From: Rhodopila globiformis
Lineage (GTDB): Bacteria > Pseudomonadota > Alphaproteobacteria > Acetobacterales > Acetobacteraceae
Assembly (NCBI RefSeq): GCF_002937115.1
Contig: NZ_NHRY01000266.1
Span: 1 to 64,000, forward strand
Reading direction: 5' to 3'
Length of the DNA: 64,000 nt
The notes below the pieces were generated by a model, which had not been told where the DNA came from, did no database searches, and was given only the letters and a program-made list of their open reading frames with translations. Shown piece by piece: positions 1 to 64,000 of the stretch (its first letter is position 1; every line of letters starts with the position of its first letter). The position numbers and the translations under genes are program-made.

Positions 1-270
1 TGGCCCGGCTTGTCCGGGCCACCTGTCGCGGCACAAGTGCTGGAATAGGTGGCCCGGACAAGCCGGGCCATGACGAAAGGGAAACGCAGCGGCGGACCGT
101 TTCCGAGATGTGTGCATCCCGTAGGGCATGTCCCGGCCATCTGCGCTTCGACGGCGCGGGGTGGATGGCCGGGACACACCCGGCCATGACGGTGAGGGAG
201 AAGCCCTTGCTCCGCCGGGCCGCTCATCCTGATACGCATGGGACACGCCCGGCCATGATGACGGGGCGAT
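1..270. repeat. Palindromic intergenic repeat cluster downstream of pgk
   Basis: Positions 1-24 and 47-70 form a perfect 24-bp inverted repeat around a 22-base spacer. A second unit at about 113-197 has arms reading GGGCATGTCCCGGCCAT and ATGGCCGGGACACACCCGG, and a half unit lies at about 230-270. The stretch 91-140 is closely repeated at about 58128-58180, so it is a dispersed element. No gene is seen in the 306 bases before the pgk stop. This is the first of about ten such clusters in the window. Confidence 0.85.
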
Positions 271-306
271 GACCCCGCGGAACCGTATTTTCAAAGCAGG
301 AGGCGC

Positions 307-1497
<1,191 letters not shown>

Positions 1498-1507
1498 GAG
1501 AACTCCC

Positions 1508-2155
1508 CTAAAGACGGTATAAGCGTTTGAACCATGAGACGAATGCCGCCGCAGCCGGCGCCTTTGGATCGAGCGTTTTGCGTGTCAGGGCACGTCCCAA
1601 ACTTTCCCCCGGCGGATCTTGCCAGGCCAGCCAGGTGTGGACCCGGGCCTTATCCGAGTGGACAACACGGCAGGCGGCCCCGAGCGACCGCGCGGCGTCG
1701 AACGACGTCCTGGCATGTTGCCACAGCGGTTCAGCCGGTACCGGAACGAGGTGTCGCAGAAAGCTTTCAAGCATTCCCGACGAGGAACAGTCAGGCATCA
1801 GCCAGAAGCCCAACCGAATGCCCCCTGCATTTTCAATGATCAGGCCACCAGGTGGCAGTTCAGCGGGGAACGTGGGAAACATCGGCCGGCAAATCGCGCG
1901 AAAACTTTCCCATCTGGATGCTGGGGCGTCGTCCGCATCGAGCATGATGCCGAGAATCTGAAGGCTGCTTTCCTTCAGTTTTGTTCGTAGGTAGGTGGCA
2001 GACAGGATCTCGGTTACGCTGCCGACCGCATCGACGAAGACGGGCGCATCATCCCGTTTGTCAGGCCAGGGAATGTAATGTTCCATAAGTCCAACGACAG
2101 CGAATTTGTCATCCTGGCCTTCGACGAGCAACTGCTTCGATTTTACGGACGACAT
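1508..2155 (-). CDS. DUF3226 (TOPRIM-like) protein, partner of the adjacent ATPase
   Basis: A 215-residue protein matching the DUF3226 pattern. It opens with LLVEGQDD (residues 9-16), whose Glu12 fits the catalytic Glu of TOPRIM folds, and MLDADDAP (71-78) fits the metal-binding DxD motif. The family hallmark [16 protein letters not shown] spans residues 118-133. The ATG lies 2 bases after the stop of the ATPase gene, so translation is coupled; the TAG stop abuts the pgk Shine-Dalgarno. Codon and base use are less GC-rich than in pgk and gap. TOPRIM partners of AAA/ABC-type ATPases in known systems (PARIS AriB, RloB/AbiLii, OLD) are nucleases or effectors; an effector role here is inference. 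A housekeeping DNA or RNA role cannot be excluded. Confidence 0.78.
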
Positions 2156-2157
2156 GG

Positions 2158-3240
2158 TCAGCGAATTTCGATCTGCCGCTCCGCCGCGGTACGAATCTCC
2201 GCTCCGGAAAAAGGTGTGGCGGTCGACCGATCGGCCTCAATGCGTTGAATTGTTATCTCGGCATCTTCGGTTTTGGCAGATCGACAGATGGTGGAAAGGC
2301 TGTAGACGCAATCATAGCTGTGAGTGCTGGCAAACACCTGCACATCGAACTGCTTGGCTGCGGAATAGATCATCCGCCACATGTCCGCCATGACGGTGTA
2401 GTGAAGGCCAGTGTCGATCTCGTCGACAAACAACATCCCGCCCGCGCACTGCGTCAGAACAATCGCCATCGCCAGCATACGCCAAGCGCCGTCCCCGAGA
2501 CTGCCGAGCGGAAACGGCACGGCCTCCCCCTTACGCTTGACGATAAATCCGCCCCTTGGCCCATAGACAGCACCAGATCCAAACGATCGAATCTGTTCAA
2601 TTGACGGATCGACGAAACGCAATGCACCCAGAACGAGTTCTTCATTCGGAGTGAGCTGAACCTGATCCCAATGGCGCACCAGCTCGTTTCCGGCAAGCGA
2701 GTCGGTTGAGATAAAATGGACATTAGGTTCAGCGTCTTGTCTAGAACCAGGCAATCGACGAGTGATCTCCGGGTCGAGGCCGCCTTGCCGGCTCAGCTGT
2801 AATATCTGTGGCCGTGGCGATGCGGTTGAAGCGATACTTATTAGAAGACGGCGCCGCGACAACTCAAACTCGTCGCCAAGCAAATTCAATTCGTTTTGGT
2901 CCGGCCGCTCGGCTCGGTCCTCAATGGTGAGAACAACCGATTGCGGCAGGGAACCGTTTGTCCCTGCAACAGAAAAGGAACTCCCAACGCTTAGTTCATG
3001 GCCCATAAACATATGAGACACATCGATTTCAGGGCGCCTGCCGTCAAACCGCTCTCCGCGCCGGTTGGCGATGCGCCAGAGCGCAGCAGGGTCACCACCG
3101 GCGCCGAGCAGGTAGAGCGCCTCAAGGACCGAGGTCTTGCCGCTATTGTTCTTGCCGACAAGAAGATTGACGCGCGCCAAGTCTCCCATCTCATAGCGGG
3201 AGAACCCCCGGTAGCCCATGATCTGAACCGACCGAAACAT
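2158..3240 (-). CDS. AAA/ABC-type ATPase (AAA_15/AAA_21-like) of a candidate defence pair
   Basis: A 360-residue protein with SMC/OLD-type ATPase motifs. The N-terminus IMGYRGFSRYEMGDLARVN precedes Walker A GKNNSGKTS (29-37). The signature-like SLGDG is at 247-251, Walker B MLFVDEIDTG at 269-278 and an H-loop-like STHS at 305-308. No transmembrane segment is visible. It lies 2 bases upstream of the DUF3226 gene. Established knowledge: such ATPases act as sensors or gates in PARIS (AriA), RloA/AbiLi and OLD/Gabija-type systems. GC is clearly lower than in neighbouring gap and pgk, suggesting transfer. The 159 bases between it and gap contain no gene and probably hold its promoter. Confidence 0.85.
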   Translation of the reverse strand: MFRSVQIMGYRGFSRYEMGDLARVNLLVGKNNSGKTSVLEALYLLGAGGDPAALWRIANRRGERFDGRRPEIDVSHMFMGHELSVGSSFSVAGTNGSLPQSVVLTIEDRAERPDQNELNLLGDEFELSRRRLLISIASTASPRPQILQLSRQGGLDPEITRRLPGSRQDAEPNVHFISTDSLAGNELVRHWDQVQLTPNEELVLGALRFVDPSIEQIRSFGSGAVYGPRGGFIVKRKGEAVPFPLGSLGDGAWRMLAMAIVLTQCAGGMLFVDEIDTGLHYTVMADMWRMIYSAAKQFDVQVFASTHSYDCVYSLSTICRSAKTEDAEITIQRIEADRSTATPFSGAEIRTAAERQIEIR

Positions 3241-3399
3241 GGCGCCCTTCGACTGAACCTCCGAGGCAACCAGGGCTTATACCATGGCCGCGCGTTCAAG
3301 TCATTGTTGACTACGAATCCGACATTTGGACACCGGACGCGCGTGTGCAGCGCTGCCATGAGAGAATCGACATCACCTCATGGCAGCGCAGCTCTCAGC

Positions 3400-4413
3400 T
3401 TACAGGCTGCCGAACAGTGCGGCGGTGTCGGACATCCGGTTGGAGAAGCCCCACTCGTTGTCGTACCAGCCCATCACCCGCACCAGCTCGTTGTCGACGA
3501 CCGCGGTCTGGGTGGCATCGAAGGAGCAGGAAGCCGGGCAGTGGTTGAAATCCACGCTGACCAGCGGCGCCGTGTTGTAGTCCAGGATGCCGGCCATCTC
3601 GCCCTTCGAGGCATCCTGCATCGCGGCGTTGATCTCGGACACTGTGGCTCGCTTGGACAGGTTCACGTCCAGCGACACCAGCGACACGTTCGGCGTCGGC
3701 ACGCGGATGGCGGTGCCGTCCAGCTTGCCCTTCAACTCCGGCAGCACCAGGCCGACGGCCCGCGCCGCGCCGGTCGAGGTCGGGATGGTGGAAACCGCCG
3801 CCGCACGGGCGCGCCGCAGGTCCTTGTGCAGCGTGTCCACGGTGTTCTGGTCGCCGGTGTAGGCGTGGATGGTCACCATGTAGCCGCGCAGGATGCCATA
3901 GCGCTCATGCAGCACCTTCGCCATCGGCGCGAGGCAGTTGGTGGTGCACGACGCGTTGGAGATGATCGTCATGTCCTTGGTCAGCGTCTTGTGGTTGACG
4001 CCATAGACGATCGTGGCATCCACCTCGTCCCCCGGGGCGGAGATCAGCACCTTGCGCGCGCCCGCGGTCAGCAGCGCCGAGGCCTTGGCCTTGCTGGTGA
4101 AGATGCCGGTGCACTCCATCGCGACGTCGACGCCCTGGTAGGGCACCTTGGTCGGGTCGCGCTCGGCCGAAACCTTGATCGGGCCATAGACCTTGCCGTT
4201 GTGGCGGATGGTGATGCTGTCGCCCGACACCTCAATCTGGCCGGGGAACCGGCCATGCACGCTGTCATAGGCGAAGAGATGGGCGTTGGCCTCCACGCTG
4301 CCGAGGTCGTTGATGGCGATGGGCACGATGTCGTCGCGCCCGCTTTCGACGATGGCGCGCAGCACCAGACGTCCGATCCGACCAAACCCGTTGATCGCCA
4401 CTTTTACAGCCAT
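3400..4413 (-). CDS. gap: Glyceraldehyde-3-phosphate dehydrogenase, type I
   Basis: A 337-residue NAD(P)-dependent enzyme oxidising glyceraldehyde-3-phosphate to 1,3-bisphosphoglycerate. It starts with the Rossmann motif INGFGRIGR (residues 8-16). The catalytic motif SNASCTTNC places the nucleophile at Cys156, and the C-terminal [11 protein letters not shown] is typical. It is preceded on the same strand by tkt (133-base gap) and followed by the ATPase/DUF3226 cassette, then pgk, so the tkt-gap-pgk order is kept but interrupted. The acidic residue in AINDLG (33-38) favours NAD over NADP; this is inference from family knowledge. Confidence 0.98.
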
Positions 4414-4546
4414 ACCATGCTTCCTTTACGAGACTTCCCGATATTACGCTCGTGCGTCTTATGACCTCAGTCGTTGACGGAGATCAACGGTCGCCGGGCC
4501 ACAAATTATATCTCACGTGCGTTTTATAACAGATGGTGGGTTCCGC

Positions 4547-6583
4547 TCAACCGATCCGGCGCATAACCGCGGCGACGACCGCGTCCGGCGTGATGCCGAA
4601 ATGGGCATAGAGGTCCTGATAAGCGGCCGATGCACCAAAACCGGTCATGCCGATGAAAATGCCATCGGGTCCCAGCCATTGTTCCCAACCGAAGCTGCCG
4701 GCCGCCTCGATTCCGATGCGCGGCGCGCCGCCCAGCACCTGCGCGCGGTAAGTCGCGTCCTGCTGCGCGAACAGTTCCCAACACGGCAACGAGACGACCG
4801 CCACGGCGATTCCCTCGCCCGCCAGCTTCTCCCGCGCGGCCATGCCGATCGGCACTTCCGATCCGGTGGCAATCAGCGTGGCCTGGCGCGGGCCGTCCGC
4901 CTCGGCCAGCACATAGCCGCCACGCGCCGAGCGGTTCTCGGCGGCATCGATGCGAACAGCCGGCAGCGCCTGCCGCGACAGAACCAGCAGGCTCGGGCCG
5001 TCGCTGCGGCGCATGGCCAGTTCCCAGCACTCGGCGGTCTCCAGCGCGTCGGCCGGACGCAGCACATGCAGGTTGGGCATCGCCCGCAGGCTGGCGAGAT
5101 GCTCAATCGGCTGGTGGGTGGGCCCGTCCTCGCCGAGGCCGATGGAGTCGTGGGTCAGCACGTAGATCACACGCTGGCGCATGATCGCGGCCAGGCGCAG
5201 CGCCGGGCGCAGGTAGTCGGTGAAGACGAAGAAGGTGCCGACATAGGGAATGATGCCGCCATGCAGCGCCATGCCGTTCGCCGCGGCGGCCATCCCGTGC
5301 TCGCGGATGCCGTAATGGATATACCGGCCGCCGTAGTTGCCGTTGGCGATCGCGGACATGCCCTTGACCAAGGTCAGGTTCGACCCCGTCAAATCGGCGG
5401 AGCCGCCGACGAGCTCCGGGGTCGCCGGCGCCAGCGCCTCGAGGGCTCGCTGGCTGGCGGCACGCGTGGCGATCCGGGGCCGCTCGTCGGCGACCGCCTG
5501 CTTCAATGCCGCCATCGCTTCGTGCCAGTTGTCGGGCAGGCGGCCGGCCGTGACCCGCTCGAACTCGGCGCGCTGGTTGTGCCGGGCCAGCCGCTTCAGC
5601 CAGGATCGCCGCGATACGGCCCCTCGTGCGCCCACGGCGTGCCAGCGCTCCTTGAGGTCGGGCGGCGTGGAAAATGGCGGCTCGTGCCAGCCCAGGAGTT
5701 GCCTGGCGCCGGCTGCCTCGGCCGGCCCCAACGGCGCGCCATGCACGGCATTGGTCCCGGCCTTGGTCGGCGCGCCCAGGCCGATGACGGTGCGGCAGGC
5801 GATCAGGGTGGGTTTTTTCGACCGTACGGCGAAGGACAGGGCGGCATTGATCTGTGCCGGATCGTGGCCGTCCACCCGCTTGGTCGCCCAGCCATAGGCG
5901 GAGAACCGCTTCAGCGTGTCCTCCGAACTGGCCAGCGCGGTGTCCCCGTCGATCGACACATGGTTGTCGTCATACAGGACGGTCAGCTTCGACAGGCCCA
6001 GATGGCCGGCCAGCGCCGCCGCTTCGTGACTGATCCCCTCCATGAGGTCGCCGTCGGAGGCAATCACCCAGGTGCGATGGTCCACCAGCGACTTGCCGAA
6101 GCGGGCCGCCATATTGCGTTCCGCGATCGCCATGCCCACGGCAGTCGCGAGGCCCTGCCCCAGCGGACCGGTCGTGGTCTCGATCGCCGGATGCTCGCCG
6201 TATTCGGGATGGCCCGCCGCCGGCGCGTGCAGTTGCCGGAAGCTGCGGATGTCGTCGATCGCCATGCCGTCATGGCCGGTCAGATAGATCAGCGCATACA
6301 GCAGCATTGAGCCGTGACCGGCGGAGAGCACGAACCGGTCGCGGTCGGGCCAGCGCGGATCGGCGGCGTCGAATTTGTGGAACCGGGTCCAAAGCGCGGT
6401 CGCCACATCGGCCATGCCCATCGGCAGGCCCGGATGCCCGGACCTGGCCTGCTCCGTCGCATCGATCGCCAGGGCGCGCAGGGCGTCGGCCATGCGGCGC
6501 GCGGTCGTCATCGGGCGGGAGAGGATTTCCGCCTGAAGGGCCAGTGCAGGACGATCAAACGACAGGTCGGCGATGTCTGCCAT
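4547..6583 (-). CDS. tkt: Transketolase
   Basis: Thiamine-diphosphate enzyme moving two-carbon ketol units in the pentose-phosphate or Calvin-type cycle. The ATG at 6583 gives 678 residues, the usual length, and has GGAG 5 bases upstream; an in-frame extension further upstream has no support. Visible motifs are SGHPGLPMGMAD near the N-terminus, the TPP/Mg motif ASDGDLMEG, the catalytic-domain GIREHGMAAAANG and the C-terminal DHSIGLGEDGPTHQPIEHL-type segment (threonine in place of the leading aspartate context varies). Residues around 330-350 (RGAVSRRSWLKRL) form a basic linker. It heads the tkt-gap-pgk group on the minus strand. Confidence 0.96.
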   Translation of the reverse strand: MADIADLSFDRPALALQAEILSRPMTTARRMADALRALAIDATEQARSGHPGLPMGMADVATALWTRFHKFDAADPRWPDRDRFVLSAGHGSMLLYALIYLTGHDGMAIDDIRSFRQLHAPAAGHPEYGEHPAIETTTGPLGQGLATAVGMAIAERNMAARFGKSLVDHRTWVIASDGDLMEGISHEAAALAGHLGLSKLTVLYDDNHVSIDGDTALASSEDTLKRFSAYGWATKRVDGHDPAQINAALSFAVRSKKPTLIACRTVIGLGAPTKAGTNAVHGAPLGPAEAAGARQLLGWHEPPFSTPPDLKERWHAVGARGAVSRRSWLKRLARHNQRAEFERVTAGRLPDNWHEAMAALKQAVADERPRIATRAASQRALEALAPATPELVGGSADLTGSNLTLVKGMSAIANGNYGGRYIHYGIREHGMAAAANGMALHGGIIPYVGTFFVFTDYLRPALRLAAIMRQRVIYVLTHDSIGLGEDGPTHQPIEHLASLRAMPNLHVLRPADALETAECWELAMRRSDGPSLLVLSRQALPAVRIDAAENRSARGGYVLAEADGPRQATLIATGSEVPIGMAAREKLAGEGIAVAVVSLPCWELFAQQDATYRAQVLGGAPRIGIEAAGSFGWEQWLGPDGIFIGMTGFGASAAYQDLYAHFGITPDAVVAAVMRRIG

Positions 6584-6766
6584 GGAGGCTCCATAAGGCG
6601 ACACCGTGCAAAGCGGAAGAGGGACCTGCGGCGAAAGCGAGGGCTCCAGTGGGCGGTATGCGGTCCGCGTGGGTGGGAAGGCGGTCCGCGGGTGGCAGGG
6701 TCGTCTCCCTATCGCCGCGGCCACCTGCAGTCGCGCGACGGCCGGGACCTGTCCGGTCGCGAGCGG

Positions 6767-7903
6767 TCAGGCTTCGCCCAGGCTGCCCAGGGCCGCGGCG
6801 ACGCCAAGATCCCCCGGCAGCGCACCGCGCGGAAACAGGCGGGTCACATGGCCCATCTTGCGGCCTGGTAACGCGTCCGCCTTGCCATAGAGGTGCGGGA
6901 TCAGCCCCGGCTCCTCCAGGGCGGCAGGCCACAGCGCCATCCCTTCCGGGCCGATCAGGTTCTTCATCACGGCGTCGGAATGCCGCCGCGCCGCCGGCAA
7001 GGGCAACCCGGCGATGGCGCGGATGTGCAGCTCGAACTGGCTCGCCGGACAGGCATCGATCGTCCAGTGCCCGGAGTTGTGCGGGCGTGGCGCGATTTCA
7101 TTGACCAGGACCCTGCCACCGGCATCGACGAACATCTCCACCGCCAGCAGGCCGACGAGGTCGAGAGCCTCCGCCACCCGGTGGGCAATGGCCTGGGCCG
7201 CCGCGTCCACGGTTTCCGGCACGCGCGCCGGCGCCAGCGTCAGGTCCAGGATGTGGTTGCGATGGCGGTTCTCGACGGTGTCGAAGGCAGCCACCGCGCC
7301 GTCCGCGCCGCGGGCCGCCACGACGCTGATTTCCTGGGCGAAATCGACAAAACCCTCGAGCACCAGGGGCTTCGGGCTCAGCCGCTCCCACGCCGGGTCG
7401 AGGTCCTCGGGCGCGCGCAGCATCGCCTGGCCCTTGCCGTCGTAGCCCAGGCGGGTGGTCTTCAGCACCGCGGGCAGCCCGAGACGCTGCGCCGCCTGAT
7501 CCAGTTCCTGCCGCGAGCCGACGGGCGCCCAGGGCGCGGTCGCGATGCCGGCGTCGTTCAGGAAGGTCTTTTCGTCCACCCGGTCCTGGCTGATCCGCAG
7601 CACCGCAGGCGACGGCCGGACCGGCCGCATGGATGCGAGAAGATCAAGCCCCTCGGCGCTGACGTTCTCGAATTCGAAGCTGATGACGTCGACCGCCATG
7701 GCGAAGGCGCGCAGCGACACGGGGTCGCGGTAGTTGCTGATCGTCACGGCATGGGAAACCTGCGCTGCCGGGCTGTCCACCTCCCGCGTCAGGATGTGGC
7801 AGCGATAACCCAGCCGGGCGGCGGCCATCGCCGACATGCGGCCAAGCTGCCCACCGCCCACCAGGCCAATGGTGGCGTTGGGCGGAAGCGGAAAAGCGGT
7901 CAT
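6767..7903 (-). CDS. purK: N5-carboxyaminoimidazole ribonucleotide synthase
   Basis: ATP-grasp enzyme of de novo purine synthesis that carboxylates AIR with ATP and bicarbonate to give N5-CAIR. At 378 residues it is of normal length. The N-terminus has the Rossmann-like [12 protein letters not shown] (12-23). [14 protein letters not shown] is the ATP-grasp glycine-rich segment, and [18 protein letters not shown] is the family signature near residue 270. It overlaps the purE stop by 4 bases (ATGA), so the two genes are translationally coupled as purE-purK. The next gene leftward, tkt, starts after a 183-base gap. Confidence 0.97.
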
Positions 7904-8415
7904 GCGCGATCAGGCGCCGGCTCGGGTGCCGAGGCGACGGCGGCGGTCTGTTCGGCGCGCAGCCTGTCCAGCCGCGCGGCGAGGCCCGGGTCCTGGGTGG
8001 CCAGCATGGCGGCGGCAAGCAGCGCCGCGTTCACCGCGCCGGTCCGGCCGATGGCGAGTGTCCCGACCGGAATGCCCGCCGGCATCTGGACGATCGACAG
8101 CAGGCTGTCCATGCCTTTCAGCGCATGCGTCTCCACCGGCACGCCCAGCACCGGCAGCGGCGTCCATGACGCGCACATGCCCGGCAGATGCGCCGCCCCG
8201 CCCGCGCCGGCGATGACCACTTTCAGGCCACGGTCCCGTGCGGTCGATGCATACTCCCGCAGCCGTTCAGGCGTGCGGTGCGCCGACACGATCCGGACCT
8301 CATGCGGCACGTCCAGGCGGGTGAGCATGTCGGCGGCATGCCCCATGGTCGGCCAGTCCGACTGGCTTCCCATGATGATTCCCACGACCGGCTTCCCGGA
8401 CACGGAGACTGTCAT
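7900..8415 (-). CDS. purE: N5-carboxyaminoimidazole ribonucleotide mutase (class I)
   Basis: Converts N5-CAIR to CAIR in purine synthesis, working with PurK. The 171-residue protein has the class I phosphate-binding start [12 protein letters not shown] (13-24), [13 protein letters not shown] with the catalytic His region, and [14 protein letters not shown]. The last 25 residues (about EPAPDRA) are a low-complexity extension beyond the usual core. Its stop overlaps the purK start by 4 bases. It follows the YdcH gene by a single base, so all three are probably transcribed together. Confidence 0.97.
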
Positions 8416-8416
8416 G

Positions 8417-8620
8417 TCAGGCGATGCTGTCGGGGATCAGCCGGCTTTCCAGCCAGGCGATCTCATCACGCAGCATTAATTTGCGTTTTTTCAAACGTTG
8501 GAGGTGCAGTTGGTCCGACGCACCCTGATCAGCGAGCCGTGCAATGACCGTGTCGAGATCACGATGCTCACTACGCAGCCCGTGCAGCTTACGAAGAAGC
8601 GAATCCCTATCGCTCAGCAT
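8417..8620 (-). CDS. YdcH/DUF465 family small coiled-coil protein
   Basis: A 67-residue, charged, helix-rich protein ([18 protein letters not shown], then [16 protein letters not shown]), which is the YdcH/DUF465 pattern of two helices with a KLKKRKL turn. The molecular function of the family is unknown. It lies 1 base upstream of purE on the same strand and head-to-head with another YdcH-family gene (8771-8944), separated by a 150-base spacer. Confidence 0.85.
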
Positions 8621-8770
8621 GTTTCACAACCTACGATAGAAGACATTGACCCGACTTCTGGAAACAAGTTGCATCTGGTCAGATGGCTCGCAACGGCGTT
8701 ACAGTACGGCGTCGTTGCTACCTTGTTAGTGACGGCAAGCCAACCGGTTCTTAACGGAGGTATGAAGCTC

Positions 8771-8944
8771 ATGAGCCTGAATACGCGCCTCGACGCTCTC
8801 AAGGAACGCCATGCGTCGCTGGAAACGCGCATTGACGAGGAGGACCAGCGCCCGTCCCCCGATACGCAGGTACTCACGCGGCTCAAACTCGAGAAATTGC
8901 GGTTGAAGGAGGAAATGGAACGGCTGCGAGCCAGCGCCAGCTGA
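8771..8944 (+). CDS. YdcH/DUF465 family small coiled-coil protein (second copy)
   Basis: A 57-residue protein starting MSLNTRLDALKERH and containing LTRLKLEKLRLKEEMERL, the two-helix YdcH pattern. GGAGG at 8756-8760 is too close to the ATG at 8762 but 10 bases from the ATG at 8771, so 8771 is chosen. The longer upstream reading frame lacks family similarity. It is divergent from the first YdcH gene; the function is unknown. Confidence 0.8.
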   Translation: MSLNTRLDALKERHASLETRIDEEDQRPSPDTQVLTRLKLEKLRLKEEMERLRASAS

Positions 8945-8976
8945 GCGGACACGATACAGATGACCCCGCCACGCCG

Positions 8977-9555
8977 TCAGGCGGCCTCGTCCGCCTCCGG
9001 CGGTGGCGGTACCGGCACAGTCCGGCCTTCCCGTTCCAGACGCTCGTTCGCCAGGGCGACCGCGGCATTCAGGTCGGTCTGGCTGCACAGTCCCAGAATG
9101 ACCGGATCACGCGGCTTGATGTTGGCGCTGTTCCAGTGCGTCCGCTCCCGCACCTTCTGGATGGTGTCCTTGGTCGTGCCGAGCAGCTTGCCGACCTGCG
9201 CTTCCGAAAGCTGAGGGAAATTGCGCAGCAGGAATGCGATTGCGTCCGGCCGGTCGTTGCGCTTGGCCACCGGGGTATAGCGGGCGCCGCGCAGCCGCTT
9301 GGGCGTCGGCAAGGTTCCGATCAGCAGCTTCAGGCGCGCGTTCGGATCGGCTTCACACCGGCGTATGTCCTCCAGCGTGACCTGGGCGTTGGCGACCGGG
9401 TCGTAGCCAACAATGCCCTGCGCCACCTCGCCATCGGCGATGGCCTGCACTTCCAGTGGATGCATGCCGCAGAAATCCGCGATCTGCGTGAAGGTCAGGG
9501 CGGTTTTCTCAATCAGCCACACGGCGGTGGCCTTCGGCATCAGCGGCAGGGTCAT
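8977..9555 (-). CDS. trcR: TrcR-type cell-cycle transcriptional regulator (DUF1013)
   Basis: A 192-residue alphaproteobacterial protein. It starts MTLPLMPKATAVWLIEKTAL, the strongly conserved N-terminus of DUF1013, so the ATG at 9555 is preferred over upstream in-frame codons. GMHPLEVQAIADGEVAQG (about 29-46) and LSEAQVGKLLGTTKDTIQKV (about 126-145) look like helix-turn-helix segments. The family was described as a cell-cycle transcription regulator in Alphaproteobacteria. A proline-rich acidic tail (PPPPEADEAA) ends the protein. It is divergent from the DUF1192 gene. Confidence 0.88.
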   Translation of the reverse strand: MTLPLMPKATAVWLIEKTALTFTQIADFCGMHPLEVQAIADGEVAQGIVGYDPVANAQVTLEDIRRCEADPNARLKLLIGTLPTPKRLRGARYTPVAKRNDRPDAIAFLLRNFPQLSEAQVGKLLGTTKDTIQKVRERTHWNSANIKPRDPVILGLCSQTDLNAAVALANERLEREGRTVPVPPPPEADEAA

Positions 9556-9770
9556 GGTTCCACACTCTCTGGGTCGCCGGCGGACGTTCATTAACTCTGA
9601 GGATGTCTTTGGTGGGACGACCAGCACAAAAGACAGTTCATAACCGCGGCTAGCATTCGGATATGACAATCCGGCCGGGGTGGGTCAAGCAACTTTGGTA
9701 CTATTAATTTACATAAAGCGAACCAGCCCAAGGCGATGGCTCCGCCCGGCAAGACGATGGAGAAACTGCA

Positions 9771-9962
9771 ATGGCACAGGATGAAGACGCCCCGCCTCCG
9801 AAACGCCGCCGGCTCGAGCCGTTGCCACTGGACACGCTGGGGATCGATGAACTGCGAGCGTATATCGAGGAATTGAAACTCGAGATCGCGCGGGTCGAAA
9901 GCGACATAAGCCGCAAGCACAGCCACCGTAGCGCCGCGGACGCGTTCTTCAGGCGCCCCTAG
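9771..9962 (+). CDS. DUF1192 small protein
   Basis: A 63-residue protein with a basic start (PPPKRRRLEPLPLDTLG), the conserved LGIDELRAYIEELKLEIARVE amphipathic helix in its middle, and a short C-terminal tail (AADAFFRRP). This matches DUF1192, a small alphaproteobacterial family of unknown function. It converges on hsp20, with a shared hairpin terminator at 9983-10012. Confidence 0.85.
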   Translation: MAQDEDAPPPKRRRLEPLPLDTLGIDELRAYIEELKLEIARVESDISRKHSHRSAADAFFRRP

Positions 9963-9982
9963 GCCAGGCGAGTCGCGGCAAC

Positions 9983-10012
9983 AAAAAGCGGAGGCCGGTG
10001 TCCGGCCTCCGC
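9983..10012 (-). terminator. Intrinsic terminator of hsp20
   Basis: An 11-bp perfect GC-rich stem (9988-9998 with 10002-10012) with a 3-base loop is followed, on the minus strand, by a run of five T. It sits just after the hsp20 stop and between convergent genes. It probably also blocks read-through from the DUF1192 gene. Confidence 0.88.
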
Positions 10013-10041
10013 CATCCTCAGCATCCAATGCCGGCGGCTGA

Positions 10042-10512
10042 TTATGCCGCCTTGGCGGCATCCCGCGAGTCGTTGGCGATGGCTGCCGGCGCGGCGTTGC
10101 CGATTGCGATCTTCCGCGGCTTCAGCGCCTCGGGCACGACACGCTTCAGGCCAACATGAAGCAGCCCGTGTTCCATGTCCGCGCCCTCCACGACGATGTG
10201 ATCCGCGAGCACGAAGCGCCGCTCAAACGCCCGTCCAGCGATCCCGCGATACAGGACTTCGGACTTCTGGGCCTCCGGCGACATGCGGCCGGACACGACC
10301 AACGTGTTCTCCTTGACCGTCAGGTCAAGCTCTTCGGGGCGGAAACCGGCAACCGCCATGGTCAGGCGGTACGTGTCATCACCGGTCTTTTCGATGTTGT
10401 ACGGGGGATAGCTCTGCGCATCCTGCCCGGCAGCGGCAGTATCGACCAGACGGGCAAGCCGATCAAAGCCGATGGCCGTACGGAATAGCGGAGCGAAATC
10501 GACGGTTGTCAT
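10042..10512 (-). CDS. Small heat shock protein, Hsp20/IbpA family
   Basis: A 156-residue ATP-independent holdase chaperone. The alpha-crystallin domain spans about residues 35-130: YPPYNIEKTGDDTYRLTMAV, VKENTLVVSGR, LYRGIAGRAFERRFVL, then the C-terminal anchoring sequence KPRKIAI (IxI motif). The N-terminus MTTVDFAPLFRTAIGFDRL is the usual IbpA start. AGGAGG lies 6 bases before the ATG at 10512. The upstream leader can fold as a ROSE thermosensor, which would make translation heat-inducible. Confidence 0.95.
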   Translation of the reverse strand: MTTVDFAPLFRTAIGFDRLARLVDTAAAGQDAQSYPPYNIEKTGDDTYRLTMAVAGFRPEELDLTVKENTLVVSGRMSPEAQKSEVLYRGIAGRAFERRFVLADHIVVEGADMEHGLLHVGLKRVVPEALKPRKIAIGNAAPAAIANDSRDAAKAA

Positions 10513-10575
10513 AACAAACCTCCTGCTAAGCAAGGTCTTGATCCTGGGCTTCCCGGCACGGGCAAGCCCTTCGGC
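10513..10575 (-). promoter_or_regulatory. Probable ROSE-type RNA thermometer in the hsp20 leader
   Basis: On the minus strand the last leader hairpin (10518-10536) reads ACCUUGCUUAGCAGGAGGU. It holds the ROSE hallmark UUGCU facing the Shine-Dalgarno AGGAGG. Pairing leaves one G opposite a G; removing that G would give a perfect stem, as described for ROSE elements. A second stable hairpin (arms GGGCTT/AAGCCC, 10546-10569) lies just upstream. Inference from motif and position only. Confidence 0.6.
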
Positions 10576-10828
10576 GTTCAGTCCCGGGAACCCCATTGGG
10601 CATTCCCGACGCGACCGAGATAGGAAGGCATAACAGGCCCTTCAAGAGGGCCATGGCAGTAGGTCCGAGGAAATCGCTGACGAAACCAGTGGCGCAGGAC
10701 CGGCGGCGCGTTGGCTCTGTCGGCATGGCGGATGCAAGGGCTTGTTCCGACCGCATGCACGGATCCCGGAGACAATCCGCCGCGGCCGTAGCGCCCACCA
10801 TCATGGCTCGAACAAACCGCGCAGGCGC

Positions 10829-11076
10829 TACAGCAGACCACAGGTCGATTGAGACAGGGCGACGGCGCTCCCTCATTGTCATGGCCCGGCTTGTCCGCAT
10901 AGGCGCTAACTTAGGCGGCCAGGGGCACGGCCGTTGCTACCCCGTCATGGTGGGCTCAGGCCCACCATCCACGCCTTTTGCCGATATCAGCACCGTAAGG
11001 CGTGGATGACGGCCCTGCGGCCGCCATGACGACGGGGCGGTGCATCGCGCCCGGCCGCCTAAGTTTGCGCCTATGC
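10829..11076. repeat. Nested palindromic repeat between hsp20 and rpmE
   Basis: Arms at 10897-10920 and 11053-11076 form a 24-bp inverted repeat with one mismatch (GCATAGGCGCTAACTTAGGC type). Inside is a second palindrome with arms around GGTGGGCTCAGGCCCACC and GGATGACGGCCCTGCGGCCG. A single arm of another repeat (TACAGCAGACCACAGGTCGA) precedes it at 10829. The 632 bases between hsp20 and rpmE contain no credible gene. Confidence 0.8.
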
Positions 11077-11228
11077 GCAAGCCAGGTCACGACGATAGGA
11101 AAATGAGCCCAGGCGGATCGGCCTGCCCACCTGATGCCGCTTGACCTCACGTGTATGTGAGGTCCTCAGGTGGCACGGCGAGGAGGAGCTTCCGTTTGAA
11201 CGGGATGCACCGGGTCCCCACCAGACCG

Positions 11229-11453
11229 CTACTTCTTGATTCCAAGCCCCGCGAACTTCTTGTTGAACTTGGCCACCTGTCCGCCGGTGTCCAGGATGCG
11301 CTGCACGCCGGTCCAGGCCGGGTGGGACTTCGGGTCGATGTCCAGGCGCAGCGTGTCGCCGGCCTTGCCCATGCAGGAACGCGTCTTGAACTGCGTCCCG
11401 TCGGTCATGATGACGGTGATTTCGTGGTACTCTGGGTGGATGCCCGGCTTCAT
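11229..11453 (-). CDS. rpmE: 50S ribosomal protein bL31
   Basis: A 74-residue ribosomal protein starting [19 protein letters not shown] with the family core [13 protein letters not shown]. It has only one cysteine (SCMGKAGD), so it is the zinc-free type lacking the CxxC pair. The ATG at 11453 is chosen because the upstream extension is not family-like; AAGGA lies 8 bases before it. It is divergent from hpnN. Confidence 0.97.
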
Positions 11454-11632
11454 TCCATATGTCCTTGCAGGCGCGACCGATACCGACCGGCCACGCGAAC
11501 GGCGGCCTATAGCGGTCGCGGACACAGAGCTCAAGTCTTGGTTGATCAGCTTTGTGATGGACCACCCGGAGCGAACCGACTATCAGGGCCGCCCCATCGT
11601 CATACGCCCCACCATCGTAGGCATTCTCATTG

Positions 11633-14221
11633 ATGCTTATCCGCCTGCTCGTCGGTCTGGTTGATTTCAGCCGCCGCCACGCCCTCCCTGTCATGCTGGC
11701 CGGCATCGTCCTGGCGGCCTTCTCCGGCTGGTTTGCCGCAACGCATCTGGGTGTCAGCACCGACACCGATGTGATGTTCTCCGACAAGCTGCCCTGGCGG
11801 CAGCGGGCGATCGAGATGAACAAGGACTTCCCGCAGTTCCAGAACCTGCTGGTTGCCGTGGTGAACGCGCCCATCCCCGAGGAAGCGGACGCGACCGCCA
11901 ATGAGCTCGCGAAGCGACTGCAGGCTGATCCGGTCGATTTCCCTTCGGTCCGCCGCCCCGATTCCAGCCCTTTCCTGAATAAGGAAGGGTTGCTGTTCCT
12001 GCCGACCAAGGACCTGTCCGACCTGATGGACCAGACCATCGACGCGCAGCCCTTCCTGGGGCAGTTGGTGGCGGATCCGTCGGCGCGCGGCCTGTTCTCG
12101 GCGCTGTCGCTGCTGGGCATGGGCGTGACCCACGGCGATGCCGACCTGTCCCCCTATCGGCAGCCGATGAAAGCGTTCAACACCGCGATGGTGGATGCCC
12201 TGGACGGTCATCCGAAGCCCTTGTCGTGGCAGGGACTGCTGGGCGGCAGCCTGAGCGAACTGGCCGGCCCCTATCGATTCGTCCTGGTCCAGGCCAGGCA
12301 GGATTATGGCGCGCTGCAGCCGGGCGGCGCGGCGACCGAGGCGATGCGCAAGATCATCGCCGATCTGCCGTTCGTCCAATCCGGCGATGCCCGGGTCCGG
12401 ATCACCGGCCAGGTTGCCCTTGCCGACGAGGAATTCGCCTCCGTCGCGGAAGGCGCCGTCACCGGCCTGATCGGCAGCCTGGTCCTGATCACCCTGTGGC
12501 TGTTCCTGGCGGTGCATACCTGGCGGCTGATCATCCCGATCCTGATGACGCTGATCCTCGGTCTGTTCCTGACGGTGCTGTTCGCCTCGGCCGCCGTCGG
12601 CACGTTGAACCTGGTATCGGTGGGCTTCGGCGTGCTGTTCGTCGGCATCGCCGTCGATTTCGCGATCCAGTTCTCGGTCCGCTATCGCGAGTACCGGTTC
12701 GAGGTCGGGGATCCCCCCGGCGCGATGCGTGAAACCGCGCGGCGTGTTGGCGTGCAGATCCTGATCGCCTCGCTGGCCACGGCCGCGGGATTCCTGGCGT
12801 TCGTCCCCACCGATTTCTCCGGCGTGGCGGAACTCGGCCTGATTGCCGGGATCGGCATGTTGATTGCCTTCGTTTGCACGCTCGGCTTCCTGCCGGCCGC
12901 CATTACCCTGTTCCGTCCGCGAGGCGAGGCGGCGGAGGTCGGTTTCGCCTGGGCCAAGCGGGTCGATCCGGTCATCGTCCGGCGACGGTGGCCGATCCTG
13001 GGCGTCTTCGGCGTGTTGGCGGTTGCGGCCGTCTCGGTTTCGCCGTTCCTGCGGTTCGACTCGGATCCGCTGGCGACGAAGAACCCGAATACCGAGGCGA
13101 TGCGGACGCTGCGCGACCTGATCAACAACCCGATCACCAATCCCTATACCGCCGACGTGCTGGCGCCGAACCCCCAGGCCGCGGCGGTGGTGGGCGACAA
13201 GCTGGAGAAGCTGCCCACGGTCGCCAGCGTGATCAGCATCGACAGCTTCGTGCCAAAGGACCAATCGCAGAAGCTGGCGGTGATCGCGGACGCCAACAAC
13301 ATCCTGGCGCCCACGCTCGCGCCGCGCACGCCGGCCGCGCCGGTCACGCCGGACCAGATCCGGATGGCCGCCAAGGCGGCGCTGAGCGAGATCGAGCCGG
13401 CCTTGCCCAAGCTGCCGAAGGACAGTCCCCTGGCCTCGATCGCCGAGGATCTGCGGCGGATGGAAACCGCGCCGGATGCGGTGCTGATGGCGGCCAACAA
13501 GGCGCTGACACGCTTCCTGCCTGACCAGCTGAACCGGCTGCGAACCGCGCTCAGCGCCGAGCCGGTGACGTTGAGCAGCATCCCGGCGAGCTTCGCCAGG
13601 GACTGGATGACGCCGGACGGACAGGCACGGGTGCAGGTCAACCCGAAGCCGGAGGCGCATACGCCGAAGGGCCTGGCCGAGTTCGTGCGCCAGGTCACCT
13701 CGATCGCGCCCGATGCCGGCGGCGCCGCGGTGACCATTGTCGCAACCAGCCACACGATTGTCGGCGCCTTCCGCTCGGCCGCCATCTATGCGGTCATCGC
13801 GATTGCGGCCATCCTGCTTGGGCTGCTCCGGCGGGTGCTGGACGCGGCCCTGGTGATGGCGCCGCTGATCATGTCGGCGTTGCTGACCCTGCTGGTGATT
13901 GTGCTGCTGCCGCTGCCGCTGAACTATGCCAACATCATCGCCCTGCCGTTGCTGCTGGGCGTCGGGGTGTCGTTCAACATCTACTTCGTGATGAACTGGC
14001 GCGCCGGCGAGCGGCATCCGCTGGGCAGCGCGACGGCGCGGGCGATCCTGTTCTCGGCGCTGACGACCGGGACGGCGTTCGGGTCGCTCGCCTTGTCAGC
14101 CCATCCCGGCACCGCCAGCATGGGCAAACTGCTGCTGATCAGCCTGGGATGCACGTTGCTGGCCAGCCTGATATTCATTCCGGCCCTGCTGGCGAGCATC
14201 AGGCGGCCCAGGAGGGTTTGA
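11633..14221 (+). CDS. hpnN: Hopanoid transporter HpnN, RND/MMPL family
   Basis: An 862-residue inner-membrane RND-type protein that, by family knowledge, moves hopanoids to the outer membrane. One transmembrane helix lies at about residues 17-36, then a periplasmic loop to about 270. A helix cluster follows at 275-420 (GSLVLITLWLFLAV, GVLFVGIAVDFAIQFSVRYR, ATAAGFLAFVPTDFSG), then a second helix at about 450, a second large periplasmic loop and a C-terminal cluster at 720-855. The ATG at 11633 is used; a TTG directly precedes it in frame, and no strong Shine-Dalgarno is seen. It stands alone and is divergent from rpmE; other hopanoid genes are absent here. Confidence 0.9.
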   Translation: MLIRLLVGLVDFSRRHALPVMLAGIVLAAFSGWFAATHLGVSTDTDVMFSDKLPWRQRAIEMNKDFPQFQNLLVAVVNAPIPEEADATANELAKRLQADPVDFPSVRRPDSSPFLNKEGLLFLPTKDLSDLMDQTIDAQPFLGQLVADPSARGLFSALSLLGMGVTHGDADLSPYRQPMKAFNTAMVDALDGHPKPLSWQGLLGGSLSELAGPYRFVLVQARQDYGALQPGGAATEAMRKIIADLPFVQSGDARVRITGQVALADEEFASVAEGAVTGLIGSLVLITLWLFLAVHTWRLIIPILMTLILGLFLTVLFASAAVGTLNLVSVGFGVLFVGIAVDFAIQFSVRYREYRFEVGDPPGAMRETARRVGVQILIASLATAAGFLAFVPTDFSGVAELGLIAGIGMLIAFVCTLGFLPAAITLFRPRGEAAEVGFAWAKRVDPVIVRRRWPILGVFGVLAVAAVSVSPFLRFDSDPLATKNPNTEAMRTLRDLINNPITNPYTADVLAPNPQAAAVVGDKLEKLPTVASVISIDSFVPKDQSQKLAVIADANNILAPTLAPRTPAAPVTPDQIRMAAKAALSEIEPALPKLPKDSPLASIAEDLRRMETAPDAVLMAANKALTRFLPDQLNRLRTALSAEPVTLSSIPASFARDWMTPDGQARVQVNPKPEAHTPKGLAEFVRQVTSIAPDAGGAAVTIVATSHTIVGAFRSAAIYAVIAIAAILLGLLRRVLDAALVMAPLIMSALLTLLVIVLLPLPLNYANIIALPLLLGVGVSFNIYFVMNWRAGERHPLGSATARAILFSALTTGTAFGSLALSAHPGTASMGKLLLISLGCTLLASLIFIPALLASIRRPRRV

Positions 14222-14249
14222 GGGGATGGCGGGTGGTGGCAGCCGAGAT

Positions 14250-14347
14250 GTTGCCTCACCGTCATGGCTGGGCGTGTCCCGGCCATCTGCGCTTCGACGG
14301 CGCGGGGTAGATGGCCGGGACACGCCCGGCCATGACGGTGAGGCAAC
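14250..14347. repeat. 39-bp inverted repeat downstream of hpnN
   Basis: Arms at 14250-14288 and 14309-14347 are reverse complements over 39 bases with a single mismatch, around a 20-base spacer. The arms carry the common CCGTCATGGCCGGGCGTGTC unit found in other intergenic clusters of the window. It lies between the convergent genes hpnN and the agmatinase-family gene. Confidence 0.88.
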
Positions 14348-14398
14348 GGGCCTCCGGCCATGACGAAAGAGCGACGGCCGTTGCTGATCCGCCGCGGC

Positions 14399-15373
14399 TT
14401 ATCGCAGCGGCTGGCGCTTTTCCCGGGCCTCGACCAACAGGCACAGGATTTCGAACAGGATCGATGCGGCGTTGAACGAAGTCAGCGTGCCGACGTCGAA
14501 GGGCGGTGAGACCTCCACAAGATCGCCGCCGATGAAGTCGATGCCGCGCAGGTCGCGCAGCAGGCGCAGCGCCTGCAAGGCGGTGATTCCGCCGGCTTCG
14601 GGTGTCCCGGTGCCGGGGGCGTGGCTCGGGTCCAGGCTGTCGATGTCGAACGACAGGTAGGCCGGGCCGTTGCCGACGACGCGGCGGGCCTCCTCGGCGG
14701 CATGGCGCCAGCCGCGGTCGTCGAATTCGTCCATTGGCAGGACGCGCATGCCGCTGCGCTGGCTGAAGCCCCACATGTCCGGGTCGTTGGTGGTGCCGCG
14801 GACGCCGATCTGGATGACGCGCTTCGGGTCGAGCAGGTTTTCTTCCACCGCCCGGCGGAACGGCGCGCCGTGGTGGAAGCGCGAGCCCATGTAGTCGTCG
14901 CCGGTATCGCAATGGGCATCGACGTGGACCATGCCGACCGGGCCGCTGGCCGCCACGGCGCGGAGGATGGGGAAGCTGATGGAGTGATCGCCCCCGACGG
15001 AAAGCGGGACGACGCCGGCGGCGGTGACGGCGCGGTAGAAGGTTTCGATCTCCTTCAGCGCGGTGACGAGCTCGTATGGCTGCTCGATCCAGCAATCGCC
15101 AAGGTCCCGCACCCGGGCGGTGGCAAAGGGCGTGACCTGCGTGGCGGCGTTGATGCGGCGCAGCAGGGTGGACTGATCGCGCACCGCACGCGGGCCATGG
15201 CGGGTGCCGGAGCGATGGGTCACGCCGCCGTCGAACGGCACGCCGATGAGGCCGATATCCACCCCATCCAGTTGCTGGCTGATCGGCGCGCGGAAGAACG
15301 ATGCGATGCCGGTATGGCGCGGCCGCGCCTGCGGGTCCTGGAAGTCGAGGTATGTCTGCGGTTGCTTGAGCAT
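14399..15373 (-). CDS. speB: Agmatinase / guanidino-compound ureohydrolase
   Basis: A 324-residue binuclear manganese ureohydrolase releasing urea from agmatine or a related guanidino compound. Metal-binding motifs are VGGDHSISFP (about 127-136), HVDAHCDTGDD (about 150-160) and SFDIDSLDPSHAPG (about 241-254). HRSGTRHGPRAVR near residue 53 is typical of the agmatinase/guanidinobutyrase group. Substrate choice cannot be read from sequence; guanidinobutyrase is a real alternative. It is not next to the polyamine genes speD and speE (51.7 kb). Confidence 0.88.
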   Translation of the reverse strand: MLKQPQTYLDFQDPQARPRHTGIASFFRAPISQQLDGVDIGLIGVPFDGGVTHRSGTRHGPRAVRDQSTLLRRINAATQVTPFATARVRDLGDCWIEQPYELVTALKEIETFYRAVTAAGVVPLSVGGDHSISFPILRAVAASGPVGMVHVDAHCDTGDDYMGSRFHHGAPFRRAVEENLLDPKRVIQIGVRGTTNDPDMWGFSQRSGMRVLPMDEFDDRGWRHAAEEARRVVGNGPAYLSFDIDSLDPSHAPGTGTPEAGGITALQALRLLRDLRGIDFIGGDLVEVSPPFDVGTLTSFNAASILFEILCLLVEAREKRQPLR

Positions 15374-15495
15374 CAGTCAGGCTGTTCCTCTGCTTGATGG
15401 CCAGGAGACCGAGGCGGCGACCTTCGCAAGCCGGCCACACCTGCGTAGTGTACCGGAGATCGGATCGTATCGCCCGCTTTATCAGGTGCCCCCGC

Positions 15496-16347
15496 ATGGC
15501 AAACGACACGCTTGATCTGGACCGCTACCGCCGGCGGATTGGCCTGACCGCGGCGGGCGCGCCAGACCTGGACCTGTTGCAAACGGTCGTTGCGCGGCAT
15601 GCGGCTTCGATTCCGTTCGAGAACCTCGACGTCATCCTCGGCCGGCCGATACGCCTGGATATCGGATCGATCCAGGCGAAGCTGGTCGACCGCCCGCGCG
15701 GCGGATACTGCTTCGAGCAGAATACGTTGCTGCGCGCGGCGCTGGAACGGCTTGGCTTCCGGGTGACCAGCCTGATGGCCCGGGTCGTCCGCGGCACCAC
15801 AGCGGACGCTATAACGCCCCGGACCCATATGCTCCTGTGCATCGATTTGCCGGAGGGGGCGTATCTCGCCGATGTCGGATTCGGCAACCTGACCCCGACG
15901 CGCCCGCTGCGGCTGGACAGCGACGCGGCACAGCCGACGGAGCACGAGTGGTTTCGTCTGCAACGGATGAACGGGGAAATCCTGCTGCAGGCATGTCTGG
16001 GGGACGTGTGGGAAAACCTGTACCGCTTCGCTTTGGTGCCAACCTATCCTGTCGACCATGAAGTCGGAAACCGGTTCACCAGCACCCGGCCCGGTGGGCT
16101 GTTCACCGAGAATGTCATGGCCGCCCGCCCCGGCCCCTCGTGCCGCAGGACGTTCTTCAACGGCGATGTGACGGTGCGCGATTTGGACAACGAGGCGGAA
16201 CGGACCATGCTTCGTAACCGAGCGGCGCTGCGTGATGCGCTGCACGAGCATTTCGGTATCGAACTTCCTTCGGACGATCTGGAACAGGTCTTCTCCGCCA
16301 TGCGCCGGTTCGCCGATCGGCCCGGGCCCGGATTCACGCTGGATTAG
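15496..16347 (+). CDS. nat: Arylamine N-acetyltransferase
   Basis: A 283-residue cytoplasmic enzyme transferring acetyl from acetyl-CoA to arylamines or hydrazines. The catalytic triad is visible: Cys72 in RGGYCFEQN, His110 in RTHMLL and Asp125 in LADVGFGN. The N-terminus LDLDRYRRRIGL and IPFENLDVILG (39-49) are standard. The start at 15496 follows an AGGTG 8 bases upstream; the open frame continues upstream without family similarity. The natural substrate is unknown. Confidence 0.94.
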   Translation: MANDTLDLDRYRRRIGLTAAGAPDLDLLQTVVARHAASIPFENLDVILGRPIRLDIGSIQAKLVDRPRGGYCFEQNTLLRAALERLGFRVTSLMARVVRGTTADAITPRTHMLLCIDLPEGAYLADVGFGNLTPTRPLRLDSDAAQPTEHEWFRLQRMNGEILLQACLGDVWENLYRFALVPTYPVDHEVGNRFTSTRPGGLFTENVMAARPGPSCRRTFFNGDVTVRDLDNEAERTMLRNRAALRDALHEHFGIELPSDDLEQVFSAMRRFADRPGPGFTLD

Positions 16348-16412
16348 ACTGCTGCCCTTCCCTTCCCGCCCCGTCCTCCGGCATGATCGCCGGAAAACGG
16401 GGAGGAACCGCG

Positions 16413-17945
16413 ATGAACACCGTGGTGAGCACGACAGCCGGCAAGGTGCTGGGCACGGTCGTCGAAGGCGTCCTTGTGTTCAAGACCATTCCCTATGGCA
16501 CGGCCGAACGGTTCCGCGGCCCGCGGGCCCCTGAGCCGTGGAGCGGCGTGCGCGACTGCACGGCGTTCACCGGACATGCGCCGCAGGCGGGCTTGCGGCC
16601 GGCGACGCGGCCGGAACTCGAGGATTTCTCCGGCGCGCCGGATGCTTCGCCGGAAACCGAGGACTGCCTGACGCTGACCGTGTGGACGCCGGGTGTTGAT
16701 GCGGCGGCGAAGCGGCCGGTGATGGTGTGGCTCCACGGCGGCGCCTTTGCCTACGGCAACGCCAATGCGCCACGGCTTCGCGGCAGCCGCCTGGCGCTGC
16801 GGAACGATGTCGTGGTGGTGACAGTCAACCAGAGGCTGAACATTTTCGGCCATCTGGATCTGTCGGTCGCCGGTGGGGAGGCGTTCGCCGCCTCCGGCAA
16901 TGCCGGCACGCTGGACATGGTCACGGCACTCGCGTGGGTGCGGGACAATATCGCCGAATTCGGCGGTGATCCCGGTTGCGTTACGATCTTTGGCGAGTCG
17001 GGCGGCGGGGCGAAGGTCAGCACGCTGCTGGCGATGCCGGCCGCGAAGGGGTTGTTCCACCGCGCCATCATCCAGAGCGGCGCCGCGGTGCGCTTGCGCA
17101 CCCGCGAGCGTGCGCTGGCATTGACCGAATGTGTCCTGCGGCACCTCGGCTCGCGCTCCATCCCGGCCTTGCAGGCCATGCCGGCCGGCGACCTTCTGGC
17201 GGCGATCGAGCCGGCGCAGCGGGCGCTCGGGCCATCGCCGGCGCCCCTGTTCGACCGTTATCCGTTCGGACCTCTGGTGGATGGCCAGATCGTGCCGGCG
17301 CAGCCGTTCCATCCCGAGGCCTCCGCGGTTTCCGCCGATGTGCCGCTGATCGTCGGCGACATGCGGCACGAGACGGCGAATTTCCTCGCGGTGGTGGACC
17401 AGGTCTGGAACCGCACGCTGACCGAAGCGGAACTGAGGCAGCTTGTGGCGGCCATTGCCGGGCCGGATACCGAGCGAGTGCTGGACCTGTATCACTGCGT
17501 GTATCCCGGCCTGAACCCGGCCGAGCGGCTGATCGCCGTCACCACGGACTGCAATTTCCGCATCCGCTCATTGGTGCTGGCGCAGCGGCGGGCGGCGCTG
17601 TGCCGGGGGCCGGTGTGGATGTATTCATTCGAATGGCAGACGCCGGTGCTGGGCGGCAGGCTGGGCGCGCCGCATGCCATGGATGTGCCGTTCACCTTCA
17701 ACACGCTGGACCTGACCAACGCGACCGGCGGCAGTCCGGAGGCCCAGGCGCTGGCGGATACGATGTCGTCCGTCTGGGCCGCCTTCGCCCGGACCGGGCG
17801 GCCGGATCACCCGGCCATCCCGCCCTGGCCGGCATACGACGCCGATCGGCGCGCGACGTTGGCCCTGGATACCGAATGCCGTGTCGACAACGATCCAAGA
17901 GGCGAGGAACGCCAGCTCTGGCAAGAGATTACCGGCACGCTATAG
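16413..17945 (+). CDS. Carboxylesterase type B
   Basis: A 510-residue alpha/beta-hydrolase hydrolysing carboxylic esters. The oxyanion hole is LHGGAF (107-112), the nucleophile Ser196 sits in FGESGGGA, and the acid/histidine part is in the C-terminal third (LGAPHAMDVPFTF). GGAGG lies 7 bases before the ATG at 16413. No signal peptide is seen, unlike the paralogue at 34766-36397, so it is probably cytoplasmic. It is followed after 12 bases by the phosphotriesterase-like gene and then the GMC oxidoreductase, suggesting one catabolic operon. Confidence 0.93.
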   Translation: MNTVVSTTAGKVLGTVVEGVLVFKTIPYGTAERFRGPRAPEPWSGVRDCTAFTGHAPQAGLRPATRPELEDFSGAPDASPETEDCLTLTVWTPGVDAAAKRPVMVWLHGGAFAYGNANAPRLRGSRLALRNDVVVVTVNQRLNIFGHLDLSVAGGEAFAASGNAGTLDMVTALAWVRDNIAEFGGDPGCVTIFGESGGGAKVSTLLAMPAAKGLFHRAIIQSGAAVRLRTRERALALTECVLRHLGSRSIPALQAMPAGDLLAAIEPAQRALGPSPAPLFDRYPFGPLVDGQIVPAQPFHPEASAVSADVPLIVGDMRHETANFLAVVDQVWNRTLTEAELRQLVAAIAGPDTERVLDLYHCVYPGLNPAERLIAVTTDCNFRIRSLVLAQRRAALCRGPVWMYSFEWQTPVLGGRLGAPHAMDVPFTFNTLDLTNATGGSPEAQALADTMSSVWAAFARTGRPDHPAIPPWPAYDADRRATLALDTECRVDNDPRGEERQLWQEITGTL

Positions 17946-17957
17946 GGGGAACGATCC

Positions 17958-18962
17958 ATGCACGTCCAAACGGTCACCGGACCTGTCAGCCTTGATCAAC
18001 TCGGCCGGACCTTGATGCACGAGCATCTGTTCATTGCATTTCCGGGTGCCGAGTTCGACCCGGCGGCGGCGTTCGATCGCCCGGCTTTCGTTGCGGAAGC
18101 CGTCCGGCGCCTGCGCCAGTTGCGCACCGAGCATGGCGTACGGACATTCGTCGATCCCTGCCCGATCGAACTGGGCCGCGATGCCGCGCTGATGAAGGAG
18201 ATTGCCGAGAAATCCGAGATGAACGTGGTCTGCACCACGGGCTTCTATTTCGAGGAGATGGGACTGCCGGTTTACTGGCGGGCGCGGACGGTGGAGGAAA
18301 TCGCGGAGCTGTATATTCGCGAAATCAGCCACGGCATCGGCTCGACCGGGGTGAAGGCCGGTGCGATCAAGGCGGCGACCGGCGCGCCGGTCATCACGCC
18401 TCTGGAACATAAATTCCTGGAGGCGGCCTGCATCGCGCAGCGGGCAACCGGCGTGCCTATCATTACACATACGCAAGATGGCCAGGCCGGCCCGGACCAG
18501 CAGGAAGCCTTTGCCAAAGGCGGCGTGCCGGCGCATCGTTGCCTGATCGGCCATTGCTGCGGCAATGCCGATCCGGCCTATCACCGGCGGATCGTCGATG
18601 GCGGATCCTATATCGGCTTCGACCGGATCGGCATTCTGCGCTTCCAGCCGGACGAGGTCCGCGCCGACAACCTGGTTCGCCTCGTGCGTTCGGGCCATCG
18701 CGCGCAGATCATGATGAGCCAGGATCGTCATTGCGGCTGGCTGGGGAAATTCCCCCGGCAACTCAGCACCGAGGAACAGGCTCGGATCGATGCGCTGCGC
18801 GCCGAGGGAAAATGGCCGCCGCCGTATACCTACCTGTTCACCGACTTCGTGCCGATGCTGAAGGAACGCGGCCTGTCGGACCATGAGATCGACGCCATCC
18901 TGCATGACAATCCACGGCGGTTCTTCGCGGGCGAACAGCTGCCGCTGGTGAACGAAAGCTAA
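17958..18962 (+). CDS. Phosphotriesterase-family metal-dependent hydrolase
   Basis: A 334-residue amidohydrolase-fold protein. Metal ligands of the family are visible: His21 and His23 in LMHEHLF, a bridging Lys133 in STGVKAGAI, His171 in IITHTQDG, His199 in LIGHCCG and an Asp in MMSQDRHCG. Family members include lactonases, phosphotriesterases and other esterases. The actual substrate is unknown; a lactone or ester fits its place between an esterase and an alcohol oxidoreductase. The next gene starts 4 bases after its stop. Confidence 0.88.
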   Translation: MHVQTVTGPVSLDQLGRTLMHEHLFIAFPGAEFDPAAAFDRPAFVAEAVRRLRQLRTEHGVRTFVDPCPIELGRDAALMKEIAEKSEMNVVCTTGFYFEEMGLPVYWRARTVEEIAELYIREISHGIGSTGVKAGAIKAATGAPVITPLEHKFLEAACIAQRATGVPIITHTQDGQAGPDQQEAFAKGGVPAHRCLIGHCCGNADPAYHRRIVDGGSYIGFDRIGILRFQPDEVRADNLVRLVRSGHRAQIMMSQDRHCGWLGKFPRQLSTEEQARIDALRAEGKWPPPYTYLFTDFVPMLKERGLSDHEIDAILHDNPRRFFAGEQLPLVNES

Positions 18963-18966
18963 GGCG

Positions 18967-20568
18967 ATGGAAACGGACTACATCGTGGTTGGCGCCGGCT
19001 CCGCCGGATGCGCGGTCGCAGCGCGGTTGAGCGAAACCGGGGCGAAGGTGATCCTGCTGGAGGCCGGCCCCAGGGACTCTCTGCTGTGGATCCACATCCC
19101 GGCCGGCGTCCTGAAGCTGCTGCATCATCCCACGGTCAACTGGAACTACAGCGCCGAGGGCACCGAAGGCAGCGCGGGACGGCGCATCCATTGGCCGCGC
19201 GGCAAGACGCTGGGCGGGTCGAGTTCGATCAACGGCATGCTGTATGTGCGCGGCAATCCGGCCGATTACGACGGCTGGGCGCAGATGGGCTGCCGCGGCT
19301 GGAGCTTCGACGATGTGCTGCCGTATTTCCGCAAGTCGGAGGATTACAAGCAGGGCGCCGATCCCGAATACCGCGGCAAGGACGGGCCGCTGAAGGTCGA
19401 GGACTACCGCACGATCCTGCCGCTGACCCACCGCTTCATCGAAGCCGCGCAGCAGGTCGGCTACAAATTCAGCCGGGACCTGAACGGCCGCGAGCAGGAA
19501 GGCGTTGGCTACTCGCAGATGACCCGGATCGGCCGCTGGCGGGGGTCGACGGCGCAGACATTCCTGAAGCAAGCGCGGGGACGTCCGAACCTGCGGGTGG
19601 AAACCGAGGCGCTGGCGACGAAGTTGCTGTTCGACGGCAAGCGGTGCACGGGCGTTGCCTTCCGCCAGCGCGGCCAGGACATCGTTGCCAAGGCGCACAA
19701 GGAGGTCATCCTGTGCGGCGGCACGGTGAACTCGCCGCATCTGCTGCAGATTTCCGGCGTCGGGCCGGCCGCTCACCTGCAGTCCATCGGCGTGCCGGTG
19801 GTGCACGACCTGCGTGGCGTGGGCGCGAACCTGCAGGATCATTACGTCGCGCGCATCTCTCACCGGGTGAGGGGATCGATCTCGATCAACAAGCTGGGGC
19901 GTGGCCTCCGCCTCGTGCGCGAGGTGGTGCGGTTCGCCGCCGAGGGGCGCGGCGCGCTGACGTTCGGCGTGACGTCGGCGCAGGTGTTCTGCCGGTCATC
20001 GCCGGAAAAAGCGAGTCCCGATCTGCAACTCCTGTTTACCCCGGCAAGCTATGACGCAAGCCGCTTCGGCGCGCTGGAGCAGGAAGATGGCATGACCGTC
20101 GCGATCTGCCCGGTCCGCCCGGACAGCCGCGGTACGATCATGGCAGCCAGCCCGGATCCGGCCAGACCGCCGATCATTACGCCGAATTATCTTTCCGATC
20201 CGGCCGACGGCCGGGTGCTGCTTGCCGGCATGCGGTTTACCCGGACGATCTTCGCAGCGCCTCCGATTGCCCAGCACAGCATCGTCGAGACGCTTCCAGG
20301 TTCCCACATCGATACCGAGGACGGGCTGCTGGATTACGCCCGTCGCTACGGCACCACGATATATCATCCTGTCGGGACGTGCCGCATGGGCGAAGGCCCT
20401 AACGCCGTGGTGGATACACGGCTGCGGGTCCACGGATTGCAGGGGCTGCGCGTCATCGACGCATCGATCATGCCGACGCTGACCACCGGCAACACCAACG
20501 CGCCGACGATCATGATCGGCGAAAAAGGCGCCTCGATGATCAGGGAAGATCATGCGGCGCCGGCATAA
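18967..20568 (+). CDS. GMC-family FAD-dependent oxidoreductase
   Basis: A 533-residue flavoprotein of the glucose-methanol-choline family oxidising an alcohol group. The N-terminal FAD-binding motif is VVGAGSAGC (7-15). GMC signature 1 is GKTLGGSSSINGMLYVRG near residue 78, and signature 2 is GTVNSPHLLQISGVG near 257. The C-terminal active-site stretch contains YHPVGTCRMG with the catalytic His, then TTGNTNAPT. It is the last gene of the esterase/phosphotriesterase-like/GMC operon and stops 3 bases before the convergent DUF892 gene. The substrate is unknown. Confidence 0.93.
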   Translation: METDYIVVGAGSAGCAVAARLSETGAKVILLEAGPRDSLLWIHIPAGVLKLLHHPTVNWNYSAEGTEGSAGRRIHWPRGKTLGGSSSINGMLYVRGNPADYDGWAQMGCRGWSFDDVLPYFRKSEDYKQGADPEYRGKDGPLKVEDYRTILPLTHRFIEAAQQVGYKFSRDLNGREQEGVGYSQMTRIGRWRGSTAQTFLKQARGRPNLRVETEALATKLLFDGKRCTGVAFRQRGQDIVAKAHKEVILCGGTVNSPHLLQISGVGPAAHLQSIGVPVVHDLRGVGANLQDHYVARISHRVRGSISINKLGRGLRLVREVVRFAAEGRGALTFGVTSAQVFCRSSPEKASPDLQLLFTPASYDASRFGALEQEDGMTVAICPVRPDSRGTIMAASPDPARPPIITPNYLSDPADGRVLLAGMRFTRTIFAAPPIAQHSIVETLPGSHIDTEDGLLDYARRYGTTIYHPVGTCRMGEGPNAVVDTRLRVHGLQGLRVIDASIMPTLTTGNTNAPTIMIGEKGASMIREDHAAPA

Positions 20569-20571
20569 CCA

Positions 20572-21075
20572 TTACGCAACTCGCTTGAAAGCCTGCGGAT
20601 TGATGCTCTTGTTGGCCAACTGGTTCAGCAGAGCATCAGCCTTCTTTTCCTCAGCCAGCGTTTCCTCGAGAAGCGAAGCGACTTCCGTCCGGCCCGCGCT
20701 TTTGGCCCAGGCAATCAGGGCGCCATAGCGGGCCATCTCGTAGTGCTCGATCGCCTGCGCGCAGGCGGCAAGGCCGGCGTCGCGGACACTGCCTTCGGGG
20801 AAGTCCTCAATGACTTCCTCGCCTTCCTCGATCAGGCCGTTGATCGCCTCGCAGGTGACTCCACGAGCCCGCTTGCCAAGCGCCTCGAAGACCTTCTGCA
20901 GGCGCTCCACCTGTCCCTGGGTTTCCTCGCGATGCTGGGTGAAGGCCTCCTTGAGTTCGGAGCTTGCCGCGGCCTTCGCCATTTTCGGCAGGGTCTTCAG
21001 AATCTGCCGTTCCGCGTAATAAATGTCCTGGACGAAACTCAGGATCAGTTCGTCAGAGCCTTTCGCTGCGGCCAT
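20572..21075 (-). CDS. DUF892 (YciE-like) ferritin-fold stress protein
   Basis: A 167-residue all-helical protein of the YciE/DUF892 family, ferritin-like in fold. Candidate metal-binding carboxylates and His are in YYAERQILKTLPKM, AFTQHREETQ and AIEHYEMARYG. Its exact activity is not established. It is preceded 9 bases upstream by a glycine-rich protein and then a KGG-repeat protein on the same strand, reminiscent of the enterobacterial yciGFE stress group. Confidence 0.92.
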   Translation of the reverse strand: MAAAKGSDELILSFVQDIYYAERQILKTLPKMAKAAASSELKEAFTQHREETQGQVERLQKVFEALGKRARGVTCEAINGLIEEGEEVIEDFPEGSVRDAGLAACAQAIEHYEMARYGALIAWAKSAGRTEVASLLEETLAEEKKADALLNQLANKSINPQAFKRVA

Positions 21076-21084
21076 TACGGCCTC

Positions 21085-21603
21085 CTATCCGATTGTTTCG
21101 ACATTCGTGGCGCCGGCGTCCCGCAGGATCGACGCGGCTTCCTGCTGCTTCTCCGGCGTTTTCGCATGCACCGTCAGCACCAGGTCGCCGGCGGCAGCCT
21201 GAGCCTCACGGGTATGCTGTTCGTTCTTGTCGGCTGCTTCGTGTACTGCGAAGGTCGCGCCGCCGACCGCGCCACCGGCAAGCACGGCAGCCGCAACGGC
21301 GGGAGCCGCAGCACCTCCGGTCGCGATCGTGATCCCGGCCGCGGCCAGGGCGGCAGCCGAACCAGCCGTGCTGGCGCCGAGAATTCGCGCCTGCCGGGCG
21401 TCCTCCTCCGTCGAAGCAGGCTTCGACGCCTCGGCGAGGCTGCCGCCATGACCCGAGGCGACGTTTTCCGTCGGCAGGCTCATGTCCGCACGGTCGAAGC
21501 CCGACATGGCCAATTTGCTGACCGCATCCTGCATTTGATCGGGACTGGCAAAAGTCGCTCGCGCCAGCCGTAGCGCTGATACGTCGTCTGCATGATCGCT
21601 CAT
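21085..21603 (-). CDS. Glycine/alanine-rich putative stress protein
   Basis: A 172-residue protein. The N-terminal part (LRLARATFASPDQMQDAV, then LAMSGFDRADMSLP) resembles the fold found in general stress proteins that sense envelope or redox change (YflT/DUF1269-like). A hydrophobic Gly/Ala stretch follows at about 80-120 (ILGASTAGSAAALAAAG, GGAVGGATFAVHEA), like a glycine zipper. The C-terminal part (LVLTVHAKTPEKQQEAASIL) is a small alpha/beta module. The family match is tentative. It lies between the KGG-repeat gene and the DUF892 gene. Confidence 0.75.
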   Translation of the reverse strand: MSDHADDVSALRLARATFASPDQMQDAVSKLAMSGFDRADMSLPTENVASGHGGSLAEASKPASTEEDARQARILGASTAGSAAALAAAGITIATGGAAAPAVAAAVLAGGAVGGATFAVHEAADKNEQHTREAQAAAGDLVLTVHAKTPEKQQEAASILRDAGATNVETIG

Positions 21604-21627
21604 ATCGACCTCCTGGATGGACCGGCG

Positions 21628-22050
21628 TCAGTGAGAGGCATGGCCGCCTTTGCGTCCTGCCTCGGATGCCTTTTCACGATCCTCGGCGAAGTTGCCTGGC
21701 CGATGCTCGGCACTCTCGGACCCGGAGTGGCTGCCGCCTGAGCCGCTATGGCTGGCATGGCCGCCCTTTGCGCCCGCTGCGGACGCCTTTTCGCGATCTT
21801 CCGCAAAGTTGCCGGGATTATGTTCCGCGCCGCCGCCCTGCGATGAGCCCGGCTCGGAGCGGTGTTCGCTGGACTGCGAATGACCGCCATGGCTGGCCTG
21901 GCCGCCTTTCCGGCCTGCCTCGGATGCACGCTCGCGGTCGTGGGCAAAGTTCCCGGAACTATGCTGGCCGCCGATTGATCCGGCTCGCGAGGCCTTCTCC
22001 CGGTCTTCGGCAAAATTGCCGGGGTTTCCGGAGTGTGGTTGCTGAGCCAT
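21628..22050 (-). CDS. KGG-repeat stress-induced protein (YciG-like)
   Basis: A 140-residue, very hydrophilic protein made of four copies of a unit reading GNFAEDREKASEAGRKGG, separated by Ser/His/Gly-rich spacers. This is the KGG (stress-induced bacterial acidophilic) repeat seen in YciG. The repeats are visible in the DNA as well. It is the first gene of the minus-strand group with the glycine-rich and DUF892 proteins, with an AGGAG-like site shortly before the ATG. Such proteins are usually induced by desiccation, acid or osmotic stress. Confidence 0.88.
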   Translation of the reverse strand: MAQQPHSGNPGNFAEDREKASRAGSIGGQHSSGNFAHDRERASEAGRKGGQASHGGHSQSSEHRSEPGSSQGGGAEHNPGNFAEDREKASAAGAKGGHASHSGSGGSHSGSESAEHRPGNFAEDREKASEAGRKGGHASH

Positions 22051-22330
22051 TGAATTCCTCCTTCATCAATGCCGGACGTATTAATCCGGCAAAGCATGAA
22101 CGGAGCGGGCTGGCGGCGGTTGTGATCACAACTGCGGTGATCCGGGCAGGGCTTTCAGTTACATTTGTGCCGATCCGGCAGGCAGGGCCGCCGGCAAGAC
22201 GTCGGAGTGCAAGACATCCGTGCGCAGCAGGATGGCGAAACAAACTATCACGTATACGAAGTGAAATCCGCCAGCGCCAATATGCATACGGCGCAAGGTC
22301 GTATCTCCATCGATAGGGGTCGGGCGATAG

Positions 22331-22410
22331 GGGGCGGGCTTGTCCCGGCCACCCGCGCTTCAACGGCGGGGGGTAGATGGCCGGGACAAACCCGGCCATG
22401 ACGATGGGGC
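22331..22410. repeat. Palindromic intergenic repeat
   Basis: Arms GGGCTTGTCCCGGCCACC and ATGGCCGGGACAAACCCGG flank a CGCGCTTCAACGGCG loop. This is the same family as the repeats at 14250 and 45697. The rest of the 424 bases between the KGG-repeat gene and the MFS gene shows no credible gene. Confidence 0.8.
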
Positions 22411-22474
22411 AATGGACGGTCCACTCATCTTCCGTCGTCGTGGCGCCGGCGCTGCCGCTTGCCCCTCAAGGAAC

Positions 22475-24145
22475 TCAGGCCTGGGCCTCGCCGGCCGGGC
22501 CGATTGACAACCGCTCCGGCCTGGGGGGCGGAGGCTGGTGCGCCAGGAGATGTTCATGCGGATCCACCGCCAGGTAGCGGGTGGGCCGGTGAGCGTCGTA
22601 CTGAAAGACCGCCAGCGCGGTCAGCACCCGCTTGTCCTCATCGGACAGGCGCATCGCTTCGCGCAGATGGTCGGTCCAGCTCTCCACGGTCCAGACCTCG
22701 ACCCATTCCTCGGGATGCGCGACGTCCTCGTAAACCTGCCAGAACACGGCGCCGGCCCGGCCGCGGATCTGATGGACCTCGTTCATCAGGCGCAGGAAAT
22801 CCGAGCGTTGCAGCGGATCGACGCGGTAATAGGCCATCTCCATGATCCGCCCGCGGATGCTGCGCAGCAGCGGCGCCAGCTCCGGCGCCGGCGCTTCGGG
22901 CCTTGGCGCCGGTTCGGCGGCGGCGGGCGCCGGCTCCCGCACGATCGCTTCGATACTGAAGAAGCGGACGACCAGCATCAGTACCAGGCCGACGATCGCG
23001 GCGGCCAGGAAGGTGTCGGCCAGGCCGATGGAACCGCCAACCCAGCCCCAGCAGAACGAGCCGATGGTCAGCGCGCCGTTCTGGGCAAGCTGGTAGATCG
23101 ACAAGGCGCGGGCCCGCACCCAGGAGGGACAGACAAGCTGCGCCGCCGCCTGGATGGTGGCGAAGGCCGACGTCCATCCCAGGCCGAACAGCAGCATGCC
23201 CAGCGACACCGGGATCCAGTGGCGCGACGCGCCGACGACGGCCATGCCAAGGCACGACAGCACGGTGCAGCCCATTACTGTCGCCCCGCGCGACAGCCTG
23301 CCGCGCACCATCGGCAGCAGCATGCCGGAGGTCACGCCGCCGATGCCCATCATGCCCAGGATCAGGCCGTACATGCCCGGGCCGAGGCCCAGGTCACGGC
23401 GGACGAACAGCGGCAGCAGCGCCCACGGCGCGGAGGCCGGAAGCGCGTAGGCCGCCGTGCGCACCATCGCCGCCCGGACGGCCGGCGTGTTGCGGACGAA
23501 GCGCACGCCGGCGCGGATCGCCGACAGGAAATGCTCACGCGGCAGGCCGGTGAAGCGGCGCTCGCGCTTCCACACGGCCACCGCCGCTATCACGGCGACG
23601 ATCGACAGCGCGTACATCGAGAACGCGAGGCTGGCGCCGCCAATGACGATCAGCAACCCGGCTATGGCGGGGCCGACGGCGCGGGTCAGGTTGAAGCCGA
23701 TGCCGTTCAGGGCAATGGCCTGCACCAGGTCCTCGCGCGGGACGAGCTCCGGCACCATGGCGCCCCAGGCCGGGTTGGTCAGGGCCGTGCCGATGCCGAT
23801 GGCAAAGGTCAGCGCCAGCAGCCAGCCGGCGCTCATCAGGTGCAGCACCGTCAGGGTCGCCAGCAGGCCGGCCGCCGTGATGGTCCAGGCCTGGGTCCCG
23901 AGCAGATAGACCCGGCGATCGACGATGTCGGCCAGCGCGCCGCCCGGCAGGGCGAGCAGGAACACCGGCATGATCGTCGCCGCCTGCACCATGGCGACGA
24001 TGAACGGCTCGGGCGCCAGCGTGGTCATCAGCCAGCCGGCGCCGGTGTTCTGCAGCCAGGTTCCCAGCCAGCCGATGACGCTGGCGGTCCACAGGCTGCG
24101 GAAGGTGCCGTTGCGCAGCGGCACCAGGGCGAGTGGCAGGCGCAT
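22475..24145 (-). CDS. MFS transporter with C-terminal soluble domain (MFS_3 family)
   Basis: A 556-residue inner-membrane transporter of the EntS-like 'transmembrane secretion effector' group (PF05977 pattern). It starts MRLPLALVPLRNGTFRSLW and has about 11-12 hydrophobic helices to residue 410, including the motif ALPGGALADIVDRRVYL. A cytoplasmic tail of about 140 residues has YYRVDPLQRSDFLRLMNEV and EWVEVWTVESWTDHL, a ferredoxin-like monooxygenase-type module. The ATG shares one base with the stop of the YceI gene, so they are coupled. The exported substrate is unknown. Confidence 0.9.
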   Translation of the reverse strand: MRLPLALVPLRNGTFRSLWTASVIGWLGTWLQNTGAGWLMTTLAPEPFIVAMVQAATIMPVFLLALPGGALADIVDRRVYLLGTQAWTITAAGLLATLTVLHLMSAGWLLALTFAIGIGTALTNPAWGAMVPELVPREDLVQAIALNGIGFNLTRAVGPAIAGLLIVIGGASLAFSMYALSIVAVIAAVAVWKRERRFTGLPREHFLSAIRAGVRFVRNTPAVRAAMVRTAAYALPASAPWALLPLFVRRDLGLGPGMYGLILGMMGIGGVTSGMLLPMVRGRLSRGATVMGCTVLSCLGMAVVGASRHWIPVSLGMLLFGLGWTSAFATIQAAAQLVCPSWVRARALSIYQLAQNGALTIGSFCWGWVGGSIGLADTFLAAAIVGLVLMLVVRFFSIEAIVREPAPAAAEPAPRPEAPAPELAPLLRSIRGRIMEMAYYRVDPLQRSDFLRLMNEVHQIRGRAGAVFWQVYEDVAHPEEWVEVWTVESWTDHLREAMRLSDEDKRVLTALAVFQYDAHRPTRYLAVDPHEHLLAHQPPPPRPERLSIGPAGEAQA

Positions 24146-24732
24146 CAGGTGTGCGACCCGTTCATGGGGATTTCCACCCGGATGCGGATCGTCGATCCCA
24201 CGGTGAACCGGCGCGCGGTGATCCCCCAGTCCGCGCGGCGCAAACGGCCGCTGGCCACCAGGGTTCCGCCGGCGCGGCTCGGTTCGCGCGTGAGGCTGAA
24301 GGGATGCGTCTGGCCGTGCAGCAGCAGGTCGCCATCGACGGCGTCGCCCTGGCAGGCGCCCTGGAAGGCCATTTCGGGAAACTGCGCCACGTCCATGAAC
24401 TGCGGGCCGAGGGCGGTGTCCCGGGCGATGCTGAGGGATGTTTGCAGGCTGGCCGCCTCGATCTCCACGCTGACCTGGCATGCCTTCGGGTTGGCCGGAT
24501 CATACCGCAACCAGCCGTGGAAGCGATCGAACCGGCCGTCCATCGGGATCAGGCCGAGGGCGTAGACCCGGATGGTAATCCGGCTGCCGGGCGGCAGCGG
24601 TACAGCCTGCTGGGCTCTCGCCGGTGCAAGCAACAAGGGCAGAAGCAGGATGGCGCAGCACATGCCGCGCCTGAACAAGGCCGGGATATCGGCCGCTTCG
24701 GGCCGTGGCTTTCCTGGACGTCGTCTGGCCAT
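24145..24732 (-). CDS. YceI-family periplasmic protein
   Basis: A 195-residue protein with a signal peptide (MCCAILLLPLLLAPARAQ, about 24-41) and a lipocalin-like YceI domain. Landmarks are MDGRFDRFHGWLRYDP, VSVEIEAASLQTS, PEMAFQG and LRRADWGI. YceI proteins bind polyisoprenoid or other lipids; the ligand here is unknown. It is translationally coupled to the downstream MFS transporter and divergent from the flavin reductase gene. Confidence 0.87.
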   Translation of the reverse strand: MARRRPGKPRPEAADIPALFRRGMCCAILLLPLLLAPARAQQAVPLPPGSRITIRVYALGLIPMDGRFDRFHGWLRYDPANPKACQVSVEIEAASLQTSLSIARDTALGPQFMDVAQFPEMAFQGACQGDAVDGDLLLHGQTHPFSLTREPSRAGGTLVASGRLRRADWGITARRFTVGSTIRIRVEIPMNGSHT

Positions 24733-24782
24733 GCGAGGGGACCTGCTGCATAATCCGAACGGACAAGCGGAGGATGCACGTC

Positions 24783-25277
24783 GTGCCTGTGGAGAAGCAA
24801 GCTTACCGTGAGGCGATGGCCCGCCTGGGCGCCGCGGTGAATGTCGTCACCACGGATGGGCCTGGCGGCCGGGCCGGCTTCACCGCCAGCGCGGTCACCA
24901 GCGTCACCGATGCGCCGCCTACCCTGCTGGTGTGCGCCAACCGGACGAACGACTCTTATCCGGCCATGCGGCAGAACGGCGTGCTGTGCGTGAACACGCT
25001 GACGCCGGCGCAGGAGGGGCTGTCACCGATCTTTGCGGGCATGACCCAGCACACGATGAACGAACGGTTCGACGGCTACGCCTGGCGCACGCTGGAAACC
25101 GGCGCGCCGGTGCTGGACCAGGCCGTTGTTGTCTTCGACTGCCGCATCAACCAGATCGTCGAGGTCGGCACACACGACGTGTTCTTCTGCTCGGTGGAGG
25201 CAGTGCGGACCGGGACGGCGCATGAAGGCCTGATCTACTACGGCCGTGGCTACCACAAGGTTTCAATGACGCCGTGA
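24783..25277 (+). CDS. Flavin reductase-like FMN-binding protein
   Basis: A 164-residue split-barrel FMN protein of the HpaC/RutF type, reducing flavin with NAD(P)H for a partner monooxygenase. Landmarks are MARLGAAVNVVTTDGPGGRAG, FTASAVTSVTDAPPTLLVCAN split over residues 30-50, and FFCSVEAV near the end. GGAGG at 24769-24773 touches an ATG at 24774 but is 9 bases from the in-frame GTG at 24783, so GTG is preferred; the ATG start would add three residues. No monooxygenase partner is adjacent. Confidence 0.88.
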   Translation: MPVEKQAYREAMARLGAAVNVVTTDGPGGRAGFTASAVTSVTDAPPTLLVCANRTNDSYPAMRQNGVLCVNTLTPAQEGLSPIFAGMTQHTMNERFDGYAWRTLETGAPVLDQAVVVFDCRINQIVEVGTHDVFFCSVEAVRTGTAHEGLIYYGRGYHKVSMTP

Positions 25278-25507
25278 AACGATACGGCGTTTGGGCCGGT
25301 CGGCGGCAAGCCAGGGTCACGCCACAGGACGAGTGCCGGATTCCCTCAAGCGGAACGAAGTGTGCGTGCTCCCGATCCGGATCATGAACCACGCCGTCGC
25401 GCCTGTTCCATGATGCAGTCCCCTGCCGGGACAACGGTATCCGCGAATCAAGCCGCCCGACAGAGACACCGGACTGCGGGTGTCCGTGCAAATCAGCGGG
25501 CGAAGCC

Positions 25508-25867
25508 ACAGCAAGCCGCAGGTCGGTTGGGACGCACGGACGGCCTGTCCCGTCGTCATGGCGGCCGCAGGGCCGCCATCCACGTCTTGCGGTGCTGAAA
25601 TCGGCAAAAGGCGTGGATGGCGGGCCTGCGCCCTATAGGTGTTGAAATAGCGGCTGTCGTTGCTATCCCGTCATGCCGGGCACAGGCCCGGCATCCTCGC
25701 CTGGCGGTGTTGAAGCGGCAGAAAGGCGTGGATGGCGGCCCTGCGGCCGCCATGACGACAGAGCGGTGGCGCCGGCTGTGCCTCTATTTTAGCGCCTATG
25801 GGCCTGCGCCCGCCATGACGATGAACACGCGACGTCGTCCCGTCCCAACCGAGCTGCGGTCTGCTGT
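25508..25867. repeat. Composite nested inverted repeat
   Basis: Outer arms 25508-25533 and 25842-25867 match as reverse complements over 26 bases with three mismatches (ACAGCAGACCGCAGCTCGG type). Inside lie a palindrome around CATGGCGGCCGCAGGGCCGC, and further arms around CTATAGGTGTTGAAATAG (25633) and CTATTTTAGCGCCTATGG (25784). The outer arm is the same as the perfect one at 58374-58500. The 647 bases between the flavin reductase and cytochrome genes hold no credible gene. Confidence 0.82.
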
Positions 25868-25924
25868 ATTTCGAAAGACTGGTGGTTGAGCTTCGCCTCT
25901 CGCCGATTTATTCGCGTGCCAGGC

Positions 25925-26395
25925 TTACTCGACCCGGAAAGTCGCATGGCAGGCCTGGCACCGGGCCGAGATCTCCCCGAGTTTGCCGGAAACAACCTTC
26001 CAGTTTTCGGCGCTGGGGGGTACCGAGGCCGCTTCGGCCGCAGTGGCGAATTCGCCGGCGGCACGATGCATGGCCAAGCCCATTTCACGGAATTTGATTG
26101 GCAGATAGCGGCCAAACCCCTTGCCGGCGCCGACCTCCAGCTTATCGCGGGCGACCTGGGCCGCGTGCTGGAAATTGCCACTGGCAACAGCGGTAATGAC
26201 GTCATTGAGTGCAGCCATGTGGTGGCTCATGTGGTCAAGAAATTCGGCGCGCATATCGGGCGGCATCTTGATCACGGTGCGCTCGTTCGTGGCACCGGCA
26301 GGTTGCGCGTCTGCAGCCCTGGCCGGTTGGAGTCCGGCAAACGCGAGAAGGCTGCCCAGCGCGAGAACCACGGCGGGGTGTGCACTCATAGCCAT
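25925..26395 (-). CDS. Class II-type c cytochrome (cytochrome c'-like)
   Basis: A 156-residue periplasmic haem protein. The signal peptide is about residues 1-28 (VVLALGSLLAFAGLQPARA). The single haem motif CQACH lies near the C-terminus (about 145-149), as in four-helix cytochrome c' and c556-type proteins, followed by ATFRVE. HMSHHMAALNDVITAV forms the first helix. It is monocistronic; electron-transfer partners are not in the window. Confidence 0.88.
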   Translation of the reverse strand: MAMSAHPAVVLALGSLLAFAGLQPARAADAQPAGATNERTVIKMPPDMRAEFLDHMSHHMAALNDVITAVASGNFQHAAQVARDKLEVGAGKGFGRYLPIKFREMGLAMHRAAGEFATAAEAASVPPSAENWKVVSGKLGEISARCQACHATFRVE

Positions 26396-26766
26396 CAGGT
26401 GGATCCTTGTCTGCGGTGGATTGCAGTGCCTGGACAGCCAGGCTGGAGGGCCAGGCCCGATCTAACGGACAACTCGATCTGTAGCAGAAGTGACTGCAGG
26501 CGTCAAAGAGAACGCTACAGTTATAACAGATTGATTGGTTTGGCTTTCTCTCGGCCATATCGGTATTGCGACTCCCCCGCTGGGAGGCAGCATTACGAAA
26601 GTTGATCATTCCATGATCAACCGCGGCAGGAAGCTTGTTCCCAATCGGTTGCGATCGGGATGCGGCGCCCGCCCGTGAATTCCCGGGCGGAGTGGTGATG
26701 CCAGCGGCCCGAAGAGATGCCTGCCATACGCACGGGGTTGGCAGGGCGCCCGCGCGCAACCGATAA

Positions 26767-27010
26767 TACCAACCGCCCGAAATTCTGACACGTCGGCACA
26801 GACGATCCCACCCGGCATGGCCAGCGCAGGCCGCATTGGCGTTAGAATAACGTGGAATGGGGCAGGCAGCCTCTTCCCGTCATGGCGGCCGAAGGGCCAC
26901 CATCCACGCTGTTCTGCGCTGATTTCAGCACAAGGCGTGGATGCCGGGCCTGCGCCCGGCATGACGATGAGAGGCCGGTGCCGAAGTGTCAGAATTTCGG
27001 GCGCTTGGTA
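26767..27010. repeat. MITE-like element with 33-bp inverted ends
   Basis: Ends 26767-26799 and 26978-27010 are reverse complements over 33 bases with two mismatches (arm core CGCCCGAAATTCTGACAC). They enclose about 178 bases including another palindrome (GGCGGCCGAAGGGCCACC, then CCGGGCCTGCGCCCGGCATG). No ORF of a transposase is inside. The surrounding 669 bases between the cytochrome and the binding-protein gene hold no credible gene. Confidence 0.85.
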
Positions 27011-27034
27011 TAACACTCCAACGGCCCTGCCGAA

Positions 27035-27062
27035 CGAAAGCGGTCGATGGTAGGGCCGCTTT
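27035..27062 (-). terminator. Possible terminator after the branched-chain amino acid binding protein
   Basis: On the minus strand, directly after the stop codon, AAAGCGG and CCGCTTT pair over a 12-base loop and run into CGTT. The stem is short and the T-run weak, so this is tentative. Confidence 0.4.
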
Positions 27063-27064
27063 GA

Positions 27065-28198
27065 TTACATCTGCGCGTAGGTGCCGTTCTTCCAGACGAA
27101 GAACACATAGCCGCCGCCGGTCGTGTCGCCCTTCTTGTCGAAGCTGATCGGGCCCAGGACGGACGGCCAGTCGCCGCTTGCCTTGAGCGCCGCGGCGACC
27201 TTTCTCGGGTTGATGCTCTTGATCTTTTTGGCCGCGTCCGCCCAGACCTGGACCGCGGCGTAGGAATACAGCACGTAGCCTTCCGGATCGACGTTCTTCG
27301 CCTTGAACTCCTTCACCACGTCGGCGGCGCTCTTCATCAGGCGCGGGTCGGGCGGAAAGGTCATCAGAGTGCCGGTGCCGGCATCGCCGGCGATGTTCCA
27401 GAACTCATTCGTCACCAGCGCATCGCCGCCGACCAGGGTGGCCTTCATACCCTGCTCCTTGGCCTGGCGGATGATCAGGCCGGCCTCGGTATGATAGCCG
27501 CCGACATAGATCACGGTCACGCCTGCCAGCTTCAGCCGGCTGACGAGGGAGGAGTAATCCTTTTCACCTGGTGTATAGGCAGTTGCCAGGACCTCCTTGC
27601 CACCCTTGGCGTGCAGCGCCTTCATGGTTTCATCCGCCAGGCCCCTGCCGTAGGCGGAGTTGTCGTTCAGGATGGCGATCTTCTCGTCTTTGAAATGAGT
27701 CGCCAGGTAGTCGCCGGCGACCTTGCCCTGGTTGTCATCCCGGCCGCAGACGCGGAAGGTGTTCCAGCTTCCCTCGTCGGTGTACTTGGGGTTGGTCGAA
27801 CCCGGCGAGATCTGCAGGATTCCTTCCTCGGAATAGACCTTGCTGGCCGGGATCGAACTGCCGGAGCAGAAATGCCCGTCCACCATCTTCACGCCCTTGG
27901 AGGCAAGCTGGTTGGCGACCGAGACCGCCTGCTTCGGGTCGCACGCGTCGTCGCCGGTATCCAACACAAGCTGCTGGCCCAGCACGCCGCCGGCCTTGTT
28001 CAGGTCCGCGACCGCCTGTTCGGCGCCCGCCTTCAGCTGCGCGCCGAACGCCGCGTATTCCCCGGTCATTGGGCCGGCCACGGCAATATGGATCTGCGCG
28101 CTCGCGGGCATGGCCGCGCCGCCCAGCAGGATGGCCAGGGTCGCCACGGCGCCCAGAAGACCGTTGCGACGGCCCGGTAGGATGGATCTGTTCAGCAT
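27065..28198 (-). CDS. Branched-chain amino acid ABC transporter substrate-binding protein
   Basis: A 377-residue periplasmic type 1 binding protein (LivJ/LivK family). The signal peptide runs to about residue 35 (LLGAVATLAILLGGAAMPASA). The mature part starts IHIAVAGPMTGEYAAFGAQ. Further landmarks are LDTGDDACDPKQAVSVANQL, a conserved disulphide pattern (DACD, HFCSGS), and ISPGSTNPKYTD. No permease or ATPase genes are adjacent, so it is an orphan component here. Ligand assignment to Leu/Ile/Val is by family only. Confidence 0.92.
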   Translation of the reverse strand: MLNRSILPGRRNGLLGAVATLAILLGGAAMPASAQIHIAVAGPMTGEYAAFGAQLKAGAEQAVADLNKAGGVLGQQLVLDTGDDACDPKQAVSVANQLASKGVKMVDGHFCSGSSIPASKVYSEEGILQISPGSTNPKYTDEGSWNTFRVCGRDDNQGKVAGDYLATHFKDEKIAILNDNSAYGRGLADETMKALHAKGGKEVLATAYTPGEKDYSSLVSRLKLAGVTVIYVGGYHTEAGLIIRQAKEQGMKATLVGGDALVTNEFWNIAGDAGTGTLMTFPPDPRLMKSAADVVKEFKAKNVDPEGYVLYSYAAVQVWADAAKKIKSINPRKVAAALKASGDWPSVLGPISFDKKGDTTGGGYVFFVWKNGTYAQM

Positions 28199-28508
28199 TT
28201 GAGCATCTCCGTCGTGTCACGAGGCCGCAGAGTCGGAACGCGGCGTGGAAGCGTAGCCTCCGGCCGGGGAAAGCGCCAGAATCGATATGAGTCGGCAAGG
28301 GTCAGGACATGCGTCGATCCGGTCCAACAAAGCCGCGCCTGCCTCGCAACGCTGGCTGTCGGCAGCAGGCGCGCATGGAAAACGACGGCGCCATGGTCAG
28401 CAGGTATTTCGCCTGCGGCCAGGGCAGGCCCCGGGTGCCGCAGGTGCGGGCGGTGTGCAGCACCAGGGCGGTGCCCTCGGCGCGGGATCCGGCCGGGCGC
28501 TGTCGTCG
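28199..28508. other. Intergenic stretch, nothing recognised
   Basis: These 310 bases separate two minus-strand genes. I see no conserved gene, repeat or convincing terminator; the open frames are high-GC shadows. Confidence 0.5.
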
Positions 28509-28925
28509 TCAGCGGACGTAGACACGGACCTGGCTGGCGGCCAGGTCCGGGTCGGTGCGCAGGCCCAGATGGATGCGGGACGCCGGCACGTGGTCGCGCA
28601 TGATGGCGCGCATGACGTCGGTGGCGCGCTCCTGCCCCAGCGAGGCGTCGCTTGTATCCTTCAGGACCGAGATGACGTCGTACTGCACCTCCGGATCGCG
28701 GGACTCGGCGGCGCGCACCGCGGCATGCAGAAGCTGCGCGTAGTCGGGCGACGGGATGGTGTAGTCGATGGTGACCAGCGCGGTCCGCCGGTCGATCACC
28801 ACGGGCGGCGGCGGGGGAGCCGGCTGCGCCTTGGCCTCGGGCGACGGGGCAAAGGTGCGCTGGTCGATCAGCGTACAGCCGGTGAAGCTCAGCAGGGCGA
28901 GAACAACGGGGACAAGGCGGGTCAC
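28509..28925 (-). CDS. Putative lipoprotein of unknown function
   Basis: A 138-residue protein with a short lipoprotein signal, VVLALLSFTGC, giving lipidation at Cys17. A proline-rich linker (AQPAPPPPPVVIDRR) follows. The C-terminal part (about 50-138) is a compact alpha/beta module with ALVTIDYTIPSPDYAQLLH and VSVLKDT-like strands and helices. I do not recognise the family. It is probably anchored in the outer or inner membrane. It is divergent from the amidohydrolase gene. Confidence 0.75.
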   Translation of the reverse strand: MTRLVPVVLALLSFTGCTLIDQRTFAPSPEAKAQPAPPPPPVVIDRRTALVTIDYTIPSPDYAQLLHAAVRAAESRDPEVQYDVISVLKDTSDASLGQERATDVMRAIMRDHVPASRIHLGLRTDPDLAASQVRVYVR

Positions 28926-29250
28926 TGCCGATACTCCAGGGCATCACGGTCAAGTTGGCGTTTGATACTGTCCAAATGCCGCCAGGGCCAGTCCCGTCCG
29001 CTTTCGCGCCGCATATTGCACGGTTGCCGCGGCGGACATGCGTAGGAGCAGGATCAGGCGGCGCCCCATGTGCATCAGGAAAAGCCCGCTCGCAAAGCAA
29101 TGTCGTTCCCCATCGTCATCGCCCGGCGGCGGGGCAGGCGGCGCGGGCCTCCCGAACCTCGGATCGGCCAAGGTCGCCGGGGCGGTTGATCGTCGGGAAT
29201 GTCATCCGGCGCAGGCTTGCGGGAAGCCGGGGCCTGGGCAAGATGCCCGC
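28926..29250. other. Divergent intergenic stretch
   Basis: The 325 bases between the divergent lipoprotein and amidohydrolase genes presumably hold both promoters. No repeat or RNA gene is recognised. An in-frame extension of the amidohydrolase into this stretch has no family-like sequence. Confidence 0.5.
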
Positions 29251-30495
29251 ATGGCACAGACGAACCAACGCATCGACGGCAGGCGCCTCTGGGACAGCCT
29301 GATGAGCTTCGCGGAGATCGGCGCCACCCCCAAGGGTGGCGTGCGCCGCCTGACCCTCAGCGAAACCGACAAGCGCGGGCGGGACAGGTTCCGGGCGGAG
29401 TGCGAGGCGCTCGGCCTGACAGTGCGGGTGGATGCCATCGGCAACATGTTCGCCCGCCGCCCGGGGCGCGATCCCAACCGGGCGCCCGTGCTGTTCGGCA
29501 GCCACCTCGACAGCCAGCCGAGCGGCGGAAAATTCGACGGCGCGCTGGGGGTGCTGGGCGGGCTGGAGGTGATGCGCAGCCTGAACGACCTGGGCATCGT
29601 CACCGAGGCGCCGCTGGAGCTGATCAACTGGACGGACGAGGAAGGCTCCCGCTTCGGCCACAGCCTGATGGGCTCGGGCGTGTGGTCGGGGATCTTCACG
29701 CTCGACAAGGCCTGTGCGCTGACGGACGTCGAAGGCACGACGGTCGGCAGCGCGCTGGATGCCATCGGCTACCGCGGCACCGAGCCGGCGAAGCCGTTCC
29801 GGGCGGATGCCTATTTCGAGCTGCACATCGAGCAGGGGCCGATCCTGGAGCGGGAAGACAAGCCGATCGGCATTGTCACCGGGGCGCAGGCGATGGTCTG
29901 GTACGACGCGGTGACCATCGGCCGGGACAGCCACGCCGGCACGACGCCGCCCTCGGCGCGCAAGGACGCCCTGGTCTGCGCGGCCCGGATCATCGACCTC
30001 GTGGACCGGATGATGCGGGCGCGCGGCGAGGATGGGCGCGGCACGGTCGGGCAGTTGCTGGTCTCCCCCAACAGCCGCAACGTGGTGCCCGGCGAGGTGC
30101 GTTTTTCGGTCGAGTTCCGCCATCCGAGTGACGCCGAGGTCGATAAGCTGGACCAGGAATTCCCGCCGGCGGCGCAGTCGATCGCGGATGCATGCGGGGT
30201 GAAGCTGGAATTGACGACGCTGTTCAAGATCCCCGCGCAGCTGTTCGACCCGTCCTGCGTCGATCTGGTGCGGCAGGGCGCGGCGAAACTCGGCTACAGC
30301 ACGCGGGAGATCGTCTCCGGCGCCGGACATGACGCGGTGTATGTCGCCCGGCACGTGCCGACGGCGATGATCTTCACGCCGTGCAGGGACGGACTGTCGC
30401 ACAACGAGGAGGAAAGCATCGAGCCGGGGCAGGCGGAGGCCGGGTGCCAGGTGCTGTTCGAGGCGGTGGTGGCGCGGGCGAATCGGAATTTGTAG
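29251..30495 (+). CDS. Zn-dependent amidase (N-carbamoyl-L-amino-acid hydrolase / allantoate amidohydrolase family)
   Basis: A 414-residue M20-type metallo-hydrolase. Metal-binding and catalytic motifs are FGSHLDSQPSGGKFDGALGV (His and bridging Asp), NWTDEEGSRFG (Glu pair) and ELHIEQGP. The C-terminal histidine lies in CRDGLSHNEEE. The dimerisation domain is in the middle (about residues 210-320). The family splits carbamoyl or ureido groups from amino acids, allantoate or beta-ureidopropionate; the substrate is not decidable here. The ATG at 29251 matches the family N-terminus (GRRLWDSLMSFAEIG). Confidence 0.92.
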   Translation: MAQTNQRIDGRRLWDSLMSFAEIGATPKGGVRRLTLSETDKRGRDRFRAECEALGLTVRVDAIGNMFARRPGRDPNRAPVLFGSHLDSQPSGGKFDGALGVLGGLEVMRSLNDLGIVTEAPLELINWTDEEGSRFGHSLMGSGVWSGIFTLDKACALTDVEGTTVGSALDAIGYRGTEPAKPFRADAYFELHIEQGPILEREDKPIGIVTGAQAMVWYDAVTIGRDSHAGTTPPSARKDALVCAARIIDLVDRMMRARGEDGRGTVGQLLVSPNSRNVVPGEVRFSVEFRHPSDAEVDKLDQEFPPAAQSIADACGVKLELTTLFKIPAQLFDPSCVDLVRQGAAKLGYSTREIVSGAGHDAVYVARHVPTAMIFTPCRDGLSHNEEESIEPGQAEAGCQVLFEAVVARANRNL

Positions 30496-30615
30496 GAAGC
30501 CGGTCGGATGGGATACACGCCAGATCACGGCCCAGCTTGAAGCAGGCGTACCGCCTGGGTAGGTTCTACACCCCTCTCATTCATCGACCCATTATGGAAG
30601 AAGGCGCGATCTGAA

Positions 30616-30786
30616 GTGCACGATCAGAACAAGCTCACAAACGGTTTTTCATCGCACCAGGAGGCAGAGCACCATCGAATGCAATTCAGTCGGCAGATTG
30701 AAGTTTTTCACGCAGGCAAATTGCCTCGAGACATCGTGTTTGCACTCGACGAGTCTCACGCCAAGTATGGTATTGGAATGGAATGA
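30616..30786 (+). CDS. Small ORF of unknown function in an AT-richer patch
   Basis: An open frame of 56 residues starting GTG (HDQNKLTNGFSSHQEAEHH) and ending AKYGIGME. It contains RQIEVFHAGKLPRDIVFAL, which has protein-like composition. Its base composition is much lower in GC than surrounding genes. A short frame ending MEEGAI stops 2 bases before the GTG, so this could be the tail of a decayed unit. No family is recognised; it may be a remnant. Confidence 0.35.
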   Translation: MHDQNKLTNGFSSHQEAEHHRMQFSRQIEVFHAGKLPRDIVFALDESHAKYGIGME

Positions 30787-31285
30787 GTTTGCCGAGCCTA
30801 TTTGAATGGATAGTGTTTATCGATCAATGGCTTATCATGATACCTGATAGAGGAACACGGCGCCCACGACTTCCATGGAGGAACGGTCGTTGGAGGATGC
30901 CCACGACCCGCGCCTGCCGACAGTCAAGGGTGGAGGTAGTTCCCGGCTCGCTGCGATAAAGGAGGAGCAATTCGAGTAAAACAGGCTCCGCCAGGAGGGT
31001 CGCGCCTGACCATGCAGCATTATTCGGCCAGGTTCCGGGACTCGCAGGCTGTCTGGCCATGCAGCCTTTCGAATCTTCTTGACTGCATTCGACCAGTACA
31101 CCTATCAGGGCTTCGATACCAAACCGGCTTGGGGTTTCGCCGGGCGGCAACTACACCTGACGTTCAGGAGGCTGACGCCCGTGATCCGCATCTCAACCGC
31201 CTCAATCCGCCCTCATCGCCAAGCTCAAACCGCCACAGCTTTGGCGCAGGAAAGTGTTGCCAGGGCACATACCTCCTCAACGGCA
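30787..31285. other. AT-richer gene-poor stretch, possible remnant of mobile DNA
   Basis: About 500 bases with lower GC than the chromosome and no recognisable gene on either strand. CCATGCAGC occurs twice (about 31011 and 31058). It precedes the DUF4258/DUF2283 pair and probably supplies their promoter. Confidence 0.4.
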
Positions 31286-31528
31286 ATGATCCGACTGACC
31301 AGACATGCGGCGGAAGCCATCCAAGCGCGGAATATCGCCATTGCGTGGGTAGAGGCGACGCTTCAGACGCCGGATTGGGTTGAAACTGACCCGCGTCATG
31401 CCGATCGGATGCGTGCTTATAAAGCCATTACTGATTTCGGCGGCCGGATCCTGCGGGTTGTCTTTCGGCAAGAGGGATCTGATATGATTGTCATTACCGC
31501 TCACCCAGATAGAGATGCCCGACCATGA
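31286..31528 (+). CDS. DUF4258 protein, putative toxin-like partner
   Basis: An 80-residue protein with the DUF4258 pattern: IRLTRHAAEAIQARNIAIAW at the start, VEATLQTPDW, then ILRVVFRQEGSDMIVITAHP. The predicted fold (helix, then beta-hairpins) resembles RelE/BrnT-type small RNases. The conserved His7 and C-terminal His fit that idea, but activity is not established. The stop overlaps the start of a DUF2283 gene by 4 bases. A toxin-antitoxin role is inference from the arrangement. Confidence 0.8.
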   Translation: MIRLTRHAAEAIQARNIAIAWVEATLQTPDWVETDPRHADRMRAYKAITDFGGRILRVVFRQEGSDMIVITAHPDRDARP

Positions 31529-31719
31529 TGCGCACGAGTTATGATCCGGAGGCCGATGCGATGTTCGTCTGGTTTGCCCCTGAGGGAACAGCATCCGCGA
31601 CCACGAAAGAGGTTGCTCCCGGCATACTGCTGGATTTCGATACGGCCGGAAACGTAGTTGGTATAGAAATCCTTGATGTGCGGGAACGTGTTATGGAACA
31701 GCGCGACAAGGCAGCGTGA
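31525..31719 (+). CDS. DUF2283 protein, putative antitoxin-like partner
   Basis: A 64-residue protein with the DUF2283 hallmark YDPEADAMFVWF (5-16), LLDFDTAGNVVGIEILD (35-51), a small beta-rich fold, and a charged helical end. The ATG at 31525 overlaps the DUF4258 stop (ATGATG), so the two are translationally coupled. DUF2283 genes are often next to DUF4258 genes. It ends 34 bases before the convergent carboxymuconolactone decarboxylase-like gene. Confidence 0.82.
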   Translation: MMRTSYDPEADAMFVWFAPEGTASATTKEVAPGILLDFDTAGNVVGIEILDVRERVMEQRDKAA

Positions 31720-31753
31720 CCACCGGCCACGCGCCGGCGGATCCACGTCCGCT

Positions 31754-32302
31754 TCAAGCAGGCAGCGGGAACTGCTCCAGATACGGCCTGTAGTCCGGCT
31801 CCACGTCGATCTGCAGCGTTGCCAGCACCCGGACCACCGCGTTGTAAAAGCCGATGGTCAGCGTCAGGTCCACCACCTGCTCGTTCCCCAGCTCGGCCCG
31901 CAGCGCCGCGAATGTCGTCTCGGCCATGGCCCCGTCGGCTGTCATCTCGCGTGCCCCTCTCAGCACGGCCTTGGTCAGCTCGTCGAGGTGCGTCGGCTTG
32001 CCGGCCGTGTCGTCGATCAGCGCGTGGATGTCGTCATCGCTGACGCCGAAATCATGGCCGATCTTGACATGGTGCGACCATTCATAGGGCGACCGCGCCA
32101 GCCAGCCGACCTGCAGGATGGCCAGTTCCCGCAGCCGCGGATCGAGCTTGCTGCCATAGCGGATGTAGCTGCCCAGGCCGGAGAACGCCCGCGCCGCCTG
32201 AGGTGAGTTCACCAGCGCCTTGAACAGCCAGATCGGCCGCTTGAGCAGGTCCTGGTCCTCGGGCGCAAGGTCGGACGATTCCAGATACGGGACTCGGGCC
32301 AT
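31754..32302 (-). CDS. Carboxymuconolactone decarboxylase-family protein (AhpD-like)
   Basis: A 182-residue all-helical protein. RLRELAILQVGWLARSPYEWSHH (about 57-79) is the CMD core, but it has SPYEW where AhpD-type members carry CxxC, so no redox dithiol is present. GFYNAVVRVLATLQIDVEP closes the domain. Similar proteins are usually annotated as CMD-family; the reaction is unknown. It is monocistronic, convergent with DUF2283 and divergent from the L,D-transpeptidase gene. Confidence 0.88.
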   Translation of the reverse strand: MARVPYLESSDLAPEDQDLLKRPIWLFKALVNSPQAARAFSGLGSYIRYGSKLDPRLRELAILQVGWLARSPYEWSHHVKIGHDFGVSDDDIHALIDDTAGKPTHLDELTKAVLRGAREMTADGAMAETTFAALRAELGNEQVVDLTLTIGFYNAVVRVLATLQIDVEPDYRPYLEQFPLPA

Positions 32303-32420
32303 GGTGTTCCCCCAGATTGTGATGGCACCAGCGTAAGGCCCGCCGCCGGACGCGCAACCGCGGACGCTTGCGCAAAGAGCGATCCGCGGGTCACATCACG
32401 TTCCTCTGACGGAGACGTTC

Positions 32421-32915
32421 ATGCGTGCCATTGTTGTTCCTGGCGGCTGGCTGACGATCCATGCGGAAACCTTCCGGGCGGCGCTCGGCCGCGGCGGCGT
32501 GCGCGCGGACAAGCACGAGGGCGACGGCGCGACTCCGGTTGGCGTGCTGCCGTTGCGGAAAGTGCTGTACCGGCCCGATCGCGGCCTTGCGCCGCACTGC
32601 GCCGTCGCAGTCCAGCTCCTCGCTCCGGATGATGGCTGGTGCGACGATCCCGGGTATCCTGACTACAACCGCCCGGTCCGGCTGCCGATCGGCGCCAGTG
32701 CCGAGGCGTTGTGGCGGGAGGACAGGGTGTACGACATCATCGGCGTGCTGGGATGGAACGATTCGCCGGTGCAGCCGGGCCGCGGCTCGGCGATCTTCCT
32801 CCACATCGCCCAACCCGACTATGCGCCGACCGAAGGCTGCATCGCGCTGGCGGAACCCGACCTGCGGCGCGTGCTGGCCATGGGGCTGACCGAGATCGTC
32901 GTCAGGGACGCCTGA
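32421..32915 (+). CDS. L,D-transpeptidase (YkuD domain) without signal peptide
   Basis: A 164-residue YkuD-fold protein. The catalytic motif is FLHIAQPDYAPTEGCIAL with His128 and Cys140. Early residues KHEGDGATPVGVLPL fit the group of short single-domain YkuD proteins. No signal peptide or membrane helix is visible, so access to peptidoglycan is unclear. Its end overlaps the end of the convergent Gfo/Idh gene by 14 bases. Confidence 0.88.
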   Translation: MRAIVVPGGWLTIHAETFRAALGRGGVRADKHEGDGATPVGVLPLRKVLYRPDRGLAPHCAVAVQLLAPDDGWCDDPGYPDYNRPVRLPIGASAEALWREDRVYDIIGVLGWNDSPVQPGRGSAIFLHIAQPDYAPTEGCIALAEPDLRRVLAMGLTEIVVRDA

Positions 32916-33927
32916 CCGGCGCGAATCGTGTTGCCTCCTGCTGGCAGCGCAGCGCCAGCCGGCAGACCGAGAAGGCGCGGCCGTCCTCGGACACCCGGCC
33001 GGCCCGGTCGCGGACGTCGTCCAGGAAGTCCCGGTAATAGGTCACCGGCACCCCGCTGCAGTCCTGGTAGCGGGTGCGCTGCCGGTTGGCGACGAACATG
33101 TGCTCGCCGCCTGCCCTGCCCTCGATATCCAGGTTCTTGCGCAGTTCCAGCGTGCCGTCGGTGCCGACGAGGAACAGCCGCCCGTCGCCCCAGTCGGGCA
33201 TCCCGTCCGGCGTGAACCAGTCGAGCCGGATCGAGCCGAGCATCGTGTCGCTGCGCAGGGTGATCGCGGCGAAGTCCTCGAAACCCGGCGGTTCGGTGCC
33301 GAAGGCGCCGATGGTGCTGGACAGGATCGTCGCGTCCATCATCGCCCCCTTGGCCTCGGCGAAGGCGAGGAACTGGTCGATCGAGTGCGTGCCGATGTCG
33401 TTGATGATGCCGCCGTAGGCCGCACGCTCGAAGAACCAGGCCGGGCGCAGCGCGCGGTTCAGGCGATGCGGCGCCAGGCTGGTCAGGCTGACCAGGCGGC
33501 CGATCTCGCCGGACCGGACCACGGCCAGCGCCGCCTGCACCGCCGGCGAGGTCAGCCGGCCCAGACAGATCGACCAGATCCGGCCGGTTTCCCGCACGGC
33601 CGCTTCCACGGCGGCAAGCTGATCCGCCGTCGTCACGCCGGGCTTGTCCACCATCACGTCCTTGCCGCGCCGCATCGCCTCGATCGCTAGCGCCGCCCGG
33701 TCGCGCGGCACCGCGGCCAGTACGACGAAATCGATCGACGGGTCATCCAGCAGCCGCTCCCGTTCGATCGCCGGCACGTCGGGAAAGCGCTTGCGGAAAC
33801 CGACCAGCACGCGCGGGTCCGTCGTTTCCGGATCATGCCCGGCGCACGCGGCGCCGGCGGCGAGAAGGCCGGCGGTCATGTCATAGACATGGCGGTGGTC
33901 AAGACCGATCGCGGCAAAGCGGGTCAT
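32902..33927 (-). CDS. Gfo/Idh/MocA-family oxidoreductase
   Basis: A 341-residue NAD(P)-dependent oxidoreductase. The N-terminal Rossmann domain starts [28 protein letters not shown] (about 92-105) carries the conserved DKP variant of the EKP motif. [17 protein letters not shown] (about 172-188) is the catalytic His region. GGGAGGAA lies before the ATG at 33927. It is divergent from an SDR and an esterase. The substrate, typically a sugar or sugar derivative, is unknown. Confidence 0.9.
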
Positions 33928-34019
33928 CGGCGTTCCTCCCGGACGCAACCTTGCAGCATCTTTCCCCTGCGGCAACCGCGGTCCAATATGCCGCCGATTC
34001 ACACGGGGAGAGGAAACCA

Positions 34020-34766
34020 ATGACAGATCGGATCGCCATCATCACCGGAGCCGGCAGCGGGATCGGGCGCGCCTCGGCCCTGGCGCTGCTGGACGGAGGC
34101 TGGTCGGTCGCGCTGGTCGGCCGCCGCCAGGACGCGCTGGAGGAGACCGCCGCCCTGGCAACCAGCGACAACTCGCTGGTGGTGCCGACGGACGTCACTG
34201 ATCCGGCGCAGGTCGACGCCCTGTTCGCCAAGGTGAAATCGACCTTCGGCCGGCTGGACATGCTGTTCAACAACGCCGGCGGCAACGTGCCGCAGACCAA
34301 TTTCGGCGATTTCACCTTCGAGATGTGGCGCAAGGTCTGCGCGATCAACCTCGACGCCATGTTCCTCTGCGCCAACGCGGCCTTCCGGATGATGCGCGAC
34401 CAGCAGCCGCGCGGCGGGCGGATCATCAACAACGGCTCGATCTCGGCCCACAACCCGCGGCCGGGGTCCGTCGCCTACACCTCGACCAAGCATGCGGTCA
34501 CCGGCCTGACCAAGACGATCGCGCTGGACGGGCGGCAATACGACATCTGCTGCGGCCAGATCGACATCGGCAACGCCGCCACGCCGATGACGGCGAAGTC
34601 CACCGAGGGCCAGTTGCAGCCGAACGGACAGATCGCGGTGGAGCCGCGGATGGACGTCAACCATGTCGGCCAGCAGGTGGCGTTCATGGCGAACCTGCCG
34701 CTGGAATCGAACGTGCAGTTCGTCACCATCATGGCGACGAAGATGCCCTGGATCGGCCGCGGCTGA
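34020..34766 (+). CDS. SDR-family oxidoreductase
   Basis: A 248-residue classical short-chain dehydrogenase. The cofactor motif is [11 protein letters not shown] (9-19), with LFNNAGGN near 82. The catalytic Ser, Tyr and Lys are in [10 protein letters not shown] and [10 protein letters not shown]37-R38 (LVGRRQDAL) suggests NADP preference; this is inference. GGGGAGAGG lies 6-8 bases before the ATG. Its TGA shares one base with the ATG of the following esterase, so the pair is coupled. Confidence 0.93.
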
Positions 34767-36397
34767 TGCCGGCCGGGCGGCGACGCCTTCTGGGTCTGGC
34801 GGCTGCCGCCCTGTCTGCCGGTCCGGTCCTTGGGGCACCGGCGATGAAAGGAAAAAAGCCGGCGCCGCCCCCGAATATCGTTACGGAGACGCATCGCGGC
34901 AAGGTGCGCGGCGCGCTCGAGGACGGGATCAAGGTGTTCAAGGGCATTCCCTACGCCGCGAGCACCGCCGGCCTGAACCGCTTCCACCCACCGAAACCGG
35001 CGAAGAACTGGACGGGCGTGCGCGACGCGATCGCTTATGGGCCGATGTGTCCGCAGCTTCCCGCCGCGCGCGCCAGCTATGCGGCATCCTGGACGACCGA
35101 CAAGGAAGCCAGCGAGGATTGCCTTGTGCTGAACGTCTGGACCCCGGCGCTGTACGACCAGCGGAAGCGGCCGGTGATGGTCTGGCTGCACGGCGGCGGG
35201 TTTTCCGCCGGCTCCGGGTCGCGCAACGTGTACGACGGCACACGCCTGTGCCAGCGCGGCGATGTCGTGGTGGTGACGGTCAATCACCGGCTGAACGTGT
35301 TCGGCTTCCTGTACCTGGGACGGCTCGGCAGCAGCGAGTATGCGGAGTCGGGCAATGCCGGCATGCTCGACCTGATTGCCGCCTTGCACTGGGTGCACGA
35401 GAACATCATGGCGTTCGGCGGCGACCCCGCCAACGTCACGATCTTCGGCCAGTCGGGCGGCGGCGCGAAGGTCAGCACGCTGCTCGCCATGCCGCAGGCG
35501 CGCGGGCTGTTCCACAAGGCGATCGTGCAGAGCGGCTCGCACCTGGAGGGGCTGACGCCGGCCGAGGCGACGAAACATGCGCTGGCGTTCCTGTCGGCGG
35601 TGGATGTGAAGCCAACGGAATTGCAACGCCTGGCGCGGCTGCCGCCGGACAAGCTGGTGGCCGGCCTGAAGACGGTGATGCAGGCGCCCGGCCCGAAGCC
35701 GAACTACAGCCCGGTGGTCGATGGCATCGTGCTGCCGAAGGGACCGTGGCAGCCGGACGCGCCGGCCGTGTCGGCCGCGATCCCGATGATCGTAGGCACC
35801 ACGGGAACCGAGACGACAACGCTGCTGGCATCGCATGCGCCCGAGGATTTCCACATGGATGAGGCGACGCTGACCAGGCGCCTCGGCGCGTGGATACCGG
35901 AGAAGGAAATCCCCGTGATTGTGGCCGGATTCCGCCGCATCATGCCGTCCGCCTCGCCGTCCGGCCTGTATTTTGCCATCACCGCCGATCGGCGCGTGCG
36001 GCAGCAGGCCTGGGCGCAGGCGGAGCGCAAGGCGGCCCAGGGTGGGGCGCCGGTCTGGCTATATGAGCTGGACTGGAAGACGCCGGTCGATGGCGGCAAA
36101 TGGGGATCGCCGCATTTGCTCGATGTGCCCCTGGTCTTCGACAATGTCGCCAGATCGGCGTCACTGGTGGGAACCGGGCCGGAACCACAGATTCTGGCTG
36201 ACCAGATGAGCGCCACCTGGATTGCCTTCGCCAGAAACGGGAGTCCCGACAACGGCGCCATTCCGAAATGGCCGCCGTTTTCATCCGCCACCCGCGCAAC
36301 GATGGTGTTCGACCGGGAGTCCCGGGTGATGGATGATTTCCGCGGCGATGAGCGGAGGCTGCTGGCATCGCTGCCGCTGGTGAAGGTGGTCCGATGA
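34766..36397 (+). CDS. Exported carboxylesterase type B
   Basis: A 543-residue alpha/beta-hydrolase. The twin-arginine-like start PAGRRRLLGLAAAALSAG suggests export (residues 1-24). The oxyanion region is WLHGGGF (140-146), the nucleophile is Ser230 in FGQSGGGA, and the catalytic-His region is KWGSPHLLDVPLVFDN. It shares long motifs with the esterase at 16413 (GDVVVVTVN-RLNVFG, AKVSTLLAMP), so they are paralogues, but only this copy has a signal. It is translationally coupled to the upstream SDR. Confidence 0.93.
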   Translation: MPAGRRRLLGLAAAALSAGPVLGAPAMKGKKPAPPPNIVTETHRGKVRGALEDGIKVFKGIPYAASTAGLNRFHPPKPAKNWTGVRDAIAYGPMCPQLPAARASYAASWTTDKEASEDCLVLNVWTPALYDQRKRPVMVWLHGGGFSAGSGSRNVYDGTRLCQRGDVVVVTVNHRLNVFGFLYLGRLGSSEYAESGNAGMLDLIAALHWVHENIMAFGGDPANVTIFGQSGGGAKVSTLLAMPQARGLFHKAIVQSGSHLEGLTPAEATKHALAFLSAVDVKPTELQRLARLPPDKLVAGLKTVMQAPGPKPNYSPVVDGIVLPKGPWQPDAPAVSAAIPMIVGTTGTETTTLLASHAPEDFHMDEATLTRRLGAWIPEKEIPVIVAGFRRIMPSASPSGLYFAITADRRVRQQAWAQAERKAAQGGAPVWLYELDWKTPVDGGKWGSPHLLDVPLVFDNVARSASLVGTGPEPQILADQMSATWIAFARNGSPDNGAIPKWPPFSSATRATMVFDRESRVMDDFRGDERRLLASLPLVKVVR

Positions 36398-36458
36398 CGG
36401 GTGGCTTGAACCGCTGCGAGACCCGATGCGTTACCATGCCGTAGACCGGGAGGGTGAT

Positions 36459-36668
36459 ATGGATCGAATCAAGGTTCTGAATGAAACGTTATGGCCGAAG
36501 GTGCCGAAGGACGTAATTGCGGAAGCCGAGCATGCGGCGAAGCTGGATACGGTGTGGATCGCGTTGCAGGGAAACGGGCATATCGTCGCGATGGATGGGC
36601 CCGGTGATCCGGATGTCGCGACCGGTGATGTCACGTTCATTGCGGAGGTTGCACCCAGTCAGGACTGA
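36459..36668 (+). CDS. Conserved-looking small hypothetical protein
   Basis: A 69-residue protein beginning MDRIKVLNETLWPKVPKDV, with DTVWIALQGNGHIVAMDGPG in the middle and an acidic end. GGGAGGG lies 5 bases before the ATG at 36459, a strong start signal supporting a real gene. Family and function are not recognised. It follows the exported esterase by 61 bases and may share its transcript. Confidence 0.6.
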   Translation: MDRIKVLNETLWPKVPKDVIAEAEHAAKLDTVWIALQGNGHIVAMDGPGDPDVATGDVTFIAEVAPSQD

Positions 36669-36765
36669 ACTCCGCCGCGTGCGTGCTGATCGACGGTGGC
36701 GTGTCGTGGCACTGGTTGTCACAGCTCCCATGCACATGAGCGCCAAGGGCCCGTCCGAGCAAGGT

Positions 36766-37080
36766 CGTCTCCCCATCGTCATAGCCGGGCGTGCCCCCAT
36801 ATGTAGCAGGATAAGACGGCGGCTGAAGGAGGATTTGGTGCCGCGGCCGTTCTCTCACCGTCATGGCCGGGCGTGTCCCGGCCATCCACCCCCCCGCCGT
36901 CGAAGCGCGGATGGCCGGGACTGCCGCCCGGCCATGACGGTGAGGGAGAAGCCCTTGCTCCGCCATGCCGGTTATCCTGCTACATATGGGGACACGCCCG
37001 GCCATGACGATGGGGAGAAGCCCTTGCTCCGCCAGTTCGCTCATTCTGACACGCATGGGGCGTGTCCCGGCCGTGCCGGA
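36766..37080. repeat. Cluster of palindromic intergenic repeats
   Basis: It contains one full unit (left arm about 36853-36886, right arm about 36909-36944; CTCACCGTCATGGCCGGGCG and CCCGGCCATGACGGTGAG). Truncated units flank it on both sides, with CCCTTGCTCCGCCA repeated at about 36952 and 37020. No credible gene lies in 36669-37103. Confidence 0.82.
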
Positions 37081-37103
37081 GAGAGAACGACGGCGACTTC
37101 CCC

Positions 37104-38186
37104 TTACTGCCAGGGATCAACCAGCACTTTGGCGTGACGTTCCGGATTCGCCAGGTCCGCGAAGGCATTGTCCACCCCCTCCAGCCCGACCGTCCCGGTG
37201 ATCAGCGGCGTCACGTCCACCCTGCCCTCGGCGATATGGTGCAGGCTCTCGGCAAACTCCTGCGGCGTGTAGGCGAGCACGAACTGGACATTCAGCTGCT
37301 TGACGATGCCGAAGAACGGCTCGAACCGGTCGGTTTCCATGCAGACGCCCACAACGACGACCCGGGCCGACGGGGGCGCGCCCTCGATGATCTGCTGAAT
37401 CACGCCGGGCACACCGACGCATTCAAAAATCACCGCCGGACGCAGCTTCGGGCTGAGCCCGAACAACTGGGCGTAGCGGCCGCCGTCATAGCCCTCGGGC
37501 TTCGCCGCCTGCAGCCAGGTTTCATAGGGCGAGTTCTGCGCGGGGTCGATGACGATATCGGCGCCCATCTTCAGCGCCAGGGCGCGCCGCGTGGGTGAAA
37601 AATCGGCGGCGATGATGGGATGGATGTTCCGGATCGCCAGCCCGGCGATCACCGCCAGCCCGACCGGGCCGCAGCCGACGACCAGAGGCACGTCCTCCGC
37701 CGTCAGCCGCGCGTGCTGCACGGCGTGCCAGCCGACCGCTATCGGCTCGGTCAGCGCGGCGCTGGACGCCGGCAGGCCGTTCGGCACGGCCAACACAAGC
37801 CGATCGGCCAGCGGCATGTATTGCGCGAACCCACCGGCAATGTCGTTGGAGTAGCCGATCCCCTGCACCGTTTCGCCGGCGAGCGTCATCGGCATCGAGC
37901 AGACCAGCGTGCCGGGCGCGAGGCGCGGCGGCGTGCGCGGCCCGTACTCCACCACCTCACAGCAGAATTCGTGTCCGAAGACCACGTCCCGGTCCGCATC
38001 CATCGACCAGCGGTTGCCGGCGCGCTGTGCCAAATTCACAAACTGATGCGTGTGTTTGGCGGCGTGCAGATCCGATCCGCAGATCCCGCAGGCGACCGTA
38101 CGTACCAGCACCTGTCCTTCCACCGGCTTCGGATCCGGGAGCGTATCGACGACGATCGAGCCTTTCCGGAATACCGCAGCACGCAT
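37104..38186 (-). CDS. Zinc-type alcohol dehydrogenase (MDR family)
   Basis: A 360-residue medium-chain dehydrogenase. The catalytic zinc site is CGICGSDLHA (33-42) with Cys at 33 and 36, and GHEFCCEV (about 71-78). The structural-zinc four-cysteine loop is missing. The Rossmann motif is VVGCGPVGLAVIAG (about 168-181). Similar proteins are annotated as threonine- or sorbitol-dehydrogenase-like; the substrate is not decidable. It is followed leftward by repeats and preceded by the S49 peptidase gene with a 21-base gap. Confidence 0.9.
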   Translation of the reverse strand: MRAAVFRKGSIVVDTLPDPKPVEGQVLVRTVACGICGSDLHAAKHTHQFVNLAQRAGNRWSMDADRDVVFGHEFCCEVVEYGPRTPPRLAPGTLVCSMPMTLAGETVQGIGYSNDIAGGFAQYMPLADRLVLAVPNGLPASSAALTEPIAVGWHAVQHARLTAEDVPLVVGCGPVGLAVIAGLAIRNIHPIIAADFSPTRRALALKMGADIVIDPAQNSPYETWLQAAKPEGYDGGRYAQLFGLSPKLRPAVIFECVGVPGVIQQIIEGAPPSARVVVVGVCMETDRFEPFFGIVKQLNVQFVLAYTPQEFAESLHHIAEGRVDVTPLITGTVGLEGVDNAFADLANPERHAKVLVDPWQ

Positions 38187-38207
38187 GTGTCTCCTCCTGT
38201 GTGTCTT

Positions 38208-39005
38208 TTAGCGCAGCGTGATCCGCCAGCTCCGATCTTCCAGCGCATCCAGCAGCGCGTCCAGGGTCAGGCGCGGCAGGCGCCCCAGCAGCCGCGACCG
38301 TTTCGGCGCGATCCGGCGCGGACGCGCGCGGTCGCCGCCAAGCTGGCGCACCAGATCGTCCACCGTCGAGAACCCGTCGATCAGGCCGAGTTCCAGCGCC
38401 TGCTCGCCAAGCATGAAGCCGCCGTCGAACAGGGTGTCGTCATCCGCCTTCAGGCGCGCGCCACGCCGACTGCGCACCCAGTCCTTGAAGCGGACGTGCA
38501 GCTTCTCCATCAGATCCTTGACGAAGGCGACATCCTCGGGCTTTTCCGGACTGAACGGATCGAGCCGCACCTTGTTGCGGCCGGCGGTGTAGATCCGGCG
38601 CTCGATGCCGAACCGGTGCAGCAGGCCGGGAAAGCCGAAGCCGCCGCCGACGACGCCGATGGAGCCGACGATGCTCATGGGGCTGGCGTGGATCTCGTCG
38701 CCCGCGCAGGCGAGCCAGTAGCCGCCGGACGCCCCCATCTCCCGAATCACCGCATGAACGCGCACTCCGGTGCGTTCGGCGTGGGAGCGGATCATGCCGG
38801 CGATCAGCTCGGACTGCACCGGCGATCCGCCGGGGCTTTCGATGTCGAGGATGACTGGCCGGCGGCCCGCCGAAGCAAAGGCTTTTTCGATCAGCGGCCG
38901 GGCCGAGTCGGCATTCAGCATCCCCGGCCGAGGCGCGATGATGCCGTGCAGGATGATCACGTTCAGGCGAGGCCGGCGCCACGGCAGCAGGCTGGTTCCG
39001 ATCAT
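38208..39005 (-). CDS. S49-family serine peptidase (SppA/SohB-like)
   Basis: A 265-residue protease of the signal-peptide-peptidase A type. The start LNVIILHGIIAPRP is followed by ILDIESPGGSPVQSE. The catalytic Ser is in GASGGYWLACAGDEI (about 95-109), and the lysine partner region is AGRNKVRLDPFSPEKPED (about 144-161). No N-terminal membrane anchor is seen, unlike typical SppA. The ATG overlaps the stop of the GNAT gene (ATGA). Its target is unknown. Confidence 0.9.
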   Translation of the reverse strand: MIGTSLLPWRRPRLNVIILHGIIAPRPGMLNADSARPLIEKAFASAGRRPVILDIESPGGSPVQSELIAGMIRSHAERTGVRVHAVIREMGASGGYWLACAGDEIHASPMSIVGSIGVVGGGFGFPGLLHRFGIERRIYTAGRNKVRLDPFSPEKPEDVAFVKDLMEKLHVRFKDWVRSRRGARLKADDDTLFDGGFMLGEQALELGLIDGFSTVDDLVRQLGGDRARPRRIAPKRSRLLGRLPRLTLDALLDALEDRSWRITLR

Positions 39006-39685
39006 GCGCGCTGGCTCCGCAGGTCCGCCAGGCCGCGCAGGGCCGTGCCGTCGGCGGCGAAGTTGGAGGGATCGAGCCAGGCCAGCAGCGCGTCGCGGCA
39101 GGGCGGCCACTCCTCCCCGACAAGACTGTACCAGTCGGTGTCGCGCTGGCGTCCTTTGACGATCATGTGCATCCGGTGTCGTCCTTCATAGGTGAAGCCC
39201 AAACGTTCGGCCGCGCGTTTGGATGGCGCATTCAACGCATTGCATTTCCATACCATGCGGCGGTAGCCCAGGTCGTCCGCGGCCAGCTTCAGCAACAGGA
39301 ACATGGCCTCGGTCGCGGCGCGCGTGCGCTGCAGGCCGGGGCTGAACCAGATGTTGCCGATCTCGATCGATGCGTTCTTCGGCTGGATGTCCATCAGCGC
39401 GAGCCAGCCTGCCACCACGCCTGTGGTGACGGGACGCACCGCCCACAGCATCGGGTCATGGGTCGCGGCGAGGTCCATGACCTGCCGCGCCATGGCCTCG
39501 GCGGAGGCGAACGGACCAGCTCCGAGGTAGGTCCAGGTTTCGTCCGCGCCCTGGGCGGACCGCCAGAGTTCCGCGGCATGGCGCCGGTGCAAAGGCTCAA
39601 GCGAAGCGTACTGCCCGCGGATCGGAACGCGCGCGGGCAGCGGACGCGGTGTCGGATCGACCTTCGGGCCAATCGGCAAAGGCAT
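39002..39685 (-). CDS. GNAT-family N-acetyltransferase (RimJ/RimL type)
   Basis: A 227-residue acetyltransferase. The N-terminal LPARVPIRGQYASLEPLHRR precedes the GNAT core: IGNIWFSPGLQRTRAATEAM (CoA pyrophosphate-binding region) and VWKCNALNAPSKRAAERLGF (about 147-166). AAGGA lies 7 bases before the ATG at 39685; an ATG five codons upstream is possible. Substrates of this subgroup include protein N-termini and small amines. It is coupled to the S49 peptidase gene. Confidence 0.9.
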   Translation of the reverse strand: MPLPIGPKVDPTPRPLPARVPIRGQYASLEPLHRRHAAELWRSAQGADETWTYLGAGPFASAEAMARQVMDLAATHDPMLWAVRPVTTGVVAGWLALMDIQPKNASIEIGNIWFSPGLQRTRAATEAMFLLLKLAADDLGYRRMVWKCNALNAPSKRAAERLGFTYEGRHRMHMIVKGRQRDTDWYSLVGEEWPPCRDALLAWLDPSNFAADGTALRGLADLRSQRA

Positions 39686-39794
39686 GACAGATTCCTTCAT
39701 TTCGTGGGATACCGTGACTTCAGTGACGGCTGCGGACAAGCCGTCATTGCTCCGGCTTCGCGGCCGGTGTTCCCTTTTCATACGGGAGACCACC

Positions 39795-40322
39795 ATGCTT
39801 CTGAGAGTTGTTCTGGCGGCCGCGGTTGCGGCGGCCTTCGTCGCGTCCGCCTCCGCCGCGACGATGAGCTACACGGCTACCCTGTCTGGCCGCAACGAGG
39901 TGCCGAAGGTGCAAACCAAGGGATCGGGCAAACTCGAAGCCACGGTCGATTCGGCAACGAAGGAACTGAAGTACACACTGACTTTTGAAGGCCTGAGCGG
40001 CCCTGTCACCGGTGCTCATTTTCATGGCCCGGCGACGCGCCGGCAGACCGCCGGTGTGATCGCGCCCATCGACGGCTCGAATCCCGCAAGTCCCGTCAGC
40101 GGTTCGATCACCCTGACCGAGCAGCAGCTCAAGGAGCTGCGGTCCGGCAGGATCTACGTCAACATCCATACCGCCGCTCATCCGGGCGGCGAGATCCGTG
40201 GCCAGGTCGTACACGTCAGAACCAGGAAGTCGAGAGCGGCCGCACCGGCGCCGGCCGCTGCCGCGCCGACCGAGATGGCGCCGGCTACCGAAGCACCGGC
40301 CGCGACCGCTCCGGCGAGGTAA
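39795..40322 (+). CDS. Exported CHRD-domain protein
   Basis: A 175-residue secreted protein. The signal peptide is about residues 1-21 (LLRVVLAAAVAAAFVASASA). A single CHRD domain (about 23-140) shows YTATLSGRNEVPKV, TGAHFHGPA and YVNIHTAAHPGGEIRGQV. A low-complexity Ala/Pro tail ends the protein. The role of bacterial CHRD proteins is not established. GGGAGA lies before the ATG. A GC-rich hairpin around the stop (about 40311-40332) has no T-run. Confidence 0.9.
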   Translation: MLLRVVLAAAVAAAFVASASAATMSYTATLSGRNEVPKVQTKGSGKLEATVDSATKELKYTLTFEGLSGPVTGAHFHGPATRRQTAGVIAPIDGSNPASPVSGSITLTEQQLKELRSGRIYVNIHTAAHPGGEIRGQVVHVRTRKSRAAAPAPAAAAPTEMAPATEAPAATAPAR

Positions 40323-40515
40323 GCTTCGCCGGCACGCTGCCTCCGTTCCATGTTCCTGCCGAACCGTTGGGGGGAGGCAGCGTGTGCCTCGCCACGACCT
40401 GTGGCTTCCCGGGTTTCGTTGTCAAAAGCCGGAATCGAGGTCAGGTCCACCCCTGCGCCGGGGTCAGCCGGACCAGCGGTCATTCTTCCGGCACTGCAAT
40501 CAGAGCCGGGACATT

Positions 40516-41247
40516 CTAGAACGGCATCAAAATATCCAGCATCTGCTCGCCCCAGCGGGCACGCTGCAGATCCGTCAATTGCCCTCGACCGCCATAGGAA
40601 ATGCGCGCTTCCGCCATGCGATCGTGCGTCACCGTGTTGTCGGATGCGATGTCCTGCGGGCGGACGACCCCGGTAATCCGAAGATCCCGCAATTCACCGT
40701 TGACCATGAATTCCTGATGGGCGGCGACGACAAGGTTGCCGTTGGGCAGGACCTGCGTGACGACGCCTGCCAGCCGCAGCGTCACCGCCTCCGTGCGCTG
40801 GATCTGGCCGGTCCCGGTGTTGTTGTTGGCGCTGCTCGCGGAGACCAGGCTCGACGCCGTGACCGTTTTCGGGATCATGGCCTCGAGTCCGAAGAAATTC
40901 GGCAATCCGGCGGACTCGGTGCTGGTCCGGTTGGCGGACGTGACGTTCTTCAGGTTGGCGGCATCGTTCATGTTGACCACCACCGTGACGATATCGCCCA
41001 CCTGCGCGGCGCGCTGGTCCTTGAAGAAGGCGCGTGACCCGGACCGCCAGAGCGCGTTCGGCTCGTTCGGCGTGGGCTCCCGCCTGGGCATCGGCATGGA
41101 GACCGGGCGCCATGACGGGTCCTTGGTGGGGTCCGCCGTCGGCGTCATCGCCGGATCCCGCCCGACCTCGGACAGGCGGGTGAGAAGGCCGCAACCGCTC
41201 AGCAGCATGACGGAAAGGACGCAGGGAAGAAGCCGCCGGATGTTCAT
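40516..41247 (-). CDS. flgH: Flagellar L-ring protein FlgH
   Basis: A 243-residue outer-membrane lipoprotein forming the L ring. The lipobox is VMLLSGC with Cys19. The conserved core is LWRSGSRAFFKDQRAAQVGD, then VVVNMNDAANLKN. The C-terminal ISYGGRGQLTDLQRARWGEQ is the family signature. It overlaps the flgA stop by 4 bases and is the last gene of the leftward flgF-flgG-flgA-flgH operon. flgI, often next, is not here. Confidence 0.97.
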   Translation of the reverse strand: MNIRRLLPCVLSVMLLSGCGLLTRLSEVGRDPAMTPTADPTKDPSWRPVSMPMPRREPTPNEPNALWRSGSRAFFKDQRAAQVGDIVTVVVNMNDAANLKNVTSANRTSTESAGLPNFFGLEAMIPKTVTASSLVSASSANNNTGTGQIQRTEAVTLRLAGVVTQVLPNGNLVVAAHQEFMVNGELRDLRITGVVRPQDIASDNTVTHDRMAEARISYGGRGQLTDLQRARWGEQMLDILMPF

Positions 41248-42191
41248 TGCAGGGCCGCATTCCGGCTGCTCAGCCTGGCCGGCTGGATGATCACGCTCAC
41301 CTGGTCGGGGGCGGTCACCTGGGCCGTGACCGCTGCGCTCGAGCTCTTCGGCTGCACGCGGATAATGTCGCCGGCCGCGCCGGCCTCCAGCGCCACCGCC
41401 TGGCTCGAAATGAACAGGTCGGCCGCCTGCAGTTCCAGGCGAACGACCCCGCCGCGTTGAACCAGCACAGGCCGGACCAGATCCTCCAGGCGGATCGGCA
41501 TGCCGGCGGCAACCGGTCGGCGAAGCTGCATGCCGACAATCCTGTCGATCGAACGGGCAATTTCATACTGCAGCAAGGTCTTCCTGATCCGCCCCATCCT
41601 GAGATCGCCGGCACGGATGACCGTCTCCGGCAGCAGGCGGGTGGCGCAGACCGGCGCCTCGACCACTTCTGCAACGCGGCCACTGAGCGGCATTTGCACC
41701 CGGTTCATCGCCTTCCCGGTCACCACCAGCATTGCCGAAAAGCGACCGGTGTTGCTGTCGAGGTCGAGTTGCGACACCGTCGGGACAGGCGTTGCCTCGG
41801 CAGGAATGACCGGCGGCACGAAATCCGGCATGTCGATATCGAACTCGCCCGCCTCGCCGGTCGCCTTTATCTCAGCCCGCAGCGCGTCCAGGACAATGTC
41901 TTTCGACAGTGGCTGGCCGGGCCACTCCAGCACGGCGCGATCCCCTTCGGAGATCGAGCGCCAGTGAACGTCATACTGGCGCGCAATCGCATCCAGTTGC
42001 GGCGCCTGGACCACGATCCGTCCGCCCGGCGCCGGTCCCGGTCCCAGCAGCCGATCGGCATAGCGCCCGGCGTTGTCGAACAGATCGCGGAGATAGACGT
42101 TGGGACCGTGCAGCGTCGTCATGGTCCGCAAGGATGCCGCGTGCGCCTCGATCGACAGCGCCACGGCGAACAATGCCGCCAGGAAGCGCAT
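41244..42191 (-). CDS. flgA: Flagella basal body P-ring formation protein FlgA
   Basis: A 315-residue periplasmic chaperone for P-ring assembly. The signal peptide is about 1-18 (FLAALFAVALSIEAHA). The C-terminal SAF domain contains LPETVIRAGDLRMGRI, LRRPVAAGMPIRLEDLVRP, VRLELQAADLFISSQAVALE, and a final IRVQPKSSSAAVTAQV. The N-terminal half is longer than in enterobacterial FlgA, which is usual for Alphaproteobacteria. It starts 4 bases after the flgG stop. Confidence 0.95.
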   Translation of the reverse strand: MRFLAALFAVALSIEAHAASLRTMTTLHGPNVYLRDLFDNAGRYADRLLGPGPAPGGRIVVQAPQLDAIARQYDVHWRSISEGDRAVLEWPGQPLSKDIVLDALRAEIKATGEAGEFDIDMPDFVPPVIPAEATPVPTVSQLDLDSNTGRFSAMLVVTGKAMNRVQMPLSGRVAEVVEAPVCATRLLPETVIRAGDLRMGRIRKTLLQYEIARSIDRIVGMQLRRPVAAGMPIRLEDLVRPVLVQRGGVVRLELQAADLFISSQAVALEAGAAGDIIRVQPKSSSAAVTAQVTAPDQVSVIIQPARLSSRNAALQ

Positions 42192-42195
42192 CGGA

Positions 42196-42981
42196 TTACC
42201 GCAGATTGGTCAGGGTGGACAGCATCTCGTCGCTGGTGGTGATCACCTTGCTGTTCATCTCATAGGCGCGCTGGGCGGTGATCAGGTTGGTGATCTCGGT
42301 CACCACGTTGACGTTGGAGGTCTCGACGAACCCCTGCATGACCGAGCCGAAGCCCGGCGAACCAGGGTTGCCGGTGACCGGCGAGCCCGAGGCCGCGGTC
42401 TGCATGAACAGGTTCCCGCCCTGCGCGTCGAGACCGGCTTCATTGGGAAACACCGCAAGCTGAAGCTGCCCGATGGTCTGCGGCGCCGTCTGGCCGGCAA
42501 TCGTCGCCTGCACCTGGCCGGAGGTATTGATCGTCACCCCGGTTGCCCCCGTGGGAATCTGCAGCCCGGGCTGAACCGTATAGCCGTCCGCCGTGACGAT
42601 CGTGCCGTCTGCCCCGAGCGCGAAGGTTCCGTCCCGCGTATAGGCTGTCTGGCCACTGGGCAACGTAATCTGGAAGTAACCATTGCCCTGGATCGCCAGG
42701 TCCAGGGAGTTGGAGGTTTGCTGCAGGTTGCCCTGCTCGTTGATCCGGTAGATGGCCGCCGTCTTGACCCCGAGCCCGACCTGGGCGCCGGACGGCACGA
42801 TCGTCCCGCTGTCGGAACTGTCAGAGCCGACGCGGCGCAGGTTCTGGTAGATCAGGTCCTGGAATTCAGCCCGCGAGCGCTTGAAGCCCGTGGTGGTCAT
42901 GTTGGCCATGTTGTTGGAAATGACTTCGACATTGGTCTGCTGGGCCTGCATCCCGGTGCCGGCGATATCGAGCGAACGCAT
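42196..42981 (-). CDS. flgG: Flagellar distal rod protein FlgG
   Basis: A 261-residue rod protein. The N-terminus has MQAQQTNVEVISNNMANMTT with the rod/hook motif and TGFKRSRAEFQDLIYQNLRR. The central part is LDLAIQGNGYFQITLPSG. The C-terminal EITNLITAQRAYEMNSKVI helix is characteristic. AGGAGG lies 7 bases before the ATG. It follows flgF by 34 bases. Confidence 0.98.
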   Translation of the reverse strand: MRSLDIAGTGMQAQQTNVEVISNNMANMTTTGFKRSRAEFQDLIYQNLRRVGSDSSDSGTIVPSGAQVGLGVKTAAIYRINEQGNLQQTSNSLDLAIQGNGYFQITLPSGQTAYTRDGTFALGADGTIVTADGYTVQPGLQIPTGATGVTINTSGQVQATIAGQTAPQTIGQLQLAVFPNEAGLDAQGGNLFMQTAASGSPVTGNPGSPGFGSVMQGFVETSNVNVVTEITNLITAQRAYEMNSKVITTSDEMLSTLTNLR

Positions 42982-43015
42982 GCATCAACCTCCTGTTGAT
43001 CCAAAAATGCCGGCC

Positions 43016-43756
43016 TTACGAACCCGGCGGCAGCAGCTTGTCGATCATGGTCTGCTGGCGGTCGCTTTCCGCCTGGACAAGCTGCGTGACGAACTCGAAC
43101 TCACGCAGGTCGTTCGTCATCCGCGTGACCTCCATCACCGGCTGGACATTGGAGTCCTCGACCGCGCCCTGCACGATGCCGGGCGACGCGACCGGAGAGG
43201 TCGGGCTGTCGGACACGAAGTTGGTTGCTCCCTCGGCCCGCATCTTCATCGGATCGTTCGGCCGCACGACGCCGATCTTGCCGACCGGTCCGTTTTCCGA
43301 GCTGATGGAGCCGTCACTGGCGATGGTGATCCGCGTATCCGTCGGCGAAAGCCGGATCGGCTTGCCGGCGACATCGAGCACGGGATTGCCCCTGCCGTCC
43401 GCCAGCATGCCGTTCGGCATTGGTCCGAACCGCCCGTCGCGGGTCAGCCGTGGACCGGCCTTGGTATTGACGGTGAAGTAGCCGTCGCTGCTCAGCGCAA
43501 GGTCGAAGGGGTTGCCGGTGTGTGTGATCGTGCCCGGCTGCTGCTCCCGCCAGGTTGCGCGGTCCTGGGTATAGGCGACGGTGCGGTCGCCCGGCACGGT
43601 TGACCCGGACGGCTGGCGGTCGATCCAGGCGCTGAACTGGACGCGCTCGGCCCGGAAGCCCGGCGTACTGGCGTTGGCCAGGTTGTTCGCGGTGACGTCC
43701 ATCGCGCGTTGCTGCGCGACCAGCCGTGAGGCAGCGAGTGCGGTCGTGATGTCCAT
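43016..43756 (-). CDS. flgF: Flagellar proximal rod protein FlgF
   Basis: A 246-residue rod protein. The N-terminus AMDVTANNLANASTPGFRAE is the rod/hook motif, with NPFDLALSSDGYFTV in the middle and MEVTRMTNDLREFEFVTQL at the C-terminus. The ATG at 43756 begins the family-like sequence; the open frame continues upstream without similarity. It is the first gene of the leftward operon and is divergent from fliL across about 200 bases. Confidence 0.95.
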   Translation of the reverse strand: MDITTALAASRLVAQQRAMDVTANNLANASTPGFRAERVQFSAWIDRQPSGSTVPGDRTVAYTQDRATWREQQPGTITHTGNPFDLALSSDGYFTVNTKAGPRLTRDGRFGPMPNGMLADGRGNPVLDVAGKPIRLSPTDTRITIASDGSISSENGPVGKIGVVRPNDPMKMRAEGATNFVSDSPTSPVASPGIVQGAVEDSNVQPVMEVTRMTNDLREFEFVTQLVQAESDRQQTMIDKLLPPGS

Positions 43757-43923
43757 ACGCGCGTCGTCCGCAAGCGCCGTGCCAGAGCCGCGGCGGCCGG
43801 AAACGCGCGCCAATCCGCGGGCCGCAGCGTGCGGTTCAGCAGCGGATGCCGCTTTGACCCGGCAAATCCTGCCGCCCGGCACAATAGACCCGTCCTGGGT
43901 GATCCGACACCGGAATGTCCGTC

Positions 43924-43950
43924 AACCATTCGTTAACGGTTGTCTGGCAT
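43924..43950 (+). promoter_or_regulatory. Candidate CtrA-like/flagellar promoter box upstream of fliL
   Basis: The sequence CAACCATTCGTTAACGGTTG lies 10-35 bases before the fliL ATG. A near-identical box precedes the DUF6468 gene (46255-46282). The AACCAT plus TTAAC spacing resembles the alphaproteobacterial CtrA site (TTAACCAT / TTAA-N7-TTAA) only partly, so the regulator is inferred. Confidence 0.45.
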
Positions 43951-43960
43951 CCTGTCCTGC

Positions 43961-44461
43961 ATGAGTGCCCCGGAAGAGCCCGCCGCGGAAGATGTCGCCG
44001 AACAGCCCAAACAGGCGTCCGGCAAGCGCAAGCTGATCCTGATCGCCATTCCGGTTGTCCTGGTCCTGGCCCTCGCTGGCCTGTGGTTCAGCGGCGTCCT
44101 GCCGCACCTGCTTGGCATGGACAAGCCGAAGGCGCATGTGGAGGAGCCGCCTCCTCCGCCGACCTATGTCGATGTGCCGGAAATGGTTGCCAACCTGAAC
44201 AGCGGCACGCATCGCGCGAGCTACATCAAGGTCGTTGTGCGGGTGGAAGTGCCAAAGCCCGATGACGTCGCCAAGGTCAAGGCAGTGATGCCGCGGCTGC
44301 AGGACCTCATGCAGACCTATCTCCGGGAGATGCGGCCGGACGAACTGCGCGGCTCGGCCGGAACCTACCGGCTGCGCGAGGAACTGCTGGCCCGCGCCAA
44401 CGTCGCGGTGGCGCCGGCCAGGATCAGCGATGTCCTGTTCACCCAGATGATCATCCAATGA
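43961..44461 (+). CDS. fliL: Flagellar basal body-associated protein FliL
   Basis: A 166-residue inner-membrane protein around the stator. It has a short cytoplasmic N-terminus, a transmembrane helix at about 24-46 (LILIAIPVVLVLALAGLWF) and a proline-rich linker (EEPPPPPTYVDVPEM). The periplasmic domain contains ASYIKVVVRVEV and YRLREELLARAN. It overlaps the fliM start by 4 bases. Confidence 0.94.
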   Translation: MSAPEEPAAEDVAEQPKQASGKRKLILIAIPVVLVLALAGLWFSGVLPHLLGMDKPKAHVEEPPPPPTYVDVPEMVANLNSGTHRASYIKVVVRVEVPKPDDVAKVKAVMPRLQDLMQTYLREMRPDELRGSAGTYRLREELLARANVAVAPARISDVLFTQMIIQ

Positions 44462-45522
44462 GCGATACGCCCCAGCAGTCCGACGAGGATCTTGCCGCCG
44501 CCTGGGGCGCGGAGACCGGCACCGAGCCTGCGGTGGACAGCGCCCAGGCCGCGCGCGTGCTGAACCAGGCGGAAATCGACAGCCTGCTTGGCTTCGACAA
44601 CGGCCCGGCTTCCGGCGAAGACCGGACGGGCATGCAGAAGATCATCCAGTCCGGCCTCGTCTCCTACGAGCGCCTGCCGATGCTGGAGATCGTATTCGAC
44701 CGGCTGGTCCGCATCATGTCCACCAGCCTGCGCAACTTCACCTCGGACAACGTCGAAGTCGGCATCGACAACATCATCTCGCTGCGGTTCGGCGACTACC
44801 TGAACTCGATCCCGCTGCCGGCCATGCTGGCGGTGTTCAAGGCCGAGGAGTGGGACAACCAGGGCCTGATGGTCATCGATTCAGCGATGATCTACTCGAT
44901 CGTCGACGTGCTGCTGGGCGGCCGGCGCGGCACCGCCGCCATGCGGATCGAGGGCCGCCCCTATACCACGATCGAGCGCACGCTGGTCGAGCGGCTGATC
45001 CAGGTGGTGCTGACCGACCTGTCCACCAGCTTCGATCCGCTCTGTCCGGTGACCTTCCGGTTCGAGCGGCTGGAGGTCAATCCACGCTTCGCCACGATCA
45101 GCCGCCTGTCGAACGCGGCCATCCTGGCGCGACTGCGCATCGACATGGAGGATCGCGGCGGCCGCGTGGAACTGCTGCTGCCATACGCGACGCTCGAACC
45201 CGTGCGCGAACTGCTGCTGCAGCAGTTCATGGGCGAAAAATTCGGCCGCGATTCGATCTGGGAAACCCATCTCGCCGAGCAGCTCTGGAACACCGAAGTC
45301 GAGCTGTCTGTCGTGCTGGATGAGCATGTCATGCGTTTGTCTGACGTGATTGCCTTGAAGCCGGGTCATCAGCTTCTGCTCAATACTGTCCCGGGCGGGA
45401 TCGTGACCGTCCGGTGCGGCTCGATCGCCTTGTTCGAGGGCCGGGTCGGCCAGAAGAACAACCACGTCGCGGTCAAGATCGAGAACGAGCTGTCCCGCGC
45501 GCACCAGCCGGATCGCGGCTAG
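44458..45522 (+). CDS. fliM: Flagellar motor switch protein FliM
   Basis: A 354-residue C-ring component that binds phospho-CheY. The N-terminal CheY-binding motif is LNQAEIDSLLGFD (residues 34-46). The middle CheC-like domain has EIVFDRLVRIMSTSLRNFTS, and the family signature GRRGTAAMRIEGRPYTTIER appears near 155-175. The C-terminal SpoA/FliN-like domain spans about 270-345 (LWNTEVELSVVLDEH, VRCGSIALFEGRVGQ). It follows fliL in one operon. fliN is not adjacent. Confidence 0.97.
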   Translation: MSDTPQQSDEDLAAAWGAETGTEPAVDSAQAARVLNQAEIDSLLGFDNGPASGEDRTGMQKIIQSGLVSYERLPMLEIVFDRLVRIMSTSLRNFTSDNVEVGIDNIISLRFGDYLNSIPLPAMLAVFKAEEWDNQGLMVIDSAMIYSIVDVLLGGRRGTAAMRIEGRPYTTIERTLVERLIQVVLTDLSTSFDPLCPVTFRFERLEVNPRFATISRLSNAAILARLRIDMEDRGGRVELLLPYATLEPVRELLLQQFMGEKFGRDSIWETHLAEQLWNTEVELSVVLDEHVMRLSDVIALKPGHQLLLNTVPGGIVTVRCGSIALFEGRVGQKNNHVAVKIENELSRAHQPDRG

Positions 45523-45696
45523 TACCGGCCGCCGAAGACACCGCCGCCATTCCCTCAACCCTTGCAACGAGCGGCACTGTGGTCCCGGACGTGTCAAGGC
45601 AGCGGCGGAGCCTGGATTGGCGACCGATTTTTAACACGGAGTTGGCCAGCCGGCGGCTCCGGCGCCGCGATGGCGGAAAATGGGCGAGACCCGTTC

Positions 45697-45790
45697 TCTC
45701 ACCGTCATGGCCGGGCGTGTCCCGGCCATCCACCCCCGCCGCCTGTGCGCAGATGGCCGGGACACACCCGGCCATGACGATAGGGAGACG
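45697..45790. repeat. Palindromic intergenic repeat between fliM and the motE group
   Basis: Arms CTCACCGTCATGGCCGGGCG and ACACCCGGCCATGACGATAG enclose GGCCATC and GATGGCCGG inner arms. This is the same family as 14250-14347. The 771-base gap between fliM and DUF6468 otherwise holds two AACACGGAG-type motifs (45632; reverse at about 46055) and no credible gene. Confidence 0.8.
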
Positions 45791-46251
45791 ACCTGGCTCC
45801 GCCCTGCCATTGGCGCCTGCGGGTCCGCAATTTCATAGGAGAACCCGAAGGACCACCGAGGACCACGAAGGGTGTGAACGAGTCAGCCAATGACACGGCG
45901 CAGGCCGTGCGAAAGGTACAAAGCATAAATCGCCTCGAACAGGCCAGCCGCTGCTGCGATGCGCTTTGATCGCCAGTTCAGGGATGCGGCGTGTCCGGTC
46001 CCGCATAGCCAGCATGGTCCGGTCTCCGTGGCGCTTCGTGCGCCCTCCGTCTTCTCCGTGTTGAAAATCAAGGAAGAATGAGCAAGCACGGACGGTTCCG
46101 CGGGAGGCACTGCCACCGCCCGCCCCGGCTTCAGTCCCCATCCTCGCCGATGGTGGCCGGGACAAAAGCCGGAGTGCCTTCTGTCCCATCCAATGGGGGT
46201 CGGCATTTCCGGCGGGCCGTACCGGGCAAGAAAAGATGCGGACACGCCGGC

Positions 46252-46285
46252 ACGCTCACCATTTGTTAACGTTTGCCTGCCACAG
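46252..46285 (+). promoter_or_regulatory. Candidate CtrA-like/flagellar promoter box upstream of DUF6468
   Basis: ACCATTTGTTAACGTTTGCC here matches the fliL box at 17 of about 20 positions and has the same distance to the start codon (about 12-38 bases). The coincidence at two flagellar operons supports a shared regulatory site; the binding protein is not known. Confidence 0.45.
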
Positions 46286-46293
46286 TCGTGGAC

Positions 46294-46710
46294 ATGGAAT
46301 GGGCTTTGGAACTTGTCCTGGTCGGGTTGCTGGTCGTGACGTTGTTTCACGCGATCAGGCTCGAGCGCGCCCTGGTCAGGCTGAGACGCGACCGGGCCTC
46401 GCTCGAGAAGCTGGTGACGGGCTTTGCGGCCAGTACCCAGCAGGCGGAAAGCGGCATCCAGCGGCTCCGTTCCGCGGCCGACGGTGCCGGGCGGCAGCTG
46501 GAGACCCAGTTCGCGAAGTCCGTTTCGCTCAAGGATGATCTTGCATTCCTGACAGAACGCGGAGACCGCCTCGCCGATCGGCTGGAGGCATTGGTGCGGG
46601 AAGCGCGGCCGTTGGCGCAAAAGCCCGCCAGAGGCGATGACCCAGCGCCACCAGCCAGCCACAGCCAGGTCGAGCGGGACATTCTCCAGGCATTGCGGAT
46701 GGCCCGATGA
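46294..46710 (+). CDS. DUF6468 flagellar-associated membrane protein
   Basis: A 138-residue protein with an N-terminal transmembrane helix (ALELVLVGLLVVTLFHAIRL, about 3-22), followed by a long coiled coil (LERALVRLRRDRASLEKLV to about 105) and a short tail. The DUF6468 pattern is found in alphaproteobacterial flagellar loci, directly before motE. The role is unknown; membrane anchoring near the motor is inferred. The stop overlaps the motE start. Confidence 0.85.
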   Translation: MEWALELVLVGLLVVTLFHAIRLERALVRLRRDRASLEKLVTGFAASTQQAESGIQRLRSAADGAGRQLETQFAKSVSLKDDLAFLTERGDRLADRLEALVREARPLAQKPARGDDPAPPASHSQVERDILQALRMAR

Positions 46711-47429
46711 TGCTGAAGATTCCTGCCCCACGCCTGCTGCCGATGACCATCACGACGCTTGCGGCGCTGCTGCTGGTCAAGAGCGGCGACATTCTGGAAG
46801 CGGCGTTGACCGCGGATCACCGGCCCGACCGGGCGATGATGGCGATTGCCAGCGCGGTGGGAGCGGAAACGGACAGCGCCAAAGGCGCCGCCAGGCCGAC
46901 GGCCGGGCCCGCGGCGGACCAGACCCCGTCTCCCCAGGCTGCGGCACCGGCAGATCCGCCGATCAGCGAGAGCGAGAAGGCCATTCTGCTGGACCTGCGG
47001 CAGCGGCGGAAGGAACTGGACGCGCGGGCCGAAGCGCTGGCGGAACGGGAATCCGTCCTGGCGGCGGCAGAAGCGAAGGTCGCAGCGCGTGTCGCTGAAC
47101 TGCAAGCGCTGCAGAAGCAACTGGAAGGCCTGGACGCCGCCCAGAAGCAGAAGGAGGACGCCGGCTGGCAAGGCCTCGTCAAGCTGTACGAAGCGATGAA
47201 GCCAAGGGACGCGGCGGTGATCTTCAATGACCTGTCGATGCCGGTGCTGCTCCAGGTGGTCGACCGGATGAAGGACGCCAAGGCGGCAGCCATCATGGCG
47301 GCCATGGCCCCGGAAAGGGCGCGTGAGGTGACCGCGGAACTGGCTCAGATGCGAACCGGTCGAAACAATGCCGCAGATGGCGCGGAGCCGGCGCCCGGTT
47401 CCGCCGGCGAAAAGGCTTCGGGTGGCTGA
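46707..47429 (+). CDS. motE: MotE-family protein with MgtE N-domain-like C-terminus
   Basis: A 240-residue protein. The N-terminal transmembrane helix is about 11-28 (LLPMTITTLAALLLVKSG), followed by a low-complexity Ala/Pro linker and a coiled coil at about 88-150 (LRQRRKELDARAEALAE). The domain WQGLVKLYEAMKPRDAAVIF (about 152-215) is related to the MgtE N domain, the pattern of MotE, a periplasmic motor-assembly chaperone in Rhizobiales. It lies between DUF6468 and cheY in one operon. Confidence 0.88.
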   Translation: MMLKIPAPRLLPMTITTLAALLLVKSGDILEAALTADHRPDRAMMAIASAVGAETDSAKGAARPTAGPAADQTPSPQAAAPADPPISESEKAILLDLRQRRKELDARAEALAERESVLAAAEAKVAARVAELQALQKQLEGLDAAQKQKEDAGWQGLVKLYEAMKPRDAAVIFNDLSMPVLLQVVDRMKDAKAAAIMAAMAPERAREVTAELAQMRTGRNNAADGAEPAPGSAGEKASGG

Positions 47430-47456
47430 AGGCGACTGCGAGAGGAGAAAGCGAAA

Positions 47457-47843
47457 ATGGCAATCGACAAGTCCATGAACGTGCTGATCGTGGACGACTA
47501 CAAGACCATGTTGCGGATCATCCGCAACCTGCTGAAGCAGATCGAATTCAACAATGTCGAGGAAGCGACGGACGGCGCGGAAGCGCTGTCGAAGCTGCGC
47601 GGCGGCAATTTCGGCCTGGTGATCAGCGACTGGAACATGCAGCCGATGACGGGCCTGCAACTGCTGCAGGAAGTCCGGGCCGACAACCGCCTGAAGGCCA
47701 TGCCGTTCATCATGATCACGGCGGAAAGCAAGGCCGAGAACGTCGTCGCGGCCAAGGCGGCCGGCGTGTCGAACTACATCGTCAAGCCGTTCAACGCCGA
47801 AACGCTGAAGGACAAGATCGAGAAAGTGCTCAGCCATGCCTGA
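47457..47843 (+). CDS. cheY: Chemotaxis response regulator CheY
   Basis: A 128-residue single receiver domain. The phospho-acceptor is Asp58 (VISDWNMQPMTG), the acidic pair Asp13-Asp14 is in LIVDDYK, the switch Thr88 is in MITAES and Lys110 is in IVKPF. The phosphorylated form binds the FliM N-terminal motif at 44.5 kb. GAGAGGAGAAAG lies before the ATG. Its end overlaps cheZ by 8 bases, pairing the regulator with its phosphatase. Confidence 0.96.
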   Translation: MAIDKSMNVLIVDDYKTMLRIIRNLLKQIEFNNVEEATDGAEALSKLRGGNFGLVISDWNMQPMTGLQLLQEVRADNRLKAMPFIMITAESKAENVVAAKAAGVSNYIVKPFNAETLKDKIEKVLSHA

Positions 47844-48495
47844 TCCCACCGACGACACGGGCCAAGCCAGGATCGAAGCGCTGAAGGCGAGGCTGGCCGC
47901 GATCCGGGCACAGCAGCCTGAAGTCGAGCCGGAAATGTTTACGGAGGTAGTGCGCGCCGTGTTGACGACGATCAGTGACGACCTGACGGTGAAGGAAGCA
48001 AAGCTGCTGCGGGAAGTCGAGGAGCTCGGGCGCACCATCGCAACCGCAAAGGCGGAAATCGCGACACTGCGGGTGGACGACATCACGGATCGCGATATCC
48101 CGTTCGCCACGGACGAGCTGGATGCCATCGTGGATCATACCGCCCAGGCGACGCATTCGATCCTGGAGAGCTGTGAGACGCTCGACGAGGTGTCGGCGAC
48201 CATCAGCGGCGATCCAGCGGCGAAGCTCCAGACTGCGACGACCCGCATCTACGAGGCGTGCAGCTTCCAGGACATTACCGGGCAGCGCATTACCAAGGTC
48301 GTAACGACCCTCAAGACCATCGAAGCCAAGGTCGCGCAGATCATCAGCACGTTCGGCTCGTCCACCGAGGGACTGGAGCGCGAGGCGCACAAACCTGCCA
48401 CGCCGGCCGAGCCCGATCTCCTGAACGGGCCACAGCTTCCAGCTCACGCCATGGATCAGTCGGACATCGACAAGCTGATGGCCAGCTTTGAATGA
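47836..48495 (+). CDS. cheZ: CheY phosphatase CheZ
   Basis: A 219-residue helical protein dephosphorylating CheY-P. The signature RIYEACSFQDITGQRITKVV (about 136-155) contains the catalytic Asp/Gln pair (QDITGQR). The C-terminal MDQSDIDKLMASFE (206-219) is the CheY-binding helix. A long N-terminal helix has LKARLAAIRAQQPEVEPEMF. It is translationally coupled to cheY and to the following exported protein (4-base overlap). Confidence 0.93.
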   Translation: MPDPTDDTGQARIEALKARLAAIRAQQPEVEPEMFTEVVRAVLTTISDDLTVKEAKLLREVEELGRTIATAKAEIATLRVDDITDRDIPFATDELDAIVDHTAQATHSILESCETLDEVSATISGDPAAKLQTATTRIYEACSFQDITGQRITKVVTTLKTIEAKVAQIISTFGSSTEGLEREAHKPATPAEPDLLNGPQLPAHAMDQSDIDKLMASFE

Positions 48496-51400
48496 GACTG
48501 CGAGGGCCGTTACGAGGCCATGTGGCCGCCGCGATGCTTGCTGTCCTGGCGGCAGCCTCCGGCGGACCTGCCGCAATGGCGCAGCCGGACGCCATAACCA
48601 TGATCCGGGCCGGCGATCATCCCGGTTTCGGCCGCATCGTTATCGACACGGATGCCAGGGCGGCTTACCGCATCGACCAGGCCGGTGACCGTGTTGTCGT
48701 CCGCTTCCTTTCGCCCGTCGCCCTCGGCAGGCCGCCGCCGCCGCCGCGAAACGTGGTCTCGATCAGAACCGGGGACCAGGCTATCGAGCTGACCATCCGA
48801 AGCGGCTGCACGATCCGGCCGGGCCGCATCGGGGATCGTTTTGTGATCGATGTGATGGGACCTGGCCACGCACAGGCCGCCAGGCATGCGCATAAGGGCC
48901 ACGGTGGATCCGCCCCTGGGAAAGCCCCCGGGAACACCCCCGGGAACGCCCCCGGGAACGCCCCCGGGAACGCCGAGGAACATCCACCTGTATTCTCGTC
49001 CATGACCAGATCCCCGGAACTGGGCGGGCGCCAGGTCGCGCAGGCAGCGCTGGCGCCGCCGGTTGCCAAGGACCAGCCAAGCGGCCCAACGGCCGGCTCC
49101 ACAGGCACTACGCCTGTGCAGACACCCCCGCAGGTGCCGGCGGCGCCACCTGCGCCCGAACCGGCGGCACCCGGAGTGGCGCGGCAGCCGGCAACGGTCC
49201 GGGACCCGGCACCCGCAACGGACGCATCGAAACGGCTGGTCGCGCGGCGCGACCAACTGCCCGGAAACCAGGCCGGCTCGGTCATTCTGCTGCCGTTCAG
49301 CACCTCAACCGGGGCGGCGGCGTTCCGCGAACAGGATGTCACCTATCTGGTGTTCGATGAACGGCAGCCGATCGACCTGGCCGAACTGAAAGGTGATCCG
49401 GTCTTCGGGCAGGCCTTCGCGCAGCCTCTTGCCGCCGGCACCCTGATCGGGTTGCCGCACTCTTCCTCTGTCTCGGTTGGACTGTCGGCGACGCCGCAGG
49501 GATGGCGGGTTGCCGCGCTGACGGTCCCCGCCAGACCGCAATCCATTCCCGCCGTCAACGTGGCAGGACACCTGAATTTTCCGGCTGGACAGGCGAGCGA
49601 CGTCGTCAGCATGGCGGACCCGGTGACAGGCGCCACCTTGCTCGTCGGCACACAACGCCGCGCCGGACAAGCAGTCGTGAATTTCCGCCGGACGACCGAG
49701 TTCATCCTGCGGCCAACCTTGCAGGGCGTTGTGATCGAGCCGCTGTCAGACAGGCTGGTGCTGAAGACCACGCCGGGCGGGTTCAGCCTGGAGACCGACT
49801 CAGGCGGCCTCGCGCTGTCCTCGCCCGAAAGCGGGGCGGACGGGCCGGCGGATGCGGACAACCTGACCCGGCGCCTGCGCTTCTCGATGATGCCGCCGGA
49901 CGCTTTGCTGCGGCAGCTGGACGAGCAGACATTCAATGCGGCCATGGCCCCGCCAATGGCACGCGGGCCGAAACGGCGGACCGCGGCCGAAACCATGATG
50001 TCCCTGGGTATGGAAGCCGAGGCGCAGGGAGTGCTGCAGGTCGCGGCCGATCAGGACCCGCGTGAGGCGGCATCGGCTGACACCGAGGCCCTGACCGCAA
50101 TCGCCGCATTGCTGGCCGGGCGACCTGACGAGGCCCAGGGGCTGGACGACCCGCGGCTGACCGGAACGGACGAAATCGCCTTGTGGCGCGCGGTACGGCA
50201 GGCCATGCAGGATCCCGGCTCGCCCGCCGCGGCGTCGGTCTTTGCCTCGACCGCGCCTCTGGCACTGCAATATCCGCCGGCCATCCGGGACCGTATCCTG
50301 CCGCTGATCCTGGAGACGATGCTTAAGGGCGGCGAGGTCGCCGCGGCGGCGCGCCTGCTCGACCTGCGGCCGGATGACCCCAAGCTGGCCTATGCCCGGG
50401 CTCTGCGGGTGCAGGCTGAAGGTGACACGGATCGTGCCCTGGCCATGCTCGACGCGCTGGCCAACGGTCCTGACCAGTTCGACCATGCCCGCGCCGCGAT
50501 ACGGGCCGTGGAGCTGCGCCTGGCGGCGCACAGGATCGACACGGCGCACGCCGCCGATGCGCTGGACAAGCTGCTTTATGCCTGGCGGGGCGGTGAGCGG
50601 GAACTGAACCTGCGGGAACGGATTGCGGACCTGCGCGGACAGTCCGGCGCCTGGCGCGAGGGGCTGGCCATGCTGCGGCAGGCCGAGACGGATTTCCCGG
50701 ACCAGGCGGCCGCTGTGCATCAGCGGCTGAAGGACATGTTCGCCGGCATGATACGGGATCCGGCGTCGCAGAAGATGAATGCGCTCGATTTTGTCGCCAT
50801 GCTGGACGAGAACGCCGATCTGATGGCCGACCCGAAGGATCAGGAGGCCCTCGCCGAGCCCCTGGCCGATCGGCTGCTGGCACTGGATCTGCCGGAACGC
50901 GCGAAGCCGCTGCTGGAAAAGTTGATGCAATCGGCGAAGTCGGATGTCGCGAAGGCGCGCGTGGGTGCCAGGCTTGCGGCGCTGGAAGCGCGGCAGAACG
51001 ACGATGCCGGTGTCCTGACGACACTCGATGCATCCGAGGGTAGCAATCTGCCGCCGGATCTGGTCGAGCAGCGTGCCGTGCTACGCGCCAACGCCGTGGC
51101 ACGACAGGGTAACCCGAGCGGTGCGGCGGCGATCCTGGCCGACATGAAAACGCCGAAGGCAACCGCCGCACGGGCGCAAATTCTGGAAAACGCCAAGGAC
51201 TGGGCCGACGCCGAGCAGGCCTGGCTGGCGTACGCCGCGCTGGCGGTGCCGCCGGAGGGCGCGCTCGACGAAGCCGCGACACGCACGCTGCTGCGCCTGG
51301 CGACCGCGACCGAGCGGGGCGGGGATGAGCCCGGACTCACGGCGCTGCGCGAGAAGTACGCGAGCCGGGTCGGCGCCGGACCGCTGGGCGACATGTTCCG

Positions 51401-51515
51401 CCTGCTGACCGCCGAGCCGATCCGGACAGAGGGCGACATCGGACGGTCGAAGCGGGAGGTGAACCTGGCCGCGTCGCTGCCGGAGAAATTAAAAGCGCTG
51501 CAAGGCGGCCCCTGA
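48492..51515 (+). CDS. Large exported helical-repeat protein of the chemotaxis operon, function unknown
   Basis: A 1007-residue protein with a signal peptide (about 1-30, AAAMLAVLAAASGGPAAMAQ). Residues 35-125 are beta-rich (FGRIVIDTDARAAYRI, GDRVVVRFLSPV, RFVIDVMGP) and resemble an AMIN-like domain. A Gly/Pro/Asn repeat follows at about 140-160, then a Pro/Ala linker. After about residue 480 the protein is a long alpha-helical solenoid (AARLLDLRPDDPKLAYARAL and similar), probably TPR-like. It overlaps the cheZ stop. Position suggests a periplasmic flagellar or motor role; no specific family is recognised. Confidence 0.8.
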   Translation: MRLRGPLRGHVAAAMLAVLAAASGGPAAMAQPDAITMIRAGDHPGFGRIVIDTDARAAYRIDQAGDRVVVRFLSPVALGRPPPPPRNVVSIRTGDQAIELTIRSGCTIRPGRIGDRFVIDVMGPGHAQAARHAHKGHGGSAPGKAPGNTPGNAPGNAPGNAEEHPPVFSSMTRSPELGGRQVAQAALAPPVAKDQPSGPTAGSTGTTPVQTPPQVPAAPPAPEPAAPGVARQPATVRDPAPATDASKRLVARRDQLPGNQAGSVILLPFSTSTGAAAFREQDVTYLVFDERQPIDLAELKGDPVFGQAFAQPLAAGTLIGLPHSSSVSVGLSATPQGWRVAALTVPARPQSIPAVNVAGHLNFPAGQASDVVSMADPVTGATLLVGTQRRAGQAVVNFRRTTEFILRPTLQGVVIEPLSDRLVLKTTPGGFSLETDSGGLALSSPESGADGPADADNLTRRLRFSMMPPDALLRQLDEQTFNAAMAPPMARGPKRRTAAETMMSLGMEAEAQGVLQVAADQDPREAASADTEALTAIAALLAGRPDEAQGLDDPRLTGTDEIALWRAVRQAMQDPGSPAAASVFASTAPLALQYPPAIRDRILPLILETMLKGGEVAAAARLLDLRPDDPKLAYARALRVQAEGDTDRALAMLDALANGPDQFDHARAAIRAVELRLAAHRIDTAHAADALDKLLYAWRGGERELNLRERIADLRGQSGAWREGLAMLRQAETDFPDQAAAVHQRLKDMFAGMIRDPASQKMNALDFVAMLDENADLMADPKDQEALAEPLADRLLALDLPERAKPLLEKLMQSAKSDVAKARVGARLAALEARQNDDAGVLTTLDASEGSNLPPDLVEQRAVLRANAVARQGNPSGAAAILADMKTPKATAARAQILENAKDWADAEQAWLAYAALAVPPEGALDEAATRTLLRLATATERGGDEPGLTALREKYASRVGAGPLGDMFRLLTAEPIRTEGDIGRSKREVNLAASLPEKLKALQGGP
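48915..48975 (+). repeat. Tandem 12-base repeat coding PGNA units
   Basis: Five copies of CCCGGGAACGCC (first copies degenerate: GGGAAAGCC, GGGAACACC) encode PGKAPGNTPGNAPGNA. It is inside the exported chemotaxis-operon protein and likely varies in copy number between strains. Confidence 0.85.
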
Positions 51516-51603
51516 CACGCTGACATATGACACATGACATCAGGGTGTTGCGTGGCCGCTATGCGGAATAATCGCCCCTGGAACAAAAAATGGGCTTGCA
51601 CCC

Positions 51604-51675
51604 GGGGGGCCTAGTCATCATGTTGCGCGGCCTTGGCCCCAGGGGACCGTAGGCGCGCCGCAGCGCGTACGGTCC
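51604..51675 (+). promoter_or_regulatory. Structured speD leader with possible leader peptide
   Basis: A 13-bp hairpin (51644-51651 with 51668-51675; 51654-51658 with 51663-51667; loop CGCA, 2-base bulge) ends 33 bases before the speD ATG. A second stem may form between GGGGCC near 51606 and GGCCCC near 51635. A 10-codon ORF at 51620-51652 (MLRGLGPRGP) ends inside the hairpin. No T-run follows, so this is not a simple terminator. A control role is inferred. Confidence 0.45.
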
Positions 51676-51708
51676 AACAGGCCGTCTACTGGTAGGAAGG
51701 GGTACGCG

Positions 51709-52188
51709 ATGAACGCACTCAGCCCACTGGGGATGGTCTCGGAACTTCCGAGCAGCAACCAGTCTTATTCCGACGCTGAGCGGAATCTCACGGAAGGTCA
51801 GGATATCGAGGTCCAGAAGGACTACTTCGTGCAGAAGGACGGCGTTAAGTTCGCCGGAACGCATCTGCTGGTTGATCTGTGGGGTGCTTCAAACCTGGGC
51901 GACCCGGCGCATATCGACCGCGCGCTGCGCGAAGCCGCCGAGGCGGCCGGCGCGACGATTCTGCACGGCCATTTCCATCACTTCTCGCCAAACGGCGGCG
52001 TCAGCGGCGTGCTCGTCCTGGCGGAGAGCCATATCTCCATCCATACATGGCCGGAGCGTGACTTTGCCGCCATCGACATCTTCATGTGTGGCGCCTGTAA
52101 TCCGTACCATAGCCTGCCGGCGCTGAAGGCCGCCTTCGCGCCGCAATCCGTCAATCTCGGTGAACAGCGGCGCGGCCTGATCGCCTGA
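51709..52188 (+). CDS. speD: S-adenosylmethionine decarboxylase proenzyme
   Basis: A 159-residue pyruvoyl enzyme making decarboxylated AdoMet for spermidine synthesis. Autocleavage is at Glu106-Ser107 in LAESHISIHTWPE, making a pyruvoyl group from Ser107. His112 and Cys127 (IFMCGACNPYH) complete the active site. The first 40 residues extend beyond the shortest family members. GGAAGGGG lies 8 bases before the ATG. speE follows after 72 bases. Confidence 0.96.
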   Translation: MNALSPLGMVSELPSSNQSYSDAERNLTEGQDIEVQKDYFVQKDGVKFAGTHLLVDLWGASNLGDPAHIDRALREAAEAAGATILHGHFHHFSPNGGVSGVLVLAESHISIHTWPERDFAAIDIFMCGACNPYHSLPALKAAFAPQSVNLGEQRRGLIA

Positions 52189-52260
52189 TCGGCGGCTGGC
52201 GCACCGGATCAGTAACGGCTCGGGCGCAGGCCCGGGCCGTTGACGCATGGAGCGAGGGCT

Positions 52261-53130
52261 ATGGCCACGGATAGTTGGATTAACGAAACGCTTTACCCGG
52301 CATGGGGCCAGCGTTTCCTGGTCGTGCGCGAACTGGCGCGTGTGAAGAGCGAATTCCAGGACATCGTCATCTTCGAAAGCGCGACGCATGGCCGGGTCAT
52401 GGTGCTCGACGGCGTCATCCAGATCACCGAAGCGGACGAGTTCGTCTACCAGGAGATGCTGACCCACGTGCCGCTGCTGGCGCATGGCGCGGCCGAGCGG
52501 GTGCTGATCATCGGCGCCGGTGACGGCGGCGTGCTGCGGCGCGTCCTGCAGCATCCATATGTCAAGCGCGCCGTGATGGTCGAGATCGACGGCGAGGTCA
52601 TTCGCCTGTCGAAGGAATTCCTGCCGGGGATCGCCGGCGACGCCTGGAGCGACAAGCGGGCCGAGGTCATCGTCGGCGACGGCATCGACTACGTGAAGCG
52701 GGCGCCTGACGCCTCGTTCGACGTCATCATCGTCGATTCCACCGACCCCATCGGCGTCGGCGAAGTGCTGTTCACCGACGATTTCTATCGCAACTGCGCG
52801 CGCATCCTGACCGGCCGCGGCCTGGTCGTGAACCAGTGCGGCGTGCCGTTCATGCAGGCGGACGAACTGCGCGATACCAGCGCGCGCCGGCGCCGGTTCT
52901 TCCCGCATGTCACCGCTTATGTCGCTGCCGTGCCGACCTATGTTGGCGGGTTCATGACCCTGGGCTGGGCGGCGAAGGATGCATCGCTGGCCATGACGCC
53001 GGTGGACGTGATCAGGGCACGCGCCGAGCAGGCCGGGATTTCAGGGATGACGCAGTATTGGACTCCGGAAATTCATACCGGCGCATTCAATTTGCCCCCG
53101 TATATTGCGCGTCATCTGCCAACCGCCTGA
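52261..53130 (+). CDS. speE: Spermidine synthase
   Basis: A 289-residue aminopropyltransferase using decarboxylated AdoMet and putrescine. The start is WINETLYPAWGQRFLV, followed by FESATHGRVMVLDGVIQIT. The AdoMet-binding motif is LIIGAGDGGVLRRVLQHP, and the catalytic VDSTDPIGVGEVLF carries the gate-keeping Asp residues. The start at 52261 follows GGAGCGAGGGCT. It forms a polyamine pair with speD; the agmatinase-family gene lies far away. Confidence 0.96.
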   Translation: MATDSWINETLYPAWGQRFLVVRELARVKSEFQDIVIFESATHGRVMVLDGVIQITEADEFVYQEMLTHVPLLAHGAAERVLIIGAGDGGVLRRVLQHPYVKRAVMVEIDGEVIRLSKEFLPGIAGDAWSDKRAEVIVGDGIDYVKRAPDASFDVIIVDSTDPIGVGEVLFTDDFYRNCARILTGRGLVVNQCGVPFMQADELRDTSARRRRFFPHVTAYVAAVPTYVGGFMTLGWAAKDASLAMTPVDVIRARAEQAGISGMTQYWTPEIHTGAFNLPPYIARHLPTA

Positions 53131-53231
53131 AAAACCCGCAGGCCGCCGGCAGCATCGTATCGGTTCCGCCACCAAACTGCCGCGGCAATATGCTACGGAA
53201 GCTGTCTCGTCATCCTCATGAGGAAGTCTGT

Positions 53232-54125
53232 ATGCGGTCCGTTGGTGCAGGTCTTGTCGCGGCCTCGCTTCTGCTGGTCAGCCCGGTCATCCGGGCACCG
53301 GCCATAGCCCAGATCGACAGTCGCGAGGGCATCGCGCTGCAGAACGAGATCTACCAGCTTCGCCAGGAACTGAGGGGGCTGGAGGGTCAGGTGGCCCAAG
53401 GTGGCGGCGCGGCCGCTGGCGGTGCGCCGGCCTATGCGCCCCCGCCGCAGTCCTCGGCCAGCGGCGATCTCGTCGCCCAGCTTCTGACGCGGGTCGATGC
53501 GCTGGAGGAGCAGGTGCGCGAGCTCCGCGGCCGCATCGATGAGACGCAGAACGAATTGCAGCGGCAGGGCGCGGACCTCGGCAAGCGTATCGACGACCTG
53601 GCCTTCCAGGTCGGCCAGGGCGGTGCGGGCGCGGCGGCTGGTGGGACGCCACGATCCGCCGAACCGGGCCCCGCAGCGCGCTCCGAGGCACCGGCAGCAC
53701 CGCCCCCTCCGGCGCCGAACCCGCCGCAGCGTCCGGTGAAGCGCACGCCGGAACTGACCTTGCAGGAAGGCAACGCAGCGCTTGCCCGCCGGGACTATGC
53801 GGCGGCGGAGGCCGACGCGCGCGAGGTGCTGGCCAATCGCACGTCGCCACGCGCTTATGATGCCCAGCTTCTGCTCGCCCGGTCGTTATCCGGCCAGCGG
53901 CAGTATGCCCAGGCGGCAATCGCCTACGACGATGCCTATAATCGTTCCCGCAAGGGCGCCCACGCGCAGGACGCCCTGCTCGGGCTGGCGGAATCGCTCA
54001 CGGCGATCAACGAGAAGAAGGCAGCGTGCGACACGTTGAACCGTCTGCGGGCCGAGTTCCCGCAGCCACACGCGGAGGTTCGGGCCAGAATGGCCTCGAC
54101 GGCACAGCGGGCCGGCTGCCGGTAG
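53232..54125 (+). CDS. cpoB: Tol-Pal associated protein CpoB (YbgF)
   Basis: A 297-residue periplasmic protein coordinating outer-membrane constriction with cell wall synthesis. The signal peptide is about 1-27 (VAASLLLVSPVIRAPAIA). A trimerising coiled coil follows (REGIALQNEIYQLRQELRGL and VDALEEQVRELRGRIDETQ), then a Pro/Ala linker. TPR-like helices in the C-terminal 120 residues include YDAQLLLARSLSGQRQYAQA. GAGGAAG lies before the ATG. tilS and ftsH follow, the usual alphaproteobacterial order after tol-pal. Confidence 0.92.
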   Translation: MRSVGAGLVAASLLLVSPVIRAPAIAQIDSREGIALQNEIYQLRQELRGLEGQVAQGGGAAAGGAPAYAPPPQSSASGDLVAQLLTRVDALEEQVRELRGRIDETQNELQRQGADLGKRIDDLAFQVGQGGAGAAAGGTPRSAEPGPAARSEAPAAPPPPAPNPPQRPVKRTPELTLQEGNAALARRDYAAAEADAREVLANRTSPRAYDAQLLLARSLSGQRQYAQAAIAYDDAYNRSRKGAHAQDALLGLAESLTAINEKKAACDTLNRLRAEFPQPHAEVRARMASTAQRAGCR

Positions 54126-54132
54126 CCTGTTC

Positions 54133-55440
54133 GTGACGGACGCCGCGGCTTGCCTGGAAGCCGCGTTTGCCGCGGCGATGGACAGGCTGGGGCCATATGC
54201 GCCTGAACCGGCGCTCGCCGTTGCGGCTTCCGGCGGCGCCGACAGTACGGCCCTGGCCGTGCTGGCCAAGGGCTGGGCGGATTCGCGGCAGCGTCGGCTG
54301 TGCGCCCTGGTGGTCGATCACGGCCTGCGTTCGGAATCGGCGGCCGAGGCGGTGGTCACGGTCGAACGGGTGACACGCCTTGGCATCCCGGCCCGTCTGC
54401 TGACCCTGACGACGCTGGCGCGGGGGCCGGCCCTGGCGGAGCGGGCGCGGCTTGCACGCTATCAGGTGCTGTTCGAAGCGTGCCGGGAGGCCGGATGCCG
54501 CGACCTGCTGCTGGGTCATCATGCCGCGGATCAGGCAGAGACGGTGGCAATGCGGATTCTCCGCAACAGCGGCACCCACGGCCTCGCTGGCATGGCCGCG
54601 TCCCGGGAGGTGGATGGCCTGCGTCTGCTGCGCCCGCTGCTGGCCTTTCCGCCGAAGCTGCTGCGGCACTACCTGACCGAGCGCGGCATCGGCTGGATCG
54701 AGGATCCGTCCAACCGTGACCTGCGGGCGCAGCGTCCCAGGCTGCGGCAACTGTTCACCGGGACGTTGTCCGAACCGACCCTCCTGGCGCTGACGCAGGC
54801 AATCTCGGGCGTCGGCCGGCTGCGCGCGGACGAGGAAGCCGAAACCGCCGCCGAACTGGCGGAGCGTGCGGCCATTCATCCTGAAGGCTTTGCGCTGCTG
54901 TCGCCCGGCCGCATCAGCGAGGCCGCCTTGTCCAACCTTGTGCAGACCATCGGCGGCGCAGCCTATCCGCCCTCGCCCGCCCAGATCGCACCGCTGGCCG
55001 CTGAGCCGAAGCCGGCAACCTTGGGCGGCGTGCGGATTTTGCCGGCCGGACGGCTTGGTCCCGGCTGGCTGGTCGTGCGCGAGGAGGCGGCGATCGCCCC
55101 GCCGATTGACGCGACACCGGGCGCTGTCTGGGACAACCGCTTCCGGCTGATCGTCACAAAAGGCTCGCTTGCGGGCGCGACAATCGGCAAGCTTGGCGCC
55201 GACGCCGCAAGGTTCCGCGCGCGCTCCAACCTGCCGTCGATCGTGCTGCGCACCCTGCCGGCCATCAGGCTCGGTAAAATTGTGGCAGCGGTACCGCATT
55301 TAGGGTATGGAATCCGTGAGGATGACGTTCAGATAGCCGTGCCGTTCGTTCCGGTCACCCCCGTTGCCGGTTCCCGCTTTGTGCCAGCGGATGCAGCGGG
55401 ACCGAATCAACCGGCATCAAAAATGCCTTCAGGGTTGTGA
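54133..55440 (+). CDS. tilS: tRNA(Ile)-lysidine synthetase
   Basis: A 435-residue enzyme that converts C34 of tRNA-Ile(CAU) to lysidine. The PP-loop motif is SGGADS (33-38). [15 protein letters not shown] and [18 protein letters not shown] belong to the N-terminal ATPase domain; the conserved [12 protein letters not shown] is near 187. The C-terminal substrate-binding part is about 240-400. It starts with GTG 7 bases after the cpoB stop. It lies directly before ftsH, as in many bacteria. Confidence 0.94.
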
Positions 55441-55585
55441 TTCGCTTCGGCTTGGTGAACCATTCTGTTATCGCGGGGATGTAGCTTTCGATCCCGCACA
55501 CTATGTAATGGCTGTGTTGCACGGCCAATCGCCCCCGGGCGGGTGGTCGATGCCTCTGACGGACTGTGAACGTGAGCAAAATCAT

Positions 55586-57505
55586 ATGAGCAATTTCGGC
55601 CGGAACCTCGCGCTGTGGGTGATCATAGCCCTGCTGCTCGTGGTGCTATTCAATCTGTTCCAGCCCGGAGTGACCCATACCAACTCAACACAGATCGCCT
55701 ATTCGGACTTCATCACGGAAGTGAACTCCGGCCGTGTGCGCGATGTGGTGATACAGGGACGGACCGTCTCCGGCCAGTTGAACGATGGGCGAACCTTCCA
55801 GACCTACACACCGGAAGATCCGACCCTGGTCAAGACCCTGACCGACAAGAACGTCCGGGTGATCGCCAAGCCGGAAGACAGCGACGTCAATCCGTTGCTG
55901 CACTACCTGCTGTCGTGGTTCCCGATGCTGCTGCTGATCGGCGTCTGGGTGTTCTTCATGCGGCAGATGCAGTCGGGCGGCGGCCGGGCCATGGGCTTCG
56001 GCAAATCCCGGGCGCGCATGCTGACGGAGAAACAGGGGCGCGTGACGTTTGAGGACGTCGCCGGCATCGACGAGGCCAAGGGCGAACTGCAGGAAATCGT
56101 TGAATTCCTGAAGGATCCGCAGAAGTTCCAGCGGCTCGGCGGCAAGATCCCCAAGGGCGTGCTGCTGGTCGGCCCGCCCGGCACCGGCAAGACGCTGCTG
56201 GCTCGCGCCATCGCGGGTGAGGCGAACGTGCCGTTCTTCACCATCTCGGGCTCCGACTTCGTCGAGATGTTCGTCGGCGTGGGTGCCTCGCGCGTCCGCG
56301 ACATGTTCGAGCAGGGCAAGAAGAACGCGCCGTGCATCATCTTCATCGACGAAATCGACGCCGTCGGCCGCCATCGCGGCGCCGGCCTCGGCGGCGGCAA
56401 CGATGAGCGTGAGCAGACGCTGAACCAGATGCTGGTCGAGATGGACGGCTTCGAGTCGAACGAAGGCGTCATCCTGATCGCCGCCACCAACCGTCCGGAC
56501 GTACTGGACCCGGCGCTGCTGCGTCCCGGCCGCTTCGACCGGCAGGTGGTGGTGCCGAATCCGGACGTGAACGGGCGGGAGAAGATCCTGCGCGTGCACA
56601 TGCGCAAGGTGCCGCTGGCCTCCGACGTCGATCCGAAGGTGATCGCCCGCGGCACGCCGGGGTTCTCCGGGGCCGATCTGGCGAACCTGGTGAACGAGGG
56701 CGCGCTGCTGGCGGCACGGCTGGGCAAGCGGGTCGTCGCCATGGCCGAGTTCGAGGCCGCCAAGGACAAGGTCATGATGGGCACCGAGCGCAAGTCGCTG
56801 GTGATGTCCGAGGCCGAGAAGCGCATGACCGCCTATCACGAGGCCGGCCACGCCCTGTGCGCCATGCACGAGCCGGAATGCGACCCGGTCCACAAGGCGA
56901 CGATCATCCCGCGCGGCCGTGCGCTGGGCCTGGTCATGAGCCTACCGGAGGGTGACCGCTACTCCAAGTCGAAGTCCAAGCTGTTGTCGGAACTGACGAT
57001 GGCGATGGGCGGACGCGCGGCGGAGGAGATCATCTTCGGGCCGGACAAGGTGTCGAACGGCGCGTCGGGCGACATCAAGATGGCGACCGACCAGGCGCGA
57101 CGGATGATCACCGAGTGGGGCATGTCCGACAAGCTCGGCATGATCGCCTACGGCGACAACAGCCAGGAGGTGTTCCTGGGTCACTCCGTGACGCAGAACA
57201 AGAACGTGTCCGAGGCGACGGCGCGGGAGATCGATGCCGAGATCAAGGGCATCATCGACCGGGCCTATGCCAAGGCGCGGCGGCTGCTCACCGAGAACAT
57301 CGAGGAACTGCACCGCCTTGCCCGCGGCCTGCTGGAGTATGAGACGCTGAGCGGCGACGAAATCCGGACAGTGCTGCGGGGCGAGCCGATCATCCGCAAG
57401 ATCGTCGATGAGCCTGCGCCCGAGTCGCGCCGTGCCTCGGTGCCGACAACGGGACGGCCGGTGCCGACACCTCCGGGGGCCACACCGGCGCCACAACCCG
57501 GTTAA
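55586..57505 (+). CDS. ftsH: ATP-dependent zinc metalloprotease FtsH
   Basis: A 639-residue membrane protease degrading damaged membrane proteins and regulators such as RpoH and LpxC. Transmembrane helices are at about 9-26 and 103-122. Walker A is GPPGTGKT near 195, Walker [12 protein letters not shown] near 250, the second region of homology [18 protein letters not shown], and the zinc site HEAGH near 416. The ATG at 55586 begins [12 protein letters not shown], the family start. A strong terminator follows the stop. Confidence 0.98.
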
Positions 57506-57535
57506 GGCCCGGGCGGACAGATTCGTCAGAGACTG

Positions 57536-57566
57536 AAATGGCGGCCTTCGGGCCGCCATTTCTTTT
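57536..57566 (+). terminator. Intrinsic terminator of ftsH
   Basis: An 11-bp stem (57536-57546 with 57551-57561) with loop TTCG is followed by CTTTT, 30 bases after the ftsH stop. Confidence 0.9.
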
Positions 57567-57600
57567 GCAGCCCGGCCCGTTGTCCCTTTGGCCCGTCGCC

Positions 57601-57715
57601 CCACCGTCGCGGCCGGGGGTGTCCCCATACGCGCTCACATAACGGGGAACAGGGCGTGGTCGTCTCCCTATCGTCATGGCCGGGCGTGTCCCTACCGCAT
57701 GCACACATCCCGGAA
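57601..57715. repeat. Degenerate palindromic intergenic repeat
   Basis: Units related to GTCATGGCCGGGCGTGTCCC and its reverse complement lie here in truncated form. The 1036 bases between ftsH and pyrB hold four repeat structures and no credible gene. Confidence 0.7.
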
Positions 57716-57895
57716 ACAACCGCAAAACCAGGAGCTCGCCCAATGCCTGGGAACGCTGCCGCTCTTTCGCGGAGACGCGTTTGGCTGGCAAGCGACCGGC
57801 CGAGGAGACGCCGGGCCGGGTCGCCGTGGTGTGGTCCGCACATCCGGTGTGGGGCATCCTGCCCATTGGGATGGGGCGGGGGCGGGTTGGCCACC

Positions 57896-58082
57896 GCAAT
57901 CAAGCGAACACGGAGTTGCACGGTGTTTGCACGGAGTTCCGCAGAGTCTTCCGGGGCGCCCGCAACAGGGTCGCCCCCGTGGCAGCGTCCGAGGATTTCA
58001 TGCGCTGCGCGCGAAGCGCCGTATCCCCTTTCTCTGCGGAACTCCGTGCGAACGCCGTGCAACTCTGTGTTCGCTTGATTGC
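57896..58082. repeat. Large inverted repeat with 51-bp arms
   Basis: Arms 57896-57946 and 58032-58082 are reverse complements over 51 bases with only three mismatches, around an 85-base non-symmetric spacer. The arm contains AACACGGAGTTGCACGG and CACGGAGTTCCGCAGAG. No ORF for a transposase and no clear target-site duplication are visible. A transcript would form a very stable hairpin. Confidence 0.9.
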
Positions 58083-58129
58083 CGTCGGTGAAACCAGCAC
58101 CGGCGATGACAGTACGGAGCCGCGGCTGC

Positions 58130-58320
58130 AGCGGACCGTTTCCGAAATCTGTGCATCCCGTAGGGCGTGTCCCGGCCATCTACCCCCCCCACCGTCGAAG
58201 CGCAGATGGCCGGGACACGCCCGGCCACGACGGTGAGGCAACGGTCCGGGCGCCAAATCCTTCTCCAACCGTCACCCTGCCCTGATAGCCATGGGGACAG
58301 GCCCGGCCATGACGATAGAG
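58130..58320. repeat. Palindromic intergenic repeat cluster
   Basis: The part at 58128-58180 repeats the start of the window (91-140) nearly base for base (CCGTTTCCGAAATCTGTGCA). Arms GGGCGTGTCCCGGCCATC and ATGGCCGGGACACGCCCGG form the usual palindrome. A further half unit lies near 58290. Confidence 0.82.
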
Positions 58321-58373
58321 CGGCGATGGGGCGACGACCTTCGGTTGCACCGTCGAATTTCGCGCTGTGGCTC

Positions 58374-58500
58374 TACAGCAGACCGCAGGCCGGTTGGGAT
58401 GCACAGGTGGCCTGTCCTCATCGTCATGGCCCGGACGAGCCGGGCCATGACGATGCGGGTGCGCCGTCGCCCTGTCCCAACCGGCCTGCGGTCTGCTGTA
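58374..58500. repeat. Perfect nested inverted repeat upstream of pyrB
   Basis: Outer arms 58374-58399 and 58475-58500 are perfect 26-bp reverse complements (TACAGCAGACCGCAGGCCGG...). Centred inside is a second perfect 16-bp inverted repeat (58419-58434 with 58440-58455, loop ACGAG). The element ends 41 bases before the pyrB start. Confidence 0.92.
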
Positions 58501-58541
58501 ATGCTGTTGACGGCCCGCGCCGGTTGCTGCAACCAAGGCCG

Positions 58542-59480
58542 GTGTTCTACCGAAAGAAACATCTCCTGGCGATCGAAGGGCTGGAACCGCCCGCGATCAG
58601 CCAATTGCTCGACCTCGCCGAAAGCTACGTGCTGCTCAACCGCTCGGGCAAGACGCAGCGTGACCTGCTGCGCGGGCGCACGCTGATCAACCTGTTCTTC
58701 GAGGACAGCACCCGCACGCGGACCAGCTTCGAGCTTGCCGGCAAACGGCTGGGGGCCGATGTCATCAACATGTCGGTCTCGACCTCGTCGGTGAACAAGG
58801 GCGAGACGTTGATCGACACCGCCGCCACCCTGAACGCGATGCACTGCGACCTGCTGGTGGTGCGGCACGACCAGTCCGGGGCGCCGAACCTGCTGGCGCA
58901 GATCGTCGATGCGGCGGTGATCAACGCCGGTGACGGGACGCACGAACACCCGACCCAGGCGCTGCTCGATGCCCTGACGATCAAGCGGCGCAAGGGGCGG
59001 ATCGCCGGGCTGACCGTGGCGATCTGTGGCGACGTCACCCATTCGCGGGTGGCCCGCTCCAATATCCATCTGCTGACGACCATGGGCTGCCAGGTCCGGG
59101 TCGTCGGGCCGCCGACGCTGATCCCGGCCGGAGTCGCGGACCTGGGCGTCAGCGTGTTCCACGACATGGCCGCCGGCCTCGACGGTGTGGACGTCGTCAT
59201 GACGCTGCGGCTGCAGCGCGAACGGATGGCGCGTGGCCTGGTGCCCAGCGCGCGGGAGTATTTCCGCTTCTACGGCCTGGACCACGAGAAGCTGGCCCGC
59301 GCCCGGCCGGATGCCATCGTGATGCATCCCGGTCCGATGAACCGCGGCGTCGAGATCGACAGCGCGGTGGCCGATGACCCGGCGCACAGCGTCATCAAGG
59401 AACAGGTCGAAATGGGCGTGGCCGTCCGAATGGCGGTGCTGGATATCCTGTCGCGGGGCCAAGGTCGGAATGAACCCTGA
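58542..59480 (+). CDS. pyrB: Aspartate carbamoyltransferase catalytic subunit
   Basis: A 312-residue enzyme making N-carbamoyl-aspartate in pyrimidine synthesis. The carbamoyl-phosphate motif is [15 protein letters not shown] (about 50-64). The aspartate-binding domain has [17 protein letters not shown] and the C-terminal [13 protein letters not shown]. The GTG start at 58542 ([13 protein letters not shown]) is used because the longer frame upstream is only repeat DNA; AAGG lies 4 bases before it. It overlaps the next gene by 11 bases, as in class A ATCases that complex with a dihydroorotase-like partner. Confidence 0.95.
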
Positions 59481-60741
59481 TACGCTGTTCTCCGGCGTCC
59501 GCATCCTGGGCGCCGGAGTCGATCTCGTTGGCGACCTGCTGGTGCGGGACGGGCTGATCGCTGATTTCGGCCCCGCGCTGGGCCGTCCGGATGGTGCCAC
59601 GCGGATCGAGGCGACCGGCGCCATCCTGTGCCCGGGGCTGGTCGACATGCGGGCGGCGCTCGGTGAGCCGGGCTTTGAATACCGCGAAACCATCGCCTCG
59701 GCCGCGCAGGCGGCGGCAGCCGGCGGCATTACCACCCTGGCCGCCCTGCCCGATACGCAGCCGGCGATCGACGATCCGGCGCTGGTGCATCTGCTGCGGA
59801 CCCGGGGCGAGGAAACCGGCAGCCTGACCATCCTGCCCTACGGCGCCGTCACCAAAGGCTGCCGCGGCGAGGAGCTTGCCGAGCTTGGGCTGTTGCGGGA
59901 AGCCGGGGCGGTCGCCTTCACCGACGGCTCGCGCGCCATTGGCCCGGCCCGCATGATGCGCCTCGCCTTGTCCTATGCCCGCGGGTTCGGCGCCCGGATC
60001 GTGCAGCACCCCGAGGAGCCGTCGCTTGCCGCCGGCGGGTCCGCCACGGAAAGCGAGCAGGCAACCCGGCTCGGCCTGCCGGGCATTCCGGCCGCGGCGG
60101 AAGCGATGATGGTCGCCCGCGACATCAAGCTGGTCCAGTTGACCGGCGGCGCGGTGCATTTCGCGCATGTCTCGACCGGCGAGGCGGTGGCGCTGATCCG
60201 CCAGGCCAAGGACGCCGGCCTCGCTGTCACCTGCGATACGGCGCCACCGTATTTCGACCTGAACGAGACCTCCATCGGCGAATTCCGCACCTATGCCAAG
60301 CTGTCGCCGCCGTTGCGCAAGGAGCATGACCGCAAGGCCGTGGCGGCGGCGCTGGCCGATGGAACGGTCGATGCGGTGGCGTCGGACCATCAGCCAAGGG
60401 ACGTTGACGACAAACGCCTGCCGTTCGCGCTGGCGTCGGCCGGCGGCTCCGGCCTGGCGACGCTGCTCGCGGTGACGCTGGCGCACGTGCACAACGGGAC
60501 AATCCCGCTGCCGGCTGCGATCGAGCTTCTGACGGCAAAGCCGGCGGCGCTTCTGGGGATTTCAGCCGGACGCATCGCCAGGGGCGCGGTGGCGGATTTG
60601 TGCCTGTTCGAACCGGATCGCATCTGGAAGGTCGAAGCCGGCAGCTTGCCGGGCAAGGCCCAAAATACCCCATTCGATGGGCGGGCCCTGGAAGGAGTCG
60701 TGCTGGGAACCTGGAAGCGCGGCAGGCGGGTGTTCGGATAG
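59470..60741 (+). CDS. pyrC: Dihydroorotase-like protein, probably non-catalytic (PyrC'/PyrX type)
   Basis: A 423-residue amidohydrolase-fold protein. Active dihydroorotases carry DxHxHxREPG; here residues 59-68 read [10 protein letters not shown], so both metal-binding His (positions 61 and 63) and the substrate Arg (65) are lost. Other motifs remain: [19 protein letters not shown] and VASDHQPRD. By analogy with PyrX of Pseudomonas it likely supports assembly of the ATCase complex rather than catalysis. It overlaps pyrB by 11 bases. A true dihydroorotase should exist elsewhere. Confidence 0.85.
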
Positions 60742-60751
60742 ACGCTCCGCC

Positions 60752-61201
60752 GTGCGGCGGTTCCGGCCTGGCACGGCCTGGGCGTCGGTGCTCCATCGAC
60801 TGTGCATCGCCGGACTTGCTGCCGGGCTTGCGTCCTGTGCGGCGCCCACGGCACCGTCCTGCGCCCCGGGCACGGGGCAGCCCATGCTGGTCTTTAATCT
60901 TTTCTTTGGCAAATCGATTCCGCGACGCGGCGACCTGACGCAAGCGGAGTGGCAGCAGTTTCTCGACGACAGCGTCACCGTCAATCTGCCGAACGGCTAT
61001 ACGGTCGTGGATGCATCCGGTGCCTGGATGGATCCGACGACGCGCCGAACGATCAAGGAAGCCAGCAAGCTGCTGATTGTTGCCCTGCCGGTGACGCCCC
61101 TCAGTCTGGCCGCTGTCAACCGCATCCGGAATGAGTATCAGTCCAGATTCCGGCAACAACTGGTCGGCATGACGGTGGAACCGGCCTGCGGTTCGTTCTG
61201 A
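60752..61201 (+). CDS. DUF3574 putative lipoprotein
   Basis: A protein of about 149 residues with a lipoprotein signal ending LAAGLASC. The body has MLVFNLFFGKSIPRRGDL, EWQQFLDDSVTVNLPNGYTV and KEASKLLIVALPVTP, matching the DUF3574 pattern. GTG at 60752 (RRFRPGTAWAS) gives a normal signal; a GTG at 60788 or an ATG at 60677 inside pyrC are alternatives. The function is unknown. It follows the pyrB-pyrC pair and may share its transcript. Confidence 0.75.
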   Translation: MRRFRPGTAWASVLHRLCIAGLAAGLASCAAPTAPSCAPGTGQPMLVFNLFFGKSIPRRGDLTQAEWQQFLDDSVTVNLPNGYTVVDASGAWMDPTTRRTIKEASKLLIVALPVTPLSLAAVNRIRNEYQSRFRQQLVGMTVEPACGSF

Positions 61202-61225
61202 ACACCGGACCTCGACGGTCCCGCA

Positions 61226-61251
61226 ACAAAAAGGGCGCCCGTGGGCGCCCT
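61226..61251 (-). terminator. Intrinsic terminator of the first OmpA-family gene
   Basis: An 8-bp perfect stem of GGGCGCCC (61233-61240 with 61243-61250) is followed on the minus strand by a T-run (61228-61232). The sequence is nearly the same as the terminator at 62462-62487. Confidence 0.85.
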
Positions 61252-61277
61252 CTTCGTTACAGCCGGGTGGCCGTGAT

Positions 61278-62318
61278 TTACTTGATGATGATTTCAACGC
61301 GCCGATTCTGCGGCTCACGCACGCCTGGGCCGGTCGGCACCAGCAGATGCGTCTCGCCGAAGCCCTGGATCGCGATCGCGCTCTTTGGCACGCCGTCCTT
61401 GACCAGTTCCGCGGCAACCGCCCGGGCGCGGCGCACCGACAGGCCCATGTTGTACTTCGCCGTGCCCGAGGTGTCGGTGTAGCCGTTCACCTCAAGCCGG
61501 GTGTACTGCACCTTGGTCGAGTTCGCCGCGGCTTCCGCAACGATCTGGCGGGCGCGGTCGGTCAGGGTCGCCTTGTCCCAGTCGAAGAACACCAGGTACG
61601 AACGCGACACCGGCGAGGGCGCAACCGCGGCAGGCGGCGGAGCCTCGGGCGCCGCAGCAGCGGGCGCGCCAAACGCGTAGCGCAGGCCGACGAGGATCGC
61701 GTGGTTGAAGTCGTTTCCGAGCTTCACGCCGTTATAGTTACGGCCCGTCAACCCCATGAAGCGGTATTCGGCAGTTGCCGACAGCCCGGGCACGACAGGG
61801 ATGGGCATGGCCGCACCGACAATACCCTGGTAGGCGAAGGCGGCCTTGGTGCTGTCGAACGAACTCGAACTATTGGAAGCCGGGAACTGGACGTTGTCGT
61901 TAACCCATTGATAGCCGACGCCCGCGCCGACGTACGGCGTAAACATCGACGAAATCGTGGTGAAATCGTACAGCACGTTCACCATCGGGCCGAACTTCTG
62001 CTCAGACCCCTTCAGCCCGATGCTGCCGGACGGCTGGGTAACTTTGTCCATGCCGTTGTTGCGATAGTCGAATTCGAGTTCCGCACGCAGGCCGTTGCCG
62101 AATCCCCAACCGCCGGCGATGACGCCGACAGCGCCGAGATTGGTGTTCAGGTTGGTGTTGGACGTTTGCCCAACCGTGGCGATGGAGTTGACCGGCACCT
62201 GCTGCATGATGTTCACGCCAGCGCCCAGCGACATGTACAAGCCATCGACCGGCTGTGCCTGCGCCGCAAGCGGCAGCGCCAGGAACGTCGCTGCCGCCAG
62301 TGTATTGCGGAATGTCAT
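61278..62318 (-). CDS. OmpA-family outer membrane protein (copy 1)
   Basis: A 346-residue protein. The signal peptide is about 1-21 (FRNTLAAATFLALPLAAQA). An eight-stranded beta-barrel spans about 25-210 (LYMSLGAGVNIMQ, FTPYVGAGVGYQWVND, GLSATAEYRFMGL). A Pro/Ala hinge precedes the C-terminal OmpA peptidoglycan-binding domain (about 240-346) with YLVFFDWDKATLT, LEVNGYTDTSGT and NMGLSVRRARAVAAEL. AAGGAG lies before the ATG at 62318. Its 3' third is almost identical to the next gene. Confidence 0.93.
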   Translation of the reverse strand: MTFRNTLAAATFLALPLAAQAQPVDGLYMSLGAGVNIMQQVPVNSIATVGQTSNTNLNTNLGAVGVIAGGWGFGNGLRAELEFDYRNNGMDKVTQPSGSIGLKGSEQKFGPMVNVLYDFTTISSMFTPYVGAGVGYQWVNDNVQFPASNSSSSFDSTKAAFAYQGIVGAAMPIPVVPGLSATAEYRFMGLTGRNYNGVKLGNDFNHAILVGLRYAFGAPAAAAPEAPPPAAVAPSPVSRSYLVFFDWDKATLTDRARQIVAEAAANSTKVQYTRLEVNGYTDTSGTAKYNMGLSVRRARAVAAELVKDGVPKSAIAIQGFGETHLLVPTGPGVREPQNRRVEIIIK

Positions 62319-62461
62319 TCGTTTCTCCTTTTCTTCAACCCGGCGAAGCGGACCAATGGCACGGGCCATATGTTGTCATATAACAACTATGATGGTATTG
62401 CAAGATGGTTGGGTCCGAGGTTGCGTCGCCGACGTTTGGTCTGGCGAAACGCAAAGCAACG

Positions 62462-62487
62462 AAAAAGGGGCGTCTGCGGACGCCCCC
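62462..62487 (-). terminator. Intrinsic terminator of the second OmpA-family gene
   Basis: An 8-bp stem (GGGGCGTC 62467-62474 with GACGCCCC 62479-62486) is followed on the minus strand by five T (62462-62466). Confidence 0.87.
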
Positions 62488-62512
62488 TTCGTTACAGCCG
62501 GTTGGCCGTGAT

Positions 62513-63568
62513 CTACTTGATGATGATTTCGACGCGCCGGTTCTGCGGCTCACGCACGCCTGGGCCGGTCGGCACCAGCAGATGCGTCTCACCGAAGCCT
62601 TGGATCGCGATCGCGCTCTTTGGCACGCCGTCCTTGACCAGTTCCGCGGCAACCGCCAGGGCGCGGCGCACCGACAGGCCCATGTTGTACTTCGGCGTGC
62701 CCGAGGTATCGGTGTAGCCGTTCACCTCAAGCCGGGTGTACTGCACCTTGGTCGAGTTCGCCGCGGCCTCCGCGACGATCTGGCGGGCGCGGTCGGTCAG
62801 ATTGGCCCGGTCCCAGTCGAAGAACACCAGATACGAACGCGACACCGGCGAGGGTGCGACCGCAGCCGCGGGCGGAGCCTCAGGCGCCGGCGCGGCCTGA
62901 CCGAAGTTATAGCGAACACCAACCAGGATGGCGTGGTTGTAGTCGCTGCCCAGCTTGATCGAGCCAGGCGCAGTAGCGCCACCAGCAGCAAACGTGCCGT
63001 TGTACTTGCGGTCCTGCGGCATGCCCATGAAACGATAATCGGCCGTCAGCGCAAGGCCAGGCACACCGACGATCGGCATGGAGGCACCGATGATCGCCTG
63101 ATACGCCCAACTGCCCGAGGTTTGGGTCCCGCTGCTGGTGAATCTGCCAACACCGTTGGAGCCATACAGGTTTCGCTCCTGCGCCCACTGGTAGCCAACG
63201 CCGGCGCCGACATACGGCTGGACAAACGGAACCAGGCCAACGAAGTCATACAGCACGTTGACCATCGCGCCGAACTTCTGCTCCTGGCCGCCCTGGTTGG
63301 AGCCGCTGAAGGTGTTGTAGCGATAGTCACCTTCCAACTCGGCCCGAAACCCGTTGCCAAGCCCGTAACCCACGCTGGCGACAGCAACAGGGCCAAGCTG
63401 CGCATTCAGCGTGGTGCTCGGCGACACGCGGCTGGGCTTCGCATTCTGGTTCTGCATGATGTTCACGCCGGCTCCGCCGCCGACGTACAGGCCAGTGATC
63501 GGTTGAGCGTTCGCCGCGAACGGCAGCGCCAGCACCGTGGCGGCCACCAATGCGTTGCGGAACTTCAT
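62513..63568 (-). CDS. OmpA-family outer membrane protein (copy 2)
   Basis: A 351-residue paralogue of the preceding gene. The signal peptide is about 1-21 (FRNALVAATVLALPFAANA). The barrel has YVGGGAGVNIMQ, VQPYVGAGVGYQWAQ and LTADYRFMGM. The same C-terminal OmpA domain (YLVFFDWDRANLT, NGYTDTSGTPK) follows a Pro/Ala hinge. The barrel half differs clearly from copy 1, while the C-terminal halves differ by only a few residues. AGGAGAGG lies before the ATG. Confidence 0.93.
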   Translation of the reverse strand: MKFRNALVAATVLALPFAANAQPITGLYVGGGAGVNIMQNQNAKPSRVSPSTTLNAQLGPVAVASVGYGLGNGFRAELEGDYRYNTFSGSNQGGQEQKFGAMVNVLYDFVGLVPFVQPYVGAGVGYQWAQERNLYGSNGVGRFTSSGTQTSGSWAYQAIIGASMPIVGVPGLALTADYRFMGMPQDRKYNGTFAAGGATAPGSIKLGSDYNHAILVGVRYNFGQAAPAPEAPPAAAVAPSPVSRSYLVFFDWDRANLTDRARQIVAEAAANSTKVQYTRLEVNGYTDTSGTPKYNMGLSVRRALAVAAELVKDGVPKSAIAIQGFGETHLLVPTGPGVREPQNRRVEIIIK

Positions 63569-63747
63569 TAAGCCTCTCCTCAATTTCCCATTCACGGCGA
63601 AACAGGTCGGAGGAATCGTCACCGGCCCACTCTTTCGCTGTGCCAACTATAACCATCCGGTTATGCGATAGCGAGGGGCTGACGCATCGACAAGCCACAC
63701 TGTGGTCCTTATGCCACATAGACGGAGCGAAACTCACATTTTCGTGA

Positions 63748-63843
63748 TGGCGGAAGAGAGCAGGAGTCGAACCTGCCCGGGACCGCTCGGCAGCCCCAAC
63801 CGGGTTTGAAGTCCGGCCGACCCACCGGGGTCGCGTCTCCTCC
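63748..63843 (-). tRNA. selC: tRNA-Sec (anticodon TCA)
   Basis: A 96-base selenocysteine tRNA. The acceptor stem has 8 bp (GGAGGAGA with TCTCTTCC, one G-U), with discriminator G and an encoded CCA (63748-63750). The anticodon TCA is at 63807-63809 in GGACTTCAAACCC. A long variable arm (GGGGCTGCCGAGCGGTCCC) and T arm GCAGGTTCGACTCCTGC are visible. It lies 18 bases after the selA stop on the same strand and reads UGA as selenocysteine. Confidence 0.96.
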
Positions 63844-63861
63844 GGGGTCACTATCGGCGCA

Positions 63862-64000
63862 TTACCGCAACTGGGCAATGAAAGCGGCTTCATCGCCGGG
63901 TTCAAGACAACGGCAATCCAGGAACAGACGCCCCTGCGCGATGCGGCCGATGATCGGCCGCGGCAGACTCCTGAGGAAATTTGCTAATTCTTCCAGAGAT
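63862..64000 (-). CDS. selA: L-seryl-tRNA(Sec) selenium transferase, C-terminal end (partial)
   Basis: The visible 45 residues read (S)[18 protein letters not shown], then [20 protein letters not shown], then FIAQLR and stop. This is the characteristic SelA C-terminus (IGRI..GRL.LD.RCLE). The rest lies beyond the window end at 64000. The enzyme converts Ser-tRNA(Sec) to Sec-tRNA(Sec) using selenophosphate and PLP. It is directly followed by its own tRNA gene, so the two are probably one unit. Confidence 0.9.

What the first reader, a model, noticed from the sequence alone, without database searches (positions are those of the whole stretch)
10513..10575. Probable ROSE RNA thermometer upstream of hsp20
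The leader holds UUGCU opposite AGGAGG with one unpaired G facing G, plus an upstream stable hairpin, directly before the hsp20 ATG. These are the defining ROSE features in alphaproteobacterial small heat shock genes.
Basis: partly seen in the sequence, partly recalled or inferred. Interest (0 to 1): 0.5.

Follow-up and report, generated by a model that had tools for sequence, protein, structure and literature searches.

The report
ROSE-type RNA thermometer before hsp20
The stretch just before a small heat-shock gene in this genome is a conserved three-hairpin messenger leader of the known ROSE type, which most likely hides the ribosome-binding site in the cold and frees it in the heat; it is a well-supported new member of a known kind, not a new kind.

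Summary
On the minus strand, UUGCU (10529-10533) faces AGGAGG (10519-10524), 6 nt before the ATG (10512) of an HSP20 gene. The element is longer than reported: about 10513-10610, three hairpins, behind a heat-shock (RpoH) type promoter CTTGAA-N16-CCTATCT (10646-10618).

Thirty leaders (window, 28 congeners, one sister genus) share this anatomy: 98.5% of cells pair, and 12 of 26 pairs carry two-sided changes (50 such cells against 17.1 +/- 2.7 in shuffles, 0 of 500). UYGCU-N1-10-GGAG occurs in 96 of 104 hsp20 leaders and 0 of 406 control upstreams. A model of the leader matches 64 of 120 genomes of the family; all 5 matches checked lie before HSP20.

Rfam's cut-off is not reached (ROSE_3, 17.3 of 43 bits), although RF00435 passes in 4 of 4 plasmid hsp20 leaders, and two HSP20 leaders match both RF00435 (sub-threshold) and our model. 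Melting predictions were uninformative. Temperature response is untested. Another hsp20 of the same genome has a conserved two-hairpin ROSE-like leader.

The parts
10641..10646 (-). -35 element CTTGAA of an RpoH-type promoter
   Evidence: CTTG with 15-17 nt to a -10-like heptamer in 30 of 30 leaders (best-scoring placement chosen by script, some heptamers poor), exact CTTGAA in 23 of 30
10618..10624 (-). -10 element CCTATCT, 16 nt after the -35
   Evidence: fits the RpoH consensus quoted in PMC4843759
10585..10608 (-). hairpin I: 7 bp, one unpaired G, 3 bp CCC/GGG
   Evidence: 100% of cells paired, 6 of 10 pairs with changes on both sides
10546..10569 (-). hairpin II: 6 bp, one unpaired G, 3 bp CCC/GGG
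   Evidence: 97.4% of cells paired, 6 of 9 pairs with changes on both sides
10518..10536 (-). hairpin III, the putative thermosensing ROSE hairpin: ACCUUGCU-UAGC-AGGAGGU
   Evidence: 97.6% of cells paired, no two-sided changes (sequence nearly invariant)
10529..10533 (-). anti-Shine-Dalgarno motif UUGCU
10519..10524 (-). Shine-Dalgarno AGGAGG
10045..10512 (-). hsp20 coding sequence without stop codon (156 aa)

Best explanation
A ROSE-type RNA thermometer in the 5' leader of hsp20. Chain: RNA polymerase with a heat-shock sigma factor (RpoH) starts near 10611; the about 99-nt leader folds into two stable hairpins and a weak third one in which UUGCU covers AGGAGG with one G left unpaired or facing a G; at growth temperature the ribosome cannot bind; on heating the third hairpin opens and Hsp20 is translated. 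Shown here: the sequence parts, their conservation, base-pair covariation in hairpins I and II, the promoter match. Inferred: transcription start, SD masking in the cell, melting on heating, temperature-insensitivity of hairpins I and II.
For: HSP20 gene; three-hairpin structure 98.5% paired in 30 distinct leaders, 12 pairs with two-sided changes, sliding the partners by 1-3 columns drops pairing to 35-68%; RNAalifold on the same alignment finds the same three hairpins, with 12 pairs changed on both sides; U[UC]GCU-N1-10-GGAG in 29 of 30 and 73 of 80 hsp20 leaders (6 of the 80 duplicate the first set) against 0 of 406 controls; model R2 matches the leader in 41 of 74 further loci at E <= 0.01 and 61 of 74 at E <= 1, and 64 of 120 genomes of the family, once each, 5 of 5 checked lying before HSP20; RpoH-type promoter; L121 and L122, both HSP20 leaders, match RF00435 and R2 at the same place.
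Against: Rfam ROSE families stay below cut-off at the window: RF02523 17.3 of 43 bits, RF00435 no match. R2 finds none of the four Rfam-positive plasmid leaders (only an opposite-strand 11.8-bit match in L145), nor L120 and L123. Whole-leader folding energy is ordinary (z -0.59). One of five covariation measures, further pair types, is reached by 27 of 500 shuffles. ViennaRNA predicts only a small rise in SD accessibility for the window (0.24 at 30 C, 0.28 at 42 C), a fall in some leaders (L016, L020, L024), and masking hardly better than in shuffled leaders (mean 0.29 against 0.32 at 30 C). Hairpin III shows no covariation. No expression data.
Confidence: 0.9

Rival explanations
1. The hairpins are a conserved leader that stabilises the mRNA or binds a protein or small RNA, and temperature control is only transcriptional through RpoH.
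For: RpoH-type promoter present; melting predictions do not show a clear temperature effect; hairpins I and II carry the covariation, not the SD hairpin.
Against: The UYGCU motif just before the SD is kept in 96 of 104 leaders while the loop between varies; this is the ROSE signature named in PMC3669281 and PMC9450479 (passages).
Confidence: 0.07
2. The stretch is coding: Hsp20 starts at an in-frame ATG at 10596, and the 'leader' is an N-terminal extension.
For: The window frame is open from ATG 10596 (184-aa ORF).
Against: In 13 of 30 leaders an in-frame stop lies within 66 nt before the ATG, and only 8 of 30 have any in-frame upstream ATG before a stop, at differing positions; the changes are compensatory in base pairs.
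Confidence: 0.01
3. Chance resemblance of a Shine-Dalgarno region to the ROSE motif.
For: The short motif occurs 3 times in the genome, fewer than the 9 of the control pattern; single-sequence folding is not unusual.
Against: Conservation and covariation in 30 leaders; 0 of 406 control upstreams.
Confidence: 0.01

Closest known systems
ROSE element RF00435 (type: Bradyrhizobium hspA)
   Same: Upstream of a small heat-shock gene; three hairpins in the model; first hairpin with an unpaired G followed by CC/GG (consensus shown); UUGCU opposite the SD in the last hairpin.
   Different: Below Rfam cut-off; last hairpin is ACCUUGCU/AGGAGGU rather than CCAUGUUGCU/GGAGGAUAUGG; hairpin II also has the unpaired-G design; the AUG lies outside the last hairpin, inside it in the model.
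ROSE_3, RF02523
   Same: Hairpin I (GGAAUGCCC..GGGGUUCC) aligns to its first hairpin, AUGCC..GGGU with an unpaired G.
   Different: Only 17.3 of 43 bits; the last hairpin does not align well; three hairpins here, two in the model.
Short ROSE-like leaders of Pseudomonas ibpA (PMC3669281, passages read)
   Same: U(U/C)GCU masks the SD; first hairpin that does not melt there; gene depends on sigma-32.
   Different: Two hairpins, 61-62 nt, gammaproteobacteria; those are tested by experiment, this one is not.
Rfam-predicted ROSE element of Gluconobacter oxydans 621H hsp20 (PMC5756330, passages read)
   Same: An hsp20 leader in an acetic acid bacterium.
   Different: Predicted under RF00435; no start site detected there; no thermometer test in the passages read.

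Membership tests
ROSE-like RNA thermometers | 5' leader of a small heat-shock (HSP20) gene | tested here: met
   PF00011, E 4e-16; ATG 6 nt after the SD
ROSE-like RNA thermometers | U(U/C)GCU opposite the Shine-Dalgarno in the 3' hairpin | tested here: met
   10529-10533 / 10519-10524; motif in 29 of 30 leaders, window included, and 73 of 80 further loci
ROSE-like RNA thermometers | conserved G in the anti-SD strand, bulged or facing a G of the SD | tested here: met
   alignment columns 94 and 105 both G in 30 of 30; the feature is taken from PMC9450479 (passages). Which register forms is not settled
ROSE-like RNA thermometers | two to four hairpins | tested here: met
   three hairpins, covariation in I and II
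ROSE-like RNA thermometers | temperature-dependent translation | not testable with these tools
   ViennaRNA scan uninformative
ROSE-like RNA thermometers | leader transcribed from a heat-shock promoter upstream of the hairpins (usual, not defining) | tested here: inconclusive
   CTTGAA-N16-CCTATCT ends 7 nt before the first base of the modelled leader; start site and sigma factor not measured
Rfam models RF00435 and RF02523 | score at or above the curated gathering score | tested here: not met
   RF02523 17.3 of 43 bits; RF00435 no match at the window or in its genome; controls over cut-off in 4 of 4 fetched leaders

The most novel reading that the evidence does not exclude
Acetobacteraceae carry a distinct branch of ROSE, below Rfam's thresholds, in which two upstream hairpins share one design (6-7 bp, unpaired G, CCC/GGG, small loop). 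The design is also seen in the first hairpins of RF00435 and RF02523 and in the leader of another hsp20 of the genome. That unpaired-G hairpin would be a second functional signature of ROSE, for instance a docking or folding element that tunes the melting of the last hairpin.
Probability: 0.3. Interest if true: 0.45.

Novelty: new member of a known kind. Interest (0 to 1): 0.25.

Why it matters
It extends a known class of temperature sensor to a branch that the public RNA family models score below cut-off, with 30 aligned leaders and a working model for annotation. The function of the upstream hairpins of ROSE is 'not fully understood' (PMC3669281, passage), and the conserved unpaired-G design gives a concrete thing to mutate.

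Tried and rejected
Rejected: N-terminal extension of Hsp20; chance motif. Uninformative: single-sequence folding and the ViennaRNA temperature scan with 450 shuffled leaders. Search of the genome with RF02523 at E <= 10 gave two weak matches elsewhere, none over cut-off (150 of 2365 candidates scored), and rang as weakly in all 14 control genomes. The Rfam E-value search of 20 loci gave one ROSE match, ROSE_3 at the leader of L023 (21.7 bits); L001, the window's own locus, gave none in that larger search. RF00435 and RF02523 over 142 genomes of the class gave 3 and 1 genomes at E <= 0.001, none over cut-off, under stricter filters. In ten further loci one ROSE match, L104 at 35.7 of 45 bits. 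A first model R1 with another register of hairpin III was built and not used for searches.

Literature: full-text searches for ROSE + RNA thermometer + Acetobacter (3 papers), + Rhodospirillales (0), and RNA thermometer + acetic acid bacteria + heat shock (1) gave only the Gluconobacter prediction as relevant by listing and passages. Chowdhury 2006 and Nocker 2001 are not held; Waldminghaus 2005, cited for more than 40 ROSE candidates, was not looked up. Acetobacteraceae ROSE may already be in print there.

Full report
What is there. The minus strand from 10646 to 10045 reads: CTTGAA, 16 nt, CCTATCT, a leader of about 99 nt (counted from the inferred start), ATG, and a 156-aa HSP20 protein (PF00011, E 4e-16). 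Upstream on the same strand lies an L31 ribosomal protein gene (11232-11534). The nearest named records are Rhodopila and Acidisphaera, and six of them carry leaders identical to leaders of the unnamed congeners, so I take the genome to be an Acetobacteraceae; its own record is not named.

Anatomy of the leader. Hairpin I spans 10585-10608, hairpin II 10546-10569, hairpin III 10518-10536. I and II share one design: 6-7 bp, one unpaired G, then CCC/GGG. Hairpin III holds UUGCU opposite AGGAGG.

Comparison. The protein finds matches in 49 of 59 genomes. The 30 best loci (window, 28 congeners, one sister genus) were aligned; in all 30 the leader aligns from end to end, with L017 and L023 divergent in hairpin III. 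On the 30 distinct rows the three-hairpin structure has 98.5% of cells paired. Twelve of 26 pairs have changes on both sides, 6 in hairpin I and 6 in hairpin II; one pair of hairpin I is C-G in 15 rows and G-C in 15. Cells with two-sided changes number 50 against 17.1 +/- 2.7 in shuffles (0 of 500 reach it). The number of further pair types is less striking: 25 against 22.2, reached by 27 of 500. Sliding partners by 1 to 3 columns drops pairing to 35-68%. Hairpin III has no covariation because it hardly varies. Shuffles do not remove relatedness, so the slides and two-sided changes weigh more. MAFFT aligned without the structure, but the structure was written from the window; RNAalifold on its own finds the same three hairpins, with hairpin III as GACCUU/GGAGGUU.

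Wider spread. Of 80 further hsp20 loci (6 repeat leaders of the first set), 73 have U[UC]GCU-N1-10-GGAG in the last 60 nt. The misses are L053, L078, L089, L092, L106, L111 and L115; L053, L078, L106 and L111 show UUGCU or UCGCU before a variant SD, L092 and L115 lack the motif, and for L089 my script moved the start 27 nt upstream. Controls: 0 of 406 upstream stretches of mechanical ATG ORFs of at least 200 aa, many of which need not be true starts. Model R2 matches the leader in 41 of 74 loci (L044-L117) at E <= 0.01 and 61 of 74 at E <= 1, where two off-leader matches also appear; it finds none of the four other own HSP20 loci given. It matches 64 of 120 genomes of the family, window and G010 included, 56 without a match under stricter filters. 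For 5 of these 64 I checked the gene: all 5 lie just before an HSP20 domain. In its own genome only the window copy is significant (2.5e-13; next 0.52; 150 of 5740 candidates scored).

Rfam. The window gives ROSE_3 at 17.3 bits (cut-off 43), E 0.44 for the 501-base search, aligned chiefly over hairpin I, and nothing at gathering. The failure seems to lie in the models' reach: none of 20 hsp20 loci chosen from the 80 passes (most labelled alphaproteobacteria, L048 labelled Solirubrobacterales). Yet RF00435 passes with 45.3-64.8 bits in the four plasmid hsp20 leaders that I fetched, from Rhizobium (two), Gluconobacter and Skermanella, out of 566 plasmid records with a match. L121 and L122 match RF00435 (38.5 and 37.4 bits) and R2 (34.6 and 24.5 bits) at the same place; L104 matches both weakly (35.7 and 16.7 bits). 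L120, L121 and L122 each lie before an HSP20 gene. Against this, R2 does not find the four plasmid leaders, L120 or L123.

Promoter. CTTGAA-N16-CCTATCT fits the RpoH consensuses that PMC4843759 quotes from Barnett et al., CTTGAA-N15-16-CCTATAT and CTTGCC-N15-16-CCTATCT (passage read). All 30 leaders have CTTG plus a -10-like heptamer at 15-17 nt when the best placement is taken, some heptamers poor; 23 have CTTGAA. It was not measured.

Mechanism and limits. ROSE elements mask the SD with U(U/C)GCU through imperfect pairing and open gradually up to about 42 C (PMC3669281, PMC9450479; passages read). Three registers are possible for hairpin III here; ViennaRNA prefers one that bulges two SD Gs. 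The temperature scan does not separate real leaders from shuffled ones, so thermosensing rests on family resemblance, not on computation.

Another element. One further hsp20 of the genome (contig C114, L033; one of five HSP20 places) has a shorter leader. I fetched 20 relatives' copies and aligned 19 of them, all congeners, with L033; L143, of another family, was left out. They fold as one hairpin of the same unpaired-G design (GCC..GGG) plus an SD hairpin in which UCGCU, invariant in 20 of 20, has its G unpaired. Five of 17 pairs show two-sided changes, all in the first hairpin. R2 reaches one of the two such leaders tried, L130, at E 0.0055; L033 itself at 2.1.

Verdict. A ROSE-type thermometer by the sequence features that could be tested, outside current Rfam thresholds. 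New member of a known kind; modest interest.

Noticed in passing
L033 (own genome, contig C114), leader 1900-1965 minus strand: Another hsp20 with a two-hairpin ROSE-like leader (UCGCU before GGAGG, GCC..GGG hairpin with unpaired G), conserved in 19 congeners.
   Followed up: partly
10895-11090: Palindromic dispersed repeat between hsp20 and the L31 gene (31-nt end arms 90% complementary, inner 35-nt inverted repeat 83%); 89 matching pieces in the genome with only 40 of 451 candidates scored. Looks like a MITE or REP-type element.
   Followed up: partly
63752-63843: Selenocysteine tRNA, minus strand, Rfam 72.9 bits.
   Followed up: no
8977-9669: TrcR cell-cycle regulator homologue on the minus strand (PF06242), about 370 bases downstream of hsp20.
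   Followed up: no
window hairpins I and II (10585-10608, 10546-10569); L033 leader: These and the first hairpins of the RF00435 and RF02523 consensus share a stem with one unpaired G followed by CC/GG; its role is not known to me.
   Followed up: partly
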